64,000 nt of DNA from the NCBI RefSeq assembly GCF_037969725.1, contig NZ_CP150203.1, positions 3,798,001 through 3,862,000 on the forward strand, given 5' to 3'. The DNA is from Paenibacillus sp. FSL W8-0426. GTDB lineage: Bacteria > Bacillota > Bacilli > Paenibacillales > Paenibacillaceae. The notes under the pieces were generated by a model, which did not search any database, was not told the DNA's origin, and worked only from the letters and a program-made list of their open reading frames with translations. Positions 1-64,000 of this stretch are shown here, one piece after another. Numbering within the stretch: the stretch's first letter is position 1; every line of letters begins with the position of its first letter. Position numbers and translations under genes: made by a program.

Positions 1-1
1 A

Positions 2-406
2 TTTGACAGTCCTTTATACCTCTTCCGGTTTGAAGATCGAACGCTTGCGATATTCGGACATGATCTCGGTGGTTATTACGCGGTCGATCTCGAGAGTGGC
101 ACCGTAACATATATCCACCAGGAAGACGCCCTTTACCGGCTGCAATTTTGCAATTCAAGCTTTGATTCTTTTTTGCAATTTCACAACTTGTTTATGCAGC
201 AGGTAAAGTGGCGAATTGAATCCGGCAACGATCCGCAAAAAGCGGTGGAAGCGCTGGAAACAGAGTTCAGACGCTATGATTCTCAAGCCACGGAAAACGA
301 CGATTCCTTTTGGCCGATGCGTTTGTACGAGCTTTCCGACGACCTGTTTCCGCTGAATGATCTGCGTATAAACTTTTACCGATCGATCCTCGACAAAACG
401 AAATGA
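2..406 (+). CDS. SUKH (SMI1/KNR4)-like protein, C-terminal part
   Basis: The 5' end lies outside the window. The frame is open from base 2 to the TGA at 404-406. It encodes about 134 residues with the pattern FGHDLGGYYAVDLESG followed by a bulky helix reading SFDSFLQFHNLF, which is typical of the C-terminal half of SMI1/KNR4 (SUKH) domains. SUKH proteins often act as immunity proteins against nuclease or polymorphic toxins. The next genes also resemble immunity families, which fits an eroded toxin-immunity island. No toxin gene is visible. The family call is from pattern recognition; the specific role is inferred. Confidence 0.6.
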   Translation, partial: FDSPLYLFRFEDRTLAIFGHDLGGYYAVDLESGTVTYIHQEDALYRLQFCNSSFDSFLQFHNLFMQQVKWRIESGNDPQKAVEALETEFRRYDSQATENDDSFWPMRLYELSDDLFPLNDLRINFYRSILDKTK

Positions 407-447
407 GATCGTTACCGATACCGCGAAACGTTTTTCCGTGACGATCG

Positions 448-857
448 CTAAAATGTCCGTATTGCGTTTTTGTTGTATTTATGCACCAATTCTTCCCTTA
501 GTGGACTATCTTGTCTAGTATATAAAGCATCTTCGTTTCGCCATAGATCAAACCAGGGAATGGCCTCATTCTCTACAAATAACAATATTTGATTTGCACA
601 TCTATTTATAGAATCCTCATCTTTATGATACCTGAAGTTATAATGTATTGAATATTCATTTTTGTATCCATTTGCTTGGATTCCGTTTAAAGCTATAAAG
701 TCCAGATCATCTAATAGAAATCGTATCCCCGTATGAACTCTATAGAAAGGACCAGATCTCAATTTATGCAGATGGATAAACTCAATTCTTTCTTCGTATA
801 TCCTTGTATAAAAGCTCGGCTTAGTTCTAAAAAAGCCATGGGGCAATAATAATTCTC
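448..857 (-). pseudogene. DUF4304-like protein, 5' end cut off by an inverted-repeat element
   Basis: The frame ends at 448 and remains readable up to the edge of the repeat element at 858. The first readable residues are RELLLPHGFFRTKPSFYTR, then a segment with FYRVHTGIRF. This is like the start of DUF4304 proteins, which normally carry some 10-20 more N-terminal residues. No ATG is available: reading continues into the repeat and stops there. The only possible start is a TTG at 846 without a convincing Shine-Dalgarno site. The simplest reading is that element insertion removed the start. DUF4304 members are common among immunity-type genes. Possibly still expressed as a 132-residue protein. 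Confidence 0.5.
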
Positions 858-1093
858 TTATATAGGTTGAACCAATGATTTTTACACAGAGACACTACCG
901 CGGTCAGAACCATCTTCCGATCGCTGTTATCCCCAGATTTCTTTGATCCCCTTTTTCAAGGGGAACATCCGGTGATCAGCCTATGCTTCCGATGCAGCTT
1001 TCTTACAGAAAGCTTTTAAGCGACCGCTTCGCTTCTCCAGATTCTTTCTGCCCTCTTCGTTATCGTGTAAATTTCCGGTTCAATCTATATAGT
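858..1093 (+). repeat. Inverted-repeat element, copy 1 (MITE-like)
   Basis: A ~236 bp element ending in near-perfect terminal inverted repeats: TATATAGGTTGAACC on the left, and GGTTCAATCTATATAGT on the right, which reads ACTATATAGATTGAACC on the other strand. Internal hairpins include CCCCTT-TTTC-AAGGGG near 950-965 and GCTTTCT-TAC-AGAAAGC near 1000-1016. It carries no coding capacity of its own. It sits against the DUF4304-like remnant. The same sequence recurs at 1858-2054 and 55276-55508 in the same orientation. No clear target duplication was found. Confidence 0.75.
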
Positions 1094-1198
1094 CTCTTTT
1101 TTACGAGTCCTCCATGCTTTTTCTCAGGGAATTTATCTTTCATTGCGATCATGTCCCCTTCTTCAGTGGCTCGTCTATGTCTAAATTCATGATTACTT

Positions 1199-1801
1199 TC
1201 AGAAGGAGTATCCTCCAGCATTTAAGTACTCTTGGTTCCACTCGTGTACAGGAACTGGAGTAATGCAATTCATATAATACTCCTTATACTTATCCAGCCC
1301 GAAATTAACAGAGTATGACCAGTAGAGCCTATGCATCAAATCTTTAGCTGTATGTAATGCGGTTAGTTCATAAGGCTCTAATCGTTCAAGTGGATTCGCG
1401 GGATAGATATCCGTTTCCACGATGGGATTTCCCATTCCCAAATCGCCGATTCCTGGATCAATATACACCAGATTGAATCGAGTAGAACATGAATCCGGAC
1501 GATTTCCAAAATCTTGGCTAATATAATGTTTGGGTACATCCACATCTGTTTTAGGAGCTATGGCTGCATCTTTCAATTTTTGCTATGCGGTCAACTTTAC
1601 AGCTGAATTCAACACTCGGATCACTCGAAATTCTTGAATATCCTGTAATTTAACCTCATCCCAAGCAGAGATTGAATTCTCCAAAAAGATATTAAACATG
1701 ATAATATAAGGCTTTTTGAGTAATTGAACAACTGTTGAAACTGAGTCTGTCACAGGTACAAAATAAACATCATTTTCTTTCCAGCTGAATCGATTTAACA
1801 T
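1199..1801 (-). pseudogene. Immunity-like protein split by an in-frame TAG
   Basis: Two open stretches (1583-1828 and 1199-1576) lie in the same frame, separated only by a TAG codon at 1583-1585. Read through, they give one protein of about 200 residues. The best start is ATG at 1801, 10 nt after AAAGGGG. The N-terminus (FSWKENDVYFVPV) resembles the entry strand of Imm26-type immunity proteins; the rest was not recognised. No alternative start with a ribosome site exists after the stop (a TTG at 1576 has none). It lies between repeat copies 1 and 2. A sequencing error at the TAG cannot be excluded. Confidence 0.5.
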
Positions 1802-1857
1802 AATGTCTGGCGCCCCCTTTAGATCCATTTTTGTAGTTGTAGAAGAGACCCTTTTCT

Positions 1858-2054
1858 ACTATATAGGTTTGAACCAATGATTTTTACACAGAGACACTAC
1901 GCGGTCAGAACCTTCTTCCGATCGCTGTTATCCCCAGATTTCTTTGATCCCCTTTTTCAAGGGGAAAATCCGGTGATAAATGCGACCGCTTCGCTTCTCC
2001 AGATTCTTTCTGCCCTCTTCGTTATCGTGTAAATTCCGGTTCACTCTATATAGT
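1858..2054 (+). repeat. Inverted-repeat element, copy 2 (internally deleted)
   Basis: A 197 bp copy of the element at 858-1093, with ends ACTATATAGGTTTGAACC and GGTTCACTCTATATAGT. It lacks about 40 bp, including the GCTTTCT...AGAAAGC hairpin, which suggests loss of one hairpin module. Orientation matches copy 1. The 760 bp between the two copies hold the split immunity-like gene. Confidence 0.75.
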
Positions 2055-2122
2055 ACATCGTCTTTGGAGAGTAGAAGGCATGCCTGGTCTTATGGCTACT
2101 TATGAATTTACCGCTATTTATT

Positions 2123-3148
2123 TTATCCTATATGATTTTGTAAATGTATTCGCCACATGGACTTCATTCGCTTGTCTTCAGCAATATTCTCATAGAGGAT
2201 ATGCTCCTTCCCTGCTTGTTTAAACCAATCGCGTAATGCTGCAATCCTTCCTTTATTAAAATCAATAAACTGAAAATCTAGTTGTTGTAAGTGCTCCATT
2301 TCAAGTAATGCCTCTAAATCCTTGGCTTTAATACTTGTAGAAATCTGCCTTAATTCTAACATTTCAAGAAGGGGGGCTGACCACAAAAGATCTATATGTT
2401 TTAACGCTTTCATATTATCCAGTTCCAACTGTCTAAGGTTATGCATTTTAGAGAAGTCACATAAAGCCTCCACCTTAGATAAGGACAATCGTAAATAAGT
2501 AAGATTATGCATTGAAGCTATATCATCCAGATTCGTTAAGTTTCGTATATTTGCTAAGCTAAGCATTTTAACTGTAGAATTCGCAAGTGCTGCTAGGGAA
2601 CCTTTCAAAGTACAATCATGAATAAAGAGACACTCCAATTTGGTTAACTGACGAACAAAATCAACTTCATGAATAGTAGTACTCAAAATGAGCGTGTCAA
2701 GTTCAGTTGCATCGCCGATCGGTGTTAAGTCTACAAATTCCCCATTTAATGAAAGATATTGAAGATTTCTAAAGTTAGAAGTAAAGTTTAAGTTTACCGG
2801 CTTTTTACTTGTAATTGATAAAAATTGCAATCGCTCTAGTTTACCAAGTATACTCAAATCAATATGATGTTGAAGGTTTAATTGTAAAGCTGTTATATGC
2901 TTTAAGTCAGCGATGATCTGTAATAATTCCTCTGTATAGCGCCCTTTCATATCAATTTGACGAATAGACAATACTAAATCCGGACGTTTAGCAAATACAT
3001 GCTTATCTAATTCTTGTAAATCTTCGAGCTTATCTATATCAATGACAAACGAAATAAGCGCCCGATGTCCCAGTTGCTTAATCGCTTTATTCATTTTCCC
3101 TATTGTCCAAGGTGCACCATGCATAGAGCTCGTCCATACTTCTCCCAT
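2123..3148 (-). CDS. Leucine-rich repeat protein
   Basis: 341 residues with no signal peptide or membrane segment. From about residue 85 to 300 there are roughly ten repeats of the form LxxLxxLxLxx, for example LQYLSLNGEFVDLTPIG, LTYLRLSLSKVEAL and LRQLELDNMKALKHI. Such repeats form a curved solenoid for protein binding. The first ~80 residues are helical and unassigned. The start is ATG at 3148 with GGGGGAG just upstream. Its place beside SUKH, DUF4304-like and immunity-like genes makes a role in toxin/immunity or effector binding possible, but there is no direct evidence. AT-rich compared with the sugar operon that follows. Confidence 0.7.
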   Translation of the reverse strand: MGEVWTSSMHGAPWTIGKMNKAIKQLGHRALISFVIDIDKLEDLQELDKHVFAKRPDLVLSIRQIDMKGRYTEELLQIIADLKHITALQLNLQHHIDLSILGKLERLQFLSITSKKPVNLNFTSNFRNLQYLSLNGEFVDLTPIGDATELDTLILSTTIHEVDFVRQLTKLECLFIHDCTLKGSLAALANSTVKMLSLANIRNLTNLDDIASMHNLTYLRLSLSKVEALCDFSKMHNLRQLELDNMKALKHIDLLWSAPLLEMLELRQISTSIKAKDLEALLEMEHLQQLDFQFIDFNKGRIAALRDWFKQAGKEHILYENIAEDKRMKSMWRIHLQNHIG

Positions 3149-3377
3149 AACGACTCCCCCAATTGTTTTATGCTACCCATAATCTACCTAAATATTATTG
3201 TTAACCAAGCGATCAGAATCTCTATCTGAGATAGTTTTAATTTTACTGCATTTTACAGCGAATCCATATGGGGAGCAAGTTTATGGTTTATTTCTCCTTT
3301 AGAGCATCCTTCCTTGGGCTATTCTCTCTCCTAAAATAGCGGCTTCAATGGGATCATGTTCTTGTCCCTCGACAGAA

Positions 3378-3410
3378 AACAGACCCGCTATGATCGGTAG
3401 CGGGTCTGTT
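3378..3410 (-). terminator. Terminator of the sugar-transport operon
   Basis: Inverted repeat AACAGACCCGCTA / TAGCGGGTCTGTT with a 7-nt loop, followed on the minus strand by GTTTTCTGT. It lies 40 bp after the permease stop. The rest of the gap, 3149-3377, shows no gene. Confidence 0.8.
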
Positions 3411-3452
3411 CTTCATTTCCATATCTGTACAAGAACGTGCTATTCTACAGTT

Positions 3453-4616
3453 TTAGGCCGATCTTTTGTTTTTGTTGTAGATATCGAAAGCTACGGCAAG
3501 CAGAAGCACCAAACCTTTGATTCCCTGCTGCCAGTCAATGCCCAAACCAATGAGGGACATCCCGTTATTCAGTACCCCCATTACCAAACCGCCGATGATT
3601 GCTCCAAACACGGTTCCAATGCCACCGGAAGCTGAAGCCCCGCCGATAAAGCAGGCTGCAATGGCATCCAATTCGAAGTTGGTACCCGCTCTTGGAGTGG
3701 CCGCGTTCAGACGGGCAGCGAAGATCAGACCGGAAACGGCGGCGAGCACGCCCATGTTTACAAATACCCAGAATGTCACTTTTTTGGTTTTGACTCCGGA
3801 CAGTCCTGCAGCCTTTTCATTTCCTCCAAGCGCGTATACATGACGTCCCATTACAGTACGGTTCATGACAAAGGAATAAACGATGATCAGTACAAACAGC
3901 AGGATCAAAATATTCGGAATTCCGGCGTAACTTGCCAACACGAAGGTAAACAGGTTCGTCACCGCAGCCACCACAATCAGTTTGAGCAGGAAAAGCCCCT
4001 GCGATACGACCGCGAATCCGTATTTCCGCTGGGAGCGGCGTTCCCGCAGTTCATTCACGATGTACCAGACCGTAAGCGCAACGCCGACAAGGATCGAGAT
4101 GAGCCCGAAACCCGAGAATTGAATATCAGGCAGGAACCCGGAGCTAATCTTTTGGAATCCTCCCGGAAAAGGAGAGATGGACTGCCCTTCGAGCACGATC
4201 ATCGTCAACCCGCGGAAGAGCAGCATGCCCGCAAGGGTCACGATAAACGCAGGGATCCGCACATAGGCGATCCAGAAGCCCTGCCAGGCTCCGATTAACG
4301 CCCCGACCAGCAAAGAAGCGATCACCGCCATCCAGGCCGGAAGCTGCCAGTCGACCATCATGATTGCTGCCACTGCACCGACAAAGGCTGCAACGGAACC
4401 TACCGACAGGTCAATATGTCCGGTAATAATGACCAGTACCATCCCGATGGCGAGCACAAGAATATAGCTGTTCTGCAGGATCAGATTCGTAATATTGATC
4501 GGTTTCAGTAAGAGCCCGCCAGTCAGCAGCTCGAACAAGATCATAATGACAACCAGGGCGATGATCATCCCGTATTGGCGTATATTGTTTTTGAACAGTT
4601 TAGTTAGCATTTCCAT
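3453..4616 (-). CDS. mmsB: Monosaccharide ABC transporter permease (MmsB/AraH type)
   Basis: A 387-residue polytopic membrane protein of the BPD_transp_2 (RbsC/XylH) fold. About ten hydrophobic segments are visible, with the conserved patch [13 protein letters not shown] near residue 65 and the cytoplasmic loop [14 protein letters not shown] near residue 255 that contacts the ATPase. It has the mid-protein insertion ([13 protein letters not shown]) seen in the multiple-monosaccharide branch. The start (ATG 4616, GGAGG 8 nt upstream) overlaps the end of the ATPase gene by 17 nt, indicating translational coupling. Last gene of the operon, ended by the hairpin at 3378-3410. Substrate is inferred to be L-arabinose or a related pentose. 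Confidence 0.88.
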
Positions 4617-6150
4617 GCTTCTCGCCTCCAGACTTCGTCATATATCTCATCAACGTTTCCTGCGTAGCTTCTTCGCGGCTGACTTCTCCCGTGATGCGCC
4701 CGGCATTCATGACATAAATCCGGTCACACAAGCCCAGAACCTCCGGAAGCTCGGATGAGATCACCAGCACGCCCTTGCCCTCTGCAGCAAGGCGGTGAAT
4801 AATGGTATAGATTTCGAATTTGGCGCCCACATCGATTCCGCGGGTCGGTTCATCCAGAATGAGAATATCCGGACCGGCAAAAATCCATTTGCTCAGCACC
4901 ACTTTCTGCTGATTGCCACCGCTCAGGTTTCCGGTTTTCTGCAAAATGCTCGGTGCTTTGATATTCATGCTTTTCTTCATTTCTTCGGCAACCAGCACTT
5001 CTTCACGTTCGTTCACAACTGCATTTTTGGTCAGCTTGCTCAGACCGGTCAGTGAGATATTGCGTTTGATATCATCCATAAGAATGAGCCCGTATTCCTT
5101 CCGATCCTCCGTCACGTAGGCAAAACCATTTTGAATCGCCTCCGTTACGCTGTTGTTCTGAATCGGTTTGCCATCCTTGATCAGCTGGCCCGATATGTTT
5201 CGTCCATAAGATTTGCCGAAGATGCTCATGGCCAGCTCCGTACGTCCCGCCCCCATCAGACCGGCAATGCCCACGATCTCGCCACGCCGGATGTTCATGT
5301 TGACCTGATCCAGCACCTTGCGTTCGGCATGATGCTCGTGATAAACGGTCCAGTCCTTCACTTCCAATATGACTTTACCGATATTGGCATGACGTTCCGG
5401 GTAGCGGCTTGTCAGGTCACGGCCCACCATTCCGCTGATAATCCGGTCTTCGGTGACGTTATCCTTTCTCATGTCCAGCGTCTCGATCGTCTTGCCGTCC
5501 CGCAATATCGTAACGGAGTCCGATACCTTGGACACTTCATTCAGCTTGTGGGAAATCAGGATACACGCAATTCCCTGCTTTTTGAATTCCAGCATTAATT
5601 GGAGCAGATTTTCGCTATCATCCTCATTAAGCGCTGCCGTTGGTTCATCCAGAATGAGCAGACGAACCTTTTTGGAGAGTGCTTTTGCAATTTCGACCAG
5701 CTGCTGTTTACCCACGCCGATGTTGGATACAAGCGTGTTCGGATTTTCGCTGAGCCCCACTTTGGAAAGCAATTCACGTGTACCGACCAACGTTTCTTTC
5801 CAGTCAATGATGCCTTTGCTGGCACGTTCATTGCCCAGAAAGATGTTCTCCGCGATGGACAGGTAAGGGATCAGCGCGAGCTCCTGATGGATAATGACGA
5901 TCCCCAGATCCTCGCTCTGCTTGATATTTTTGAACTCGCATGTTTTGCCCTGAAACAAAATATCCCCTTCGTACGTTCCATGTGGATATACACCGCTAAG
6001 CACTTTCATCAGCGTGGATTTTCCTGCACCGTTCTCACCGCACAGCGAATGAATTTCGCCTTCCCGGACCTTGAGATTGACGTTCTCCAGTGCTTTGACC
6101 CCAGGAAAGGTTTTGGTAATGCCCTTCATTTCCAATATGATTCCGGTCAT
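4600..6150 (-). CDS. mmsA: Monosaccharide ABC transporter ATP-binding protein (MmsA/AraG type)
   Basis: 516 residues with two ABC domains fused in one chain, as in RbsA/XylG/AraG. Domain 1 has Walker [10 protein letters not shown] (about residue 38) and Walker [12 protein letters not shown]; its signature region is the divergent [13 protein letters not shown]. Domain 2 has a degenerate P-loop ([11 protein letters not shown]), a good signature LSGGNQQKV, and Walker [13 protein letters not shown]. This asymmetry is normal for the family. It powers the adjacent permease. The start is ATG 6150 after AAAGGAG, 21 bp from the binding-protein gene. Substrate is inferred from context only. Confidence 0.9.
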
Positions 6151-6171
6151 GGGATTTGCTCCTTTCCATTA

Positions 6172-7257
6172 TTATTTCAATCCAATTTCTTCTTTGGTGT
6201 AATATCCGGTGCCTACAATGTCCTTCTCCACGTTTGTGCGATCCACTGAAATCGGATCCAGCAAATAGGCTGGTACGATCTTAATTCCGTTGTTATATGA
6301 CTTTTCGTCATTCACTTCCGCTTGTTTTCCTTGCAAAATGCTATTGGCCATCTCTACCGTTTGTTCCGCCAGCTTGCGGGTATCCTTGAATACCGTCTGC
6401 GTCTGCTCTCCCGCAACAATGGATTTGATCGAGGCCAGCTCCGCGTCCTGACCCGTAATGACGGGCAAAGGTTTACTCTTTGATCCGTATCCGACGCCTT
6501 TTAGCGACGAGATGATGCCAATGCTGATTCCGTCGTACGGGGACAAGACCGCATCCAGGTGATCTCCCGAATAATAGGCGCTGAGCAGGTTATCCATCCT
6601 CGACTGAGCCAATGCTCCATCCCAGCGCAAGGTCGCGATCTGCGCCATCGTGGTTTGGTTGCTCCGCACGACAAGCTTGCCGGAATCGATATACGGCTTC
6701 AGCACAGACATCGCACCGTCAAAGAAGAAATACGCATTGTTATCGTCGGGCGAGCCGCCAAACAGCTCAATGTTGAACGGGCCCTTGCCTTCCTTGAGGC
6801 CCAGCTTCTGCTCAATGTAAGAAGCCTGGAGCACGCCCACCTTAAAGTTGTCGAACGTCGCGTAGTACGTTAAATAGGGCGTGTTGCGAATCAGACGGTC
6901 GTAGGATATGACTTGAATGCCTTCATCGTGAGCCTTCTTGATCACATCCGTCAGCGTATTGCCATCCACGGATGCAATCACCATCACATCCACTCCCTTG
7001 GTGATCATGTTCTCAATCTGTGAAATCTGATTTTCGACCACGTCCTCAGCGTATTGCAGATCCGTTTTATACCCCTGTTCCTGAAACAAACGGACCATGT
7101 TCTCTCCGTCGCCGACCCATCGCTCGGAGGATTTGGTTGGCATGGAGATGCCGACATATCCTTTTTCCTTGCTGCCTGCCCCACTCTCAGCCAGATTGCA
7201 AGCCGACAGCATCAGGGTCATCACCAGAAGCCAGATCATCACTGCTCCTTTTTTCAT
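6172..7257 (-). CDS. chvE: Sugar-binding lipoprotein (ChvE/AraE type)
   Basis: The solute receptor for the MmsA/MmsB transporter. The start chosen is the ATG at 7257 (AGGAAAGGGG 9 nt upstream), not an upstream ATG at 7284. The resulting protein (361 residues) begins with a lipoprotein signal ending in LMLSAC, with the lipidated cysteine at residue 20. The mature part is a type I periplasmic-binding fold (Peripla_BP_4) with [20 protein letters not shown] at its start and [15 protein letters not shown] near the C-terminus. First gene of the chvE-mmsA-mmsB operon; a cre-like site lies in its leader (7306-7319), so glucose repression is likely. Confidence 0.88.
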
Positions 7258-7305
7258 ATCAAGTTCCCCTTTCCTCAAAATCATGCGGATCGTGAACGAA
7301 TCATA

Positions 7306-7319
7306 AGATAACGCTTACA
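7306..7319 (-). promoter_or_regulatory. cre (CcpA) site upstream of the sugar transporter
   Basis: The minus strand reads TGTAAGCGTTATCT, which matches the cre consensus TGWAANCGNTNWCA at all but the last position. It lies 49 bp upstream of the binding-protein ATG, a usual place for CcpA repression. The remaining 7320-7494 region must contain the regulated promoter but no unambiguous -35/-10 pair was identified. Confidence 0.7.
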
Positions 7320-7494
7320 ACGTTCGAAGTGACCCATACTGCTTTCTGTTTCCGCCTGATCCAATCGTAGCATTATGACGTCGAGACCGTCTTTGCAGCT
7401 TTTGAACCTTTTTTATAATATTTTAACTTTTGTATAACCTGTAGAAGTTAAGGTGCTGAATCCCTTGCCTCGAGTATCGTTCATCCACCGGGTA

Positions 7495-7535
7495 TAAAAA
7501 AAGAGCTGATCCGCTTCGCAGAAGCAGAACAACTC
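7495..7535 (-). terminator. Terminator after the response-regulator gene
   Basis: On the minus strand GAGTTGTTCTGCTT and AAGCGGATCAGCTC form an imperfect 14-bp stem (with G-U pairs) around CTGCG, followed by a run of seven T. It separates the sensor genes (7584-11846) from the transporter operon. Confidence 0.75.
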
Positions 7536-7583
7536 CGTTGCCCTTGTCCATGTCCGGTGATGTTATCCCTGGTCCGCTTGATG

Positions 7584-8897
7584 TTATACCAGGTCCGCGG
7601 AGGCACTGTGCCCTGTGCCCCCGTCTTTTCGGTACTGCGCAGGCGAGATCCCCATCTTTTTCTTAAACGCCGTGCTGAAATAATGCTGGGTGTCGTAACC
7701 GACCCGTTCTGCAATGCTGTGGATGGGCATCGTCGTGGAATCCAGCAGCTGCACCGCTTTACGGATGCGGGCATGCGTGACCAGGGTTACGAAAGTATCG
7801 TTCAGCTCTTTCTTGAGCACCCGGCTGAGATATACCGAGGAGACTTGCAAGCGGGCAGCGAGCGATTCAAGCGTCAGTTCCCGATCCGCGTACTCCTCAT
7901 TGATGATCTGCCGAGCCCTGCGCACCAGCGGAGACAATCGGGCTTCCCCATAAACAAGTTCCCGGCATAGCCGGTAAGCATTCGGGGCCTCTTCTAATGT
8001 ACCTGTATTTTGCACCACACGGGCATGAACGGCAATATTGAGGCAGGAACCGATCTGCTGTTCAATGATGCAATCCAGCTCTTCCGGAGCCGCCTGCCAC
8101 AAGCAAAAGCCGATTAACCCATTCGGGTCCCTGAACAGGACATGCGGAAGTTCTCCCAGCAGTTCGCCGATAATATTCTCCACGGCAAAAAGAAACAATT
8201 GGCGGTCATTCTCCCGCATAAGGGACTGACGGGCTTCGGCCGCAGGCCAGCGGACGATCCCGAGCTGCACGGGCGGATCGGATGGCAGACGCAGGAACGC
8301 CAGCTGCTCTGTCAGATCTTTTCCTTCCGCAAGCCCTTCCAGCCACTCCAGACAAAAACGCTGACGCAAAAGCGGAATATTGCGTTCGATCTGATCCGCA
8401 GCCTGCTTAACGTAAGCGGTCCGCTTGCGTTCTTCGTCCATCCGCCGATGCAAACGCTCGAGCGCAGCATGCAGCCGCTCCGCATCTACCGGCTTTAGGA
8501 TGTAATCCTCCACGCCAAGTCGCACGGCCTCCTGAGCATAAGCAAACTCATCATGACCGGAGATGATCAGACAGCGGCAGCCCGGACATTCGTCCTGAAG
8601 GCGGCGGATCAGATCAATCCCGTTCAGAAATGGCATATTCATATCCACAAGGATGATATCGATACCGAGCTGGACAGCCAGCTCCAGCGCTTCTTCACCG
8701 TCTTCCGCTTCACCGGCAACCTCCATGCCCAGCCGATCCCAATCAATGGCATCCCGTATGCCTTCGCGAATGATCGGTTCGTCATCTGCAATCAGAACTT
8801 GGTAGCGCCCTGAAGTCTGCAATGTCTGGACTCCCGCCACAGAAACTGCCGCACTCTCCAATTCTGTCCAAGCTGCTTGCATGGTTGCTCTCTTCAT
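7584..8897 (-). CDS. YesN-type response regulator with AraC output domain
   Basis: 437 residues. The receiver domain starts near residue 32 (YQVLIADDEPIIREGI) with phospho-acceptor Asp in ILVDMNMPFLNG and the conserved Lys in YILKPVD. Two AraC-type helix-turn-helix motifs fill the C-terminal ~100 residues (LTLESLAARLQVSSVYLSRV and the segment ending AFKKKMGISPAQYRK). The ATG at 8897 overlaps the kinase stop in an ATGA, giving coupling. This leaves a 31-residue N-terminal extension unusual for the family; an internal TTG at 8822 preceded by GGGAG is an alternative start. Probably activates the downstream chvE-mmsA-mmsB operon. Confidence 0.9.
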   Translation of the reverse strand: MKRATMQAAWTELESAAVSVAGVQTLQTSGRYQVLIADDEPIIREGIRDAIDWDRLGMEVAGEAEDGEEALELAVQLGIDIILVDMNMPFLNGIDLIRRLQDECPGCRCLIISGHDEFAYAQEAVRLGVEDYILKPVDAERLHAALERLHRRMDEERKRTAYVKQAADQIERNIPLLRQRFCLEWLEGLAEGKDLTEQLAFLRLPSDPPVQLGIVRWPAAEARQSLMRENDRQLFLFAVENIIGELLGELPHVLFRDPNGLIGFCLWQAAPEELDCIIEQQIGSCLNIAVHARVVQNTGTLEEAPNAYRLCRELVYGEARLSPLVRRARQIINEEYADRELTLESLAARLQVSSVYLSRVLKKELNDTFVTLVTHARIRKAVQLLDSTTMPIHSIAERVGYDTQHYFSTAFKKKMGISPAQYRKDGGTGHSASADLV

Positions 8898-10858
8898 TGA
8901 CTCTCCCGCCTTCCTTCAATATCGAATTGCAATGCTTGTGGTAGTTCCTTCATTAACGGCTGAGTGATGGTCACGCAGGTCCCTTCACCTTCCTGACTAT
9001 CCAGGCTGATTCCGTATTCTTCGCCAAAAGAAAGCCGCAGACGTGCCTGTACATTCAGCATGCCATAACTTTTGCCACCCTGGCCGGCTTCCTGTATTTC
9101 CATGCTCTCCAGGGGTGTGCTGAGGAGACGAGTCATCTCGTGCAGCCGCTCGCCTGTCATCCCGGCGCCATCGTCCTGTACCGTAAGCAACAGCTTGTCG
9201 TCTTTTACTTTAGCTTCGATCCGAATGTTACCCGGCCCTCGTCTCCCCTTAATCCCGTGATAAATTGCATTTTCCACTATGGGCTGCAGCACCAGCTTAA
9301 GCACGAACAGCTCCTTTAGGTCCTCGGGAATCACCAACTCACATTGAAGCCGGTTCCGGTACCGGGTCTGTTGAATCTGCAGATAGCTGGATATATGTTC
9401 AATCTCGGAACGCAGAGGAATGAAATCATTGCCTTTGCTGAGCCCGATCCGAAACAGTCTGGAGAGGGCACCCACCATCTCGGATACATCGTCTACGCCT
9501 TTCCTCTGTGCCATCCAATGAATCGTATCCAAGGTGTTATATAAAAAATGAGGTTTGATATGCTCCTGCAGGCTTCGCATTTCCGCATCCCGTTTCTGCC
9601 GCTCCCGCAGTTCATTAAGGGACATGAGCTGCTGGATTTGCACCAGCATTCGGTTGAAGCTTCTGCCGAGCATGCCGATTTCATCGGCACGATCGCTCCA
9701 GCGGCCGGATCTGAGATTTCCCGTTTCCGCTCTGCGCATATAAGACATCAACCGGAAAATAGGCTGAGCGATGGAATTGGAAAATCGCAGGGAAGCGCTC
9801 AGGCCAAAGAGACAGACCACGAAAACAAAACTGACCACGTAAAACTGGATCTGGCGGACTTCCGCCGTCGATTCCTTGGCCGGGAACACCCCTACGGTTC
9901 TCCATCCCGTAAACGCGGAAGACTGGTACATGAATAACAATTCCTTCCCTTCTGCTTCTGCGTTAAATGTTCCGCTATCTCCCGATGTGAACCACGCGGG
10001 TGGAATCTGCTCAACGAGTGGATTGTCCGGCATATAGACGCTTCGCCCTTCTGCATCGGTCACCATGACATATCCGGATTTCCCCAGCGTTACATCCCTG
10101 GCGGCCTGTGAGACGGTACGCAGCTTGAGATCAATCATAATGACACCGAGCACGCGTCCCGATGATTCATCCGTGATGGAACGTGCGACGGACACAATTT
10201 CACTGTCTTTATACCGGACATGCGTCGTGATGTTACGATGTCTCGGTTGGCCCAGAACGGTAAAAATGCCGGCATTCCCGGCCGCGCTTTGGTACCATTC
10301 CTCCTGAACCAGGCTTTGATTGGTTTTCGGATACATCTCATTGCTGATGTAATCTCCGTTTCGGTTAACGAGCACGATCCCTGCGATTTCCGGGTACAAT
10401 GTCGTGAAGCCCTGCAAATATTGCTTGATTCCATAAAGCTGATCCTGATCTTTGGCCCGATTCAGATCGTTATAAGGTACAGCTGTGCCTGTATGGCCGT
10501 CAAAATCCGTTTTCCCTTCCATAAAAGCACGGATATCCGGATCAAAAGCGATCAGATAGGTCATATTCTGCAAATTCTCCATCTTGCTGTCAAGGGCTTC
10601 ATTGACTTTGCCGATCAGCTGCATCGTGTGCCCTTCAACCTGTCGTTCGACAATCCGTTCCACCGTCCAGTTCACCAGCAGCCCGAGTCCCACCGAAGGA
10701 ACGATGGCAAAGAGCAAAAAGAGCAGCATCAGCTGATAACGCAGCGGCATATTGCGCAAGCGCAGCCGCTGCAATCCGCCCTTCATCCGGAAGCGGATTT
10801 TCCTCCAGCTGAGGGACATAGTTGACCGATTATTATTTTTATTTGGCATAGTAATCAT
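8894..10858 (-). CDS. YesM-type sensor histidine kinase
   Basis: 654 residues. Layout: short basic N-terminus, membrane segment near residues 40-62, an extracellular dCache-like sensor of about 260 residues, a second membrane segment near 333-353, HAMP linker, His_kinase domain with phospho-acceptor His in IKPHFLYNTL, and an ATPase domain with N box NAIYHGIKG and G box DDGAGM. It is the middle gene of a sensor trio: its start overlaps the upstream binding-protein gene by 20 nt and its stop overlaps the regulator start by 4 nt. Likely senses sugar through the neighbouring binding protein. The ribosome site is weak, fitting coupled translation. Confidence 0.9.
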   Translation of the reverse strand: MITMPNKNNNRSTMSLSWRKIRFRMKGGLQRLRLRNMPLRYQLMLLFLLFAIVPSVGLGLLVNWTVERIVERQVEGHTMQLIGKVNEALDSKMENLQNMTYLIAFDPDIRAFMEGKTDFDGHTGTAVPYNDLNRAKDQDQLYGIKQYLQGFTTLYPEIAGIVLVNRNGDYISNEMYPKTNQSLVQEEWYQSAAGNAGIFTVLGQPRHRNITTHVRYKDSEIVSVARSITDESSGRVLGVIMIDLKLRTVSQAARDVTLGKSGYVMVTDAEGRSVYMPDNPLVEQIPPAWFTSGDSGTFNAEAEGKELLFMYQSSAFTGWRTVGVFPAKESTAEVRQIQFYVVSFVFVVCLFGLSASLRFSNSIAQPIFRLMSYMRRAETGNLRSGRWSDRADEIGMLGRSFNRMLVQIQQLMSLNELRERQKRDAEMRSLQEHIKPHFLYNTLDTIHWMAQRKGVDDVSEMVGALSRLFRIGLSKGNDFIPLRSEIEHISSYLQIQQTRYRNRLQCELVIPEDLKELFVLKLVLQPIVENAIYHGIKGRRGPGNIRIEAKVKDDKLLLTVQDDGAGMTGERLHEMTRLLSTPLESMEIQEAGQGGKSYGMLNVQARLRLSFGEEYGISLDSQEGEGTCVTITQPLMKELPQALQFDIEGRRESQ

Positions 10859-11846
10859 CTACATTCGAACGTGTCACCACAGAGATTCCGGTGTCTACCC
10901 TAACAGGCAGCGGTGCGTTCTCATCGGAAGAGGACGGTGCGGGTACGGTCAATTGGTGGTGCAAATGAAACAGATATTGAAGGGACCAATATCCCATGTT
11001 CCAGGTTCCTTGTGCGATCGTTGCAGAGATGGTGCCGCTCTTGATCATATCCAGCGTAGCCTTATTCGTATCAAAGGAGATGATTTGGAGCGGATGTCCC
11101 GCATTTGCATTCTGAACCGCTTCGCCTACGCCTGCCGCTCCCGTCGCCTCGGTTACAAAAATTCCGCCGAGCTTCGGATACGCCTTCATCATTCTGAGCG
11201 CTTCATCTTTTGATTTCATTACATCTCCGTGTCCATCGGCAACTTCAACGACCTTCATGGAAGGGTACCGGTCACGGATCGTATCGCGGAACCCCTGTGT
11301 TCGTTCTTCATGATTTTGCTGGCCCGGCATGGTCAGAATGGCGACTTCTCCCTCCCGGCCCAGAAGCTCGGCCATTTTGTCCGCAGCAGTCACCCCTGCC
11401 TGGTAATTGTCCGTACCGAGAAAAGAATAGGCTCTGCTGTCCGGTGCGTCCGCATCAAACAAAACGACCGGGATACCCGCGTCCAACGCCTTGTTTATGA
11501 CGGGAATCAGCGATTGCGGGTCAATGGCGGAAATGGCGATGCCTGCCGGTTTTCGTGCAATCGCCTGCTCGATGACTGTGGTCTGTTCCTTCGGATCATA
11601 CCGCGTAGCTCCCCGGTATTCCACCGTTACCCCGAGCGCATCCCCGGCATCCTCGAAGCCTTTGAGCACACTTTTCCAATATTCCAAGCCGGACTGGAAC
11701 GTGATCATGATGTAAGTTTCACCGATATCTCCGCGCAGTCCCCGGTCCTCCCATGAGCCATTCGCTTCGCTTGCGTATTCGTACCTGAACACATACAGCG
11801 CAAAAGCCGAGATGAGCAAAATATAAACCAGCAGCGTTTTTTTCAT
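10839..11846 (-). CDS. Sugar-sensing binding protein (AraP/XylFII-like)
   Basis: 335 residues from ATG 11846 (AAGGAAGTG 10 nt upstream); an open frame up to 11975 has no ribosome site. An uncleaved-looking N-terminal membrane anchor (LLVYILLISAFALYVF) without a lipobox cysteine is followed by a type I periplasmic-binding fold (GIAISAIDPQSLIPVINKAL; VVLFDADAPDSRAYSFLGTD). Because it lies first in an overlapping operon with the kinase and regulator, rather than with transporter genes, it is best read as the input subunit of a three-component sensor, as in AraPST of Geobacillus. Ligand inferred: arabinose or another pentose. Confidence 0.82.
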   Translation of the reverse strand: MKKTLLVYILLISAFALYVFRYEYASEANGSWEDRGLRGDIGETYIMITFQSGLEYWKSVLKGFEDAGDALGVTVEYRGATRYDPKEQTTVIEQAIARKPAGIAISAIDPQSLIPVINKALDAGIPVVLFDADAPDSRAYSFLGTDNYQAGVTAADKMAELLGREGEVAILTMPGQQNHEERTQGFRDTIRDRYPSMKVVEVADGHGDVMKSKDEALRMMKAYPKLGGIFVTEATGAAGVGEAVQNANAGHPLQIISFDTNKATLDMIKSGTISATIAQGTWNMGYWSLQYLFHLHHQLTVPAPSSSDENAPLPVRVDTGISVVTRSNVDDYYAK

Positions 11847-12074
11847 ATTCGTCTTCACTTCCTTAGAGGTCTCTCCACCTGCGTTCCGCTTAAATTGTAA
11901 ACGCAAACACGAAAAAAAGAAACCGCTTTCCGTTTTAGCCAGAGTCATCTGTGTATGGAGACACAGGGCTAACATTTACTCAAGCAATATTTATTGTAAA
12001 ATTATAGCATAATACAAATATCATATGGCCGGCTCGACCTATGAAATTCAGGCATCTTGGAGGATCACGACATT

Positions 12075-12743
12075 TTGGCACAGCATGAGAAAAAGACCTT
12101 CTCTATCCCGCTGCTCATTGCAGCATTAAGCCTTACCGTATTTGCACTGATTGCCTTGTCCGTCAGTGATCACCAGATCCACCGGTTTGATGACAACCTG
12201 ATCGGATGGGTTCAGGGCATGGAATCACCCGGCATGACCAAGTGGATGCGGGTATTCACATGGATCGGCAGCGGACGGCCTGTCATCACCATCACGATCA
12301 TGTTTATGATCGTATTGTATATTTTCCTGGGACACAGGCGGGAACTTCTGTTTTTGGCCGCGGTCATTGCAGGTTCAGCAATGCTGAACACCTTGTTGAA
12401 ACTGGCATTTCAGCGTGCCAGACCAACCATCCATCGCATTGCAGAAGCGAACGGATACAGCTTTCCGAGCGGACACTCGATGGCGGCGTTCAGCCTATAT
12501 GGCGGATTGGCCTTTCTGATCTGGAAGCATATTCCTACAGCAGCGGGCCGGGTGATGATGATCAACGTCAGTGCGGCCTTAATTTTGGCGATCGGCCTGA
12601 GCCGAGTTTATTTGGGCGTGCATTATCCCAGCGATATTGCCGGAGGTTACTTTCTGAGCGGCAGCTGGCTGGCGATCTGCATTTGGTTTTATCAGCGTTA
12701 TTTGGAGCGGCTGTCGCTGCTTCATTCCAAACCTCAGACATAG
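12075..12743 (+). CDS. PAP2-family membrane phosphatase
   Basis: An integral membrane phosphatase of the type 2 phosphatidic acid phosphatase family, with about six membrane segments. The three phosphatase motifs are present: KLAFQRARP, SFPSGHS and SRVYLGVHYPSD, with the catalytic His residues in the last two. Such enzymes dephosphorylate lipid phosphates, including phosphatidylglycerol phosphate and undecaprenyl diphosphate. Start: a frame-opening TTG at 12057 would contain the GGAGG itself (12059-12063), so the TTG at 12075, 11 nt after GGAGG, is preferred. Monocistronic, closed by the hairpin at 12766-12808. Confidence 0.88.
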   Translation: MAQHEKKTFSIPLLIAALSLTVFALIALSVSDHQIHRFDDNLIGWVQGMESPGMTKWMRVFTWIGSGRPVITITIMFMIVLYIFLGHRRELLFLAAVIAGSAMLNTLLKLAFQRARPTIHRIAEANGYSFPSGHSMAAFSLYGGLAFLIWKHIPTAAGRVMMINVSAALILAIGLSRVYLGVHYPSDIAGGYFLSGSWLAICIWFYQRYLERLSLLHSKPQT

Positions 12744-12765
12744 AACTTTATAATGAGAAAAAGTC

Positions 12766-12808
12766 AAAGACCCGCCACCCTCAAGCTGAGGTTAGAGCAG
12801 GTCTTTTT
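12766..12808 (+). terminator. Terminator after the PAP2 gene
   Basis: AAAGACC pairs with GGTCTTT around an inner CCTCA-AGC-TGAGG stem, followed by TTTTT. Confidence 0.8.
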
Positions 12809-12831
12809 CCCTATTAGTTCAGGTCCCCCCG

Positions 12832-12915
12832 ATGAGATGGAGATTTTATTTTTTGTGGATTTTTGCTATGCTGGGTTACATATTTGGATACGGGAGACTG
12901 AGCATGAATGCATAA
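12832..12915 (+). CDS. Possible 27-aa hydrophobic leader ORF
   Basis: ATG 12832 to TAA 12913-12915 encodes a 27-residue peptide with hydrophobic core FYFLWIFAMLGYIFGYG, overlapping the start of the response-regulator gene in another frame. No good ribosome site precedes its ATG. It may be a coupled leader or chance. Confidence 0.2.
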   Translation: MRWRFYFLWIFAMLGYIFGYGRLSMNA

Positions 12916-13582
12916 AATACTGATCGTGGACGATGAAGCAGATCTTCGAAAGCTGCTGACCGATTATTTTGAAATCAACGGGTATTCCGTCCTAACTGCC
13001 AAGGACAGCAGGGAAGCGCTGCGAAAAGTGGAACAACAACCCGATCTTGTTTTGCTGGATATCAACATGCCTGAGCAGAACGGCCTTCAATTATGCGAGA
13101 AAATCCGAGACTTCATCTCGTGCCCGATTTTATTTTTAACGGCTCGAATTGAAGATGCCGATAAAATAGCCGGATTTCAGGCCGGAGGCGATGACTATAT
13201 CCTGAAACCTTTCAGCATTCACGAGCTGGGGGCCAGGGTCGAAGCGCATTTGCGCAGAGAACAGCGAATCCAGACCAAATCCTCGGTAAGGTTTAACGAT
13301 GATTTGGTCATTGATTATACAGCCCGGGAGCTTTACTACCAAGATAAGCAAATTCCACTCGTGAAAAAAGAGTTTGACATTATCGAGTTACTGTCCACAC
13401 ATCCCAATATCGTGTTCGAAAAGGAACGCATATACGAAAAAATTTGGGGGTGGGACAACCAGGGAGACAGCAGTGTGATCGCGGAACATATCCGGCGAAT
13501 TCGTTCTAAATTAAAGGAACATGGCTGCGTTGACCGAATCGAGACTGTTTGGGGAGTAGGATACAAATGGCCAAGCTCATGA
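12908..13582 (+). CDS. OmpR-family response regulator (VanR-like)
   Basis: 224 residues. Receiver domain 1-120 with acidic pocket VDDEAD, phospho-acceptor Asp in LVLLDINMPEQNG, Thr switch in LFLTAR and Lys in YILKPFS. The C-terminal winged helix (about 130-222) has SSVIAEHIRRIRSKL as recognition region and ends VWGVGYKW. Overlaps the partner kinase gene by 16 nt. Followed by kinase and a membrane serine hydrolase, a layout like VanR/VanS-controlled envelope genes. Target genes unknown; the neighbouring hydrolase is the obvious candidate. Confidence 0.9.
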   Translation: MHKILIVDDEADLRKLLTDYFEINGYSVLTAKDSREALRKVEQQPDLVLLDINMPEQNGLQLCEKIRDFISCPILFLTARIEDADKIAGFQAGGDDYILKPFSIHELGARVEAHLRREQRIQTKSSVRFNDDLVIDYTARELYYQDKQIPLVKKEFDIIELLSTHPNIVFEKERIYEKIWGWDNQGDSSVIAEHIRRIRSKLKEHGCVDRIETVWGVGYKWPSS

Positions 13583-14661
13583 ATGCACTGCTGCTCAGGC
13601 GATTTACCTTACGGCAATCTTTTATGCTGTTATGCGTAGTCACGCTCATTGCCGTACTGGTCGTCATCACGCTGGAGTTTGCCTGGGCGGAGAAGCTGCG
13701 GCTGCGTTTCGGAGAATCGGAGTGGGTGCTGCCCTCCCTCGTCGCGGCAGTGATGCTTACCGTAGCAGCCGGAATCGTCACCATGGCCATCTTATTTTAC
13801 AGATGGAAACTGAAACGTCCGCTGGAGCTGTTAAAGCAGGCATCCGAGAAAATTTCGGCAAACGATCTGGACTTCCACATCTCCTATGACAGCCGGGACG
13901 AGATGGGCGAGCTGATTGCGGCATTTGAGAACATGCGCTCCACATTGGAGAAAAACGTAAAGACGCTCTGGCGGTCGGTGGAGGAACGCAAGAAACTCAA
14001 TGCCATTTTTGCTCATGACTTGAGAACGCCGCTGTCCGTGTTGAAAGGAAACACCGAGCTCCTCGCCACCTATCTGCCTGAAAAGAAATTGTCGGAAGAA
14101 AAGGTGCTGGATCTAATCCATACCATGAATCTTCACATCGTGCGTCTGGAGAGCTATGCGGAGGCTATGAGCTCGATTCAGAAGCTGGAGGATGTCCCGG
14201 TGCATCGCCAGTCGATCGATACGATCTCGTTGACGACTTTGTTAAACGACAGTGCCGAACAAATCGCAAGGCAATTCGGCAAAACCTTCGTGTCATCCAT
14301 GGAATATGATCATGCCGTAATCAACGTGGACCCCTATATCGTCATGCAAATTTTCGAAAACATGATGGCCAATGGGGCTCGATACGCAGCCAGCCAAGTG
14401 AACGTTCACTATGACATTCAGAAAAGCACGATGAAGATTACCGTCTCAGACGACGGGCATGGTTTCTCGGATGAAGCCCTGCACAAGGCTGTGCTCCCTT
14501 TTTATCGCGGCGAAGTGTGGGACGCGACCGAACATCGCGGGCTGGGCCTTTATATTTGCAAGGTGTTTTGTGAAAAACATGAAGGGGACCTGCAGATCGC
14601 AAACGGTCCTCATGGCGGCGGGAGCGTTACGGCAAGTTTTGGGACCCGAGTTGATAAATAG
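13567..14661 (+). CDS. Sensor histidine kinase (VanS-like)
   Basis: 364 residues from ATG 13567 (GGGGAG upstream); the upstream TTG at 13549 lacks a ribosome site. Two membrane segments (about 15-40 and 60-80) flank a very short external loop of about 20 residues, so it belongs to the intramembrane-sensing style of kinases. HAMP follows, then HisKA with His in FAHDLRTPLSVLKG, and ATPase boxes NMMANGARYA, DDGHGFSD and HRGLGLYICK. Pairs with the preceding regulator; probably senses cell-wall stress or an antibiotic, inferred from architecture. Confidence 0.88.
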   Translation: MAKLMNALLLRRFTLRQSFMLLCVVTLIAVLVVITLEFAWAEKLRLRFGESEWVLPSLVAAVMLTVAAGIVTMAILFYRWKLKRPLELLKQASEKISANDLDFHISYDSRDEMGELIAAFENMRSTLEKNVKTLWRSVEERKKLNAIFAHDLRTPLSVLKGNTELLATYLPEKKLSEEKVLDLIHTMNLHIVRLESYAEAMSSIQKLEDVPVHRQSIDTISLTTLLNDSAEQIARQFGKTFVSSMEYDHAVINVDPYIVMQIFENMMANGARYAASQVNVHYDIQKSTMKITVSDDGHGFSDEALHKAVLPFYRGEVWDATEHRGLGLYICKVFCEKHEGDLQIANGPHGGGSVTASFGTRVDK

Positions 14662-14710
14662 TTGAAAAAGTGCTGATAGCATTTCCTTATCTTGAATTTT
14701 AGGAGTGCTA

Positions 14711-16189
14711 ATGATGCCAAAACTGAAAAAAAGAATGTTTGTTGCAATCAGCTGTTTATTGTTGTTATGTTCCGTGTGGCCGAACCCCATGTCCGCCACG
14801 GAAGCCCCGGACAGGTCGGAAATCCTGCAAGACATCGACGAATATATGAATCGGAGCATGAAGGCCAATCACATCAAGGCTGCTTCACTGTCCATTGTTA
14901 AGGACGATGAGGTCTACTACGCCAAAGGCTACGGAACATTCGCAGACGGCCAAAGCGTGACGGACGACACTCATTTCCCCATTGCTTCGTTAAGCAAGTC
15001 CTTTACTGCGTTGGCCGTGCTGCAGCTGGCAGACCATGGACAAATTGACCTGGATGCGGCTTACGATTCTTATTTTCCCGAGCATTCTCCACTGGATCCC
15101 CGCGTACATGACATTACGGTCCGTCATTTATTGAATCAGACCAGCGGTCTCAATGACAAAGTAAATCCGGATATGACGAGGAACGCGCCGTTCCAAACCC
15201 TGCATGAGGCGAATCGATTATTAACGGAGGTTCAACTTGCCCATAGCCCCGGAACCGCGTACAGCTATCATAATCCCAATTACGTGCTGCTGGCGAACCT
15301 CGTGGAAAGCGTAAGCGGAGAGCGTTTTTCGGATTATCTGAACAACCATATTTTTGAACCGCTAGGAATGAACCATTCCTTCAGTGTCAGCACGACGCAG
15401 CAAATCAATGAGAATGAAACGATCCCGTTAGGACATTACTTGATTTTGGGACGTTCCGTAGGCCAATCGGAACCGCTCTGGTTCATTGAGGGCCCGGCCG
15501 GCATCATTTCAACCGCAGAGGATATGTCCCTCTGGATGCTTGCCCAATATCACGGACAGCTCCTTTCTCCTGCCCTAATGAAGCAATATCACGCAGCCGG
15601 GGCCATCGGTCCGTACGGCATGGGCTGGCTTGCAAACCAAGACGAATCCGGGGGCAAAATGATCTCCCATAGCGGCATCTTCTGGACGTACAAGTCGGAA
15701 GAAATGATTTTTTTGGACGAGAAAATGGGCGTTGCGATCATGTTTAATTCGGGTATAAATGCTTTTGTGAATTACTCGGCTTTTATTCATGATATTGCGA
15801 AGATCATGAGAGGGGAAAAGCCTGAAACCTCATTTGTGAACGGTCGAAACATGGAAATGATCATGATTGCGCTGATCATCGCAACGCTCGCATGGGGCGT
15901 ATATGCCTATTTTCGCATCCATCGGAGGAACAAACGCCTAACGATGAGTAAATTGATTCTGATCACGGTTAGAAAGCTGATTCCGGTCCTAATACTCTTG
16001 TCCCTGTCCCCATTGATGACGTTGATCGGCGGAGGACGCGTGCTGCCTTGGTTCGGCATCTGGACTACTCTGTCGTCTCCAATCATATGGCTTGCTGTAT
16101 GGTCGCTTGTCAACTTCGTGCATTTGGCTTGTTATTATTACATTTATGTTCAGAATAAAAAGAACGGTCGTTGGGATTTACCCCAGTAG
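14711..16189 (+). CDS. Membrane-anchored serine hydrolase (class C beta-lactamase/PBP4* fold)
   Basis: 492 residues. Signal peptide at the N-terminus, then a beta-lactamase-fold domain (about 35-370) with active Ser and Lys in ASLSKSF, the YxN-type motif in YSYHNPNY and HSG in ISHSGIF replacing KTG. Three or four membrane segments follow from residue 380. Family members are D-amino-acid peptidases, esterases or cell-wall hydrolases; resistance to beta-lactams cannot be inferred. Start ATG 14711 (or 14714), with AGGAG at 14701-14705. It lies 49 bp after the VanS-like kinase and is probably in its operon. Confidence 0.85.
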   Translation: MMPKLKKRMFVAISCLLLLCSVWPNPMSATEAPDRSEILQDIDEYMNRSMKANHIKAASLSIVKDDEVYYAKGYGTFADGQSVTDDTHFPIASLSKSFTALAVLQLADHGQIDLDAAYDSYFPEHSPLDPRVHDITVRHLLNQTSGLNDKVNPDMTRNAPFQTLHEANRLLTEVQLAHSPGTAYSYHNPNYVLLANLVESVSGERFSDYLNNHIFEPLGMNHSFSVSTTQQINENETIPLGHYLILGRSVGQSEPLWFIEGPAGIISTAEDMSLWMLAQYHGQLLSPALMKQYHAAGAIGPYGMGWLANQDESGGKMISHSGIFWTYKSEEMIFLDEKMGVAIMFNSGINAFVNYSAFIHDIAKIMRGEKPETSFVNGRNMEMIMIALIIATLAWGVYAYFRIHRRNKRLTMSKLILITVRKLIPVLILLSLSPLMTLIGGGRVLPWFGIWTTLSSPIIWLAVWSLVNFVHLACYYYIYVQNKKNGRWDLPQ

Positions 16190-16233
16190 TTTTATTCGCA
16201 TAAATGAGCTGCCGTTCTGGCGTGTGTCGATCA

Positions 16234-16893
16234 TCAGGAGTTTGCTGTGCGCTGATTGAATCCCTTCACGATGAGCCAGAGCGGCAGAACTATTTCAAAT
16301 ATTGCCCCTGGAACATAAAGAATCGTTCCGAGGTCTAGACCAGCGATCGCCAGGCAGCTGGATGTTAACAATCCGGCATACCCGATAAATCCGATCATGG
16401 ACAATAAGCGCGGAACCAACCTGGACTGGTAGAGCACATAACAGAATAACAAGCTGCCCAGACTCAGTACGACCATAGCTAGTTCAAAAAGCATAAAGTG
16501 AGATTCTACCGCTACCTTTGCTAGTACTTGAAAGTATCCGCCACCTGATTCTGTCTCCCTGTAATCTCCGCTCAACGCGAGGAGCAGTATCGGAACGATT
16601 AAACTAAGGATAAGAATCGCTGACTCGATCACCCTGGAAGCGAAGTACCCTAGCGTAAACGCTTCGTTCTGTTTTTTTAATACAGGGTACAGCAGCATGG
16701 CAATTCCCACAACCGCTATCGCGTTGATTAACTCCAAAAACAATCCTAAGATTACGTTGGTTCGGTCCAAATTTAAAGCTGCCAGTTGTTCGGGCTGCTG
16801 AAGAACGGGGTTCAGCAACCCGCTCCCTAACAGATACGCAACCGTCGACAACAGAAAGAGTGACCCTGCTACCCTTAAATTCCATTTGCTCAT
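16234..16893 (-). CDS. DUF4386 family membrane protein
   Basis: About 219 residues from ATG 16893, which has GAAGGGGAG 7 nt upstream; an upstream start at 16950 has none. Six predicted membrane segments. The first helix (VAGSLFLLSTVAYLLG) and the motif GYFASRVIESAILI are typical of DUF4386. The function of the family is unknown. It lies directly downstream of the MalT-like regulator on the same strand (78 bp apart) and could be under its control. Confidence 0.8.
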   Translation of the reverse strand: MSKWNLRVAGSLFLLSTVAYLLGSGLLNPVLQQPEQLAALNLDRTNVILGLFLELINAIAVVGIAMLLYPVLKKQNEAFTLGYFASRVIESAILILSLIVPILLLALSGDYRETESGGGYFQVLAKVAVESHFMLFELAMVVLSLGSLLFCYVLYQSRLVPRLLSMIGFIGYAGLLTSSCLAIAGLDLGTILYVPGAIFEIVLPLWLIVKGFNQRTANS

Positions 16894-16971
16894 GCTTATC
16901 TCCCCTTCGCTCATGTTATAGAAATCATAGCTTAGGGGCTTGGGGATCAATAGACACTTTAGTGTGGTTTT

Positions 16972-19110
16972 TTATCGTTCTTTGGGGAGTAAATTCAGCT
17001 CATGAGCACGTGCAACCGCTTCAGTGCGCCTCCGAACTTGAAGTTTCTCGAAAATTCTGCGATTATGCCCTTTTACCGTGTCCACAGCCAAGGAGAGTTT
17101 TGCACCGATGTCCCGGTTGGAAAGTCCCTTGGCAACAAGCGCTAGCACATCGAGTTCACGCTGGCTGAGCGGCTCAACCAAATTGCAATTCTTCGTTGAT
17201 TGAAGGATCGTCCTGACACGCTCCAGGCCAGCTTGTGCTTCGCGAAGAGCCGGAAGCGGAAGATCGCCGGCCAGCTTGATAGCCTCTTCGTAGCATTCTC
17301 CCGCCAGGTTGGGTCCATTGTCTGCTTCATGTAATTGACCCAGTCCGATAAGAGACATAATGGCCATCAGTTTATGTCCCATCACGTGACTGTAAGAAAT
17401 AACTTCATTGTAGGCTTTTTGAGCTCCCGCATAGTCTCCCCGCCGTTGGCTTGAGATGCCCAGCATCCATGCCGCCGCCGTCCGAACAGGAAGATTATCC
17501 TGGCGGAGATACGCTAACGCGAGCCTGGATTGGTTAATAACTTGATCGATCTCATAGGCTGCACTCCTCAAAACATTCTTGCCCGGAGCAATAAGCTCGA
17601 TGAGGTCATCGCTTTTGTCGTCATGTTCCGTCATTTGCATGAACTTTTCAGCTGTCTGTAATTTTTGATGGGTCCCGTTAGGATTCACGGCCATCATTAA
17701 CGAACCCACTGCAGCCCGGGTTGCCGCAATCAGCCCGATCAAGTCTCTTACGCGAACGTCCTGTCGGGCGCCTTCGAGCGCTGCCTCTGCCGCTTGCAGC
17801 TTGGGTTCAACGTGCGTCGGCTTACCTGTGATTAGCAAAGCTGAACCGTACATCACCCACAACGCCGGTCTGGCGTCCAATTCTGCAGCAGGCAGCGACT
17901 CCAACCATTTCAGCGAAATGCCTGCTGCCCCGCGAAGATGCAAAGGCATCCCATTGCCTTCCAAAAGAAGCGCGGAGCGTTCAACATCAGCTGTTTCAAC
18001 GGCATGGTGAAATGCTTCGATTTCAAGGCCGTGATTTTCATACCAAACGCTTGCCCGTTGGTGTAGTTCTGCAACATTGGAACCGTTGAGATGATCCTCT
18101 AACCGTCTTTGCAATGACTCGGCGAACAAGTGATGGTAGCGATACCATCTTCGTTCATGGTCCAAAGGAATAACGAACAGGTTTTGGCGCTCAAGATCCA
18201 GCAACCGTTGCTTCCCTGATATTGCCGGATCGAGCAGAATAGCATCGCAAAGAGAACCGCACAGGCGGTCGAGAATCGAGGTGCGTAACAAAAAGGTCTG
18301 AACAGCCTCCGGTTGCCGCTCCAGAACCTCTTCTACCAAATAATCCAGCACAAAATGATGGCTGCCAACAATAGACTGAATAAACCGGTCTGTACCACGA
18401 TCGCCTTGAATAGAAAGGGCGGCCAACTGCAAACCGACAATCCATCCTTCCGTTCGTGATGCCAGCTCATCGATGATATTCTCAGGTAGGTTTAGTCGCA
18501 TGACTTCGTTAAGAAACCCTTCAACTTCGGGACGCGTAAATTTCAGATCTGCTTCACGCAGCTCTGTTAACTGGTCTTGAGCTCGTAACCGGGCCAATGG
18601 AATAAACGGATCCTCGCGTGTGATCATGACCAGATGGATATGCGAAGGCAGATGATCGAGGAGAAAGGAAATCGCCTCGTCTATCGGCTTCGATTTCGCT
18701 GCGTGATAATCATCAAGGACAAGAATGAAAGGTGATATGACAGCAGCTTCCTTTAGGAGCACCTCTATAATGGACTCCATCGGAGGCAGTGCTGGAGATT
18801 GAAGCATTTCAAGCACGCCTTCCCCGAGCTTCTCGGCAATCGTTTGCAGCGATGAAATAACACAGGTTAAAAACCGCGTAAGCTCATTATCTCCTTCCTC
18901 AAGTGATAGCCATGCAACAAGCCGCCCGCATTGGGGAATCCATTCGCCAACCAATGTGGTTTTGCCATAGCCAGCGGGCGCGGAGATCAAGGTCAATTTA
19001 CGATGTAATTCACATTGAAGCCTTTCTATCAAGCGTTGACGGAGAACTGTATTTTGCCGAAAAGGCGGTATATTGAATTTAGTGGAAAGGTTACGCTTAG
19101 ACATAAGCAT
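16972..19110 (-). CDS. MalT/LuxR-type ATP-dependent transcriptional regulator (LAL type)
   Basis: 712 residues. N-terminal STAND-type ATPase with Walker A APAGYGKTTL (about residue 43) and Walker B FILVLDDYH; a helical TPR-like middle; C-terminal LuxR helix-turn-helix LSQRELDVLALVAKGLSN with recognition helix DTVKGHNRRIFEKL. Shorter than MalT (about 900) because the repeat region is reduced. Such proteins bind an inducer and ATP, then activate nearby genes. Neighbours are two polytopic membrane proteins: DUF4386 downstream and the divergent gene at 19421. Start ATG 19110 or 19104. Confidence 0.85.
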   Translation of the reverse strand: MLMSKRNLSTKFNIPPFRQNTVLRQRLIERLQCELHRKLTLISAPAGYGKTTLVGEWIPQCGRLVAWLSLEEGDNELTRFLTCVISSLQTIAEKLGEGVLEMLQSPALPPMESIIEVLLKEAAVISPFILVLDDYHAAKSKPIDEAISFLLDHLPSHIHLVMITREDPFIPLARLRAQDQLTELREADLKFTRPEVEGFLNEVMRLNLPENIIDELASRTEGWIVGLQLAALSIQGDRGTDRFIQSIVGSHHFVLDYLVEEVLERQPEAVQTFLLRTSILDRLCGSLCDAILLDPAISGKQRLLDLERQNLFVIPLDHERRWYRYHHLFAESLQRRLEDHLNGSNVAELHQRASVWYENHGLEIEAFHHAVETADVERSALLLEGNGMPLHLRGAAGISLKWLESLPAAELDARPALWVMYGSALLITGKPTHVEPKLQAAEAALEGARQDVRVRDLIGLIAATRAAVGSLMMAVNPNGTHQKLQTAEKFMQMTEHDDKSDDLIELIAPGKNVLRSAAYEIDQVINQSRLALAYLRQDNLPVRTAAAWMLGISSQRRGDYAGAQKAYNEVISYSHVMGHKLMAIMSLIGLGQLHEADNGPNLAGECYEEAIKLAGDLPLPALREAQAGLERVRTILQSTKNCNLVEPLSQRELDVLALVAKGLSNRDIGAKLSLAVDTVKGHNRRIFEKLQVRRRTEAVARAHELNLLPKER

Positions 19111-19297
19111 ATTTTACCATTAGGGTTTGCCGCCATCAATGAATCGAATTACCAAACTTGAATGAAGACCAAAGGATTTCTTTTTCGATTAGATAGCGGC
19201 ATTAGAAGACCGTATATTGCTCTGGGTTGGGTCATTTCTCGGTTAAACTTTAGTCTCCGGCCGCCATCCAAAAAAAACGAAAGCAAATAAAAAGTTC

Positions 19298-19353
19298 TGT
19301 GACATTTTGTTTACAAGTTGATCAAACTTTGGCGACAAGTCCCTTCTATATTG
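19298..19353 (+). promoter_or_regulatory. Conserved 56-bp promoter-like block A
   Basis: Contains TGTGACA, TTGTTTACA, the run TTGATCAAACTTTGGCGACA and TATATTG. By hand alignment 45 of 56 positions match a block at 25947-26002 (minus strand) with no gaps. The four conserved cores are fully identical and the mismatches fall between them. It lies 67 bp before the TTG start of the membrane acyltransferase-like gene. Likely a shared promoter/operator; regulator unknown. The rest of the gap 19111-19297 shows nothing. Confidence 0.7.
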
Positions 19354-19420
19354 AATTAGTGAGTGCTGTAAAGGAAGCACAAGCTAACAAGTAATAGAAA
19401 CAGACTAGGAGGAATATGAA

Positions 19421-20626
19421 TTGTCATTAAACTTTTTGTCACCGAATGAGATAAGGCATCAAGGCGTGGAAGTTGACCCTGGTGCCCCCAATTCTCAGCA
19501 AAATAACGCGGATTTGTCGCATAAGCGAGGTAACCCACGTGGGTCCGGACGACTTATGGCTCTAGATGCTGTAAGGGGTCTAGCCGTGATCGGCATGTTT
19601 TTACAGCACTTTGCTTTGAATGAAAGAAATGCTATCGTTGCAGGCAATACGACGCTATTATTTGTTCTTTGCGGAGGTATTTCGTATTCGCTTATGGCTC
19701 AGCGGATGAAGGAGCGCGGAACGGATGCAACCGTTTTTCGGTCAAGAATGCTAGCGCGGGCTGTATTTGTGGATGTGATCGGCTACCTCCTAATCCTGCT
19801 GAATACCCCATACGGCATCATCCTGCCTGCTTACGCTGTCATGTTCGTGCTTGGATTAGTGCTCATTCACCGCTCAACTCGTGTATTGGTTTACACTGCT
19901 TTATGTTTACTGGTGTTGGCACCGCCACTTATGCTTCTGGGGTTGAGTTACTTCAATGGAGCAGATCTGCTTCAAGATATTGCCGGGGGGCCGATGTCTG
20001 CTCTCGCACTTTCTCCTGCTTTTGTAGCAGGAATGGCGATTGCGCGATTCAATCTAACCAATAAGCGAATTGCAGTCTCGCTTGCCATAAGCGGTTTCGT
20101 CATGCTTGTCATTGGTAAGATGCTGGAAGCTTATGTCCTTCCTGATCTAAGAACATCTTTTGAATCGTGGATCGTTCATGTTCAAGGTACGAATTTCGTT
20201 CCAGTTGACGAATATGCCATTTGGCCTTTTAATGTAAATCCACCGCTCTGGCACATGCTTCTCCAGACAGCACCGCATACCGCGTCAACGTTCCAGACGT
20301 TAATCGGGCTCGGAATTGCATTTCTGGCCATAGGACTTGCATTCCTGATCCCGAGTAAAATAAGCGTCATTTTAAGCCCTTTTGCAGCAGTTGGTCGTGT
20401 CGCCCTTACGATGTACGCCGCTCAGTTCATCGTTGTTTGGGTGTTGACCCTCCTGGGAATCGATTATGGTTTAGGTGAATTTCCGCTTGGTGATCTAATC
20501 GTAGTTGTAATCACACTGGTGGTGGGCTCTATTATTGCTCTTAAGCCTACTGGTCCACTCGAGTTAATGATGCGACGATTCGACCAAAGATTCAGTTCCA
20601 TCGGTCCAGCACCAGCATCCAAATGA
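19421..20626 (+). CDS. Polytopic DUF418/heparan-acetyltransferase-like membrane protein
   Basis: 401 residues, with a ~45-residue polar N-terminus, then about ten membrane helices. The first helix, RLMALDAVRGLAVIGMFLQH, has the LDxxRGxAxxGM...H signature of YeiB/DUF418 and HGSNAT-like acyltransferases, where the His takes part in acyl transfer across the membrane. The start is TTG, 8 nt after AGGAGG; an ATG between them is out of frame and opens only a four-codon ORF. The upstream block 19298-19353 is shared with the OatA-like gene at 25903, suggesting co-regulated envelope acylation. Substrate unknown. Confidence 0.72.
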   Translation: MSLNFLSPNEIRHQGVEVDPGAPNSQQNNADLSHKRGNPRGSGRLMALDAVRGLAVIGMFLQHFALNERNAIVAGNTTLLFVLCGGISYSLMAQRMKERGTDATVFRSRMLARAVFVDVIGYLLILLNTPYGIILPAYAVMFVLGLVLIHRSTRVLVYTALCLLVLAPPLMLLGLSYFNGADLLQDIAGGPMSALALSPAFVAGMAIARFNLTNKRIAVSLAISGFVMLVIGKMLEAYVLPDLRTSFESWIVHVQGTNFVPVDEYAIWPFNVNPPLWHMLLQTAPHTASTFQTLIGLGIAFLAIGLAFLIPSKISVILSPFAAVGRVALTMYAAQFIVVWVLTLLGIDYGLGEFPLGDLIVVVITLVVGSIIALKPTGPLELMMRRFDQRFSSIGPAPASK

Positions 20627-20654
20627 AAAATCTAATCCGCAATTATACATCTTC

Positions 20655-20688
20655 AATGAGCAGCCCACCCTCGGGTGGGATACTCATT
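20655..20688. terminator. Hairpin between convergent genes
   Basis: AATGAG and CTCATT enclose CCCACCC-TC-GGGTGGG, a very stable stem between the convergent genes ending at 20626 and 20850. There is no clear T run on either strand, so termination is only likely. Confidence 0.45.
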
Positions 20689-20718
20689 AAAGAACCCAGA
20701 ACAAGATATGTTCCAGGT

Positions 20719-20826
20719 TCACAGAGCAAATATAGGTAAGATCACAATAAGCAACGATAATGAATATCCAAGTGAATATATGTAACTTCCTCTCAAGTTG
20801 AAAAGAACTTTAGAGACTCCCTTCAT
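20719..20826 (-). CDS. Possible 35-aa single-span membrane peptide
   Basis: ATG 20826 to TGA at 20719-20721. Basic N-terminus followed by the hydrophobic stretch YSLSLLIVILPIFAL. It lies just downstream of the hydrolase-DUF3237 gene on the same strand. No Shine-Dalgarno site was found, so it may be the remnant of a larger membrane gene. Confidence 0.25.
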   Translation of the reverse strand: MKGVSKVLFNLRGSYIYSLGYSLSLLIVILPIFAL

Positions 20827-20849
20827 TCAACAAAATACGTTACATTGAT

Positions 20850-22013
20850 TCACTCCACATTAGAGAAAATACGCACGGTTAGCCCATCTTGAAATCCCTC
20901 AAGAGAAGCGGTCAAATCCGCATGATTAAGAAAAGAAAGAGCTCTGCTATCTGTATTTACTGTTGGCTTTAAAGCCCCATTTACAGACTGGTTAACAATG
21001 TGCAGTTGACATGATTCGCCATGATAATCTGTACCCTCCAAGGTATACACCGCTCGAACATGGACTAATTTATCTTCCAAGTAATCCTGAATATCTACTG
21101 CTCCTGGTAAAATTAAACCTTTGAAGTAAGGACTCTCGCTTTCTCCTGTGAAAAAAACTGCAGTTTGTCTTCCAGCACCTTCTTCCATACGTACCTCGCT
21201 GCCCGTAATCCGAACATCGATTGTCAAGACTTCTTTCCTGCCCAGTAAAAATTGCTGAATGGATATCATCGAACTGCTTGTTTGTTTCTCCGTAAATTGA
21301 TGTCCGGCTCCTCTGACCAGTTGCAAGTGACATTGACCTGGCGCATACGATTCTTGGGCTTTAATAGAATAACTATAATGTACGATTTCATCCGCAGTAC
21401 CATGGATAAGCAGCACCGGTCCGTTATACGGAATGATCTCTTCGAACGGATTCATATTAACCACTGTTTCATGGAAGCTCTTGCTAATGGACATCCTCCC
21501 GCAATCAATAACTTCCGGAACATGTTCGACATCATATGAAGAGTTGGCTAAAGCACCTTTACGAGCATCATCGGGGATACAAAATGCTGGATAAAGCAGA
21601 ATTAACGATTCTACTTCATGTGCGCGCTGAGCTGCTGTCAATGCTGATACAAACCCTCCCTGACTGAAGCCGATTAACGTCAGACGATTCTGATCAATGT
21701 AAGGTAATCCTTTAACATAATCCATCACCGCCATTAAATCCTCACATTCAGTCAGCACCGTCATATCTGTTGATGCCCCGTCACTTCTTCCTTCTCCATG
21801 AGCAGAACCTCCACAAAAATCAAAACTATAGGATGCGTAACCCCATGATGCAAAAGTTCTGCAGCATTCACCTAAATCGTTGGAATTCCCACCAAATCCA
21901 TGACTAACAATAACGGCTGGAAGGCTATTTCCCTTCGGTAGAAATTCTGTGCCGCGAATCGTTAACCTGTCCCTTTTACAACTAAAATCACGTTCTACAA
22001 CATGGCTGCACAT
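20850..22013 (-). CDS. Alpha/beta hydrolase fused to a DUF3237-like domain
   Basis: 387 residues. Residues 1-255 form an alpha/beta hydrolase of the dienelactone-hydrolase/acylaminopeptidase type: oxyanion region VSHGFGGNSND, nucleophile elbow GFSQGG, acid in HGTADEIVHY and catalytic His in GAGHQFTE. Residues 260-385 resemble DUF3237 (a small beta barrel) with RITGSEVRMEEGAGRQ and LILPGAVDIQDYLEDKLVHV. The hydrolase probably cleaves a small ester or peptide; the added domain has no known role. Monocistronic. Start ATG 22013 with AAAGGAGAT upstream. Confidence 0.75.
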   Translation of the reverse strand: MCSHVVERDFSCKRDRLTIRGTEFLPKGNSLPAVIVSHGFGGNSNDLGECCRTFASWGYASYSFDFCGGSAHGEGRSDGASTDMTVLTECEDLMAVMDYVKGLPYIDQNRLTLIGFSQGGFVSALTAAQRAHEVESLILLYPAFCIPDDARKGALANSSYDVEHVPEVIDCGRMSISKSFHETVVNMNPFEEIIPYNGPVLLIHGTADEIVHYSYSIKAQESYAPGQCHLQLVRGAGHQFTEKQTSSSMISIQQFLLGRKEVLTIDVRITGSEVRMEEGAGRQTAVFFTGESESPYFKGLILPGAVDIQDYLEDKLVHVRAVYTLEGTDYHGESCQLHIVNQSVNGALKPTVNTDSRALSFLNHADLTASLEGFQDGLTVRIFSNVE

Positions 22014-22138
22014 CGTTCAACATCTCCTTTAACAAATAAATTCGCTTTCACCCCACTTATTGTCATTATATTATAAAACTGAATAACGCCGCTCAAATTT
22101 CCCATGATATCAACTATTTTAGCGTAATTGACGTAATG

Positions 22139-22285
22139 TCATGTCCCTCCCTCAGCGGCTGCCGATTCACGGATTTCGTCTCCTGCCCAAGATTCAACAC
22201 GGTCCAGATCATGAAGCTCTGCCGTTGTTCCCTGTACCTGAGTCTCTGCCGAAACCGCATTGAAGATGGATTTTCTCTTTTTCAT
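22139..22285 (-). CDS. 48-aa ORF translationally coupled to the LCP gene
   Basis: The ATG (22283-22285) overlaps the LCP stop codon in an ATGA, and GGGGAGG lies 7 nt upstream, inside the LCP gene. The peptide starts MKKRKSIFNAVSAETQVQGT and continues as a polar, acidic 28-residue tail ending EGGT. No membrane segment, signal sequence or cysteine. The overlap and ribosome site are what a real last gene of an operon would show; the sequence was not recognised. Alternatives: a remnant of a larger gene, or a modified-peptide precursor (no maturation enzyme is adjacent). Confidence 0.55.
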   Translation of the reverse strand: MKKRKSIFNAVSAETQVQGTTAELHDLDRVESWAGDEIRESAAAEGGT

Positions 22286-23307
22286 TCTGCAACCTCCCCA
22301 CTCTCCCGTTCCTGATCAAGCGGTGAATTACCGGTTTCTATAGTCTCGAACTCATCGGCTTCAAGTATGTTCCGAACGTAATCCTTCAGTTCATTGTCGT
22401 TTGTTACGCCAAGTACAGCTGCTCTTCCGACATAGGTTTCTTTAAGCAGCTTCATCGGCGGGATTTGCTCACTTGCCTCCATTTTGCTCTTGTAACCAAC
22501 CGATGCCAGCTGCCACATATCATTTACCGACAAATTCGTGTCGATATACGGACTGACTTCTTGGAGGATCGATGGAAGCTTCATGATGGATGTTGTGCTT
22601 TTCATTTTTTCGACGATGGCATTGGCAAAATCGCGCTGCCGCTTCGTTCGGGAATAATCCGATAGGGCATCATGGCGGAAACGAACATATTGAAGTGCCG
22701 TCTTCCCGTCAAGATGCTGCTCCCCTTCCTTCAGGTTGATATCGTACTCATGATGATCAGCTTTACTTTCATAAGTCATATCCTTCTCCACATAGAAATC
22801 GACGCCACCGACTGCATCCACGAGTTTGATAAAGCCTTGGAAGTCTGTGTATACGTAAAATTGGACCGGTATACCAAGCAGCTCGCTTACGGCGCGCATT
22901 GCCGTTTTAGGTCCATGGGTGACCGCTGTGTTGATGCGGTTCTTCCCATGCTCCGGAATATCAGTATAGGTATCCCGAAGAATGGAAAACACATGAATAC
23001 GTTTTTTAACAGGGTCGAGGGAAACAACCATCATGCTGTCAGATCTCGGAATCTCGTTTTTCTTGTTGCCGCGTGCATCTACGCCCATCAGCAAAATATT
23101 GACAGGTTCCTCGCCAGCCCATTTTGGAGGTTCTGCGACGTTCTCCTCGCTCGCCATCACTTGGGCAAAGGGAGAATCCTCCGACGTTTTTTTCAACCCC
23201 TCTAACCCTCTGTATATGGATAAGGAATAATAAAGCCCGAAAGCGACAACTGCTGCTAAAATCATGATGCTTATTACCGCTGTAAATTTTTTCTTTTTGA
23301 ACGCCAT
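22282..23307 (-). CDS. LytR-CpsA-Psr (LCP) family ligase
   Basis: About 341 residues from ATG 23307 (AAAGGAG upstream; the in-frame GTG at 23316 overlaps that site). An N-terminal membrane anchor (about 8-30) precedes the LCP domain: VNILLMGVDAR, then RSDSMMVVSLDP, SILRDTYTDIP, KINTA-like KNRINTAVTHG, and VDAVGGVDFYV. LCP enzymes move teichoic acid or other glycopolymers from undecaprenyl carriers to peptidoglycan on the outer membrane face. Part of the operon acyltransferase - SGNH protein - LCP - 48-aa ORF, so a role in attaching an acylated wall polymer is likely. Confidence 0.9.
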   Translation of the reverse strand: MAFKKKKFTAVISIMILAAVVAFGLYYSLSIYRGLEGLKKTSEDSPFAQVMASEENVAEPPKWAGEEPVNILLMGVDARGNKKNEIPRSDSMMVVSLDPVKKRIHVFSILRDTYTDIPEHGKNRINTAVTHGPKTAMRAVSELLGIPVQFYVYTDFQGFIKLVDAVGGVDFYVEKDMTYESKADHHEYDINLKEGEQHLDGKTALQYVRFRHDALSDYSRTKRQRDFANAIVEKMKSTTSIMKLPSILQEVSPYIDTNLSVNDMWQLASVGYKSKMEASEQIPPMKLLKETYVGRAAVLGVTNDNELKDYVRNILEADEFETIETGNSPLDQERESGEVAE

Positions 23308-23347
23308 GGCGGACACTCCTTTTCTTGGTACTCAATAGACAAAACAC

Positions 23348-24037
23348 TCAATGTTCCTGTAATCCTTGAACGAGAAGCGAAGCATAGAATCTGCTGCCAT
23401 CCGGCTTCAGATGAACGCCGTCTTTGTAGAAGAACTCATCTTTGCCTTCGCTCGCTGCGTACCAATCCACCACTCTCGCATTATCAAATTCATTTACAAC
23501 ATCCTTAATGTTGGCGTTCACTGTATCCTGCCATCTTTTTGGAACCCGGGTTGTCACGACCAAAACCTGTTTGGCTTCCGATAATGATGTAAGCAAATTG
23601 CGCAGTTGATCTTTGGAAAAGGGGCCGTTCGTGCCAAGCTCTATAATGATGCGGTCTCCCAACTTCCCCTCAGCACTTAATTGTTGAATTAATTTTCCGG
23701 CCTGGGACATCTGTCTGCCGACCTTTCCATCAACGGTGACTTTCGGAAGCTTCTCTTTCAGGTAAGGCTCAACGCCAACCATGACGGAGTCTCCAATGAC
23801 GGTAACTCCTTGCCCATCGATGGACGAAGATTCAGCTATGTCTGCCTTTAGGGAGCTGATGTCTTCCTTTACTTCAGATGGGGTCAGGCTTGAACTATTC
23901 TCGAATGTTTCAAAAGATCGGCGATCCGCTTTTTCTTGTTCACCTTTGGAAGAAGCCTGGTTATGAAAAGCAAGATACCCAAGGATGGAGATGAGGAGGA
24001 CAAGCCCCCAGTACATCCACGTTTTTCGTTTTTTCAT
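23348..24037 (-). CDS. Membrane-anchored SGNH-domain protein (stand-alone OatA C-terminal type)
   Basis: 229 residues from ATG 24037 (GGTGG 8 nt upstream). One membrane anchor (WMYWGLVLLISILGYLAF), a ~55-residue polar linker, then an SGNH/GDSL-like domain: GDS in VTVIGDSVMVG, IIIELGTNGPF with the conserved Asn, and DGVHLKPDG with catalytic Asp/His. The domain closely matches the C-terminal domain of the next gene upstream (for example DGKVGRQM, LGDxIIIELG, VTTRVP and DWYAASE in both), showing tandem duplication. Probably transfers or removes O-acyl groups outside the membrane. 36 bp from the OatA-like gene. Confidence 0.85.
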   Translation of the reverse strand: MKKRKTWMYWGLVLLISILGYLAFHNQASSKGEQEKADRRSFETFENSSSLTPSEVKEDISSLKADIAESSSIDGQGVTVIGDSVMVGVEPYLKEKLPKVTVDGKVGRQMSQAGKLIQQLSAEGKLGDRIIIELGTNGPFSKDQLRNLLTSLSEAKQVLVVTTRVPKRWQDTVNANIKDVVNEFDNARVVDWYAASEGKDEFFYKDGVHLKPDGSRFYASLLVQGLQEH

Positions 24038-24073
24038 CGTATATTCCACCTTTCTTATCCATAAAAATGGATG

Positions 24074-25903
24074 CTACGCGTTTTGCTTAAGATGTTGGAC
24101 GAGTAAAGAAGCGTAATATTGAGCTCCTTCGGAAGTGAGATGAATCCCATCAGAAGTAAACAGTCCACTTTTTTCCTCACTGGCTGCATACCAATCGATA
24201 ATGTTTACATTGGAATAATCACGTGCAACTTCTTTCAAAGCATCATTCACAGGATCCTGCCAAGCTCTGGGCACCCGAGTAGTTACCAGATAAAGCTGCT
24301 TGTCTTGCAGCGTATCTATTAGCTTTCTTAGTTTGCTTTGATTAAAAATCCCGTTGCTCCCCAGTTCAATAATGATCTGGTCCCCCAGTTCTCCTTCTGC
24401 TTGCAGCTGATCCACAACCTCTTGAGCATGCGTCATCTGCCTGCCGACCTTTCCGTCCACCACAATGCCCGGAAGCATCTCTTTCATGTAGGAATCCACA
24501 TCCAGTGTGATCGAATCCCCGATTAGTGTGATGCCTTTTCCTGAATAAGACGAGCCGGCAGCAGCATCATGACTTGTTTGGGGCATGTCATCAGTGATCG
24601 GCTGATTGTCATTGATCGATGGCTGTTGCTGGTTAGGGATCTCCTGTTCATCCTTTTGCAGTGTATCGGGAATGCTCACGGCTTGGGCGAATTCAGGCTG
24701 ATCCTTCGAACCGCTGGTTATCCAGGATAGGGCGATAAAGAACGCAATCAACGTCAGACTTATGCCGACCATGGGTTTAAAACGTTGATGACGCCGGATA
24801 TCACGCCATTTCGCGTGAAAATATCCCTTGCGAATCGGTTCTTCGATGAACGTGTACGAAAATACGGACAGCAATAGGATCAGGCCGAGACGCAGCATCA
24901 ATGGCGCCAATCCAAGCCCTTCACTACTCGCCCCGTCGGGTTGCATCAAAATAATCACGGGATAATGCCATATGTAGAGGCTGTAAGAACGCTTGCCAAG
25001 CCAGGTCAGTGACCGGCATCCCAAAACGCGGCCTAGACGACTAGCCGGATGCGCCAAGACAGAGATCAATACTGCCGTAACCAGAGAGAGAAGGAGAAAT
25101 CCATACTGATATAGCGAATCTTCATACTCATTCGTGCGAAGAATACACATGATCAGGATGAACAGTGCACATGCACCAGTGACATCAAGCGATCTCCGTG
25201 CCCCGGGTGAAATCTCCTTCCCCAACTTCCAGCTTGGCCATGCAACCGCTAAGGCCGCACCGATCAGTATGGCAAACGCTCTGGTGTCTGTTCCGTAATA
25301 CACTCTGCTTGGGTCTGTTCCCGGCACATACATTAGAGCCATGGCCATCGCAGATACAAGAGCCAGCACCAACATGCATGAAAGCAACTTTCCGCGCCGA
25401 GGCGCAAACCTTAGAAAGATGAGCAGTACGATCGGCCAAACGACGTAAAACTGTTCCTCAATGGAAAGAGACCAGAGATGTCCAATGGGCGAAGCTGGGC
25501 CGAAGCTTTCAAAATACGAAACTTCGTGAAAGATGAGATACCAGTTATTCACATAGAAAACAGAAGAGATAAAGTCTCCTTGCAGTAACAGAAGTCTCGC
25601 GGGATCTGCAGCCAACAACCACAATGCAACCAGCAAGAGCATACTTAACATCGCAGGCAGCAATCTGCGAAACCTTCGCAGCCAAAAGTTCCAAAGCGAT
25701 ACATGATTCACTTTCCACTCCATTAGAAGCTGATCCGTAATCAGGTAACCGGACAGGACGAAAAATACGCCTACTCCCAGTAATCCTCCCTGGGCCCACT
25801 TCAAGTCCAAATGGTAAGCGATGACAGCCAGTACGGAAATGGCTCGTAAACCATCCATTCCAGGCATATAACGCTTCATCGGTTGATTCAATTTCCCACG
25901 CAT
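24074..25903 (-). CDS. OatA-like membrane O-acyltransferase with SGNH domain
   Basis: 609 residues. Residues 10-380 are an Acyl_transf_3 module of 10-11 helices (PGMDGLRAISVLAVIAYHL with the key His, FFVLSGYLITD, WSLSIEEQFYVVWP). A ~75-residue Q/D-rich linker follows, then an SGNH domain (about 460-609) with GITLIGDSI, IIIELGSNG and SDGIHL. This is the layout of OatA, which O-acetylates MurNAc and gives lysozyme resistance; related proteins acetylate teichoic acids or polysaccharides. First gene of the operon with the single SGNH protein and LCP ligase. Its promoter region holds block B (25947-26002). Confidence 0.88.
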   Translation of the reverse strand: MRGKLNQPMKRYMPGMDGLRAISVLAVIAYHLDLKWAQGGLLGVGVFFVLSGYLITDQLLMEWKVNHVSLWNFWLRRFRRLLPAMLSMLLLVALWLLAADPARLLLLQGDFISSVFYVNNWYLIFHEVSYFESFGPASPIGHLWSLSIEEQFYVVWPIVLLIFLRFAPRRGKLLSCMLVLALVSAMAMALMYVPGTDPSRVYYGTDTRAFAILIGAALAVAWPSWKLGKEISPGARRSLDVTGACALFILIMCILRTNEYEDSLYQYGFLLLSLVTAVLISVLAHPASRLGRVLGCRSLTWLGKRSYSLYIWHYPVIILMQPDGASSEGLGLAPLMLRLGLILLLSVFSYTFIEEPIRKGYFHAKWRDIRRHQRFKPMVGISLTLIAFFIALSWITSGSKDQPEFAQAVSIPDTLQKDEQEIPNQQQPSINDNQPITDDMPQTSHDAAAGSSYSGKGITLIGDSITLDVDSYMKEMLPGIVVDGKVGRQMTHAQEVVDQLQAEGELGDQIIIELGSNGIFNQSKLRKLIDTLQDKQLYLVTTRVPRAWQDPVNDALKEVARDYSNVNIIDWYAASEEKSGLFTSDGIHLTSEGAQYYASLLVQHLKQNA

Positions 25904-25946
25904 TGTGCTTCATTCCTTGTCTGTATTGGGGCTAAATCTCTTTAAT

Positions 25947-26002
25947 CAATATAAACAGCGGATGTCGCCAAAGTTTGATCAAGATGTAAACAAGTTGTCA
26001 CA
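25947..26002 (-). promoter_or_regulatory. Conserved 56-bp promoter-like block B
   Basis: The minus-strand counterpart of block A at 19298-19353: TGTGACA, TTGTTTACA, TTGATCAAACTTTGGCGACA and TATATTG at the same spacing. It ends 44 bp before the OatA-like ATG. The core TTGATCAA is a perfect palindrome. Candidate binding site for a common regulator or an unusual sigma factor. Confidence 0.7.
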
Positions 26003-26026
26003 ACAGGGACATCGTTATTGACAACG

Positions 26027-26070
26027 AAAACACCCTTGAAATGGAATGTAATCCGTATCAAGGGTGTTTT
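26027..26070 (-). terminator. Terminator after the RR-HK-lipoprotein operon
   Basis: AAAACACCCTTGA and TCAAGGGTGTTTT form a 13-bp stem with T runs on either side; 10 bp after the lipoprotein stop and just before block B. Confidence 0.8.
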
Positions 26071-26079
26071 AACGAAGTG

Positions 26080-27225
26080 CTATTCAAATTCGATGATAAA
26101 TGCCGGCTCCTCTGTGGAATCATCATTGGGTATGCTTTTCGGATTCACAAAGGTTTTAGGCCCTTGTATGAACAAACTTGTATTGTCCAGACTCCATTTC
26201 ATATTCAACGGCAATATACCACGGTAAACGGGCTCGTTATAAAGCACATTTCTGCCTTGCATTTTCCCCACATAAACAGCATCTTCATCTTGCAACGTAT
26301 ATGCAATAAATTTTTTGTCCGGTGAAAATTCAAATGTAGATACTCTCTCCAGAATAACGGAAAGCTCACCGTTCCGCTGATCGTATTCGTACAACGTATC
26401 ATCTCTACCCAAAAAAGCAAACTGATCGTCGCCAATCCAGATCATTGGTTTATCAGCAATTTGACGCTTGTACTTTGTCTCAAAATGCCCATCGATCAAT
26501 TTGCCAAGCGCGATGGTGGGCCTGCCCGATTGACGGGTATCAAGCAGCTTAATCAAGGCACTGCGGCCATCATTGGATACCTGGACATCAAGAAGTGTAT
26601 CATCCGAATTGAACTCGTTTAATGTGTAGGATTTGGATGCCTTGGTCTTCGTATCATACACCCGCAGACTGTTCTTTTCGCTTTCAGCAGCGTCCAGAAC
26701 CAGATAACCTATCATTTGGCTGTTGTCAGACCAGGACATATTTTGCAGGTAACTCTGACCTTTGGGGTTAAATGTGTCGACCTCTTTTTCTTTTCCGTCA
26801 CTGGCAGAAATGAAAACAGTCGTGATTGTCGTTTTGTTTATACGTACATCGGCGACATGCCTACCGTCCGGCGACAGTGACATTAGAGAGTGGTCCACAT
26901 CGTTCTGCATAATGTCTTTACTTTGTTCAAAAGGGAGAGTCAATTGTTTCAACATGAAACGCTCAGGGAAACCTGTACTTTTGAATGAACCCAATAGCGT
27001 GTCGATTGTTGACCAGCCCAACCAGTACCCTTTATCCACTTTTTCTTCCGGAAGGCGGTAAATTTTTTTGACCTGAACGGGACTTAAGTCTTGATGTGTT
27101 TGTTCGTTTGCCTCGTTCCCTGATATGATGATGGTTTCGTTTGGAAAGCGGGCGCCACAACCTGTTAACAGAAGGACAAGCAGAACAATCACGCTTAAAC
27201 CAAACCCACCATATTTCTTAGCCAT
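26080..27225 (-). CDS. Lipoprotein with beta-propeller-like repeats
   Basis: 381 residues. The signal peptide ends with lipobox LLLTGC (Cys about residue 23). The mature part has TolB/WD-like repeats: LSPDGRHVADVRI, SWSDNSQMIGYLVL, VSNDGRSALIKL and FSPDKKFIAYTL. No enzyme motif. It overlaps the kinase gene by 8 nt, so it is translated with the two-component system; a sensor accessory on the outer membrane face is the best guess. The ligand is unknown. Confidence 0.75.
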   Translation of the reverse strand: MAKKYGGFGLSVIVLLVLLLTGCGARFPNETIIISGNEANEQTHQDLSPVQVKKIYRLPEEKVDKGYWLGWSTIDTLLGSFKSTGFPERFMLKQLTLPFEQSKDIMQNDVDHSLMSLSPDGRHVADVRINKTTITTVFISASDGKEKEVDTFNPKGQSYLQNMSWSDNSQMIGYLVLDAAESEKNSLRVYDTKTKASKSYTLNEFNSDDTLLDVQVSNDGRSALIKLLDTRQSGRPTIALGKLIDGHFETKYKRQIADKPMIWIGDDQFAFLGRDDTLYEYDQRNGELSVILERVSTFEFSPDKKFIAYTLQDEDAVYVGKMQGRNVLYNEPVYRGILPLNMKWSLDNTSLFIQGPKTFVNPKSIPNDDSTEEPAFIIEFE

Positions 27226-28681
27226 GATTGTTCCCCTCCTCTACGGATACATGGTTAAACTCTACCGTAACTGCAGTATGGTAATCTTGACTGACGACAG
27301 AAATGGTACCCTCCAGTTCATCGACAATGGATTTGACGATACTTAATCCGAGCCCCACGCTGCCCTCTTCTGGATCTTTGGAATGAGCGAAGTAGAAAGG
27401 TTCGAACAGCTTGGAAAGCTGCTCCGCATCAATGGGATCACTTGGATTGTCAATGATAAAACGGACTTTCCCGTCCGTACGAAGCCCTTTTACCGTTATC
27501 TCGGAGAAGTCCAAACTGTATTTAATAGCATTATCCAGCAGGTTAATAAAGAGTTGCCGAATTCGTTCCTCCTGGGCGAGCATGTATAATTCGGTCTCCA
27601 TGTCTACAGATATGCTTTTTTTGTAGCGTTGTGCACGTATGGACATGGATTCGCATACATCTCCTAGAACGGCTCCGACTTCAATGCGGTCGAGTTCATG
27701 GTTGGTTGCATGACGACGCGAGACTTCAAGCAGCTTGAGCACCATCTTATGAAGACGTTTGCTCTCTTCGATGATGTGGTTCATGCCTTTTTCAAAAAAG
27801 GTGCGATCCCTCTCTCCATTCGCCTTGATCAATTCTGCATAGCCCAATATGGAAGTTAAAGGTGTTTTGAGTTCATGGGTAACATTATCAAAGAAACGCT
27901 TTTCCTGCTCATGAAGATCCTTGAGTTGATCCCGATCTTTTCGGATAATGTTCATTTGCAGGCCGATCTGATCAATCATGTCATTAAAATTTTCGGCAAG
28001 CCGTCCGATCTCATCCTTTCGTTTGAACCGGATGCGAACGTCCAGATTGCCATTCTTCACTTCGGACGAGGCACGGGCCAGTTTCCCAAGTGGAAGAGTA
28101 ATGTGTCTTGACAGAATGAAAGAAAATAAAAAAGTAACTGCAAAAATAGCAAGTGTGATATAGAGCGTAGTATCCAGAATTCGACTGCTTTGCTGATACA
28201 GCTGGCTAAAGTCCTTGTAGAAACGTAGAATCCCTACTTTTGATCCATCGATCACGACGGGGTAAGAGAACAGAACCGTTGTTTTGTCATCGTCATAATT
28301 GATGTTATACGCAGTTTTTCCATCGATCGCTTCTTGCAGATCCGTTCTCTGCGGCTGTGAAAATAAAGACTTGTCCGAGGCAAATAACATCTCTCCGTCA
28401 AGGGTATATACGCCGACACTATTTCCAGTGGCATGATTCAAATTAATGCCGAGTTCCTCAGCCATTTCCCCAAAATATAGCTCGTTACTCGAAAAATGGT
28501 TGATCAGAAAGGTTTGACGAACATAAACATTGCTATTATTTTTGAGTCCAACGAGTTCGGTTGTGATCAGATTTTGGTTGCTTGTATGAATGATCTCCTT
28601 CACCGTTTGGCTCAATACTAGAAATGAAAAGGAGAAAATCAACAGGAATCCGAGAAGAAATTTGATGCTGATTTTACGCAT
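27218..28681 (-). CDS. Sensor histidine kinase (ResE/PhoR type)
   Basis: 487 residues from ATG 28681 (AGGTG 6 nt upstream); a GTG at 28690 is the other option. Two membrane segments (about 8-25 and 165-190) enclose a ~140-residue external sensor. HAMP (SRHITLPLGKLARASSEV) follows, then HisKA with His in NVTHELKTPLTSILGY and ATPase boxes NLLDNAIKYS and VGLGLSIVKS. Lies between its regulator and a lipoprotein that probably feeds it signals. Close to the wall-acylation operon, which it may control. Confidence 0.88.
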   Translation of the reverse strand: MRKISIKFLLGFLLIFSFSFLVLSQTVKEIIHTSNQNLITTELVGLKNNSNVYVRQTFLINHFSSNELYFGEMAEELGINLNHATGNSVGVYTLDGEMLFASDKSLFSQPQRTDLQEAIDGKTAYNINYDDDKTTVLFSYPVVIDGSKVGILRFYKDFSQLYQQSSRILDTTLYITLAIFAVTFLFSFILSRHITLPLGKLARASSEVKNGNLDVRIRFKRKDEIGRLAENFNDMIDQIGLQMNIIRKDRDQLKDLHEQEKRFFDNVTHELKTPLTSILGYAELIKANGERDRTFFEKGMNHIIEESKRLHKMVLKLLEVSRRHATNHELDRIEVGAVLGDVCESMSIRAQRYKKSISVDMETELYMLAQEERIRQLFINLLDNAIKYSLDFSEITVKGLRTDGKVRFIIDNPSDPIDAEQLSKLFEPFYFAHSKDPEEGSVGLGLSIVKSIVDELEGTISVVSQDYHTAVTVEFNHVSVEEGNNHG

Positions 28682-28686
28682 GTTAA

Positions 28687-29379
28687 TCACCTGCTTTTGA
28701 ACTTGTATCCGATTCCGAATACCGTTGCAATATGATCTGTTGCATCCAGCTTTTTGCGAAGTCGCTGGATATGCGTATCTACCGTCCGAGTATCACCTGC
28801 AAAATGATAGCCCCAGACAACATCAAGCAATTCAGATCTGCTAAATGTTCTCCCTGGATTCCTCACCAGCGTCATAAGCAAATCATATTCCTTTGGCGTT
28901 AATTCAACCGGTTGACCGTTTTTGTTTACAAGCCGTTCTTCGGACCGAATCTCAATATGATCAATACGGATGATATCCGGTTGCGAATCGTTCTGTTGCC
29001 TGTGATTGGATTGCTCCAAACGGCGAAGTATAGTTCTAATCCGGGCAATGACTTCGCGGAGGTCAAATGGCTTGGTGATATAATCATCTGCGCCGAACTC
29101 TAGTCCGAGCACTTTATCCGTTATATCGGATTTGGCCGTTATCATGAAGATGGGGATGTTATACTCGGCGGTAACCTTTTTGCATATATCCAGCCCGCTC
29201 TGGTCTGGAAGCATCCAGTCCAGGAGCAGCAGATCAGGCTGAAAGGACTGAATTCCGCTTATTCCAGCGGCTCCATTTGATGCGATAAGTGTCTGGTAGC
29301 CCTCCAATGAGAGTCCGTACGAGAGCAGGTCCGCAATGGGGGCATCATCTTCAATGATTAGGATTTTCGCATTCTTCAT
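28687..29379 (-). CDS. OmpR-family response regulator
   Basis: 230 residues. Receiver domain with IIEDDAP, phospho-acceptor Asp in LLLLDWMLPDQSG and Lys in YITKPFD. The winged-helix domain ends TVDTHIQRLRKKL...VFGIGYKF. Start ATG with GGAGATTATA upstream. First gene of the RR-kinase-lipoprotein operon. An inverted repeat, TTAACGAG...CTCGTTAA, lies 61 bp upstream and may be an autoregulatory site. Confidence 0.9.
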   Translation of the reverse strand: MKNAKILIIEDDAPIADLLSYGLSLEGYQTLIASNGAAGISGIQSFQPDLLLLDWMLPDQSGLDICKKVTAEYNIPIFMITAKSDITDKVLGLEFGADDYITKPFDLREVIARIRTILRRLEQSNHRQQNDSQPDIIRIDHIEIRSEERLVNKNGQPVELTPKEYDLLMTLVRNPGRTFSRSELLDVVWGYHFAGDTRTVDTHIQRLRKKLDATDHIATVFGIGYKFKSR

Positions 29380-29439
29380 TATAATCTCCGTCTCTTCTAA
29401 GTACTTATGTCAGATGTAACACTGACATTGTTTCTTATG

Positions 29440-29475
29440 TTAACGAGTTGTGCAGAAATAATCAATTCTCGTTAA
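29440..29475. promoter_or_regulatory. Inverted repeat upstream of the response regulator
   Basis: TTAACGAG (29440-29447) and CTCGTTAA (29468-29475) are perfect inverted copies with 20 bp between, i.e. 28 bp centre to centre, upstream of the gene starting at 29379. A second inverted pair, GTCAG...CTGAC, lies at about 29410-29427. A possible operator; not tested. Confidence 0.35.
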
Positions 29476-29546
29476 ATCGAAGAGTTACGATCATGAGTAC
29501 TGTGAAATAGTCAAACTTCTTTTGGATGGAAGTTAGATCACGATAA

Positions 29547-29582
29547 AAGAAAAAGACGAATCAATTTAAGATTGACTCGTCT
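29547..29582 (-). terminator. Terminator after the TetR gene
   Basis: GACGAGTCAAT and ATTGATTCGTC (minus strand) form an imperfect stem around CTTAA, followed by TTTTTCTTTT. The stretch 29583-29695 between it and the TetR stop shows nothing convincing. Confidence 0.65.
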
Positions 29583-29695
29583 CTCGTACACATATTAACG
29601 TTCTCCCTGTTTTGATTGATCGCTAAACATTTCTCCGCCAATAGCATAACAATTTGCATCAACTTCACGAAATCCCCCTTCTTCTTTTGCTTCCG

Positions 29696-30289
29696 TTACC
29701 CCTGACAGAGCATGTTCAAATGCTGTTCAATGACTTGCTCCACTCGCTCAGCTGTAAGCCTTTCAGGCTGCATTAACATATGAATGGCGAGTCCATCGAT
29801 CAGTGCATACAGCTTCTCTGTCTCGACACCGGCATCCATATCCGGATCGGTCAAGCCCTGCGTTTGCAGCTCCTGGATCACATATTGGGCTGACATATAC
29901 ATCCCCTGATGCATCTGATCACTTAATTTTTTTAATTCGGGGTAAACAAGCACTTTGGCTGTAAAAGAAAACCAGACCTCCATTTCTATTTTCCTGTCCT
30001 CGTCCAACGGCAGAAATTGCAAGAGCAGATTTTTCATGTTCTGCAGTACAGATTCATTCATCTGCAATGCCTCCACTCTCTGCTGCACCCGGTCAGCAAA
30101 AAGATTCATGCAAAAGGCAAACAGCTCAGCCTGTGTGGCAAAATAATGCCTCATTGAACCTACGGATAGACCCGCTTCCTTCGCGATATTCCGAACGGTG
30201 GCATGCTCCAGTCCGTGGTCCCGGATGACGCGGATGGCAGCAGCGGCAACCATTTTTCGTTGTTTTTCATGATCTACGATTTTTGGCAT
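29696..30289 (-). CDS. TetR-family repressor
   Basis: 197 residues from ATG 30289. The N-terminal helix-turn-helix (HATVRNIAKEAGLSVGSMRHYF) is followed by an all-helical ligand domain containing the TetR_C-like stretch near ALIDGLAIHML, as in BetI-type regulators. It is divergent from an alpha/beta hydrolase gene, and two palindromes with a TAGTACA half site lie in the shared 101-bp gap. It very likely represses itself and the hydrolase until a small molecule binds. An upstream start at 30307 is possible. Confidence 0.85.
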   Translation of the reverse strand: MPKIVDHEKQRKMVAAAAIRVIRDHGLEHATVRNIAKEAGLSVGSMRHYFATQAELFAFCMNLFADRVQQRVEALQMNESVLQNMKNLLLQFLPLDEDRKIEMEVWFSFTAKVLVYPELKKLSDQMHQGMYMSAQYVIQELQTQGLTDPDMDAGVETEKLYALIDGLAIHMLMQPERLTAERVEQVIEQHLNMLCQG

Positions 30290-30317
30290 AGTCCTATTAT
30301 ACACCAAGCTTCTCTTT

Positions 30318-30336
30318 TATAGTACACTGTGCTATA
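30318..30336. promoter_or_regulatory. TetR operator 1
   Basis: TATAGTACA-C-TGTGCTATA, a near-perfect palindrome. It overlaps a TATAAT (30333-30338) that could be the -10 of the hydrolase promoter. Confidence 0.65.
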
Positions 30337-30344
30337 ATCCTTTT

Positions 30345-30359
30345 TAGTACAATGTACTA
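30345..30359. promoter_or_regulatory. TetR operator 2
   Basis: TAGTACA-A-TGTACTA, a perfect palindrome, with the same half site as operator 1 and its centre 25 bp away. Confidence 0.65.
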
Positions 30360-30390
30360 TAAAAACGCACAACAAGAAAGGAATTCGTGA

Positions 30391-31410
30391 ATGATGGGCA
30401 CAAATATTCAAAGCAGACCAAAGCGCAAGTTTCGAGTATTAAAATTCGCACTCCTATTTTTCTGTTCGGTTCTGGTGGTTATCGGGGCAGGGTTTCTCTA
30501 TGAATGGTATGCCTCTTCTCAAGCCAAAGATGATTTTCCTCCTCCAGGAAAGCTGGTTGAAGCAGGAGGCTACAAACTTCATATTCATAAACAAGGAAAC
30601 GGATCACCTACCATAATTATGGAAGCCGGCAGCGGTGAAACCAGTTTATCATGGAGAGACATTCCCTCGGAGCTTGCTAGACATGCAACTGTGGTGACCT
30701 ACGATCGTGCAGGTTACGCCTGGAGCGAGGCCGCGCCCACAGAGCGTACAGGAGCCAACATTGTCCAAGAGTTACATCTGGCGCTTCAGAATGAAGGCAT
30801 TGATGGACCCTATGTCATGGTAGGTCACTCCTTGGGGGGCATGTATGCCAGACTATTTACGCAGATGTACTCCAACGAAGTACAGGGCCTTGTCTTAATT
30901 GATGCCCGCCCTGAGGATGATGAACGGAATACGAAAGCTTTACTCCAACAGGATCATTTCAAAGGCAACCCACCTGCCGCATTACTATCCTTGTTGAAGT
31001 TATCTGGAAGCTTTCGTCTATTTCCGGACTTCATGCTGGAAGGATTGGTTGCAGAGCAAGATCGGGATGCATTTATTAACGTGATTGCAACGCCTTCCTT
31101 TTTCCGTGCCAAAGAAGAAGAAGGCAACCTCGCATATACGACAGAAGATGCCATTCGCGGGCAGAAACTCGGGTCCATTCCTGTTCGGGTCATTGCGCGC
31201 GGTCTCCCTCAGAACTATGCCCAGGCGGGAATTTCAACTGAAGTTGGGCACCAGCTTGAAGCGATCTGGCAAGCAGGTCAGCGTAACATGATGAATCTGT
31301 CCAGTGACAGCAAGTTGATCATTGCCGAACAGAGTGGTCATATGGTGATTCATGATGAACCGGAGTTGGTTGTGAAGACCATTCTTGACTTGGTTTCGAA
31401 TATAGACTGA
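30391..31410 (+). CDS. Membrane-anchored alpha/beta hydrolase
   Basis: 339 residues. N-terminal membrane anchor (ALLFFCSVLVVIGAGFLY) and an outside or membrane-bound alpha/beta hydrolase domain: oxyanion region MEAGSGETSLSW, nucleophile Ser in VGHSLGG, and catalytic His in EQSGHMVIHDEPE. The start is ATG 30391 with AAAGGA upstream. Under control of the divergent TetR repressor. The substrate is unknown; an ester or lactone compound that is also the repressor's inducer would be consistent. Confidence 0.82.
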   Translation: MMGTNIQSRPKRKFRVLKFALLFFCSVLVVIGAGFLYEWYASSQAKDDFPPPGKLVEAGGYKLHIHKQGNGSPTIIMEAGSGETSLSWRDIPSELARHATVVTYDRAGYAWSEAAPTERTGANIVQELHLALQNEGIDGPYVMVGHSLGGMYARLFTQMYSNEVQGLVLIDARPEDDERNTKALLQQDHFKGNPPAALLSLLKLSGSFRLFPDFMLEGLVAEQDRDAFINVIATPSFFRAKEEEGNLAYTTEDAIRGQKLGSIPVRVIARGLPQNYAQAGISTEVGHQLEAIWQAGQRNMMNLSSDSKLIIAEQSGHMVIHDEPELVVKTILDLVSNID

Positions 31411-31470
31411 ACGAGACGGATTGAAACATAGTCCTGTACCGCAGAACATTTTAGCAGAGACTGTCCTTAC

Positions 31471-31491
31471 AAAAAAAACGCCTGACGGCGT
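31471..31491 (-). terminator. Short minus-strand terminator
   Basis: ACGCC-TGAC-GGCGT stem, preceded on the plus strand by eight A, i.e. followed by T8 on the minus strand. Within the gene-poor stretch 31411-31825, which otherwise holds the SLH remnant and another terminator. Confidence 0.55.
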
Positions 31492-31601
31492 CCTTTAGGT
31501 TCGAGCATCTATTTCATTGTAGGGTTCGACAATGGCGTTGTGGGAGGCGGGGCTGAACGCAAATTTTAAACAAAATATGGCCACATTATCAATTGAAGCA
31601 A

Positions 31602-31643
31602 GGAAAAGCCTTTGACGACTCCCGATGTCAGCAAAGGCTTTCC
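31602..31643 (-). terminator. Terminator after the SLH remnant
   Basis: AAAGCCTTTG and CAAAGGCTTT form a perfect 10-bp stem with an inner GAC...GTC. It follows the stop of the SLH remnant, so it may be the original terminator of that lost gene. Confidence 0.65.
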
Positions 31644-31655
31644 GATTCACATACT

Positions 31656-31724
31656 TTACTTGTCACTCAAGTTCGTGACTTTCAGCATTCTTACGATAAG
31701 TGCCGTCACTTCCGCACGCGTCAT
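31656..31724 (-). pseudogene. C-terminal remnant of an S-layer-homology domain protein
   Basis: A 22-codon tail starting MTRAEVTALIVRMLKV and ending DK-stop, matching the conserved helix of SLH domains (TRAExAALIxRxL). The frame is closed by TGA just upstream and no further SLH sequence is seen. SLH domains anchor surface proteins to pyruvylated wall polymers. Only the 3' end of such a gene survives here. Confidence 0.6.
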
Positions 31725-31825
31725 TGATCATAAGGTTGGTGAATCCATCCAATTGTTCTCGGGTTTAGCGTAGTATACAAAAAATGTAGATCTGTTTCCA
31801 AACGCCAAAATGGCACAATGAGAAC

Positions 31826-33253
31826 TTACCAGACGATATCACGATTCAATATATTGGATAATTTCTCTGCTCCCTTGTAATTCATGTGAGAAGGATCGTA
31901 GAAATCAGAATCATCAAACTCATCGGATGAATAGTAGTCCAGAAATTGAAAATGATGTTCCGAAGAAAGTTTATTAATGATTTGATATAATTCATGCTTA
32001 AAAGCCATAGGGGTAAAACTCTGATACAGTTTGGTAACAGGACATATCATGATAATCGGTTTAATTGAGTTCGTCAGGAGGAATTCCAGATATCCCCTCA
32101 ATATTTCTTTGTTCTCAGCTACGGTGATCGGATAATTTTTGTTAAAATCTCTTTTTATCGATTTTATCCCCTCAACAATTTCCTCGTACGTTTGTTTCTG
32201 ACAGTCATACTCTACCGAATAACCATCGCTTATTATTTTTTGAAAATAATCTTTTTCAGGTTCAAAAGCAGCCGAGAAATGATCTTGCTGTAAAATAGCA
32301 TCTTCAACTTTCTCGAGCATATGATGATAATAAAGATACTGGTCGGTTCTTTCGTTATTATGCATCGTATTGGTTATTGGATAATAATAATTCACTCTGG
32401 CTTCGTTAGTACTTTTGGATAAATCATAGTGAAAACTATAATAACTTAACCCAATGACTGCATGCTGCAGATTTTCTCTGACTTCTTTATGACTATACGC
32501 ATATTTAAACATTTCAAAATCATAGAACAAGTCTTGGCCCGGGTTCGCCAGATTAACGAAATTTCCCCTGAGCAGCTTTTCATTTACACCCTTTTGTACA
32601 TAAGATAACCCTGTTAAAATACCAGTATAGTTTTTTTCGTTAGACAAGAAGTCAAAGTGTTTAATATAAAATTCAGGGCTGCTCAAAATCAGGGTCTTCA
32701 ATAAATGATAATCAAGGAAGCGCTCGTCCCCTAGAATCCTTTTCAGATTACTAGCTAAATGATCATTCGTACTAATACTAAATACATAGTCAAACGTTTT
32801 ATGAGCAATATCATTGAGGTCAATAATTTCAAGTTTGTTTATGTATTTTCCCGAATTGTCGCCACCATCATCAATAAAAGCAACGATATCCGCTTTATTT
32901 CGATCAATAAGTCTATCTACGCATAGGGAAAGGTGGTTTACGCCCAAAACAAGTATTTTATATTTCATATGTTTGTTCAACAACTCAGCCCAGATCTTAA
33001 ACTCATTTTGCAATTTCTCTAAACTTCCGGAAGTTTGATTGCTTTCATTGTAGATTTCAACGATTTCAACTAAAACGCTACTGAGCCGCTCGGTACCTTC
33101 CCGCACCTCTTCGAAATCGGGACATCCATTCATTGACTTGTTTGTTATTAAAAACAAGTCAATGAATTCATTCAAATGCTCTTTACTGGCATCTGTATTC
33201 TCATTTTCTTTTGCAGCGAGAAGACAGTTATCCATCAATTTAAGATTGTTCAT
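31826..33253 (-). CDS. AT-rich two-domain orphan: Rossmann-like plus SGNH-like
   Basis: About 475 residues from ATG 33253 (AGGA 8 nt upstream; a TTG at 33283 is the alternative). A helical N-terminus of ~95 residues precedes a Rossmann-like segment (YKILVLGVNHLSLCVDRLI, then VAFIDD and the IDLND-type loop) like that at the start of PglD-type or sugar-linked proteins. The C-terminal half ends with DPSHMNYKGAEKLSNIL, the Asp/His motif of SGNH/DltD-like hydrolases. No membrane segment. Clearly more AT-rich than its surroundings, which suggests transfer. Could modify a glycan or glycolipid; not assigned to a known family. Confidence 0.5.
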   Translation of the reverse strand: MNNLKLMDNCLLAAKENENTDASKEHLNEFIDLFLITNKSMNGCPDFEEVREGTERLSSVLVEIVEIYNESNQTSGSLEKLQNEFKIWAELLNKHMKYKILVLGVNHLSLCVDRLIDRNKADIVAFIDDGGDNSGKYINKLEIIDLNDIAHKTFDYVFSISTNDHLASNLKRILGDERFLDYHLLKTLILSSPEFYIKHFDFLSNEKNYTGILTGLSYVQKGVNEKLLRGNFVNLANPGQDLFYDFEMFKYAYSHKEVRENLQHAVIGLSYYSFHYDLSKSTNEARVNYYYPITNTMHNNERTDQYLYYHHMLEKVEDAILQQDHFSAAFEPEKDYFQKIISDGYSVEYDCQKQTYEEIVEGIKSIKRDFNKNYPITVAENKEILRGYLEFLLTNSIKPIIMICPVTKLYQSFTPMAFKHELYQIINKLSSEHHFQFLDYYSSDEFDDSDFYDPSHMNYKGAEKLSNILNRDIVW

Positions 33254-33443
33254 AGTGGAGATCCTATAACTACCCGTATTCAAATTCTATTCCACGCTTT
33301 CCTGAGATTAAATTATCTCTTATTTTTTCATATAAACTCTTATGACATTATACCCTAAATTTCAAAAAAATTTATACTCCTTTTTACACTTGCCTACGCA
33401 CTATTCGGCTAACTAATCAATGCGCACTGCCCTGTTTTAAAAT

Positions 33444-33482
33444 GACCCTGTAAGATACACACTTTATCTTATAGGGTCTTTT
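33444..33482. terminator. Strong hairpin terminator
   Basis: GACCCTGTAAGATA and TATCTTATAGGGTC form a 14-bp stem with one G-T position, followed on the plus strand by TTTTTG. It may serve the PadR remnant on the minus strand or a lost plus-strand gene. Confidence 0.6.
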
Positions 33483-33575
33483 TGTTAATCATTATGAAAA
33501 AAACGAAATATGGTAAAATGAGTATTTACGCACTAATTTTGGGTTTCATCATCAATTATCGGATTAAAGACTTGG

Positions 33576-33917
33576 TCAAGACTGTAACACTTTCACACTG
33601 TCCTGGCACCATTGAATCAAACTAGAGAAATGACTTTTCCCGTATTGGTTGGCGATCATCCAGTATTTATAGTTCACATCGGATCGATCCATGTTCAAAA
33701 GCCATTTCTCGAGATTCTCGAATACCCTTAAGCTTTCTTCAAGCTTACGTTGATAGGCTTCAATATGCATGATGATTATATCCGGCGATGAGTTGCTGCC
33801 AAAGAAAACCCTCAGCAGCAGCTCGTTTTTCTTAAGCTCTACCAAATAATCCGCTGGCTGGGATAACCAATCAGATATTGTCCGCCTGCCTTGATCCGTA
33901 ATTCGGTAAAGCTTGAT
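33576..33917 (-). pseudogene. PadR-family regulator, 5'-truncated
   Basis: Readable as LYRITDQGRRTISDWLSQPA followed by the helical C-terminal domain (ELKKNELLLRVFFG...AYQRKLEESLRVFENLEKWLL) of PadR/Vir_act_alpha_C proteins. The frame begins after a TAG at 33918-33920, and the ~65 residues that should carry most of the winged helix are missing. No upstream match was seen before the tautomerase-like gene at 33984. A non-functional remnant. Confidence 0.65.
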
Positions 33918-33983
33918 CTATATTTGATTTGCCGGCAAAAATCCATTTTTATAAAATGTATATTCTTTTAAAGGAGCATATTT

Positions 33984-34460
33984 ATGACAATTATCAATGT
34001 GAATTACCCTGTTGGTCGAATGACCGTTCAGCAGCGCAGTCAGTTGGCTGAAGCTTTAACGGATGCAGTATTAGTTCCGGAAGTAGGACAATATTGCCCG
34101 CCTGCAAGAGAAGGATTTCAAGTCCATTTTACGGAGCGTCCTAAAGATTACATGGCAATCGGAGGAAAGTTATTATCTGAGCAGCCTGACCGAGACGTGA
34201 TTACGGTCAACATTCTCGTCATGGATGGAGACTGGCCAAACGAGGTCCGCAGCATCGTGATTTCAAATATATACAAATGCCTGACCAGCATCCTTGAAGT
34301 TGAGGAACCTTCACCGAATTGGTGGGTAAGTTTTCAAGTCATAGAAGATGGAAGCTGGGGATCTCGCGGCGGTGTGCTTTCCATACTTGACTTGGTGGAA
34401 TCCGGAGTCTTTACAGATGAAAAGATACAAGCCATTCGGAAGAACATGTTACCTGAATAA
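33984..34460 (+). CDS. Tautomerase-like protein lacking the N-terminal proline
   Basis: 158 residues; start ATG with AAAGGAG 8-9 nt upstream. The first ~35 residues (IINVNYPVGRMTVQQRSQLAEALTDAV) resemble the beta-alpha unit of 4-oxalocrotonate tautomerase-like proteins, and a second such unit may follow near ITVNILVMDGDWPNEVRS. However, the residue after Met is Thr, not the catalytic Pro-1. It therefore probably does not act as a classical tautomerase. It sits between a dead PadR gene and an L,D-transpeptidase; monocistronic. Confidence 0.5.
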   Translation: MTIINVNYPVGRMTVQQRSQLAEALTDAVLVPEVGQYCPPAREGFQVHFTERPKDYMAIGGKLLSEQPDRDVITVNILVMDGDWPNEVRSIVISNIYKCLTSILEVEEPSPNWWVSFQVIEDGSWGSRGGVLSILDLVESGVFTDEKIQAIRKNMLPE

Positions 34461-34477
34461 AAACAATCGACATATTG

Positions 34478-34537
34478 AAAACACCTCCAGTTAATCTCTA
34501 CATCTTTCGATATAGATGCTTTATCTTGAGGTGTTTT
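34478..34537. terminator. Bidirectional terminator
   Basis: AAAACACCTC pairs with GAGGTGTTTT around an inner CATC...GATG stem; it separates the convergent genes ending at 34460 and 34574. Confidence 0.75.
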
Positions 34538-34573
34538 GATTTGCGCCTGCGGTCCCTTGCCTTGGATTCACAT

Positions 34574-35245
34574 CTATTCAACCAAACCTAACTCTTCATA
34601 TACCTTCTGAGAAACAACACCATTCGGAATAAGGTGATGATCCTTCTGATATTTCTTAAGTGATTCGGTTGTATTGAAGCGGAACTTCCCGTCACATTCC
34701 CCATTGTAATATCCTGCGCTTTTTAACCGGGATTGAATAAGCTGCACGTCTCCACCAACATCCCCCTCGGCTAAATCCCTCGGATTTTGATTGATTTCTC
34801 CAAGCACATGACCATATATCGTTACTTTGGTTCCAATCGGGATTAATTCGTACAGTTCGATGACATCCCGGTTAAGCATCCGGATACAGCCATGGCTAAG
34901 GTGTTGACCGATGGAATAGGGTTTATTCGTACCGTGTATTCCAAAATTGCCCCACGGAACATTCAATCCGATCCAACGCGGGCCAAACGAGGGCCCCCAG
35001 TTGGTTCCTTTATATTCGACTCTATAATCTCCAACTGGAGTCGGTGTTGACGGATTGCCAACGGCTACAGGGTAGGTCTTAATGACTTGCCCCTGCTTTC
35101 GTACAAGCAACTTGTGACGTTCAGGATAGATCGCAATCTCAAGATCGCTTTGCTCATGTATAATGGGCAAGACGGGCGGAGTTAAATGAAACACTCCAAG
35201 CATTGCCAACATGATTAGAATCCATTTTTGATTCGTTAGTATCAT
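34574..35245 (-). CDS. L,D-transpeptidase (YkuD) with peptidoglycan-binding domain
   Basis: 223 residues. An N-terminal membrane or signal segment (WILIMLAMLGVFHL) precedes a YkuD catalytic domain (about 35-145): HGTNKPYSIG, then SHGCIRM with the catalytic Cys. The C-terminal ~60 residues are a PG_binding_1 domain (VQLIQSRLKSAGYYNGECDG...YQKDHHLIPNG). Catalyses 3-3 cross-links or protein attachment in peptidoglycan outside the membrane, and resists most penicillins. Domain order is the reverse of the common one, where the binding domain comes first. Monocistronic. Confidence 0.9.
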   Translation of the reverse strand: MILTNQKWILIMLAMLGVFHLTPPVLPIIHEQSDLEIAIYPERHKLLVRKQGQVIKTYPVAVGNPSTPTPVGDYRVEYKGTNWGPSFGPRWIGLNVPWGNFGIHGTNKPYSIGQHLSHGCIRMLNRDVIELYELIPIGTKVTIYGHVLGEINQNPRDLAEGDVGGDVQLIQSRLKSAGYYNGECDGKFRFNTTESLKKYQKDHHLIPNGVVSQKVYEELGLVE

Positions 35246-35432
35246 GTGTTTTCACCATGTTAAGTCAATTTCATATTGATCAAACATCTTTAATATTTAA
35301 TCAATAACGACATTTTATACACTTCATTTTGTTGATTTCCCCTCCTTCCCCTACGAGGTCGACCATGGGCTCAAATCAAGTTTTTTCAGTCAGGTTAAAC
35401 CAAAAAATTTAGAGCTGTATACTAAAACCGTT

Positions 35433-35467
35433 AAAAAAAGGAGCGCTGCTAATTGGCAACTGCTCCT
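35433..35467 (-). terminator. Terminator after the NarL-type operon
   Basis: AGGAGC and GCTCCT enclose a 17-nt loop and are followed on the minus strand by T7. Belongs to the kinase-regulator operon ending at 35556. The remainder of 35246-35555 shows nothing. Confidence 0.65.
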
Positions 35468-35555
35468 CGCTTTTCTTCAGTAATTCACACAGGCTGCAAA
35501 TTTTCCTTATAGTATACATGAAAGGCAATGCTTCGTAGCATGATCACTGCTTTCG

Positions 35556-36215
35556 CTAAAAAGACTCCCACCGACTTAGTAGTAGTCCAAGCTCCGTTCG
35601 GTTTCGGCATTCTAGTTTCTCAAGAATGCGGGACACATAATTTTTCACTGTGCCCTCTGTGACGTATAGAGCAAGCGCAATGCTTTTGTTGCTTTTCCCT
35701 GATAAAATTTGCCTGGCCACCTCCAATTCCCTTGGAGTCAGCAAGTCCAGTTTTTCATGATGAGTATCCGATGAAAACCCTTCATGGGGAGCATAGGAAC
35801 CCGTCAAGCCTTTCACCATCTGCTCTGTTACCCGAGAAGTAAGCAGGATGCTGCCGGAGTTGGCCGCTTTAATGGCATTCATAATTTCCGCAGAACCCGA
35901 ATCCTTCAGGATATACCCGTCGACCCCGTAGCTTAATCCCCTGATTATATAATCCTGTTCGTTGAACGTGGTAAGAATAATGATTCGAATATCGGGGTAT
36001 TGATCCTTGACCCGCTTTGCTGCTGTAATTCCGTCCATCACGGGCATTCGGATATCCATTAACACGACGTCTACTTGCAGCTTGTTCAAAAGGTTAAGCA
36101 ATTCTTGTCCGTTCACTGCCTCTCCGACGACTTCAATTTCCTCATGCAGGCTTAGAATCATTTTGAGTCCTTCCCTCACGATTTCCTGATCATCCACAAT
36201 CATAACTCTAATCAA
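35556..36215 (-). CDS. NarL/LuxR-family response regulator
   Basis: 219 residues. Receiver domain with phospho-acceptor Asp in DVVLMDIRMPVMDG and Lys in YILKDSG; LuxR helix-turn-helix LTPRELEVARQILSGKSNKS with recognition helix EGTVKNYVSRILEKL. The start is TTG 36215, 8 nt after a GGGGG that lies in the end of the kinase gene, and the two genes overlap by 8 nt. Likely controls the divergent ABC-2 transporter at 37604, as in LiaR/YvfU-type systems. Confidence 0.88.
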   Translation of the reverse strand: MIRVMIVDDQEIVREGLKMILSLHEEIEVVGEAVNGQELLNLLNKLQVDVVLMDIRMPVMDGITAAKRVKDQYPDIRIIILTTFNEQDYIIRGLSYGVDGYILKDSGSAEIMNAIKAANSGSILLTSRVTEQMVKGLTGSYAPHEGFSSDTHHEKLDLLTPRELEVARQILSGKSNKSIALALYVTEGTVKNYVSRILEKLECRNRTELGLLLSRWESF

Positions 36216-37410
36216 GGCAGATGCCCCCTTTATCCATTGAATTCAATTCGGTTTTCCCGCTCACGACAGGAAGCCGGACTTCTATTGCAAATTCGGGATT
36301 AAGATGAATCATCATTTGTCCCCCGAGGGCCGTGATCCGTTTTTCCATGCCAAGCAACCCATAGGATTTGTCCAGCGAATGGCTGACCTGGCCGTTATTA
36401 CGGATTTGCATGTAGATCCCCTCTTTGCTTTTCACGATCCGAATATGGAAACGGGTTGCTCCCCCATGCCGAATTCCATTGGTCAGAGCCTCTCTAACGG
36501 TTTTAAGCAGGCAATCTTTAATCTTGGAAGGTTGTTCCTCTATGGATGAATCCAGTTCAAGCTCGAATCCGACCCCTGTCGTTGGATCAAAATTGGAAAA
36601 CAGTTCGTTTAGCGCGACTCTCAAATGGTCGATCTTGTTTGTGGGATTGAGCGTATCCACCGCTTTCCTTAAACTGGCCATGCCTTCCTTGGAGATCAGC
36701 AGCGTTTTGCCCAACACCTCTTTCGTTCTCTCGGGGGATTGGTCAACCGTTTGGTACGCATACTCCAGATTCATGCCCAAGGCAACCAGCGAATGGCCGA
36801 TGGAGTCATGCATTTCCTGGGCGATTCTTGTCCGTTCTTTCGTGATGGTTAGCTCCTGGACCATGCTTGAATATAGCTGCAGCTTGCGATTCGCATCCTG
36901 AAGTTCGCTATATAAACGTTCTGTTCTGGTCTTCTCCGCAATAATCGTTCTGAACAACAAACCCACAACCAAAAAGCCGGCAAAGTTGATGACATCATTG
37001 AACAATTGGTCTCCCAATGGGAACGAAACCAGATCTGGAAGAACGTAAGCCATACCATCCAGACCTACGAGAAGGGGGATCAAACGATCGCCAAAAATAA
37101 TGAGTTCGATCAATATAAGCTGAATCAGGGCAGAGATGCCTATCGAGGGTAACAGGAGGTTTAGCGCAGCCAAAATGAACATGCTGGCGGCCATGGAATA
37201 CACGAACGCACTGCGTTTACGATAAGATAACAACCCGTATCTCCCACGAATGAAGTCATTCAGAGCAAGCGCACCGACCAACGGCCAAACTGCAAACGGA
37301 ATGGGTCGATCCAGGTTCCATAACTGATGGACGAAAGACATAAACAACAATACTTTAAACGTAAGCAGTACATAAATCCGGTTATTAACGGAGGCAAACA
37401 ACTCCAACAT
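36208..37410 (-). CDS. NarX/DesK-type sensor histidine kinase
   Basis: 400 residues from ATG 37410 (AGGAG 5 nt upstream). About five or six membrane helices fill residues 10-165 with almost no external domain. The HisKA_3 domain carries His in IAQEMHDSIGHSLVALG, and the C-terminal ATPase has NGIRHGGATRF and GLLGMEKRI. Such kinases sense membrane state or membrane-active compounds. Divergent from an ABC exporter; probably controls it through the adjacent regulator. Confidence 0.86.
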   Translation of the reverse strand: MLELFASVNNRIYVLLTFKVLLFMSFVHQLWNLDRPIPFAVWPLVGALALNDFIRGRYGLLSYRKRSAFVYSMAASMFILAALNLLLPSIGISALIQLILIELIIFGDRLIPLLVGLDGMAYVLPDLVSFPLGDQLFNDVINFAGFLVVGLLFRTIIAEKTRTERLYSELQDANRKLQLYSSMVQELTITKERTRIAQEMHDSIGHSLVALGMNLEYAYQTVDQSPERTKEVLGKTLLISKEGMASLRKAVDTLNPTNKIDHLRVALNELFSNFDPTTGVGFELELDSSIEEQPSKIKDCLLKTVREALTNGIRHGGATRFHIRIVKSKEGIYMQIRNNGQVSHSLDKSYGLLGMEKRITALGGQMMIHLNPEFAIEVRLPVVSGKTELNSMDKGGICLD

Positions 37411-37603
37411 CAAATCTCCTCACTCCACGTGGTAAATAGACAGTTCTTCCATCATACCACGGTTGAATCTCGCAGAGTAGATAACGAAAGTCATGTTAAC
37501 AAGACACCCCTTCGAATGGTTACTTTCGTGAATTGTTGCCCCCGCAACGAGCTAATACACTGGTATAGCAGCAATGCCAAGTCAACCTTCTGGAGGGAAA
37601 ACA

Positions 37604-38536
37604 TTGTTAGAACTAATTCAAGTAACTAAAGCATACGGCAACCGAAAAGTCGTTCAAAATTTAAGCCTACATGTCCACCATGGCGAAATTATGGGACTTC
37701 TTGGCCCCAATGGCGCGGGAAAATCCACAACCGTTTCGATGATTTCGACGATTTCGGAACCGGATCGCGGTGACATAAGAGTAAATCAACAAACCGTCAA
37801 AGGACGTTTAGCCGAGGTCAAAAAGATCATGGGCGTTGTCCCTCAGGACCTCGCCTTGTACGAAGCGTTGAGCGCCCAGGACAATCTGGAGTTTTTTGGC
37901 TCCCTGCATGGAATGAGGGGACAGACACTCAGAGACCGCGCCCAAGAAGTTCTTGAGCTCATGGGACTGCATGATAAAAGATATCAAAGCGTCGGAGAAT
38001 TTTCCGGAGGGATGAAGCGCCGGATCAATATAGGCATTGCGCTGATGCACAGACCCCAATTGCTGATTTTGGACGAACCGACCGTCGGCATTGATCCACA
38101 GTCCCGAAACCATATCTTGGAGATGGTCAAACAATTAAGCCGGGATCAGGGAACAACGATTATATATACCAGTCATTACATGGAAGAAGTTGAATATCTG
38201 TGCGACCGTGTAGCTATCATGGATCACGGCAGGCTTATCGCCTGTGGAACGAAGCAGGAACTTAAACAACAGTCAGAGGCTCTGGATATCCTGACAATCA
38301 CCTATCAGCCGAACGGGTTTGAAGATTGGGAGGCAGTCAGCCGGATCGGGGGAATTCAAAAGATGGAACTGGAAAGCAGCCGATTGATTCTTTCCATTAA
38401 TACGGCGATCGGAAGTGTTATAGACATTTTGGATGCATTGAGAACATTGGGCGTACAGATGTCCTCTTTTCAATATGAGGAAGTTATCCTGGAGCATGTG
38501 TTTTTGCAGATGACGGGAAAATCTTTAAGGGATTAA
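37604..38536 (+). CDS. ABC-2 type exporter ATP-binding protein
   Basis: 310 residues. Walker A GPNGAGKST, Q-loop VVPQDLALYE, signature FSGGMKRR, Walker [13 protein letters not shown] and switch His in YTSHYMEEVE; the 90-residue C-terminal extension is as in drug-exporter (DrrA/NatA-like) ATPases. An ATG at 37574 opens the frame, but GGAGGG at 37592-37597 places the start at TTG 37604 (6 nt away). Operon with two permeases and a small membrane protein. Probably exports an antibiotic, lipid or peptide. Confidence 0.88.
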   Translation: MLELIQVTKAYGNRKVVQNLSLHVHHGEIMGLLGPNGAGKSTTVSMISTISEPDRGDIRVNQQTVKGRLAEVKKIMGVVPQDLALYEALSAQDNLEFFGSLHGMRGQTLRDRAQEVLELMGLHDKRYQSVGEFSGGMKRRINIGIALMHRPQLLILDEPTVGIDPQSRNHILEMVKQLSRDQGTTIIYTSHYMEEVEYLCDRVAIMDHGRLIACGTKQELKQQSEALDILTITYQPNGFEDWEAVSRIGGIQKMELESSRLILSINTAIGSVIDILDALRTLGVQMSSFQYEEVILEHVFLQMTGKSLRD

Positions 38537-38548
38537 GGGGGGATTTTT

Positions 38549-39373
38549 GTGCATCCATGGATTCGCATTCTATTGCTGGATATCAGGCTTTTATCTAAAT
38601 CGAAAGTGTTTTATTTCAAGCTTGTTTTGCTGCCCATTGCCATGATTTTTAATTTGGGCACTCTGTTCGGCAAATCCTCGCTCCCTTCCCATTCTCATCA
38701 AGAAGCTTCCACCGGACGGGTAGGCACGGATTCAAACATTGTTTTTCCTGTCGAATGGGTATCCGCCACAAACCAAACGGTTGACCCGATGCAATATGAG
38801 GCCGTAGCCATGACGGTACTGTTTTCCTTTCTCACGGCTTTCGAGCTCGCACACAGTCTGGTACGGGACAAACTGAATCACACACTGGGCCGCATTCAAT
38901 CCTCGCCTTTGCCCATGATTCATTATGTCGCGGGAAAGCTTCTTGGCATTACTCTTGCCATTGTTGTTCAGATGGTAGTGGTTATGTTCAGCAGTCGTCT
39001 GTTTTTTCAGGTAACCTGGGGCCATGTTCCGGCGGTGCTCTGTATTACGGCCCTTTACGGGCTTTGCATTGGTTCGGTGGTCTTAAGCTGTGGTTTCTGG
39101 GCCAAAGATCATGCTTCCATTTCCAGTTTTTCCGCCCCCGTACTGTACGGGCTTGGTTTTTTGGGAGGCAGCTTTTTCAATAAAGACAGCTTCCCGTACA
39201 TATTAAAAAAAATCCAGGAATGGACACCCAATGGGCGAGCCATCGATGCCTTCTTACACGTAATGCAAGGGAAGAATTGGTCGGCACTTTTCTGGGATAT
39301 GCTCATACTGGCGGGAATGGCAGGCCTGTTGTTATTGATGGTCTTGCTCTCCGCGGGCAGGAAGGTGAAATGA
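38549..39373 (+). CDS. ABC-2 type transporter permease, first subunit
   Basis: 274 residues from GTG 38549 (AAGGGGGG upstream). Hydrophobic segments at about 25-42, 90-110, 130-155, 160-185, 195-215 and 245-268, with a large external loop after the first, as in ABC2_membrane proteins. Contains ELAHSLVRDKLNHTLGRIQS, the amphipathic coupling region. It overlaps the next permease gene in ATGA, so the two subunits are made in equal amounts. Confidence 0.82.
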   Translation: MHPWIRILLLDIRLLSKSKVFYFKLVLLPIAMIFNLGTLFGKSSLPSHSHQEASTGRVGTDSNIVFPVEWVSATNQTVDPMQYEAVAMTVLFSFLTAFELAHSLVRDKLNHTLGRIQSSPLPMIHYVAGKLLGITLAIVVQMVVVMFSSRLFFQVTWGHVPAVLCITALYGLCIGSVVLSCGFWAKDHASISSFSAPVLYGLGFLGGSFFNKDSFPYILKKIQEWTPNGRAIDAFLHVMQGKNWSALFWDMLILAGMAGLLLLMVLLSAGRKVK

Positions 39374-40467
39374 ATATGCAGTTATGGCTTATGGTAACAA
39401 AACAAATGAAGTTGATGCTTGCGAATCGGATCGCCCTGTTGGCACTTTTGGCCGCCCCTCTCCTGCTCACGTATTTATTCGCGTTTGCCCGGGATGAATA
39501 TCCGATTACGATCTATATCGCCGACCAAGACCAGAGCGGCTACTCTCACCAGTTGACCTCAATGCTTAAGGAGGACGGCAGCTTTAATGTCTTGATCCTG
39601 CCGGAAAACATTATGCATGAGAAAATCATGGAACAAGATACGGCTGCGGGCATCGTCATTGAGCAGGGGTTTGAATCAGGCGCTGGAGAAGGAAATGTTC
39701 CTTCACACATTAAATTGGTGCTGCCTAAGAGCAGTGCTCATCAAAACGTCGGACAATTTATCGGTGCAAAACTTGAAGCGTTCCTGCTCCATCAGGCGGA
39801 ACCGGATCAACGCCTTCTTTCTTACAAAAAAGCGATAAATTCGTCGGAGGGATCGGTTCGTTCAAGGCTTGACGGATTCCTGCTGATGTTCCTGTGGTTT
39901 GCGGTGATCCAGGGATTCCGCACCTTGATGGATGAACGCGAGAACGGCCTTCAGCGCAGGCTGCTCATGGTGCCGGTACGCTTTGCCAAATACCTTCTGT
40001 CCAAGGTCATTTCGGCTTACCTGGTTGGCATTTCGATTGCCTTCCTTGTATTGATCGCCAGCACATGGTTTCTGGACACGACGGTATGGGATCATTTCGG
40101 ATTTGACATGGCGATTTGGGCCTCTTACCTGCTGGCTATTACAGGGCTGGTGATGCTGCTTGTGCCCTGGATCCATTCCCACCAAAGTTTTACCGTAACC
40201 GGGTCTGTCATTATGGCTTTAGCCGGGATTTTGGGAGGGTCATTCTTCCCGATTGAGGACAGCTTCCCCAAATGGTTCAGGCTGATTTCCGAGTGCGTAC
40301 CCGGTACATGGGCCATGAGGGCGTTGAAGGACCTAAGCATGGGGAGCTATTCCCTTACATCAACCCTCGAAGTGGTTGGCGGATTGAGCGGGATTGGAAT
40401 TGTGACTATAGCGCTATCGTTCCTGCTGATGAATTATACACTGCACAAACAAAAACGGAACGGTTAA
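39370..40467 (+). CDS. ABC-2 type transporter permease, second subunit
   Basis: 365 residues. The ATG 39370 overlaps the preceding stop (a second ATG at 39376 is possible). One N-terminal helix, a ~150-residue extracellular domain (YIADQDQSGYSHQLTSML...), then five helices and the coupling motif MDERENGLQRRLLMVPV. The pattern GGSFFPIEDSFPKWFRLISECVPGTWAM matches ABC2_membrane_3 (YhaP/NatB-like) exporters. Partner of the 38549 permease and 37604 ATPase. Confidence 0.85.
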   Translation: MNMQLWLMVTKQMKLMLANRIALLALLAAPLLLTYLFAFARDEYPITIYIADQDQSGYSHQLTSMLKEDGSFNVLILPENIMHEKIMEQDTAAGIVIEQGFESGAGEGNVPSHIKLVLPKSSAHQNVGQFIGAKLEAFLLHQAEPDQRLLSYKKAINSSEGSVRSRLDGFLLMFLWFAVIQGFRTLMDERENGLQRRLLMVPVRFAKYLLSKVISAYLVGISIAFLVLIASTWFLDTTVWDHFGFDMAIWASYLLAITGLVMLLVPWIHSHQSFTVTGSVIMALAGILGGSFFPIEDSFPKWFRLISECVPGTWAMRALKDLSMGSYSLTSTLEVVGGLSGIGIVTIALSFLLMNYTLHKQKRNG

Positions 40468-40496
40468 ACGTTCAGGTAAAAGGAGTTTGTTCGTTC

Positions 40497-40673
40497 ATGA
40501 ATCTAATGGGTTTGCTCGGCATGATCGAGATCATTTCAGGAATACTTGTCAACGTATATATCGGCCCTCTGGCCAACATTCTTTTTCGGAAAGACGGGAC
40601 AGGTCCGCGCATTCCGCTGCGCGTAGCAGGCATATATTTAATCATTAACGGCTTTTCTAGATTGACCAGCTGA
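40497..40673 (+). CDS. 58-aa small membrane protein of the ABC operon
   Basis: ATG 40497 with AAAGGAG 11 nt upstream, 29 bp after the permease stop. The peptide has one or two hydrophobic stretches (LMGLLGMIEIISGILVNVYI and RVAGIYLIINGF) joined by a charged turn (FRKDGTGPRIP). It was not matched to a named family. Position and ribosome site argue it is co-expressed with the exporter, perhaps as a small accessory or self-protection subunit. Confidence 0.55.
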   Translation: MNLMGLLGMIEIISGILVNVYIGPLANILFRKDGTGPRIPLRVAGIYLIINGFSRLTS

Positions 40674-40750
40674 ATCGATTACCGAAAAGCCAGAACAGCG
40701 GGGAATCCGCTGGTCTGCTTCAAGAATGAATTGGCACAGCATCTCGTCCG

Positions 40751-41371
40751 TCACGCTTTCGTATATTGCAAAATGGCCGCTGCTGCACGGACGCGCAAGT
40801 CCTCCTTGTCGCTGTGCAGCGCAGCCTTCAAAATATCGAGCGCAGATTGTACCGTTGCTCCATCCACATGGACCGAAGGTGCATCGTTCGATTTTTCGAT
40901 GGCATCGGTCGTCATATGCTCCAATTGGGCCTGGGATACCGGGTGTCCGAATTTTGCAAGGGTTGAGGAACTGTGGCAAAGCTCCCGAACTTTATCGTTT
41001 GCCTCTTCTAGGGGAACTCTGCCCAGCCAGGTCACTCCTCTTCGATGGCAAATCAAATCTTCTCCGATTCCGCAAGAATCATCGTAATAGTAATCACCCA
41101 CGTCTCCAATATAGATCCAATGGCCGTCGTGAATCAAAACACGGTCCCCGTCTTGCATGACTTCTGCAAATGTATGCAGCGTCTCCATGGAAGCCGCAAG
41201 CTCGCCCCCTTCCAGCTTATAGCTTGAAACAAGCCGTTCCTTCCATGCTGCCGGTGGATGCATTTCCAAATCTCCTGTTCCCGGCCATGCAATCCCGATG
41301 AAGTTGTCGGCAAGAAACGACGATCGGCGGTCAATGTCGTGCACCGCCGTTTGAATATGAAAGAGATTCAT
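40751..41371 (-). CDS. Hypothetical protein
   Basis: 206 residues, soluble. The N-terminus has the pattern FIGIAWPGTGDL and later GDRVLIHDGHWIYIGDVGDYYYDD, reminiscent of the small beta-barrel (EVE/PUA-like) modules found in front of restriction or nucleic-acid-binding proteins. The C-terminal 60 residues are helical and HEAT-like (SALDILKAALHSDKEDLRVRAAAA). No catalytic motif seen. Monocistronic between the ABC operon and the arabinofuranosidase regulator. Function unknown. Confidence 0.55.
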   Translation of the reverse strand: MNLFHIQTAVHDIDRRSSFLADNFIGIAWPGTGDLEMHPPAAWKERLVSSYKLEGGELAASMETLHTFAEVMQDGDRVLIHDGHWIYIGDVGDYYYDDSCGIGEDLICHRRGVTWLGRVPLEEANDKVRELCHSSSTLAKFGHPVSQAQLEHMTTDAIEKSNDAPSVHVDGATVQSALDILKAALHSDKEDLRVRAAAAILQYTKA

Positions 41372-41471
41372 CTTGATTCCTCCAAAAGCTTAAATTAATG
41401 TCTACTATTCAAATTTACTTGTCGAACAGAACTCAAGCCAAATACGTTTGCAACATGATGGAGCATTCTTC

Positions 41472-42389
41472 TTAGGTATCGGTCGGCAAATCGTAATAAT
41501 ATCGGATCACGATATCCTGATCGTAATTGCCGAAGCCCTTTCCGAACAGCGTTAACCCGCCTCTTCCCCGCACCGCTTCTTCGGGATGGATCCGAAAGGC
41601 CCAGTTCGTGGCCTCTAGCTGCAAATCGTGAATTCCGACATCCGAGATGCGCTGTCCGTCGATGAAAGCACCTTGGTCATTGATGCGTAGAACCTTCAAT
41701 AGGCCGTATTGGTTCACGTCGGAATGCCACCATTGCGGTGTAAGCCTACCCCTTCGGTTCCCGAAATCTCCCGGGCTTGTCCAGGTTCCTAAATGTTGCC
41801 CGTTCAGCGAAAAACGGATGTCCGAAGGCCAGTTTTCATTGGTTTGAGGAGCCTCTGAACCGAGTTCCAGCGAAATTTCAATTTCTCGGAGTATCTCATC
41901 CTTATGTAAATAATTCGGGATTTTATACTCGACGAATCCTCGCGCCATCCATAATATGCCCGCATGAACCCGATCCGGGTCCATGAAGCAGGCCGGCGTG
42001 TCGTACTGTCCGATCATCCGGGTCGTCGTGGCAATGCCGCATGTCGGCCACGCTTCGTAATCCGTGTATTGTCCAACGGGAATCGACACCTCGTGGTAAG
42101 AAGCATCCACCTGCTCGGGAGACAGTTTGATCAGCATGTACTCTTGCGTGACATAACAATATTTATAGGTTCCCCCGTTCTTTCGCTTCATCCGGCTTCC
42201 CACAATGCCGGCCTTTTGCAGCTTGCTGACATGAGTGCTCACAATGGCTTTGCTGAGATAAAGCTCGTTTGCGAGTTCATTGATATGCATTTCTTTATTC
42301 AGCAGCAGCAAACGAATGATATTCAAGCGCGCTTCGCTTGCCAACGCCTCGTAGACCGCAAGAGAAGATGCGTCCGTACTTAACTGCAT
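41472..42389 (-). CDS. ArsR-type regulator of the arabinofuranosidase gene
   Basis: 305 residues. Residues 10-95 are an ArsR-type winged helix (SEARLNIIRLLLLNKEMHINEL; LSKAIVSTHVSKLQKAGIV). The remaining ~200 residues form a large beta-rich domain with many Trp/Tyr (RFSLNGQHLGTWTSPGDFG, PQWWHSD), plausible for carbohydrate binding. It is divergent from the GH51 gene, and two TTCGCTATTTAGC sites lie in the gap. Probably represses abfA and itself until sugar binds. The fusion is unusual: typical ArsR proteins are ~100 residues. Confidence 0.78.
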   Translation of the reverse strand: MQLSTDASSLAVYEALASEARLNIIRLLLLNKEMHINELANELYLSKAIVSTHVSKLQKAGIVGSRMKRKNGGTYKYCYVTQEYMLIKLSPEQVDASYHEVSIPVGQYTDYEAWPTCGIATTTRMIGQYDTPACFMDPDRVHAGILWMARGFVEYKIPNYLHKDEILREIEISLELGSEAPQTNENWPSDIRFSLNGQHLGTWTSPGDFGNRRGRLTPQWWHSDVNQYGLLKVLRINDQGAFIDGQRISDVGIHDLQLEATNWAFRIHPEEAVRGRGGLTLFGKGFGNYDQDIVIRYYYDLPTDT

Positions 42390-42412
42390 CGTTTAGTCCC
42401 CTTTGACTAGAA

Positions 42413-42428
42413 TTCGCTATTTAGCGAA
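42413..42428. promoter_or_regulatory. Operator 1 of the ArsR-type regulator
   Basis: TTCGCTA-TT-TAGCGAA, a perfect 16-bp palindrome 24 bp upstream of the regulator start. Confidence 0.7.
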
Positions 42429-42498
42429 CTCATAAAAATAAGCTTGCCCCTTATATCTACATTATGATACACATTAATTATCAAATCAACCTATTGAT

Positions 42499-42514
42499 TT
42501 CGCTATTTAGCTAA
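42499..42514. promoter_or_regulatory. Operator 2, before abfA
   Basis: TTCGCTATTTAGCTAA, which differs from operator 1 at one base only. It lies about 17 bp upstream of the abfA ribosome site, where bound protein would block transcription. Confidence 0.7.
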
Positions 42515-44053
<1,539 letters not shown>

Positions 44054-44123
44054 ATTGGCTTGATCATCACCAAGAACCATTATCCCGATAAGCTGAACCT
44101 AAACGTAACATTTGCAAAACCAT

Positions 44124-44162
44124 AAAGACCTCCGCCCTGAATTACAGGGTTGGAGGTCTTTT
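44124..44162 (+). terminator. Terminator after abfA
   Basis: AAAGACCTCC / GGAGGTCTTT stem with inner CCCTG...CAGGG, followed by TTTT. Confidence 0.82.
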
Positions 44163-44231
44163 CGACTTGGATATAGGATACCCCTTAGCATTCAGGAGAT
44201 TCGGCAATATCGTCCAAAGCAAATAACCGAT

Positions 44232-45251
44232 CTATTCATTTGTGCTACGTGCCAACAAGTCTTTCAGGTTGTCATCAATAAATTGATTATCGATCCTGTT
44301 GATTCCCCGACCGGCAAAATGGCCCCAAACCGACGGGATTGGGTTATAGACAGCATTAGGCATAAGCTTAGCCTCGTATTCATTATCTTCTGCTGCACAG
44401 AAGAGATCCGTACTTCCCGGCATGATGCAGGCAAGAGCTTTAATGCTTCTGAGCGCTTTATCGAAATCTCCATTATAAGTGGGGTTTGCACTAATATCTG
44501 CATGCTGACCCGTCCATAACATGGCCAGAACATTATGAGGGTCCATATTCATAAAGCTATCTTCCCAGACGCCGGATATAAAATCTTCCAAGGATTCAAA
44601 CCCCAGCTCTCTATAAAGCTTCTCCCTATAAAAAGCATGCGACACCCCCCATCCCCCATAGACCCGGCCAACGGCACGCATGTCTGCAGAAGTCAGCTGG
44701 TTAAGCTTACTTGAATCGAAACGGGCTGCAGCCATGAGCGCAGCTTTCATACCGTCCAAGACAACAAAGGTATGGGGCCAAGACTTGGAGACACCCGCGA
44801 AAGGTGCAATTCGTTCCACCATCTCCGGATAACTTGCACCCCATTGAAATGCCTGAATGCCTCCCATGGACCACCCAACGACGAGAGCAATCTTCTGAAT
44901 ACCGAATGTTTCGGTCACCAGCCGATGCTGAAATTTAACGTTGTCGTAGATAGTTACCTGCGGAAAATGAGCCCGGTCGAATGGTGGAGGCGTATTACTG
45001 GGAGACGAGGATAAACCGTTGCCCAGCAGATTTGGAACGATAATAAAATATTTTTCCGGATCCAGGGCCATCCCGCTGCCAATCAGCCATTCATTCTGAA
45101 CATGCTGGTCGCCAAAAGCAGTCGGATAGAGAACGACATTATCTTTCTGTTTATTTAATTTTCCATAAGTCTTATAAGCAAGAAAAGCGCTTGGCAACGT
45201 CACTCCCGATTGCAAGGTTACATCACCCAAATTAAAAATCTCATAATCCAT
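44232..45251 (-). CDS. MetX-like alpha/beta hydrolase (homoserine O-acetyltransferase family)
   Basis: 339 residues. The N-terminal pattern AYKTYGKLNKQKDNVVLYPT and the nucleophile elbow GWSMGG match the HTS/MetX subfamily. The acid Asp is in PGSTDLFC and the His in VWGHFAGRG. It lacks the long lid motifs of true MetX and its context has no sulfur-amino-acid gene, so another acyl substrate is likely. It is divergent from a LysR regulator, which usually controls the neighbouring gene. Confidence 0.75.
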   Translation of the reverse strand: MDYEIFNLGDVTLQSGVTLPSAFLAYKTYGKLNKQKDNVVLYPTAFGDQHVQNEWLIGSGMALDPEKYFIIVPNLLGNGLSSSPSNTPPPFDRAHFPQVTIYDNVKFQHRLVTETFGIQKIALVVGWSMGGIQAFQWGASYPEMVERIAPFAGVSKSWPHTFVVLDGMKAALMAAARFDSSKLNQLTSADMRAVGRVYGGWGVSHAFYREKLYRELGFESLEDFISGVWEDSFMNMDPHNVLAMLWTGQHADISANPTYNGDFDKALRSIKALACIMPGSTDLFCAAEDNEYEAKLMPNAVYNPIPSVWGHFAGRGINRIDNQFIDDNLKDLLARSTNE

Positions 45252-45361
45252 CGTATGTTCGCTCCCTTCAAAATAGAAACCACACGTCCAATGTGTAATT
45301 TCTTGTACATAGTATAGAGCTGTGATACTCTCAGTAAAAGTGAATAGAATTCAAGATAGTA

Positions 45362-45376
45362 TTCAATTAAATTGAA
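45362..45376. promoter_or_regulatory. Palindrome upstream of the LysR gene
   Basis: TTCAATT-A-AATTGAA, a perfect 15-bp palindrome 17 bp before the LysR start. A plausible LysR (T-N11-A type) autoregulatory site. Confidence 0.4.
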
Positions 45377-45393
45377 AGTAAAGGGGATGTATG

Positions 45394-46284
45394 ATGGAGC
45401 TGCGTCAATTGATCACGTTCCGCACCGTTGCTGTAACATTGAATTTCACTCGGGCTGCGGAAGTTCTGAACTACGTCCCCTCCAATGTGACAATGCAAAT
45501 TAAAGCTTTGGAGGAGGAGCTTGGCATTCGTCTCTTTGATCGTTTGGGCAAACAGCTTGCTCTCACTACGGCGGGCAAACGCTTTTTAACGCATATCCAA
45601 GGCGTTCTTGACAAATTGGACGAAGCCCGCAGCGTTGTTCATGACAACGAAAATCTAAGTGGCACTCTAACGATAAGTGCCAATGAGGTCATTTGCGCCT
45701 ATCGCCTTCCAGCCGTCTTTCAACGGTTTCGTTCCCGGCATCCTGGAGTTCGTCTGATTTTCCGCTCCGTTCCAAATCAAGAGCTCAAGCAAACCCTTTT
45801 GGAGGGAACCTCGGATGTCGTCTATATGTTGGACGAACCCATTCGCTCGAGCGCGCTTGTCGTGGAGCCTTTACTGGAAGAAAATTTCCGCTTGTTCGCT
45901 GCACCCGACCATCCACTTGCCAAACAAACGGATTTACGACTGGAAGATTTCCATAATGAAGTGTTCCTGACGAATGAAAAAGGTTGTCCCTATCGAACCA
46001 TGTTTGACCGGTCATTTGAAAAAGAGGGCATGGACAGCATTACGTATTTAGAGTTTCAAAGTGCCGAAGCGATTAAACAATGTGCAATTTCGGGAATCGG
46101 CATTGCTTTTCTTCCTGAAATCGTAGTGGAAGTCGAAGTTGAACGCGGAGAACTTGTGGCCCTTCCATGGCAAATTCCAGACTTGCACGTGTTTACACAG
46201 ATGTTGTGGCATAAAGACAAGTGGCTTTCACCTATCATGGAATCTTTCATAGAAGCATCTAGGGAACTTCTTGCAAAAGAATAA
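45394..46284 (+). CDS. LysR-family transcriptional regulator
   Basis: 296 residues. N-terminal winged helix (ELRQLITFRTVAVTLNFTRAAEVLNY; NVTMQIKALEEELGIRLFDR) and a LysR substrate-binding domain (about 90-290). Start ATG 45394, with AAAGGGG upstream; an adjacent ATG at 45391 is possible. Divergent from the MetX-like hydrolase, its likely target. Confidence 0.9.
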   Translation: MELRQLITFRTVAVTLNFTRAAEVLNYVPSNVTMQIKALEEELGIRLFDRLGKQLALTTAGKRFLTHIQGVLDKLDEARSVVHDNENLSGTLTISANEVICAYRLPAVFQRFRSRHPGVRLIFRSVPNQELKQTLLEGTSDVVYMLDEPIRSSALVVEPLLEENFRLFAAPDHPLAKQTDLRLEDFHNEVFLTNEKGCPYRTMFDRSFEKEGMDSITYLEFQSAEAIKQCAISGIGIAFLPEIVVEVEVERGELVALPWQIPDLHVFTQMLWHKDKWLSPIMESFIEASRELLAKE

Positions 46285-46323
46285 CAACGACGTTAGATTA
46301 CTAAAACAACACTTTAGTTGAAC

Positions 46324-46362
46324 AAAAAGAGCCGATCGCATTGATCGACTCTTTTGTTTTTT
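46324..46362 (+). terminator. Terminator between convergent genes
   Basis: AAAAGAG-C-CGATC and GATCG-A-CTCTTTT form a long stem, followed by GTTTTTTG on the plus strand. Confidence 0.78.
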
Positions 46363-46411
46363 GCTCAATAAAGAGCGCTTCCCGGAATTGAATCTCTGCC
46401 CGTGACTGTTC

Positions 46412-47578
46412 TTATCCTCCAATATTAGATTTGCTCTTCATGGAAAAAGATAACACCGCCGGAATGATCCCAAGCGCAACACCGATCGCTCCAAATAAAC
46501 CAACGGATTGAAGGGATATGTTTTCCACGACCATTCCCCCAATTATAGCCCCACCGGCCATACCCAATTGAATGATTGAAGTGTTTAAGCTCAGGACAAT
46601 CCCCGAGGCTTTTGGAGCCATACCAATTAGATATACCTGTTGGACGGGGCCTGTTGACCAGGCAAAAAAGGACCACAACATAAGTAAGGGCAGCATGATG
46701 AATACGGAAGTTTGGGCGAGTCCTGTCATTAAAAGCAAGATCCCGGAATGGAAAAGCAGGCCTCCAATCAATGTACGGGGAATCCCCCATTTATCCGCAC
46801 CATAGCCGCCGACCTGGGAACCTAGCAGACTGGCTATACCGAATGCAAACAGCCCTATACTGACCATGCGGTCGCTCATTCCAGTAATGTTCAACAGGAA
46901 TGGAGAAATATATGTGTAAATGATGGTATAACCAAGTATCCAGAAAAATCCTATGGATAGAGCTATAGAAATTCGAGGCGTTTTAAGCAAGGATAACTGC
47001 TCCCGTATCGGCACAGGAGTCTCTCCCTTAGACTTAGGAATAGTCAACCCAAGTACAAACATTGCAATCAAGCTGAGTATGCCGATTCCCGTAAAAATGA
47101 TCTTCCAATCATAGGAACCAGCAATCACTCTTCCTAAAGGAACACCGAGAATAAGCGCAAGGTTAAAGCCTAAAAGAACGGTAGCAATTGCACTTCCTTG
47201 CTTGCCTTGTTGAGCAATGTTGGCGGCGACGGTCAAGGCAACCACCATAAATACACCCGTGCCAACCGCCAGTATGATTCTAGCTCCCAGCAGCATGGAG
47301 AAACCGGTCGTTAAAATCGTGACTAGATTGCCTATGAAAAATAGCGTCAACGCAGCCAGCATAAGCTTTCTTCGATCCATTTTTGCAGTGATTGCAATCA
47401 AAATCGGGGTGCCGATTGCGTAAGCAAGTGAGTAAACGGTGATGAGTTGTCCAGCGGCTGCCAGCGTCACTCCGGTATCACTTGCTATTCTATCCAGTAT
47501 ACCCGCGATTACAAATTCAGATGTGCCTACCAAAAAACTGACAATGGCCAGAATATAAATTTTCCAAGGATTTCCCAT
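46412..47578 (-). CDS. MFS efflux transporter (DHA1/AraJ type)
   Basis: 388 residues with twelve membrane segments. Signature stretches of the DHA1 family: GTSEFVIAGILDRIA in helix 1, the loop 2-3 motif AKMDRRKLML, and motif C-like LALILGVPLGRVIAG. AraJ/YdhP-type proteins export sugars or drugs. An ArsR-like site (47598-47621) lies upstream, similar to those before the LLM oxidoreductase and the ArsR gene, which suggests a common regulon. Possibly exports or detoxifies a compound acted on by the oxidoreductase. Confidence 0.86.
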   Translation of the reverse strand: MGNPWKIYILAIVSFLVGTSEFVIAGILDRIASDTGVTLAAAGQLITVYSLAYAIGTPILIAITAKMDRRKLMLAALTLFFIGNLVTILTTGFSMLLGARIILAVGTGVFMVVALTVAANIAQQGKQGSAIATVLLGFNLALILGVPLGRVIAGSYDWKIIFTGIGILSLIAMFVLGLTIPKSKGETPVPIREQLSLLKTPRISIALSIGFFWILGYTIIYTYISPFLLNITGMSDRMVSIGLFAFGIASLLGSQVGGYGADKWGIPRTLIGGLLFHSGILLLMTGLAQTSVFIMLPLLMLWSFFAWSTGPVQQVYLIGMAPKASGIVLSLNTSIIQLGMAGGAIIGGMVVENISLQSVGLFGAIGVALGIIPAVLSFSMKSKSNIGG

Positions 47579-47597
47579 GTTATTCCCTCACATTCAT

Positions 47598-47621
47598 TTC
47601 TATAGTTCCAAAACTGTAGAA
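47598..47621. promoter_or_regulatory. Palindrome upstream of the MFS gene (ArsR-type site)
   Basis: TTCTATAGTT-CCAA-AACTGTAGAA; the two arms match inverted at nine of ten bases. Shares TGTAGAACT with sites at 48747 and 49097. Confidence 0.55.
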
Positions 47622-47669
47622 CTCATGTTTAATATTGAGCTGTATCTGATTAGCTCACATCCTGTCTTC

Positions 47670-48722
47670 TTATTTTCTGGCGAGCTCCTTACGAACAATA
47701 GGAGCAACTTTAGTGCCGAGAAGCTCGATCGTCCGCAGCAATTCCAAATGAGACAGTGAGCTGAAATCAACATACATCAGAAAACGGGTCAAACTTAATT
47801 TCTCTTGCGCAAGCAGGATCTTCTCGGCTACATATTCTGGATCACCAACATATAGAGCACCCCGAAGGCTGCAAGCTTCTTTGAACGTGTCGTGAGTATA
47901 AGGTGCCCACCCTCGTTCCCGTCCAATCTTATTCATCTGCTCGGCCATAACGGGAAAGTACTGTTCAGCGGCTGATTCAAAGGATTCCGCAATAAAACCA
48001 TGGGAATGTGTTGCAATTTGCAGCTTACCGGGATCGTGTCCGGCTTTCTTAGCAGCTTCCTTATATAGCTCCACCAATGGTGCAAAACGTTCCGGCATGC
48101 CACCGATAATGGAGAAGATTACGGGAAGACCCAGTATACCGGCTCGAATGGCTGACTCCGGGTTACCGCCAGTGGCGATCCATACCGGCAATGGGTCTTG
48201 TTGTGCACGGGGATATACGCCCATATCATGAATAGCCGGACGATGTCCGCCACCCCACGTCACCTTTTCATTAGCGCGTATTTTTAATAAAAGTTCAAGT
48301 TTCTCTTCGTACAACTCTTCGTAGTCGTTCAAGTTATACCCGAACAGTGGAAACGACTCAACAAAAGAGCCGCGTCCGGCCATGATCTCAGCACGCCCTT
48401 TCGATAGAACGTCCAGTGTTGCGAAATCCTGATATACCCGGACAGGATCATCCGAAGAGAGCACCGTTACAGCGCTGGATAGCCGAATCCGCTTCGTTGT
48501 GGATGCTGCAGTCGCAAGAATGACCGCCGGTGATGAGCTTGTATAGTCGATTCGATGATGTTCGCCAACAGCATACACATCGAGCCCAACCTGATCAGCC
48601 AATTGAATTTCCTCGATCGCTTGCCGCAGCCTCTCTGCTGGCGATACACCACCATGCTCTGGATTGGTATGTAGAAAGGTAGTTATGCCCAATTCCATGT
48701 TTTTTGACCTTTTTTCCATCAT
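47670..48722 (-). CDS. LLM-class flavin-dependent oxidoreductase
   Basis: About 350 residues from ATG 48722 (AAAGGAG 6 nt upstream). A bacterial-luciferase-like (beta/alpha)8 barrel: ELGITTFLHTN, IQLADQVGLDVYAVGEHHR, and IATGGNPESAIRAG. It uses reduced flavin to oxidise a small organic substrate. The substrate is unknown. It lies between an MFS exporter and an ArsR regulator with matching upstream motifs. Confidence 0.88.
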   Translation of the reverse strand: MMEKRSKNMELGITTFLHTNPEHGGVSPAERLRQAIEEIQLADQVGLDVYAVGEHHRIDYTSSSPAVILATAASTTKRIRLSSAVTVLSSDDPVRVYQDFATLDVLSKGRAEIMAGRGSFVESFPLFGYNLNDYEELYEEKLELLLKIRANEKVTWGGGHRPAIHDMGVYPRAQQDPLPVWIATGGNPESAIRAGILGLPVIFSIIGGMPERFAPLVELYKEAAKKAGHDPGKLQIATHSHGFIAESFESAAEQYFPVMAEQMNKIGRERGWAPYTHDTFKEACSLRGALYVGDPEYVAEKILLAQEKLSLTRFLMYVDFSSLSHLELLRTIELLGTKVAPIVRKELARK

Positions 48723-48746
48723 TATTTGCTCCTTTATCATTTCTTC

Positions 48747-48767
48747 ACTTCTAGAAATGTAGAACTG
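48747..48767. promoter_or_regulatory. ArsR-type site upstream of the LLM oxidoreductase
   Basis: ACTTCTAGAAATGTAGAACTG, which aligns without gaps to the site at 49097-49117 (18 of 21 identical). Confidence 0.55.
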
Positions 48768-48781
48768 TTGCTCAAAAAAAT

Positions 48782-49063
48782 TTACGCCAGCAAATAAGGC
48801 GCAAATTTCTCTGCCATTTCCCGATCAACACAATAATGAATATACGATCCACTTTTAGACGAATGAATTAAGCCCGAGTCAGTTAATTGCTTCAGGTGAT
48901 GTGACAACGTCGAGCTAGCTACGGTTTCCAGTTTCTCTCCAATAGCTGTAAAGCATTGATTGCTCTCTTTCACCAGCAGCAATGCAATTTTTAAACGTGT
49001 GGGTTCACCTAACGCCTTGTATATTTTGACCGCCTGGCCCATTTCTTTTTCGTTTTCAGTCAT
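48782..49063 (-). CDS. ArsR-family winged-helix regulator
   Basis: 93 residues from ATG 49063 (GGAGG 9 nt upstream). Classical ArsR fold: ALGEPTRLKIALLLV, recognition helix SSTLSHHLKQL, and the wing SGSYIHYCVD. Has no CxC metal-binding box, although a Cys lies in SNQCFTAIG, so metal sensing is doubtful; a redox or organic-ligand sensor is more likely. Probably represses itself, the LLM oxidoreductase and the MFS transporter. Confidence 0.88.
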   Translation of the reverse strand: MTENEKEMGQAVKIYKALGEPTRLKIALLLVKESNQCFTAIGEKLETVASSTLSHHLKQLTDSGLIHSSKSGSYIHYCVDREMAEKFAPYLLA

Positions 49064-49096
49064 GGTTAATGACCTCCTTTTCAAGCACAACTCTAC

Positions 49097-49117
49097 ATTT
49101 CTATAAGTGTAGAACTG
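49097..49117. promoter_or_regulatory. ArsR-type site upstream of its own gene
   Basis: ATTTCTATAAGTGTAGAACTG, embedded in a longer imperfect palindrome starting at CTCTACA (49091). Confidence 0.55.
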
Positions 49118-49209
49118 ATGATAACACCTTATTGTTTAAATGTAAAGGGAACTATGGCTTGCCACCAGAGCTTGAGTTAACGAAAGTGGAACCGGTGCGG
49201 ATCGAGCTG

Positions 49210-50007
49210 TTACTGCATGACGATGGAATAAAAGAGAGCTGCCAGGATGAAACGATATAGAGCAAACCACTCCAGTCTCAGTCGCTTGATGAGTTTAATA
49301 AACGTCACAACCGCAATCATGGCTATAAGGAAGGAAGTTATAAAGCCAATTAACATCAGATATATATCGTCTGAGCGAAGTAAATCGCGACTATCGTATA
49401 AATCCAGCAAGGTTGCACCAAACATGACTGGTACTGAAATAAGGAAGGTAAAATCCGCGGCTGCTTTTTGGCTGGTCCCCAGCAAAAGGCCGCCTGAAAT
49501 TGTCGATCCTGATCTCGAAAACCCTGGCCACAAAGCCAAACATTGGAACAGGCCAATACCGAAAGCTTGTTTATAATTAATGTTATCCATCGTATCAGCG
49601 GTTTCTTTTCTTCTGCTCCGTGCTGCGACAATCAACAACACGCCACCTGCAACCAAACCAATCAAGACAGGAGTTGGACCGAATAATTGGCTTTTGATCG
49701 TATCCTTGAAGAGAAGATATACAATTAACGCTGGTACCATAGCTAAAATCATATGGATCACGTTTAGTCCTTTTGAAAAATCCATCTTGATTAAATTTGA
49801 CCCAATTTCCATATATCTTTTCCAGTAAAGAATGAGCACTGCCATTACTGCGCCCAACTGTATAACTATTTTAAAGGTTGTTGACGCTTCTCCCTCAAAG
49901 TTAAGCAAATCACCTGCCAAAATAAGATGTCCAGTAGACGATACTGGTAAAAACTCGGTTAAGCCTTCTATGATACCGAGTATTATTGCTTTAATTACAT
50001 CCGTCAT
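49210..50007 (-). CDS. uppP: Undecaprenyl-diphosphate phosphatase
   Basis: 265 residues, eight membrane helices. BacA/UppP motifs: EGLTEFLPVSSTGHLIL with the catalytic Glu and Ser/His, and PGFSRSGSTISGGLLLG with the Arg and Ser. Recycles the lipid carrier for peptidoglycan and teichoic-acid synthesis; gives bacitracin resistance. The start ATG has AAGGAGG upstream. Separated by 105 bp from an inverted repeat (50112-50127) that may be an operator. Together with the wall genes at 12075-29379 it fits an envelope-rich region. Confidence 0.94.
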   Translation of the reverse strand: MTDVIKAIILGIIEGLTEFLPVSSTGHLILAGDLLNFEGEASTTFKIVIQLGAVMAVLILYWKRYMEIGSNLIKMDFSKGLNVIHMILAMVPALIVYLLFKDTIKSQLFGPTPVLIGLVAGGVLLIVAARSRRKETADTMDNINYKQAFGIGLFQCLALWPGFSRSGSTISGGLLLGTSQKAAADFTFLISVPVMFGATLLDLYDSRDLLRSDDIYLMLIGFITSFLIAMIAVVTFIKLIKRLRLEWFALYRFILAALFYSIVMQ

Positions 50008-50111
50008 CCGTAAATATCCTCCTTAGGAAAATAAACTTGTTTAACAATTATAAGTATAAGGGGTTTTGTTTGTTCCCTCCCATCGATTAACGTAACAATA
50101 TTCGATTCAGC

Positions 50112-50127
50112 GTGACATTATTGTCAC
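50112..50127. promoter_or_regulatory. Inverted repeat upstream of uppP
   Basis: GTGACA-TTAT-TGTCAC, perfect 6-bp arms. The half site TGTGACA also opens blocks A and B (19298, 26002), though without the rest of the block. Confidence 0.4.
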
Positions 50128-50183
50128 ATAGGATGTGAATCTCTTTCGAATATGGCAAAACGGATAACGATGTTCGATTCGAA

Positions 50184-50230
50184 GAAAAAACGAAACGACC
50201 GTTCTCCGGTAAAGTGCCGGGAAACGGTCG
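50184..50230 (-). terminator. Terminator after the diguanylate cyclase gene
   Basis: CGACCGTT and AACGGTCG with an inner CCGG...CCGG stem; followed on the minus strand by TTCGTTTTTTC. Confidence 0.78.
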
Positions 50231-50263
50231 CAATTTCATATTGTTTTTTGTTACACCGATATT

Positions 50264-51538
50264 TTACGAATGAAAAAAGGAGAATATACGATATGTATTT
50301 TTTCCTTCTGCCTTAGCCAGATAGAGTGCGGCATCTGCTTTTTGAAGAAGCTCTTTGACGGTATCCCCTTTTTCGCAAAATGCGATGCCTATGCTGGAAG
50401 TCGTACGAAGTTCCTGCCCTCCGATATTCCAAGGAAGCTGCAATTGTTCTAAAATATTTTCGGCCAAAACACGGGTATCCGAGAACGTGGTGCGAGGAAG
50501 GACAAAGACGAATTCGTCACCGCCCATTCTCGTTAAAACCTCATGTTTACGAAGGCAAGCCCCTGCTCGCTTTACAAATTGCCGCAGCAATTCATCCCCT
50601 GCTTCATGACCTAATGTATCATTGATCTGCTTGAAATGATCCAGATCGGCAAACATCACAGCCACCTGTTCTACGCCCGTTGTTTCTTCATTTAAAACCT
50701 GATTTAACATTTTCGTTAGAAACCTTCGGTTTGGCGCTCCGGTTAAAGCATCACGGTAACTTAATTGCTCCAGTTGTTCCTGATGCTTTTTTCGCTCTGT
50801 CACTTCCCTTCCGACCAGCATCATATTTTTAAAATTACCGTGTTCATCAAACATGGGCGTTCCCTTCAACTCCAGCCATACGGGATCTCCCTGCTCATGT
50901 TGGCGTTGTATTTCATAGGTAAAGGGCTGTTGCAAGAGCAGCATCTCCATAAAAACGGCACGAAACTCCTCATCCACTTCGTCATTCGGGTTGTAGAATA
51001 CCCACTTGCCTATATACTCTTTTGGATCAAACCCAAGTACCATCTTATGAGAAGGAGACGCATACTCCACGATTCCGTCAAGATTGATCAGCTGGATCAA
51101 ATCCAGCGAATTATCCGCTAACAATCGATAACGTTCTTCGCTTTCCTTCAGAGCCGTAAGCAGCTTTTTTTGCTCCGTAATGTTCTTGCCCACTCCAAAA
51201 ACGCCATTGACCTTCCCTTCATAAAACAATGGAACCTGCTTTATTTGCAAGTAAACGATATCTCCGTTTTTATGCTGCGCTTCGGTCACGTATTGACAGG
51301 ATGCACCCTTTAGAACCTCACCGAAAAACTGTTTAATCAAATCAAGCTCATGCTGACAAAATAAATCTTTGTACGACACACCCATAATTTCTTCCTTGTT
51401 ATACCCTAAACATTCAGTAACCCCTTCATTCACTTCTACAATTTTTCCCTCGTTGGAAACGATAAAGATGGCATCTGGATTGTAATTAATGATCGATTTT
51501 AATGCCTCTATAGACTGCTCGCTCAAAAATTCTCTCAT
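50264..51538 (-). CDS. PAS-PAS-GGDEF diguanylate cyclase
   Basis: 424 residues. Two PAS domains (about 10-125 and 135-255), each closed by the ITEQKK/VTERKK linker typical of PAS-PAC ends, then a GGDEF domain (about 260-424) with intact active site RMGGDEFVFVL. The inhibitory I-site position reads RKHE instead of RxxD, so product feedback may be weak. No membrane segment. Makes the second messenger cyclic di-GMP in response to a cytoplasmic (perhaps redox or oxygen) signal; the cofactor cannot be told from sequence. Confidence 0.9.
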   Translation of the reverse strand: MREFLSEQSIEALKSIINYNPDAIFIVSNEGKIVEVNEGVTECLGYNKEEIMGVSYKDLFCQHELDLIKQFFGEVLKGASCQYVTEAQHKNGDIVYLQIKQVPLFYEGKVNGVFGVGKNITEQKKLLTALKESEERYRLLADNSLDLIQLINLDGIVEYASPSHKMVLGFDPKEYIGKWVFYNPNDEVDEEFRAVFMEMLLLQQPFTYEIQRQHEQGDPVWLELKGTPMFDEHGNFKNMMLVGREVTERKKHQEQLEQLSYRDALTGAPNRRFLTKMLNQVLNEETTGVEQVAVMFADLDHFKQINDTLGHEAGDELLRQFVKRAGACLRKHEVLTRMGGDEFVFVLPRTTFSDTRVLAENILEQLQLPWNIGGQELRTTSSIGIAFCEKGDTVKELLQKADAALYLAKAEGKNTYRIFSFFHS

Positions 51539-51670
51539 TCTTCTTGTTTAATCCTCCGCCATGATTACGAAATTTGTTAACGTTATACGATATAGTAGCA
51601 AATTTTGACTTCGTTTGGTATTACCAAAACTTACCAGTTGGCGTCTCGCAAGAACTTCGTTCCTTAAAAC

Positions 51671-51698
51671 AAAAAAAAGCCGCTGTAATCGCGACTTT
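51671..51698 (-). terminator. Terminator after the ClbS-like gene
   Basis: AAGTCGC and GCGGCTT (one G-T pair) around GATTACA, followed on the minus strand by T8. Confidence 0.65.
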
Positions 51699-51738
51699 GA
51701 ATGGTACAAGTTTTTTTTATCCTTAAACACTACATTGA

Positions 51739-52251
51739 CTATTTCCCTTGCAACTGATTCTTTTTCCACTTTCTTATTTTGGTCCTGAATGTTGTGAATG
51801 GTGCCACGGAATTGATGTGAATATACCTTATGGCAGGCCACCTCGGATTGCTTCCCGTCCATTTTAAAGTGCCTTGAGTATATAATTCTTCGGTAGTAAG
51901 CGTATCAATCCAGGACTGGAATTGCAGCTCCACTTTTTTGAATTCTTGACGCAGCTCAGTTAACGAAAGATGAGCATAATCGTTATAAAAAGATTGATAG
52001 AGCGCACCTAACTGGTTCCATTTGTAATCAGGAGAAGGAGTTACGACTTTTTTTCCAGCACGCTCATCCTTGTCCCAACTCATCACAAGATTTAGCCACC
52101 CGAGTTGGTAAGCAATCATTTCACTTGGTGTCCGATCTACATCCTTGTCACGTGTATCTTTAAGTTCTTCAGGAATTTCGTCAAACTCACCATCAAATAA
52201 CAAAAAGCGTTTATGAATCTCTTCCTTTAAACGGGTTTTAGACTCGTACAT
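51739..52251 (-). CDS. ClbS/DfsB family protein (DUF1706)
   Basis: 170 residues, a predicted four-helix bundle of the DinB-like type. Family features: the start ESKTRLKEEIHKRFLLFDGEF, then DRTPSEMIAYQLGWLNLVMSWDKDE, and the late PRWPAIRYIHINSVAPF. ClbS protects colibactin producers by hydrolysing the toxin, but most relatives have no known substrate. Start ATG after GGAGTGG. No toxin cluster is nearby. Confidence 0.8.
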   Translation of the reverse strand: MYESKTRLKEEIHKRFLLFDGEFDEIPEELKDTRDKDVDRTPSEMIAYQLGWLNLVMSWDKDERAGKKVVTPSPDYKWNQLGALYQSFYNDYAHLSLTELRQEFKKVELQFQSWIDTLTTEELYTQGTLKWTGSNPRWPAIRYIHINSVAPFTTFRTKIRKWKKNQLQGK

Positions 52252-52333
52252 GGTACCACTCCTTATCCGTCTTTAACTGAGGTGTGTATATTATTTAATG
52301 AAAAGAGTTTCCGGTGAAGAACACTAGTGTTCG

Positions 52334-52528
52334 TTAGCTCATCGGATGCCACTCCTCTTTAATAAGACCGTATATAACTCGGTCAACATATTGATTGTGA
52401 AGCAGCTCATAGTTTCTAATAATTCCTTCTTGAGTAAAGCCCAAGCGTTCTGGTATCGCTCTGCTTTTGAAGTTGTTAGTTGCATGCATGTGACTGCTGG
52501 AGAATCGAAAGGTATGTCTGATCATCAA
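52334..52528 (-). pseudogene. GNAT acetyltransferase, C-terminal remnant
   Basis: Only the last third of a RimJ/RimL-type N-acetyltransferase is present: NNFKSRAIPERLGFTQEG followed by VIYGLIKEEW. The acetyl-CoA-binding region (RxxGxG/A) that should precede it is absent. The open frame has an ATG start but no ribosome site. Confidence 0.6.
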
Positions 52529-52638
52529 TGATGGCTTTGTACATAGACTAATCGCCCCTTATTTGGTCGCCCACAATTTGGTTAGAGCTATTGTAGCAAA
52601 ATCCAATAATGTTAGCTACCTAAGATCAAGAGAAGTTT

Positions 52639-53085
52639 CTATAATTTCCATTCATATTGAATATCAGGCAAATTCTCCTCATTCTCATGTCCTCGACCAA
52701 TCATTTCAAATCCATTTTTCTCATAAAACCTTTGGGCATTTTTATTAACTTCAAATGTATATAAGGTTAATTTTCCACTGGCTTGTGCCTTTGCTTTATT
52801 AAGCAAAGTTTGCCCTATACCCCTACCTTGATAATCAATATGAATATAAAGTTGGCTGATCTCCGTTTCATTATAGGCAATCATTCCAACGACTTTGTCA
52901 TCCATTAACGCTAAATCGATTTGATACTGTTCAGCTAATATATGTTTTAAGAAATAAAGATGGCTGTCGAAACTATGGATTTCAGCCTGACCAATGGCCC
53001 GTTCCTTACTGTCTCTCCACATTTTCACTGTAGGTTCAGCATACTTGGGATGATACTTAGATACTTTAATTTCTAATTTGTTCAT
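52639..53085 (-). CDS. GNAT-family N-acetyltransferase
   Basis: 148 residues. The acetyl-CoA signature is YQGRGIGQTLLNKA, preceded by the strand ISQLYIHID and followed by NKNAQRFYEKNGFEMIG. Start ATG with GAAAGGCGG upstream. The acceptor (protein, antibiotic or small amine) cannot be told. Confidence 0.85.
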   Translation of the reverse strand: MNKLEIKVSKYHPKYAEPTVKMWRDSKERAIGQAEIHSFDSHLYFLKHILAEQYQIDLALMDDKVVGMIAYNETEISQLYIHIDYQGRGIGQTLLNKAKAQASGKLTLYTFEVNKNAQRFYEKNGFEMIGRGHENEENLPDIQYEWKL

Positions 53086-53250
53086 TACATACCGCCTTTC
53101 AATGTATAGATTTTCAGAATGCAGTACCGTTTGTTTCTGTACAACTACTTTCGAGTATACAAGAATAATTATCTTATGTTAATTACAAGGTGCACTCACA
53201 GGCAAATATAATGCCAATTGCTCTTCTGTCAATAAAGTGGACACTCTCGT

Positions 53251-54084
53251 TTATGAGGTTTTTTGGTAATACTGTTGCTCGAATTCCCAAGGAGACAGGT
53301 AACCCAGTGTACTGTGTGAGCGTTTGCGATTATAAAAGAATTCCAAGTAGCGATATAGTGCTTCATAGGCTTCTGCCTTCGTTTTAAATCTAGGGATGCG
53401 ATAGATCAGTTCTCGCTTCAATGTGCTGTGAAAGGCTTCAATACAAGCATTGTCATAGCAGTTTCCAGGCCTGCTCATACTCGCTTTCATCCCATACTGT
53501 TCCAACTTGCGTCGATACTCCTTGGAAGCATATTGTGCTCCACGATCAGAGTGGTGGATGAGCCCTTTTGCTGGCTTTTTCGCAGTATAGGCCTGGTTTA
53601 ATGCATCCATGACGAGATCAGTGGTCATGCGGTCGCTCAGCTTCCAACCTACAATTTGCTTGGTATACAGATCCAAAATGCTGGCTAAATACAGTCTGCC
53701 CTGACGGCATGGGATATAGGTGATGTCTGCGACCCATTTTTCGGCCGGTTTTGAAGCTGAAAAGTCTTGCTGGAGCTCATTAGGCGCTACCGGAAACGTA
53801 TGTCTGGAATCCGTTGTACACACTTTAAACTTAAGCGAAACACAGGAACGAAGTCCGTTTTCGCGCATGATGAAGCCGACCGTACGCTCCGATACGACCC
53901 AACCTTCTTTTAAAAGTTCATTGCGAATACGAGGACTACCATACCTCGAATCCGAGTCATGATAGTGCCACAAAATTCGATTCGTAAGGCGTTTCCTCCG
54001 CTGATCTCGGTTGGATGGTGCAGCCAAACGCCATTTGTAGTAGCCACTCCGAGACACTTGCAAGACCTTGCACATCTTCTCCAC
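53251..54084 (-). CDS. IS3-family transposase OrfB
   Basis: 277 residues from the ATG. rve integrase core with Asp in KWVADITYI, Asp in IHHSDRGAQYAS and Glu in ACIEAFHSTLKRE, the DDE triad with the usual spacing. The frame also reads upstream (KELRFQFIEEYRSDF) into the end of orfA, so the active OrfAB protein is probably made by -1 frameshifting near GGAAAAGAAC at about 54125-54135. Confidence 0.92.
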   Translation of the reverse strand: MEKMCKVLQVSRSGYYKWRLAAPSNRDQRRKRLTNRILWHYHDSDSRYGSPRIRNELLKEGWVVSERTVGFIMRENGLRSCVSLKFKVCTTDSRHTFPVAPNELQQDFSASKPAEKWVADITYIPCRQGRLYLASILDLYTKQIVGWKLSDRMTTDLVMDALNQAYTAKKPAKGLIHHSDRGAQYASKEYRRKLEQYGMKASMSRPGNCYDNACIEAFHSTLKRELIYRIPRFKTKAEAYEALYRYLEFFYNRKRSHSTLGYLSPWEFEQQYYQKTS

Positions 54085-54122
54085 TCGAAAGTCGGAGCGA
54101 TACTCTTCGATGAATTGGAACC

Positions 54123-54440
54123 TCAGTTCTTTTCCTTGCTGAAGATGTGCAGCGCCTTTTTTAGAATAGCCAATTCTTCTTTGAGATCTTCAATTTCACG
54201 GTCTTTCCGGCGTTGTTCTGCTTCATTGGCCCGTAGTGTTTGTTCGAGATTTCGGATCTTTTCGGGATGATTGACGCTTTCCTGATCGAACTGCCGATAC
54301 TTGGTCATCCATTGACTCAGCGTACTTTTAGGAATATTTAAATCTTCCGCTACATCGGATAACGTCTTCGTTTGCTCCTGAATGTACTTTACCGTTTGTT
54401 TCTTAAATTCTTCATTATAGCGTTGCCGTTGTTCTCCCAT
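54123..54440 (-). CDS. IS3-family transposase OrfA
   Basis: 105 residues from ATG 54440. A helix-turn-helix of the HTH_Tnp_1 type (TLSDVAEDLNIPKSTLSQWM) and a leucine-zipper-like coiled coil (EQTLRANEAEQRRKDREIED). Binds the element ends. Ends at TGA just after the probable frameshift site. Confidence 0.9.
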   Translation of the reverse strand: MGEQRQRYNEEFKKQTVKYIQEQTKTLSDVAEDLNIPKSTLSQWMTKYRQFDQESVNHPEKIRNLEQTLRANEAEQRRKDREIEDLKEELAILKKALHIFSKEKN

Positions 54441-54879
54441 GCCGTGGACACCTCTTCTTTCGTTAGGTCTATTATTTCTGTTCCTTAACGATGTGTCCAC
54501 TTTTTATTCTAGCTGCAAATCATCCGTTTAAAAGCAATACAAGAAGAGGCGAAGCTTTTAATATAGAAACTCTGCGAAAACTTCAACATTTAATCGATGT
54601 AATGGGCGAGATTGGAGACAAATATAACGTTGGACCGGCGACCACAGCAATGGCTTGGGCCATTGCAAAGGGAACTGTACCCATTATAGGAGTTACCAAA
54701 GAAGCACAGATCGACGATGCATTAGCTGCTGTTCATCTCACATTAGAAAGAAAGGACATTCAAGATTTAGAACAAGCTGCTATGGAGACAGGTATATCCG
54801 TCAGAGGGGCATGGGAAAAAAGCATGAAAAAATAATTTTGCGGTTTATACTAAACGCTCTTCGGATTTGGATGGAGGAA

Positions 54880-55130
54880 GATCATCCCCCCAACGCAGGA
54901 ATTTTCCTGATTTCTTCCCTGTTCATCGGCCTTGGCTCGGTAGTCGCCCAGATTCTTGTACCTTACGCTACTTTTTTATCTTCAGAAAAACAACGTGGAC
55001 GAGTCGTGGACAATGTCTTGAGCGCGGCTGGAAGACTGCAGCTGTTCTGGGCATCATTCTTCCGGCTGCAGCGCTGCTTTACTTCTTCACCGAACGAAAA
55101 TCCGTCTTTTGCAAGCTGGAACAAAGCTAA
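54880..55130 (+). pseudogene. MFS transporter remnant with frameshift
   Basis: GIFLISSLFIGLGSVVAQILVP and FLSSEKQRGRVV in one frame match helix 3-4 of a major-facilitator protein; VLGIILPAAALLYFF follows in another frame. Both ends and at least one base are lost. A decayed gene between the aldo/keto reductase remnant and repeat copy 3. Confidence 0.55.
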
Positions 55131-55275
55131 ACCTGGTCACCAATACGTTCAGCCAGTCAACAGGACTTGAAACATGTCTTTTGACTGGCTTTTATCTGGT
55201 TTGCTGCACCCTTACGTGAAATGAAATAGTTGTCGCACAGGGTTATGACCATCGGGCAGCTCTTTTTTTATCTTT

Positions 55276-55508
55276 ACTATATAGGTTGAACCAATGATTT
55301 TTACACAGAGACACTACGGGGTCAGAACCATCTTCCGATCGCTGTTATCCCTAGATTTCTTTGATCCCCTTTTTCAAGGGGAAAATCCGGTGATCAGCCT
55401 ATGCTTCCGAAGCAGCTTTCTTACAGAAAGCGTTTAGACCGCTTCGCTTCTCCAGATTCTTTCTGCCCTCTTCGTTATCGTATAAATTTCCGGTTCAATC
55501 TATATAGT
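55276..55508 (+). repeat. Inverted-repeat element, copy 3 (full length)
   Basis: 233 bp, nearly identical to copy 1. Its ends are ACTATATAGGTTGAACC and GGTTCAATCTATATAGT (16 of 17 match as inverted repeats). It ends only 4 bp from the fbp stop codon, so it has become the 3' flank (and perhaps terminator) of fbp. Confidence 0.8.
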
Positions 55509-55512
55509 CGTT

Positions 55513-57444
55513 TCACTTCATGTAACGATATTCCAGCAGTTTTTTCAAATTCGAAATTTTTTGCTGCAGCTTCTCCCCAACATTGGTTTCCCTCACAAGC
55601 TTCCGTTCCAGTTCTTTGTCCACCAGTCTTTTTACAGACAATACGTCCGTGCCGTTGCATAACACGTCTTCTTTTGAATTAAACTTCTGATGGGCGACGA
55701 GCTGCATGCCAAAGGAATTATACAACAAGGTATATCCGGCGATGCCTGTTGTGGATTGATAGGCTTTGGAAAAACCGCCGTCAATGACGATCATTTTCCC
55801 GTTTGCTTTAATGGGGTTCTCTCCACGAATTTCTCTAACTGGCGTGTGGCCGTTAATGATATGTCCGTGATCCGGATTCAAATCAAACTCCAGCAGAATT
55901 TTCCGGCAGATCTCTTCATTTTCACGCAAATAGTAGTAAGGGTTCTTTCTCTCCTTATGGGTTTCTTTATCCTGGATAAAGTACCGTTCAAAGGTGGTCA
56001 TTTCTCTTTTTCCGAAGAGCGAGGAACACTCCCCTGTCCAGATGTACCATACCATATCCGTAGCCAGATCATCCGTCTCTTCCGGATGCGCAAAGGAGTA
56101 GCGCAAGTAATATTCAAAAACATCGAGCAGCTGGCGGCCCGAATACGTTTTGTCTTCAATCTGCATTTCTTCCATGTTTCCTTCTTCATCCAAAGGAATA
56201 CAGCCGTGGATTAACAGATTCCCGTTGTATTTTAAATAAAGGCTGCCCTTTTTCATCAGAAAATTCATATGTCTGGCCAGCTTTTCGGAATGCTGAACGG
56301 AGAACAGCAGCTTTTCCATCACCTCGTGTTCTTCCTTCAGCAATTGTTCAGGCTGCTGCGGGTCTACGGTTGCGAAACAGGTGTTTTCCAGCGGGTACGT
56401 TTTTTCGCCGATTTTGATTTCATTTTTGTCGTAATCAATCTGCTCAAGCAAAAGTCTTTCTGCCATATTAAAGTATGGGCGTCTCTTGATAATCGGAACT
56501 TCAAGCTTGAACTGGATCATGGCAATAGCTTGATGAATTTTGGTGATCTGCAGAATTTCTTGCTCCGTTACATTATGGCCTGCCTGCAGCTTCGGTCTGA
56601 AGGCCGCATTGTCATCATAGTATTTCTCCGCCAAGTTCAGCAGTGGGCGAAGATTGATACCGTAAACGTCTTCGATGATATCCAGATTGTCGTATCTGGC
56701 GCAGATTCGGATAATATTCGCAAGGCAGACCAGGGAACCCGCGTAGGCGCCGATCCACAGGACATCATGGTTCCCCCACTGAATGTCTACAGAATGGTAG
56801 TTGATCAGCGTGTCCATAATTTTATCGGGGTCCGGTCCCCGGTCATAGATATCTCCGACCACATGAAGATGGTCAACCACTAAGTGCTGGGTCGTATAAG
56901 CAAGGCCGATAATGAGCTTGTCCGCCTGGCCCAAGGAGATGATTTGCCGGTATATTTCCTCATAATAAGGATCCTTATTGTTGGTCGAATCTGTTTTGTA
57001 TAAAAGCTCTTCTACAATATATACATACTGCTCCGGCAGAGCTTTACGCAATTTCGAGCGCGTATACTTGGAAGAGGCATACGAAATAAGCTTAAGCATT
57101 TGTTCAATCGTTTGTCTATACCATTGGTTCAAGGCTTGTTTACTGCATAGGGCTCCTTTAACCAGCTGTATTTTTTCTTCCGGATAATACACTAATGCCG
57201 CAAAATCATTGATTTCTTGATCCGTCCAAACCTCTCGGAATAAATCTTTGATTTTCTCTTTGACGGTACCCGAACCGTTTCTTAGTACATGCTGAAAAGC
57301 CTGGAACTCCCCATGCAAATCACTGACAAAATGCTCGGTTCCTTTGGGGAGATTGGAGATCGCTTCAAGGTTGATGATCTCGGTGATGACTTTTTCTTCC
57401 GTATCATATTTCTGGGCCAATAAATCTAGAAACTGCGCATCCAA
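55513..57444 (-). CDS. fbp: Fructose-1,6-bisphosphatase, class III
   Basis: 643 residues, close to the Bacillus enzyme (~670). Metallophosphatase motifs: [24 protein letters not shown] and [10 protein letters not shown]; later [10 protein letters not shown] and [12 protein letters not shown]. Converts fructose-1,6-bisphosphate to fructose-6-phosphate in gluconeogenesis; cytoplasmic, Mn-dependent. Start TTG 57444, 9 nt after AAGGGGG. Monocistronic, with repeat copy 3 directly after its stop. Confidence 0.95.
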
Positions 57445-57890
57445 AACAGATGTCCCCCTTCAAGGAAATAAGTGGTTATGATCCATACTTACTAACAAAT
57501 GAATAGAAACTTACATTTAATTATTCATATCATAACATATACCCAACATTTTAGCTTACTCACGTTGAGAAGATAAATTTTAAGGTACCGGGCTCAGCGG
57601 TTTTGCTCAGGCTAGTCAGGAGTTCGAACTACCGCCCAACAGGAGATCACTATGCAAAAGGTGATCAAGATGTTTTGAATGTGAATTTGATCAGTTCTTC
57701 ACCTCATTAATAGATTTGCCGAGCCGATTCGCGGCGCCGTAGCAACAGCAGTTCCCCATACGATACGTTTATCCTTCAAAGTTAATTATATTCACATTTT
57801 CTGAATTACAAAAAGGCCAACCAGTAATTGCTGGTTAACCCGATCTTACGAAAAGGGGTAATTTAGCGACCAGCAGGCAACGATCGCGGT
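57445..57890. other. Gene-free gap with two hairpins
   Basis: 446 bp. A perfect GATCAC...GTGATC hairpin lies at 57645-57666 and a terminator at 57810-57840. The segment near 57620 has GTTCGAAC, but there is no tRNA cloverleaf around it. No supported coding sequence. Confidence 0.5.
57810..57840 (-). terminator. Terminator after the alpha/beta hydrolase
   Basis: AACCAG and CTGGTT around a 6-nt loop, followed on the minus strand by GGCCTTTTT; 50 bp after the stop at 57891. Confidence 0.6.
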
Positions 57891-58817
57891 TCATTTCAAA
57901 TGGAGGGACTCTATCGCTTTCATAACTACCTCTGGGTGATTTTGGGGAATCATGTGTGCAACGTTTTCCTGTACGATCAGTGTGGAGGTCGGAATTTCTT
58001 TGTGCAGTCGGAAACTATGCTCCTTTGTTTCGAAAGGATCGTCCGCGCCTACCATAATGACTAGTGGCACCTTGATTTCTTTGTATCTCTCCGAAACAGC
58101 CTTGGCAGCGGGAACAAAAGCAAGAACATCTTCTCGGTTGGCCCTGAATTGGGATGGTCGAAGCCAGAAAGCATATGTTGCTTTTCGATACGCTTCGGGG
58201 ACCTGTTCCGGCTTAAAGGTGTTTTTTAGAATGATATCGGCCAATGAAGGTCCAATTACAGCCAACAACATGTTCATCAGGACTCTTCCCAACACAGGAA
58301 TGGTAATGATGGTGGAGATGGGGTCGCCTCTCTCGGCAGGGTATCCTTCCGAGTACATGCCAGCGCCTAGCGTGACAAGCCCGGATATGTCATCTGGATA
58401 ATCCAGTGCATACGTTAGCATCAACACCCCGCTCCATGAATGGGCAACCAGTATCGGCTTTTCGACGCCCAGCGTCTTTAAGGCTTCGTGAATCAGCTTT
58501 GCTTGCATTTTGGGTGTCATCTGCATGTTTCCGGGGCGATCACTATACCCGTAGCCTGGCCGATCAAACGCAATTCCGCGAAAACCGCTGGATGCCGCTA
58601 GATCTATCACCTGTTTGAAATCATTCCCGGTCAAAACGCCGCCATGAAGAAAAACGACCGTCCTTCCTTCGCCTTTACTTATATAATGAAGTTTCATTCC
58701 TTTTACCGTTACAAACGTTCCGGTTGGAGGAAATTGCTTCTCTGCCCGCCGAAATTGGAATTGGCCATACCAATAAAGAGCCGCCATGAACATCACGATG
58801 ATCGCTAACACAACCAC
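57891..58817 (-). CDS. Membrane-anchored alpha/beta hydrolase
   Basis: 308 residues from GTG 58817 (AGGAGG 7 nt upstream). One membrane anchor (VLAIIVMFMAALYWYG), then an alpha/beta hydrolase fold: HGGVLTGNDF, nucleophile Ser in VAHSWSG, Asp in GADDPF, and His in NVAHMIPQNHPE. Similar in layout to the hydrolase at 30391. Downstream (109 bp) of the double-HTH TetR gene on the same strand; a GTACTATATAGTAT palindrome in that gap may be its operator. Confidence 0.85.
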   Translation of the reverse strand: MVVLAIIVMFMAALYWYGQFQFRRAEKQFPPTGTFVTVKGMKLHYISKGEGRTVVFLHGGVLTGNDFKQVIDLAASSGFRGIAFDRPGYGYSDRPGNMQMTPKMQAKLIHEALKTLGVEKPILVAHSWSGVLMLTYALDYPDDISGLVTLGAGMYSEGYPAERGDPISTIITIPVLGRVLMNMLLAVIGPSLADIILKNTFKPEQVPEAYRKATYAFWLRPSQFRANREDVLAFVPAAKAVSERYKEIKVPLVIMVGADDPFETKEHSFRLHKEIPTSTLIVQENVAHMIPQNHPEVVMKAIESLHLK

Positions 58818-58869
58818 CCGTATTCCTCCTCACGATCATTATATTCACATACTTATATATACATTAAAA

Positions 58870-58884
58870 ACGTACTATATAGTA
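58870..58884. promoter_or_regulatory. Palindrome in the hydrolase promoter
   Basis: GTACTATATAGTATG, near-perfect around TATA, in the gap between the TetR-type gene and the hydrolase; with the nearby ACACATCTATAGTAGGTGTGT-like sequence (about 59723-59743) it is a candidate TetR site. Approximate position. Confidence 0.4.
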
Positions 58885-58925
58885 TGTTAATGGCATAATA
58901 ACGCGTTTAATCTCAGGACAAATGT

Positions 58926-59708
58926 CTAATGGTTGGCAGGCCCTCTAATTCCATGCCACAACGTTTTTGATATCGTATGGATAAGGGCGCGCAATGAATC
59001 CGGCCGTGGGTCGAGCATCCATTCGATGAGAACGCCTTTTAGCAATGCATCCAGCATCAAGGCGATCGAACGGGGATCGACGTCTTCTGCCATGTACCCC
59101 CTTCGTTGCATTTCTTGCAGCAATATCCCTATTTCATCCATCATGTGTCCGTGAAGTTTTTGCAAGTTTTCGCGGATCTCGGCTTCTCCGGAAACTAAAA
59201 ACTCCAAAAATAGGCTGGATCGTTCTTCTCCAGCCTCAAGGCAATTAAACTGGGACTCCAACCATTCCGACAAGGCAGTCATCGGTTCGTTCGATGACAG
59301 TATATGGTCCACTTGGTGGGGAAGCAGTCGAAGCTGCTGCTCATAAGTTTGTTTTAAAATCGAAAGAAACAAATCTTGCTTGCTGGAGAAATGCCAATAA
59401 ACCGCCCCCTTGCTTAGCCCGGCATACTCGGCAACTTTATCCAAAGAAGAGTTTACATATCCGTTTGAAGAAAAGACATGTGCAGCTGCTTCCAGTACGC
59501 GGGAACTTGTGTCCGTAAGATCGGCATGGAGTTCCGCTTGCCTTTCCTTTAACCATTCCCTCATCTGCTCCTTGCTGCCAAAATGTCTGCGGACAGCAGT
59601 CCAATGTACGCCGGCCACTCTGGCTATGTCAGCAAATGTAATCAGGTCGAATGCTTTCGTCTTGACTAATTGTTCTGCTGCTTGAAAAACTTTGTCACGA
59701 ACATTCAA
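58926..59708 (-). CDS. TetR-family regulator with two N-terminal HTH domains
   Basis: 260 residues, about 60 longer than usual. Two TetR_N DNA-binding modules in tandem: residues about 1-50 (LITFADIARVAGVHWTAVRRHF) and about 66-115 (NSSLDKVAEYAGLSKGAVYWHF). A C-terminal ligand domain follows (ALSEWLESQFNCL; IALMLDALLKGVLIEWML). The first module is divergent but keeps the G-V-H-W-T turn. Start TTG 59708, 9 nt after GGAGG. Probably controls the adjacent hydrolase. Two HTH units on one subunit could allow binding to two operators. Confidence 0.8.
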   Translation of the reverse strand: MNVRDKVFQAAEQLVKTKAFDLITFADIARVAGVHWTAVRRHFGSKEQMREWLKERQAELHADLTDTSSRVLEAAAHVFSSNGYVNSSLDKVAEYAGLSKGAVYWHFSSKQDLFLSILKQTYEQQLRLLPHQVDHILSSNEPMTALSEWLESQFNCLEAGEERSSLFLEFLVSGEAEIRENLQKLHGHMMDEIGILLQEMQRRGYMAEDVDPRSIALMLDALLKGVLIEWMLDPRPDSLRALIHTISKTLWHGIRGPANH

Positions 59709-59933
59709 ATCGAATCACCTCCACACACCTACTATAGATGTGTTATTCAGATACCCATCAGTATGCTAAATATAATAAAACCCCTTCAGTATGTTGTCAA
59801 TTTAATGCATTGTTCTTCCCCCGTAACAGCTCCCGATTTACCGATGAATGACGTCATATCAAGTTTTTTCGATCGATTTGTCACATTTGCCTGATGCTGT
59901 TCCGTAATACAAGTTGTAAGGAGGGGAAGCAAC

Positions 59934-60530
59934 TTGGACGAACCGATTCAACAAATTGTCAGTGACGTTCTGAAAGGGGAGAAAGACAAGTATGCATTGA
60001 TCGTCATGCGTTGCGAAAAATTCATCTTCAATTACTGCTACCACATGCTCGGGGATTATGGAGAAGCAGAGGATTGCAGTCAAGAGGTGTTCTTGAAGGC
60101 ATACCGCAGCTTGCACAAATACGATCCAGACAGACCCTATGAGGCATGGTTGTACCGGATTGCCTTTAACCATTGCATTGACTTGCTGCGCAAACGCAAA
60201 ATCACGCGATTTCTGCCCTTTTTGTACAAAAGTGACCGGGACAACAACCAGGTCGATCAAGCTATTGATCACAAATATTACAATCCGTCCGTGCTGCGTG
60301 CGCTGGCCATGTTGTCCGCCGAGGAACGAAGCTTGCTGATTCTGCGCTGCGTCGAGGAAAAGAGCTATAACGAAATTAGCCCTATTCTGAATCAAAACGC
60401 GACCTATTTACGAAAGAAATACGAGCGGGCCGCCGCCAAATTCAGAACATACTACGTCAGTACAGAGGAGGAAAGAAAAAATGAGCATCGACCCCGGCCA
60501 AGACCTGAAACCACTATTTCAAAGAGTTGA
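59934..60530 (+). CDS. ECF-type RNA polymerase sigma factor
   Basis: 198 residues. Start TTG 59934 after AAGGAGGGG. Region 2 (RCEKFIFNYCYHMLGDYGEAEDCSQEVFLKAYRSL, with the core-binding and -10 recognition helices) and region 4 (LSAEERSLLILRCVEEKSYNEI) are clear. The last 50 nt overlap the next gene. In ECF systems the co-transcribed membrane protein is the anti-sigma factor. Target promoters unknown. Confidence 0.9.
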   Translation: MDEPIQQIVSDVLKGEKDKYALIVMRCEKFIFNYCYHMLGDYGEAEDCSQEVFLKAYRSLHKYDPDRPYEAWLYRIAFNHCIDLLRKRKITRFLPFLYKSDRDNNQVDQAIDHKYYNPSVLRALAMLSAEERSLLILRCVEEKSYNEISPILNQNATYLRKKYERAAAKFRTYYVSTEEERKNEHRPRPRPETTISKS

Positions 60531-61449
60531 ACCTTCAGGAACCGCCCTTCAAGATCGGATCATGAACAACATAGGAGAAAAACCTTTCAAAAGGGAGCGA
60601 TTTTTTGTGAAAAATAGAGTGAGCTTTCTCCTCTTAGCCGGCATGCTGCTGACTGCATCAACGGGATTTGCCGCCGTAAAATACCAGTCCTTGGCCAACG
60701 ACAAAGGGGAGATTCTTTTTCAAGAAAAGCCGTTCTCCACTGCCCCTGCATCGAATCGCACCGAGGACGAAGCAAAACGAATTTCCAGAATGAACGAAAT
60801 TTGGGTGAATGACATCAAGCCCGGCGAGGCTGCGATCATCTACGTCGTGCCGAACAATCCGAACCATGTCCTCGATCTCAAAGCCAATTCACATATCGTA
60901 AAGAGTTTCGCCGAATTAAAGAAAATGCTGCATGTACCCGGCATGCCCCTATCCAAGGAACTCTCTGGCTCAAGCACGTATACGTTCCAAAAGGCAAGCG
61001 TACATATGGAGCACGGGATGGATCTGAATACGCTCTCCGAAGAGGAAAAAACAAAAATTGCAAAGAAACTGCTGGCCGAAGCCCAAGCTTCCGGCAAAGA
61101 TTATGCCTTGATGCCGGTGAATTTTACGGATGATTTCTGGCTGTCGTTCCTAACCTATGCCAGCGGCAAAAATGAAATTTCACTAAGTATCCTAAACGCC
61201 AAAAATACCGGCCCTGTCACCGCCTCATATGAAGACGGACTGAACAGCACCAGCCAAAAAATAAAAATAAACGGACAGGACGTCATTCAGAGAACCTCTC
61301 GCGGGGGTTCCACCGAGTTAATATGGGTCTATGAGGAACCTGAAACCAGCTATGTTTATCACTACACCCTAAGTGTCCGCAAAGGTAATATCTCTCCGGA
61401 AGAGCTGATCCGCATTGCCGAAACGATCATTCCCGGCTCGAAACATTGA
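60481..61449 (+). CDS. Membrane anti-sigma-like protein (DUF4367-like)
   Basis: 322 residues. Start ATG 60481 (GGAGGAAAG upstream), 50 nt inside the sigma gene. A cytoplasmic N-terminus of ~43 residues, one membrane segment (VSFLLLAGMLLTASTGFAAV) and a ~255-residue extracellular part; its end (VYEEPETSYVYHYTLSVRKGNISPEELIRIAETII) matches the DUF4367 type, found in B. subtilis-like ECF anti-sigma and sensor proteins. The N-terminal part lacks the zinc HxxxCxxC motif. Likely holds the sigma factor inactive until an external signal. Confidence 0.78.
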   Translation: MSIDPGQDLKPLFQRVEPSGTALQDRIMNNIGEKPFKRERFFVKNRVSFLLLAGMLLTASTGFAAVKYQSLANDKGEILFQEKPFSTAPASNRTEDEAKRISRMNEIWVNDIKPGEAAIIYVVPNNPNHVLDLKANSHIVKSFAELKKMLHVPGMPLSKELSGSSTYTFQKASVHMEHGMDLNTLSEEEKTKIAKKLLAEAQASGKDYALMPVNFTDDFWLSFLTYASGKNEISLSILNAKNTGPVTASYEDGLNSTSQKIKINGQDVIQRTSRGGSTELIWVYEEPETSYVYHYTLSVRKGNISPEELIRIAETIIPGSKH

Positions 61450-61477
61450 GCATCCCCGCTTCGTTCTACACAAGACT

Positions 61478-61509
61478 AGACCCGCTGGTGAGCCCCGGTG
61501 GGTCTTTTC
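61478..61509 (+). terminator. Terminator after the ECF operon
   Basis: AGACCC and GGGTCT enclose a G/C-rich loop (itself partly paired), followed by TTTT. Confidence 0.75.
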
Positions 61510-61530
61510 ATTATGTTCTTATCCTCTCAA

Positions 61531-61953
61531 TCAAATCTCTATTTTTGTCTCTAAAAACTCCAGATACTTTGGATCATCCTCCATAAAAATCCCAATACCC
61601 GCACCCATGTAAGCCCGTGTTAACTCGTCCGCCGCCTTTTCAAGGTTCCCCTGTTCATAATACAACTGCCCTAACCGGAGATGAATATAGGGATTCCCTA
61701 CTCCCTTCGGACATTGTACAGCGTTATAAAAGCATTTGAATGCCTTATCGTAATTTTTCATATGGAAATGGACATCCCCGATTGCCACGTATAACCACGT
61801 AGCGGCCTCCCATTCTTGATGATTTTCCGGTAATAATCGCAGGGCCTTAACATACTTATGCTTGCCCGCCTCAAAATCGCCTGCCTTCACCAAATCATCG
61901 CCTTGTTTACTTAGAGCTGTAATCTCGCCATAGGTTGAATCTGAAAGCTGCAT
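61531..61953 (-). CDS. TPR-repeat protein
   Basis: 140 residues from ATG 61953 (AGGAG upstream). About three tetratricopeptide units, e.g. AGDFEAGKHKYVKALRLLPE, ATWLYVAIGDVHFHMKNYDK and IHLRLGQLYYEQGNLEKAADEL. A protein-interaction scaffold; similar short TPR proteins are common as immunity or accessory proteins in Paenibacillus. No other motif. Confidence 0.8.
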   Translation of the reverse strand: MQLSDSTYGEITALSKQGDDLVKAGDFEAGKHKYVKALRLLPENHQEWEAATWLYVAIGDVHFHMKNYDKAFKCFYNAVQCPKGVGNPYIHLRLGQLYYEQGNLEKAADELTRAYMGAGIGIFMEDDPKYLEFLETKIEI

Positions 61954-62018
61954 CGCTATTTCTCCTGTCCTATTCAATTTGTATCATTTTCTAACGAATG
62001 ATCGTTTTTTGATTTTCA

Positions 62019-62294
62019 TCAAAAATGATTGCGCCTTGTATCGCCAACAAATATTCTATCGCCCAAATGAAATGATTCGTGAAATCCAGAGTATTTGCCC
62101 ACTAACCTGACACGTAAAAAACGCGCGCCCTGAAAATGAAAGTTCTTCAAGGCCTGCTTTTGATTAAAAATACCTCCATACATCCTCAGTCCAGCAAAAA
62201 CCATTCTTCGCCCATCGGTCTCCGAAATTACGGTGCAATCATGCAGTTCCAGTTTCGGACCCAATACCTTACCTGAGTCCGAATAATAATCATA
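62019..62294 (-). pseudogene. Immunity-like protein remnant, 5' missing
   Basis: Readable as YDYYSDSGKVLGPKLELHDC, then KNFHFQGARFLRVRLVGKYSG; the pattern (glycine-proline then hydrophobic dyads, ending GKYxG) resembles uncharacterised proteins found among polymorphic-toxin immunity genes. The frame is closed by TAA above 62294 with no ATG and no ribosome site, and the C-terminus looks shifted (GDTRRNHF). Upstream to the MCP gene (62295-62511) shows nothing else. Confidence 0.4.
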
Positions 62295-62511
62295 TTACCC
62301 TCTGTTCATTCTGCCCCAGATCGCGTTCTATGAAAATCCTGCAAATTTACCAATTCAAGTCTTCGATCTGCAATATTCAACAATAATAAACCTCCTTCTG
62401 ATTCATTGTTGGTCATACAATAAACTAGAAGGACAGTTTCTGGTAGCGCAATGGATTAACGTTTTTAGAATTCTATTTCCTCATATAGACCTCAACTGAT
62501 TTTGGTGGTTT

Positions 62512-64000
62512 TTATAAAACAAATCGTTTCACTTTTTGATTCAGAGAATGTGAAATGCCCTGAATCTCTTCGCTGGTTGACTTAATCCCATTTATCGCGG
62601 TTAATTGTTCTTGACTTGCCGCCACTACTTTTTCAAAAGCATTAGATGATTGATCAGCAATATTAGCGATCTCATTGACGGAAGCTGTAACTTCTTCTGA
62701 ACCCGCAGACAGTTCCTCCGTCACAGCGGACACATCTATAATCTGTTGAACAACATTTTTCGTAGCGTTTTGTATCTGTTCAAGCGCTAACTTGGCACGG
62801 TCTGCTAACTCTACTCCCTGAATGGATTCTTTGTATACTTTCAAATTCATAACATGATGAATTTGCTGAACAAGCGTATTCACTTGCTTAATATTATCTT
62901 CTATATGATTAGCTGATTCTTTTGACTTATTTGCTAGCTTCTTAACCTCGTTAGCCACCACTGCAAAGCCTCTTCCTTCTTCACCTGCCTTAGCTGCTTC
63001 GATCGCTGCATTTAGAGACAATAAATTGGTCTGCTCGGCAAGCGAAGAAATCATCAAACTCATGTCCGTAATTTGAGTATTAAGTAAATTCAACTTTTCA
63101 ATATACAAAGAAGATTCTTCTACAGACTGAAGGATGATATCCATTTGTTGGCTGACCAAATCCATTTGTTGATTGCCGTGTTCAATGTCTTTCTCCGTTC
63201 TCTGAGACAATTCTGCGATCACAGTTGACGACTCAGCAATTTTTATAGTTCCAGCCGTCATTTCTTGCATCATCATCGACGATTCTTTGGTTGCCAATGC
63301 TTGTTGTTTCGTACCTTTCGCAGAAGTGTCTATTAAGCCGCTAACAAGCTCAACAGTGGTTTTGGTTTGTTCAGCCGAGCTATTTAGCTCCATGCTGGTT
63401 GACAATAATGCATTAGATGACATGGATACATCCGCAATGATGTTATGTAGGGCGGTAATCATTTGATTTGAATATTCGCTTAATCTTCCAATCTCATCCG
63501 TTCGTTTGACAATAACGCGTTCATTTAAATAGCCTTGACTTACGCGCTCAAGAACATGAACGATTTTTGCCAGTGCAGTAGTGATGCCTCTAGTCATCCA
63601 AAACAGTATGCTTATTGCGATAATAATACTTATCGTTAGTATCGTTACCAAATTTCGTAGAATGGGCTTTGCTGCTTCGTTAAATTCATCGAAGGGTAGA
63701 ACTGAAATGACCTTCCAGCCTGTCATTGCATTTGTAACAAAGTAGGCTTGAGCCTGGGTGTTATCATCAGGATTATGGAGCGTAGCTTCTCCCTGATCTG
63801 TTTTAAGGATGTTTCGGTTACCGGAATCTGACAATAGTCTTCCCGTCTCGACGAAAGGATTGTAGATAACTCTCCCATCAGAATCAATGACATAAATAAA
63901 GCCTGTCTCGCCTAGTTTTGTACTTTCAAACAAATATTTAAGCGTATCCACTGAAGATTCAATAGTTATAACGCCTGATCCATTTTCAAGTGATTGAGAA
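62512..64000 (-). CDS. Methyl-accepting chemotaxis protein, C-terminal part
   Basis: The N-terminus lies beyond the window; the frame is open to the edge ([22 protein letters not shown]...). Visible: the end of an extracellular dCache-like sensor ([17 protein letters not shown]...[14 protein letters not shown]), membrane segment ([20 protein letters not shown]), HAMP, and the cytoplasmic signalling hairpin with tip motif [28 protein letters not shown] cut here to its ends ([14 protein letters not shown]...[11 protein letters not shown]). Controls CheA kinase activity at the cell pole. The ligand is unknown. Confidence 0.93.

Follow-up and report, generated by a model that had tools for sequence, protein, structure and literature searches.

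The window (the whole stretch of DNA analysed, 64,000 nt of a Paenibacillus genome referred to below as G000) encodes a three-protein module on the minus strand. Its genes specify a response regulator of the OmpR/PhoB family (28687..29379, 230 aa), a membrane histidine kinase of HAMP-HisKA-HATPase organisation (27218..28690, 490 aa; 4-nt overlap with the regulator gene) and a putative lipoprotein with a predicted beta-propeller fold, which we propose to be an accessory sensor (26080..27225, 381 aa). The module sits just upstream of a 56-bp block (block B, 25947-26002, minus strand), which lies between the lipoprotein gene and an operon running from 25903 down to 22282 on the same strand. The operon begins with an AT3 acyltransferase carrying a C-terminal SGNH/GDSL-like part (24074..25903, 609 aa; PF01757, E 4.7e-29; PF13472 below cut-off), continues with a separate SGNH/GDSL-like protein (23348..24049, 233 aa, below the Pfam cut-off) and ends with a LytR-CpsA-Psr (LCP) glycopolymer transferase (22282..23316, 344 aa). 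The second of these proteins shares 45.7% identity over 199 aa with the C-terminal region of the AT3 protein encoded in G010, a genome of the same species. A similar block (block A, 19298-19353, plus strand) precedes the gene for a 401-aa multi-pass membrane protein of the DUF418 (YeiB) type (19421..20626, plus strand), which has an LDAVRG (DxxR) motif and a TTG start after AGGAGG. Divergent from block A is a gene for a MalT-like LuxR-type protein (16972-19110).

The description of both downstream genes as acyltransferase-type, made in an earlier sequence-only reading of this DNA, stands for this genome: the AT3 protein matches PF01757, and the DUF418-type protein reaches 22.6 bits against PF04235, just below the cut-off of 23.6, with its L025 orthologue above it at 28.6. 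PMC12423673 assigns both AT3 and DUF418 to the transmembrane acyltransferase (TmAT) superfamily. The locus resembles the AT3-SGNH/TmAT proteins treated there in its AT3 and DUF418 family matches and differs in having an LCP glycopolymer transferase in the operon as well.

When the window was compared with itself in ungapped 56-mers, the two blocks, on opposite strands, were identical at 45/56 positions, as had been reported, and all four cores previously named as fully conserved are indeed the same in both. The pair is the best inverted match in the window, the runner-up (42/56) being a near-self match at 30309/30315, and on either side of the blocks identity drops to background. Elsewhere in the window, near-identical direct repeats matching at 47 to 55 of 56 positions occur within and between ~0.85-2.04 kb (847-2039) and 55.27-55.49 kb (55266-55492).

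Searched with a 31-bp core pattern (<=3 mismatches), the window gave two matches and 100 shuffles gave none. Moreover, a 38-bp pattern (34 specified bases, <=3 mismatches) found two sites in the whole 6,909,549-bp genome and none with the reversed control; the strict block thus stands before no other gene in this genome, an outcome that goes against the refuting condition, set in the sequence-only reading, of a block upstream of unrelated genes. Using a weight matrix built from 52 unique sites, the blocks score 73.6 and 74.1 and the next-best window position -11.1. Mean identity among 11 orthologous AT3 promoters is 0.85 within the block vs 0.37 upstream and 0.47 downstream, and for 7 DUF418 promoters the values are 0.85, 0.27 and 0.31. 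The block DNA is a phylogenetic footprint.

When the block is written in lines of 11 bases it resolves into TGTGACA, GTTTACA, GATCAAA and GGCGACA, each with a four-base spacer, such that ACA, ACA, AAA and ACA recur every 11 bp. Array A (19298..19341, plus strand) therefore consists of the four 11-bp direct repeats TGTGACATTTT-GTTTACAAGTT-GATCAAACTTT-GGCGACAAGTC and array B (25959..26002, minus strand) of TGTGACAACTT-GTTTACATCTT-GATCAAACTTT-GGCGACATCCG; the regulator at 28687-29379 is the proposed binder of both. The consensus is an ordered set of four repeats of TTGnnnACAnn, and the matrix correlates with itself at a shift of 11 (0.232; <=0.079 at shifts 3-10 and 12-19). The sequence-only reading had drawn attention to a palindrome, TTGATCAA, in the third core. 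This overlaps repeat three and is replaced in relatives by CTGATCAA, GTCATCAA or AGGTGAAG; we rejected it as a recognition unit, the conserved feature being the 11-bp direct repeat.

Each array is followed by a -10 element, TATATT, placed 9 nt past the last ACA. That of array A (19347..19352, plus strand) lies 68 nt from the start codon at 19421 and that of array B (25948..25953, minus strand) 44 nt from the start codon of 24074-25903, both distances being the same in G010. A plain sigma-A promoter was looked for in both blocks as a TTGACA-like -35 at 16-18 nt; at 17 nt ahead of TATATT both blocks read AAACTT, and therefore neither has a usable -35, in agreement with the previous remark that the spacing does not suit a normal sigma-A promoter. 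Across the genus, TATATT or TATAGT occurs exactly 9 nt on at 15 of 18 sites located without a -10 in the search pattern, and the other three carry a weak element (TAATAT twice, TACTGT once). The best TATAAT match falls at 9 nt in 66/70 array sites, although most loci behind this figure were selected with the -10 in the pattern.

Regulators of the OmpR/PhoB family bind head to tail on direct repeats. Three features of the promoters they activate are present here: direct repeats at an 11-bp period, a -10 at a fixed short distance with no -35 (the missing -35 being read in the two window blocks) and a linked regulator, which has receiver and Trans_reg_C domains. At the phoA promoter of E. coli, the sites for PhoB overlap the -35 (PMC3348028), and PMC4832192 describes for M. 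tuberculosis PhoP a 7-bp motif with a strict 4-bp spacer, giving 11 bp, with three or four motifs bound more tightly. By analogy, the array geometry is that of the M. tuberculosis PhoP and E. coli PhoB sites. The likeness to M. tuberculosis PhoP lies in the 11-bp period arising from direct repeats, whereas motif, kinase and target genes differ.

The solved relatives of the regulator include M. tuberculosis PhoP. Its orthologues in the genus show 72-100% identity, the next-best protein being at 59%, and 16 of 17 aligned orthologues retain the recognition-helix segment RTVDxHIQRLRKKL, as would be predicted for a conserved operator. A matrix scan found no array upstream of the regulator gene itself in the window. 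In the lipoprotein, Cys23 is invariant in 29/29 aligned sequences. The structural model is a beta-propeller (mean pLDDT 83.3), and its Foldseek matches are WD40-type and TolB propellers with modest TM-scores, mostly about 0.4-0.56. The lipoprotein has diverged more (25-70% identity to the window protein) than the kinase (46-86%), which suggests that it may be the sensing end of the system, although this role is a guess. Accessory proteins that tune a kinase pathway are described for QseE-QseG in E. coli and for GraX, a cofactor of GraSR. The third protein here differs in being a predicted beta-propeller lipoprotein, which may act on its kinase.

Within the genus, the array (<=3 mismatches) was found in 9/75 genomes and the regulator orthologue also in 9/75, with both present in eight. 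The ninth regulator genome, G073, has a divergent array (7 mismatches) directly behind the module, where it precedes solute-binding lipoproteins and permease-like proteins (the latter read from sequence) rather than acyltransferase genes. Across the family, the array with its -10 was found in 38/394 genomes from 8 of 19 genera (reversed control 0), and the regulator orthologue (E<=1e-90) in 87/394. The regulator is present in 36/38 genomes with the block vs 51/356 without it (Fisher p 1.3e-24, phylogeny ignored), and the strict block in 2 of 307 genomes lacking the regulator. These data support the earlier suggestion of a dedicated regulator, and by linkage and co-occurrence the OmpR-like protein at 28687 is the best-supported candidate binder among those proposed. 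Linkage and shared ancestry account for part of this co-occurrence.

Two genomes in which the regulator orthologue was not found, G008 (L019 8297-8336) and G262 (L157 7498-7549), each have one intact-looking array. No plausible gene of at least 100 aa lies behind the array of G008, and that of G262 stands before a full-length DUF418 gene; some blocks may therefore be remnants, or a different protein may recognise them. A GTDB-wide pattern scan, reported as 86 stretches, was dominated by chance matches. Among its 80 listed loci (L051-L130), 14 have the full array with a -10 at +9 (accepted as TATATT, TATAGT or, in L073, which is cut by the locus end, TATAT), and all 14 are from Paenibacillus. 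At two of the listed loci, L075 and L089, no match to any module gene was found in the 8 kb covered. We also considered a plasmid origin and rejected it, a 201-bp promoter query having no match in the plasmid collection.

To describe the linkage of array and module we used 53 regulator loci in 52 genomes, comprising 33 of the 36 genomes with both features and 19 of the 51 with the regulator only; the 53rd locus is a second copy in G359, and the both-positive genomes outside the 33 are G000 (the window itself), G110 and G171. The kinase gene lies directly behind the regulator gene in 52/53 loci. The exception is G024, where the regulator (L028, G024:C1:5016927-5017604) is 3.7 Mb, in contig coordinates, from the kinase gene, the lipoprotein gene and the array (L023 3997-6729), and therefore regulator and operator stay together in a genome without physical linkage. 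Of the 51 loci at which the lipoprotein gene was delimited, 46 have an array scoring >25 no more than 900 nt behind it, against a maximum matrix score of -6.7 in 600 kb of simulated sequence. Since 32 of the 51 come from genomes chosen for the block, the telling part is the 19 chosen for the regulator alone, outside matrix training, of which 14 have a recognisable array behind the module. At the remaining five (L173, L177, L181, L182 and L183) none was found behind the lipoprotein gene; L182 and L183 have one before a gene that lies upstream of the regulator, and in the genome of L181 (G145) a site with one mismatch was found ~1.6 kb ahead of the regulator gene. At L189, where the stricter cut did not delimit the lipoprotein gene, the array scores 29.0.

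Conversely, seven loci (L139, L141, L143, L144, L153, L161 and L163) have an array with no module gene in the stretch, L163 showing a distant 31% regulator match only. Therefore, the link between array and module is not mere adjacency, and the array also works, or at least survives, when unlinked. Linkage within a locus is not independent evidence; the weight rests on the unlinked and exchanged targets, the untrained loci and the scarcity of the pattern, with two copies in the window's genome.

Taken together, we put at roughly 0.86 the probability that the block serves as operator and core promoter for the adjacent dedicated two-component system, which would activate through the four repeats. 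The kinase (27218-28690), probably under the influence of the beta-propeller lipoprotein (26080-27225), would sense a condition of the cell envelope and would phosphorylate the response regulator (28687-29379). The phosphorylated regulator would then bind head to tail, with up to four subunits on the four 11-bp repeats. As the last repeat lies 9 nt upstream of the sigma-A TATATT, we propose that the regulator, once bound, substitutes for the absent -35 in recruiting RNA polymerase, so that the AT3-SGNH-LCP operon and the DUF418 gene would be switched on together. By analogy with the PhoB and PhoP systems, we infer that the phosphorylated regulator activates at sigma-A promoters devoid of a -35.

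Alternatively, the array could be a repressor site at which the regulator keeps its targets off until a signal arrives. An array abutting the -10 could equally well block polymerase, and the sequence does not decide between activation and repression. However, the lack of a usable -35 together with the 9 nt to the -10 is the geometry of PhoB-type activation, in which the binding sites overlap the -35, as at the phoA promoter (PMC3348028), and we regard repression as unlikely.

It is also quite unlikely that the array is a Pho box bound by housekeeping PhoP or by another OmpR-family regulator such as WalR, with the adjacent system a bystander. In favour of this, sites before PstS-like genes (PBP_like_2: L192, L197 and L199) agree with the array in their 11-bp register and in the 9 nt before the -10, as does the site before an ABC ATPase gene at L195, whose product we take to be PstB-like, and the recognition helix of the regulator is of the common PhoB type. 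These PstS/PstB-like sites surface only as 2-3-mismatch matches of a generalised pattern. However, sites near-identical to the PstS-type site of G000 occur in G001, G002 and G006, which have neither the strict block nor the regulator orthologue. A paralogous OmpR-family regulator (53-59% identity) is found in 42/75 genus genomes (E<=1e-60), 36 of them without the block, and is not listed in 4/10 block genomes; the paralogue therefore does not track the block. PhoP and WalR are widely held regulators, and cross-binding by either would not predict that the block is nearly restricted to genomes with the linked module. We therefore rejected membership of the strict block in the Pho regulon, given its presence in 2/307 regulator-less genomes and the PstS/PstB-like genes, among the 20 downstream proteins scanned, following weak matches only.

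The repeat of a Pho box is TTAACA, whereas that of the array is TTGnnnACA in four tightly conserved units, which precede envelope or transport genes instead of phosphate genes and are nearly confined to genomes with the linked system (36/38). Shared with the boxes of E. coli PhoB and Bacillus-type PhoP are the direct repeats, an OmpR/PhoB-family regulator and a position in the -35 zone upstream of the -10 (PMC3348028), and Pho-box-like sites with the same 11-bp/9-nt layout stand before pst-type genes here. As a separate observation, the sites at L192 2367 (G000:C1:490866), L195, L197 and L199 show a Pho-box-like architecture in other letters within the same genomes.

The sequence-only reading had also named the MalT-like protein and an alternative sigma factor as possible readers of the block. 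The proteins considered here, the MalT-like one (16972-19110) and an ECF sigma factor (59934-60530), are both encoded in the window and the MalT-like gene is divergent from block A, yet we consider either very improbable. The MalT-like orthologue (E<=1e-150) occurs in 2/75 genus genomes, vs the block in 9/75 plus G073. The ECF factor (E<=1e-50) occurs in 12/75, seven at >=75% identity, and coincides with the block in G000, G010 and G022 only, the G022 match having 53% identity and an internal stop. Furthermore, ECF-type promoter motifs differ from the layout of the block, which consists of 11-bp direct repeats and a TATATT -10. Both candidates were discarded on distribution. Finally, that the block is a mobile or dispersed repeat which came to lie before two genes by chance, as its two copies on opposite strands might suggest, can hardly be credited, given two genome copies only, no homology outside the 56 bp and the same promoters in other species, a result that also disposes of the repeat element raised earlier as a possible refutation.

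With a generalised pattern (20 specified bases, <=3 mismatches) a search of 20 genomes was noisy, giving 79 matches vs 13 for the reversed control. In G000 it added only two matches, with 3 mismatches each, before a PstS-like gene and an O-methyltransferase gene, and therefore no third member of the regulon was found in this genome. The remaining annotated weak matches precede genes for a copper-amine-oxidase-N-type protein (L194) and an ABC permease (L201).

Lastly, we examined the genes directly behind the arrays in relatives, scanning 20 representative downstream proteins with Pfam, of which seven (from L192-L201) lie behind weak matches of the generalised pattern. The arrays precede AT3-SGNH-LCP operons, DUF418 proteins and solute-binding proteins with permease-like neighbours. 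They also precede Amidase_3 fused to polysaccharide deacetylase, Amidase_3 alone behind weaker arrays (L164, 2 mismatches), a polysaccharide deacetylase (L155), a PBP transpeptidase (L025) and M14 peptidases (L171, and L156 with SLH domains); the protein downstream at L139 matched no Pfam family. An array stands before the regulator's own gene at L138 (1 mismatch) and, weakly, with 3 mismatches, at L152, L187 and L191. The targets thus have mostly envelope functions, the solute-binding/ABC genes being the exception; the system acts chiefly in remodelling of the envelope, and its targets have been swapped from lineage to lineage. The earlier label, envelope acylation, fits the acyltransferase targets of this genome and is too narrow beyond it, because in relatives the array precedes solute-binding/ABC, amidase/deacetylase, PBP, M14 peptidase and regulator genes.

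With somewhat better than even confidence, we suggest that a three-protein module of the Paenibacillaceae carries the rigid four-repeat operator as a fixed downstream output port, into which lineages would plug different effectors (AT3-SGNH-LCP wall modification, polysaccharide deacetylase, amidase-deacetylase, M14-SLH peptidase or solute-binding/ABC genes). Further copies of the port would control unlinked genes (DUF418, PBP, more solute-binding proteins and sometimes the regulator itself). Searches of an open-access collection, which leaves out most subscription papers, listed no entry describing the system. An apparently undescribed envelope-related two-component system thereby gains a precise operator and a short, testable regulon, and AT3 and DUF418 acyltransferases would be linked to one signal. 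Moreover, an operator that is retained while its targets are exchanged offers a clean natural case of regulatory rewiring.

G359 carries two copies of the module (L165 and L189), with regulator identities of 80% and 68%, each with its own array type. At L170 5795-6717 (G022:C2), a partial copy of the lipoprotein gene (253/381 aa aligned, 64%) adjoins an array of opposite orientation and looks like the remains of a second module.
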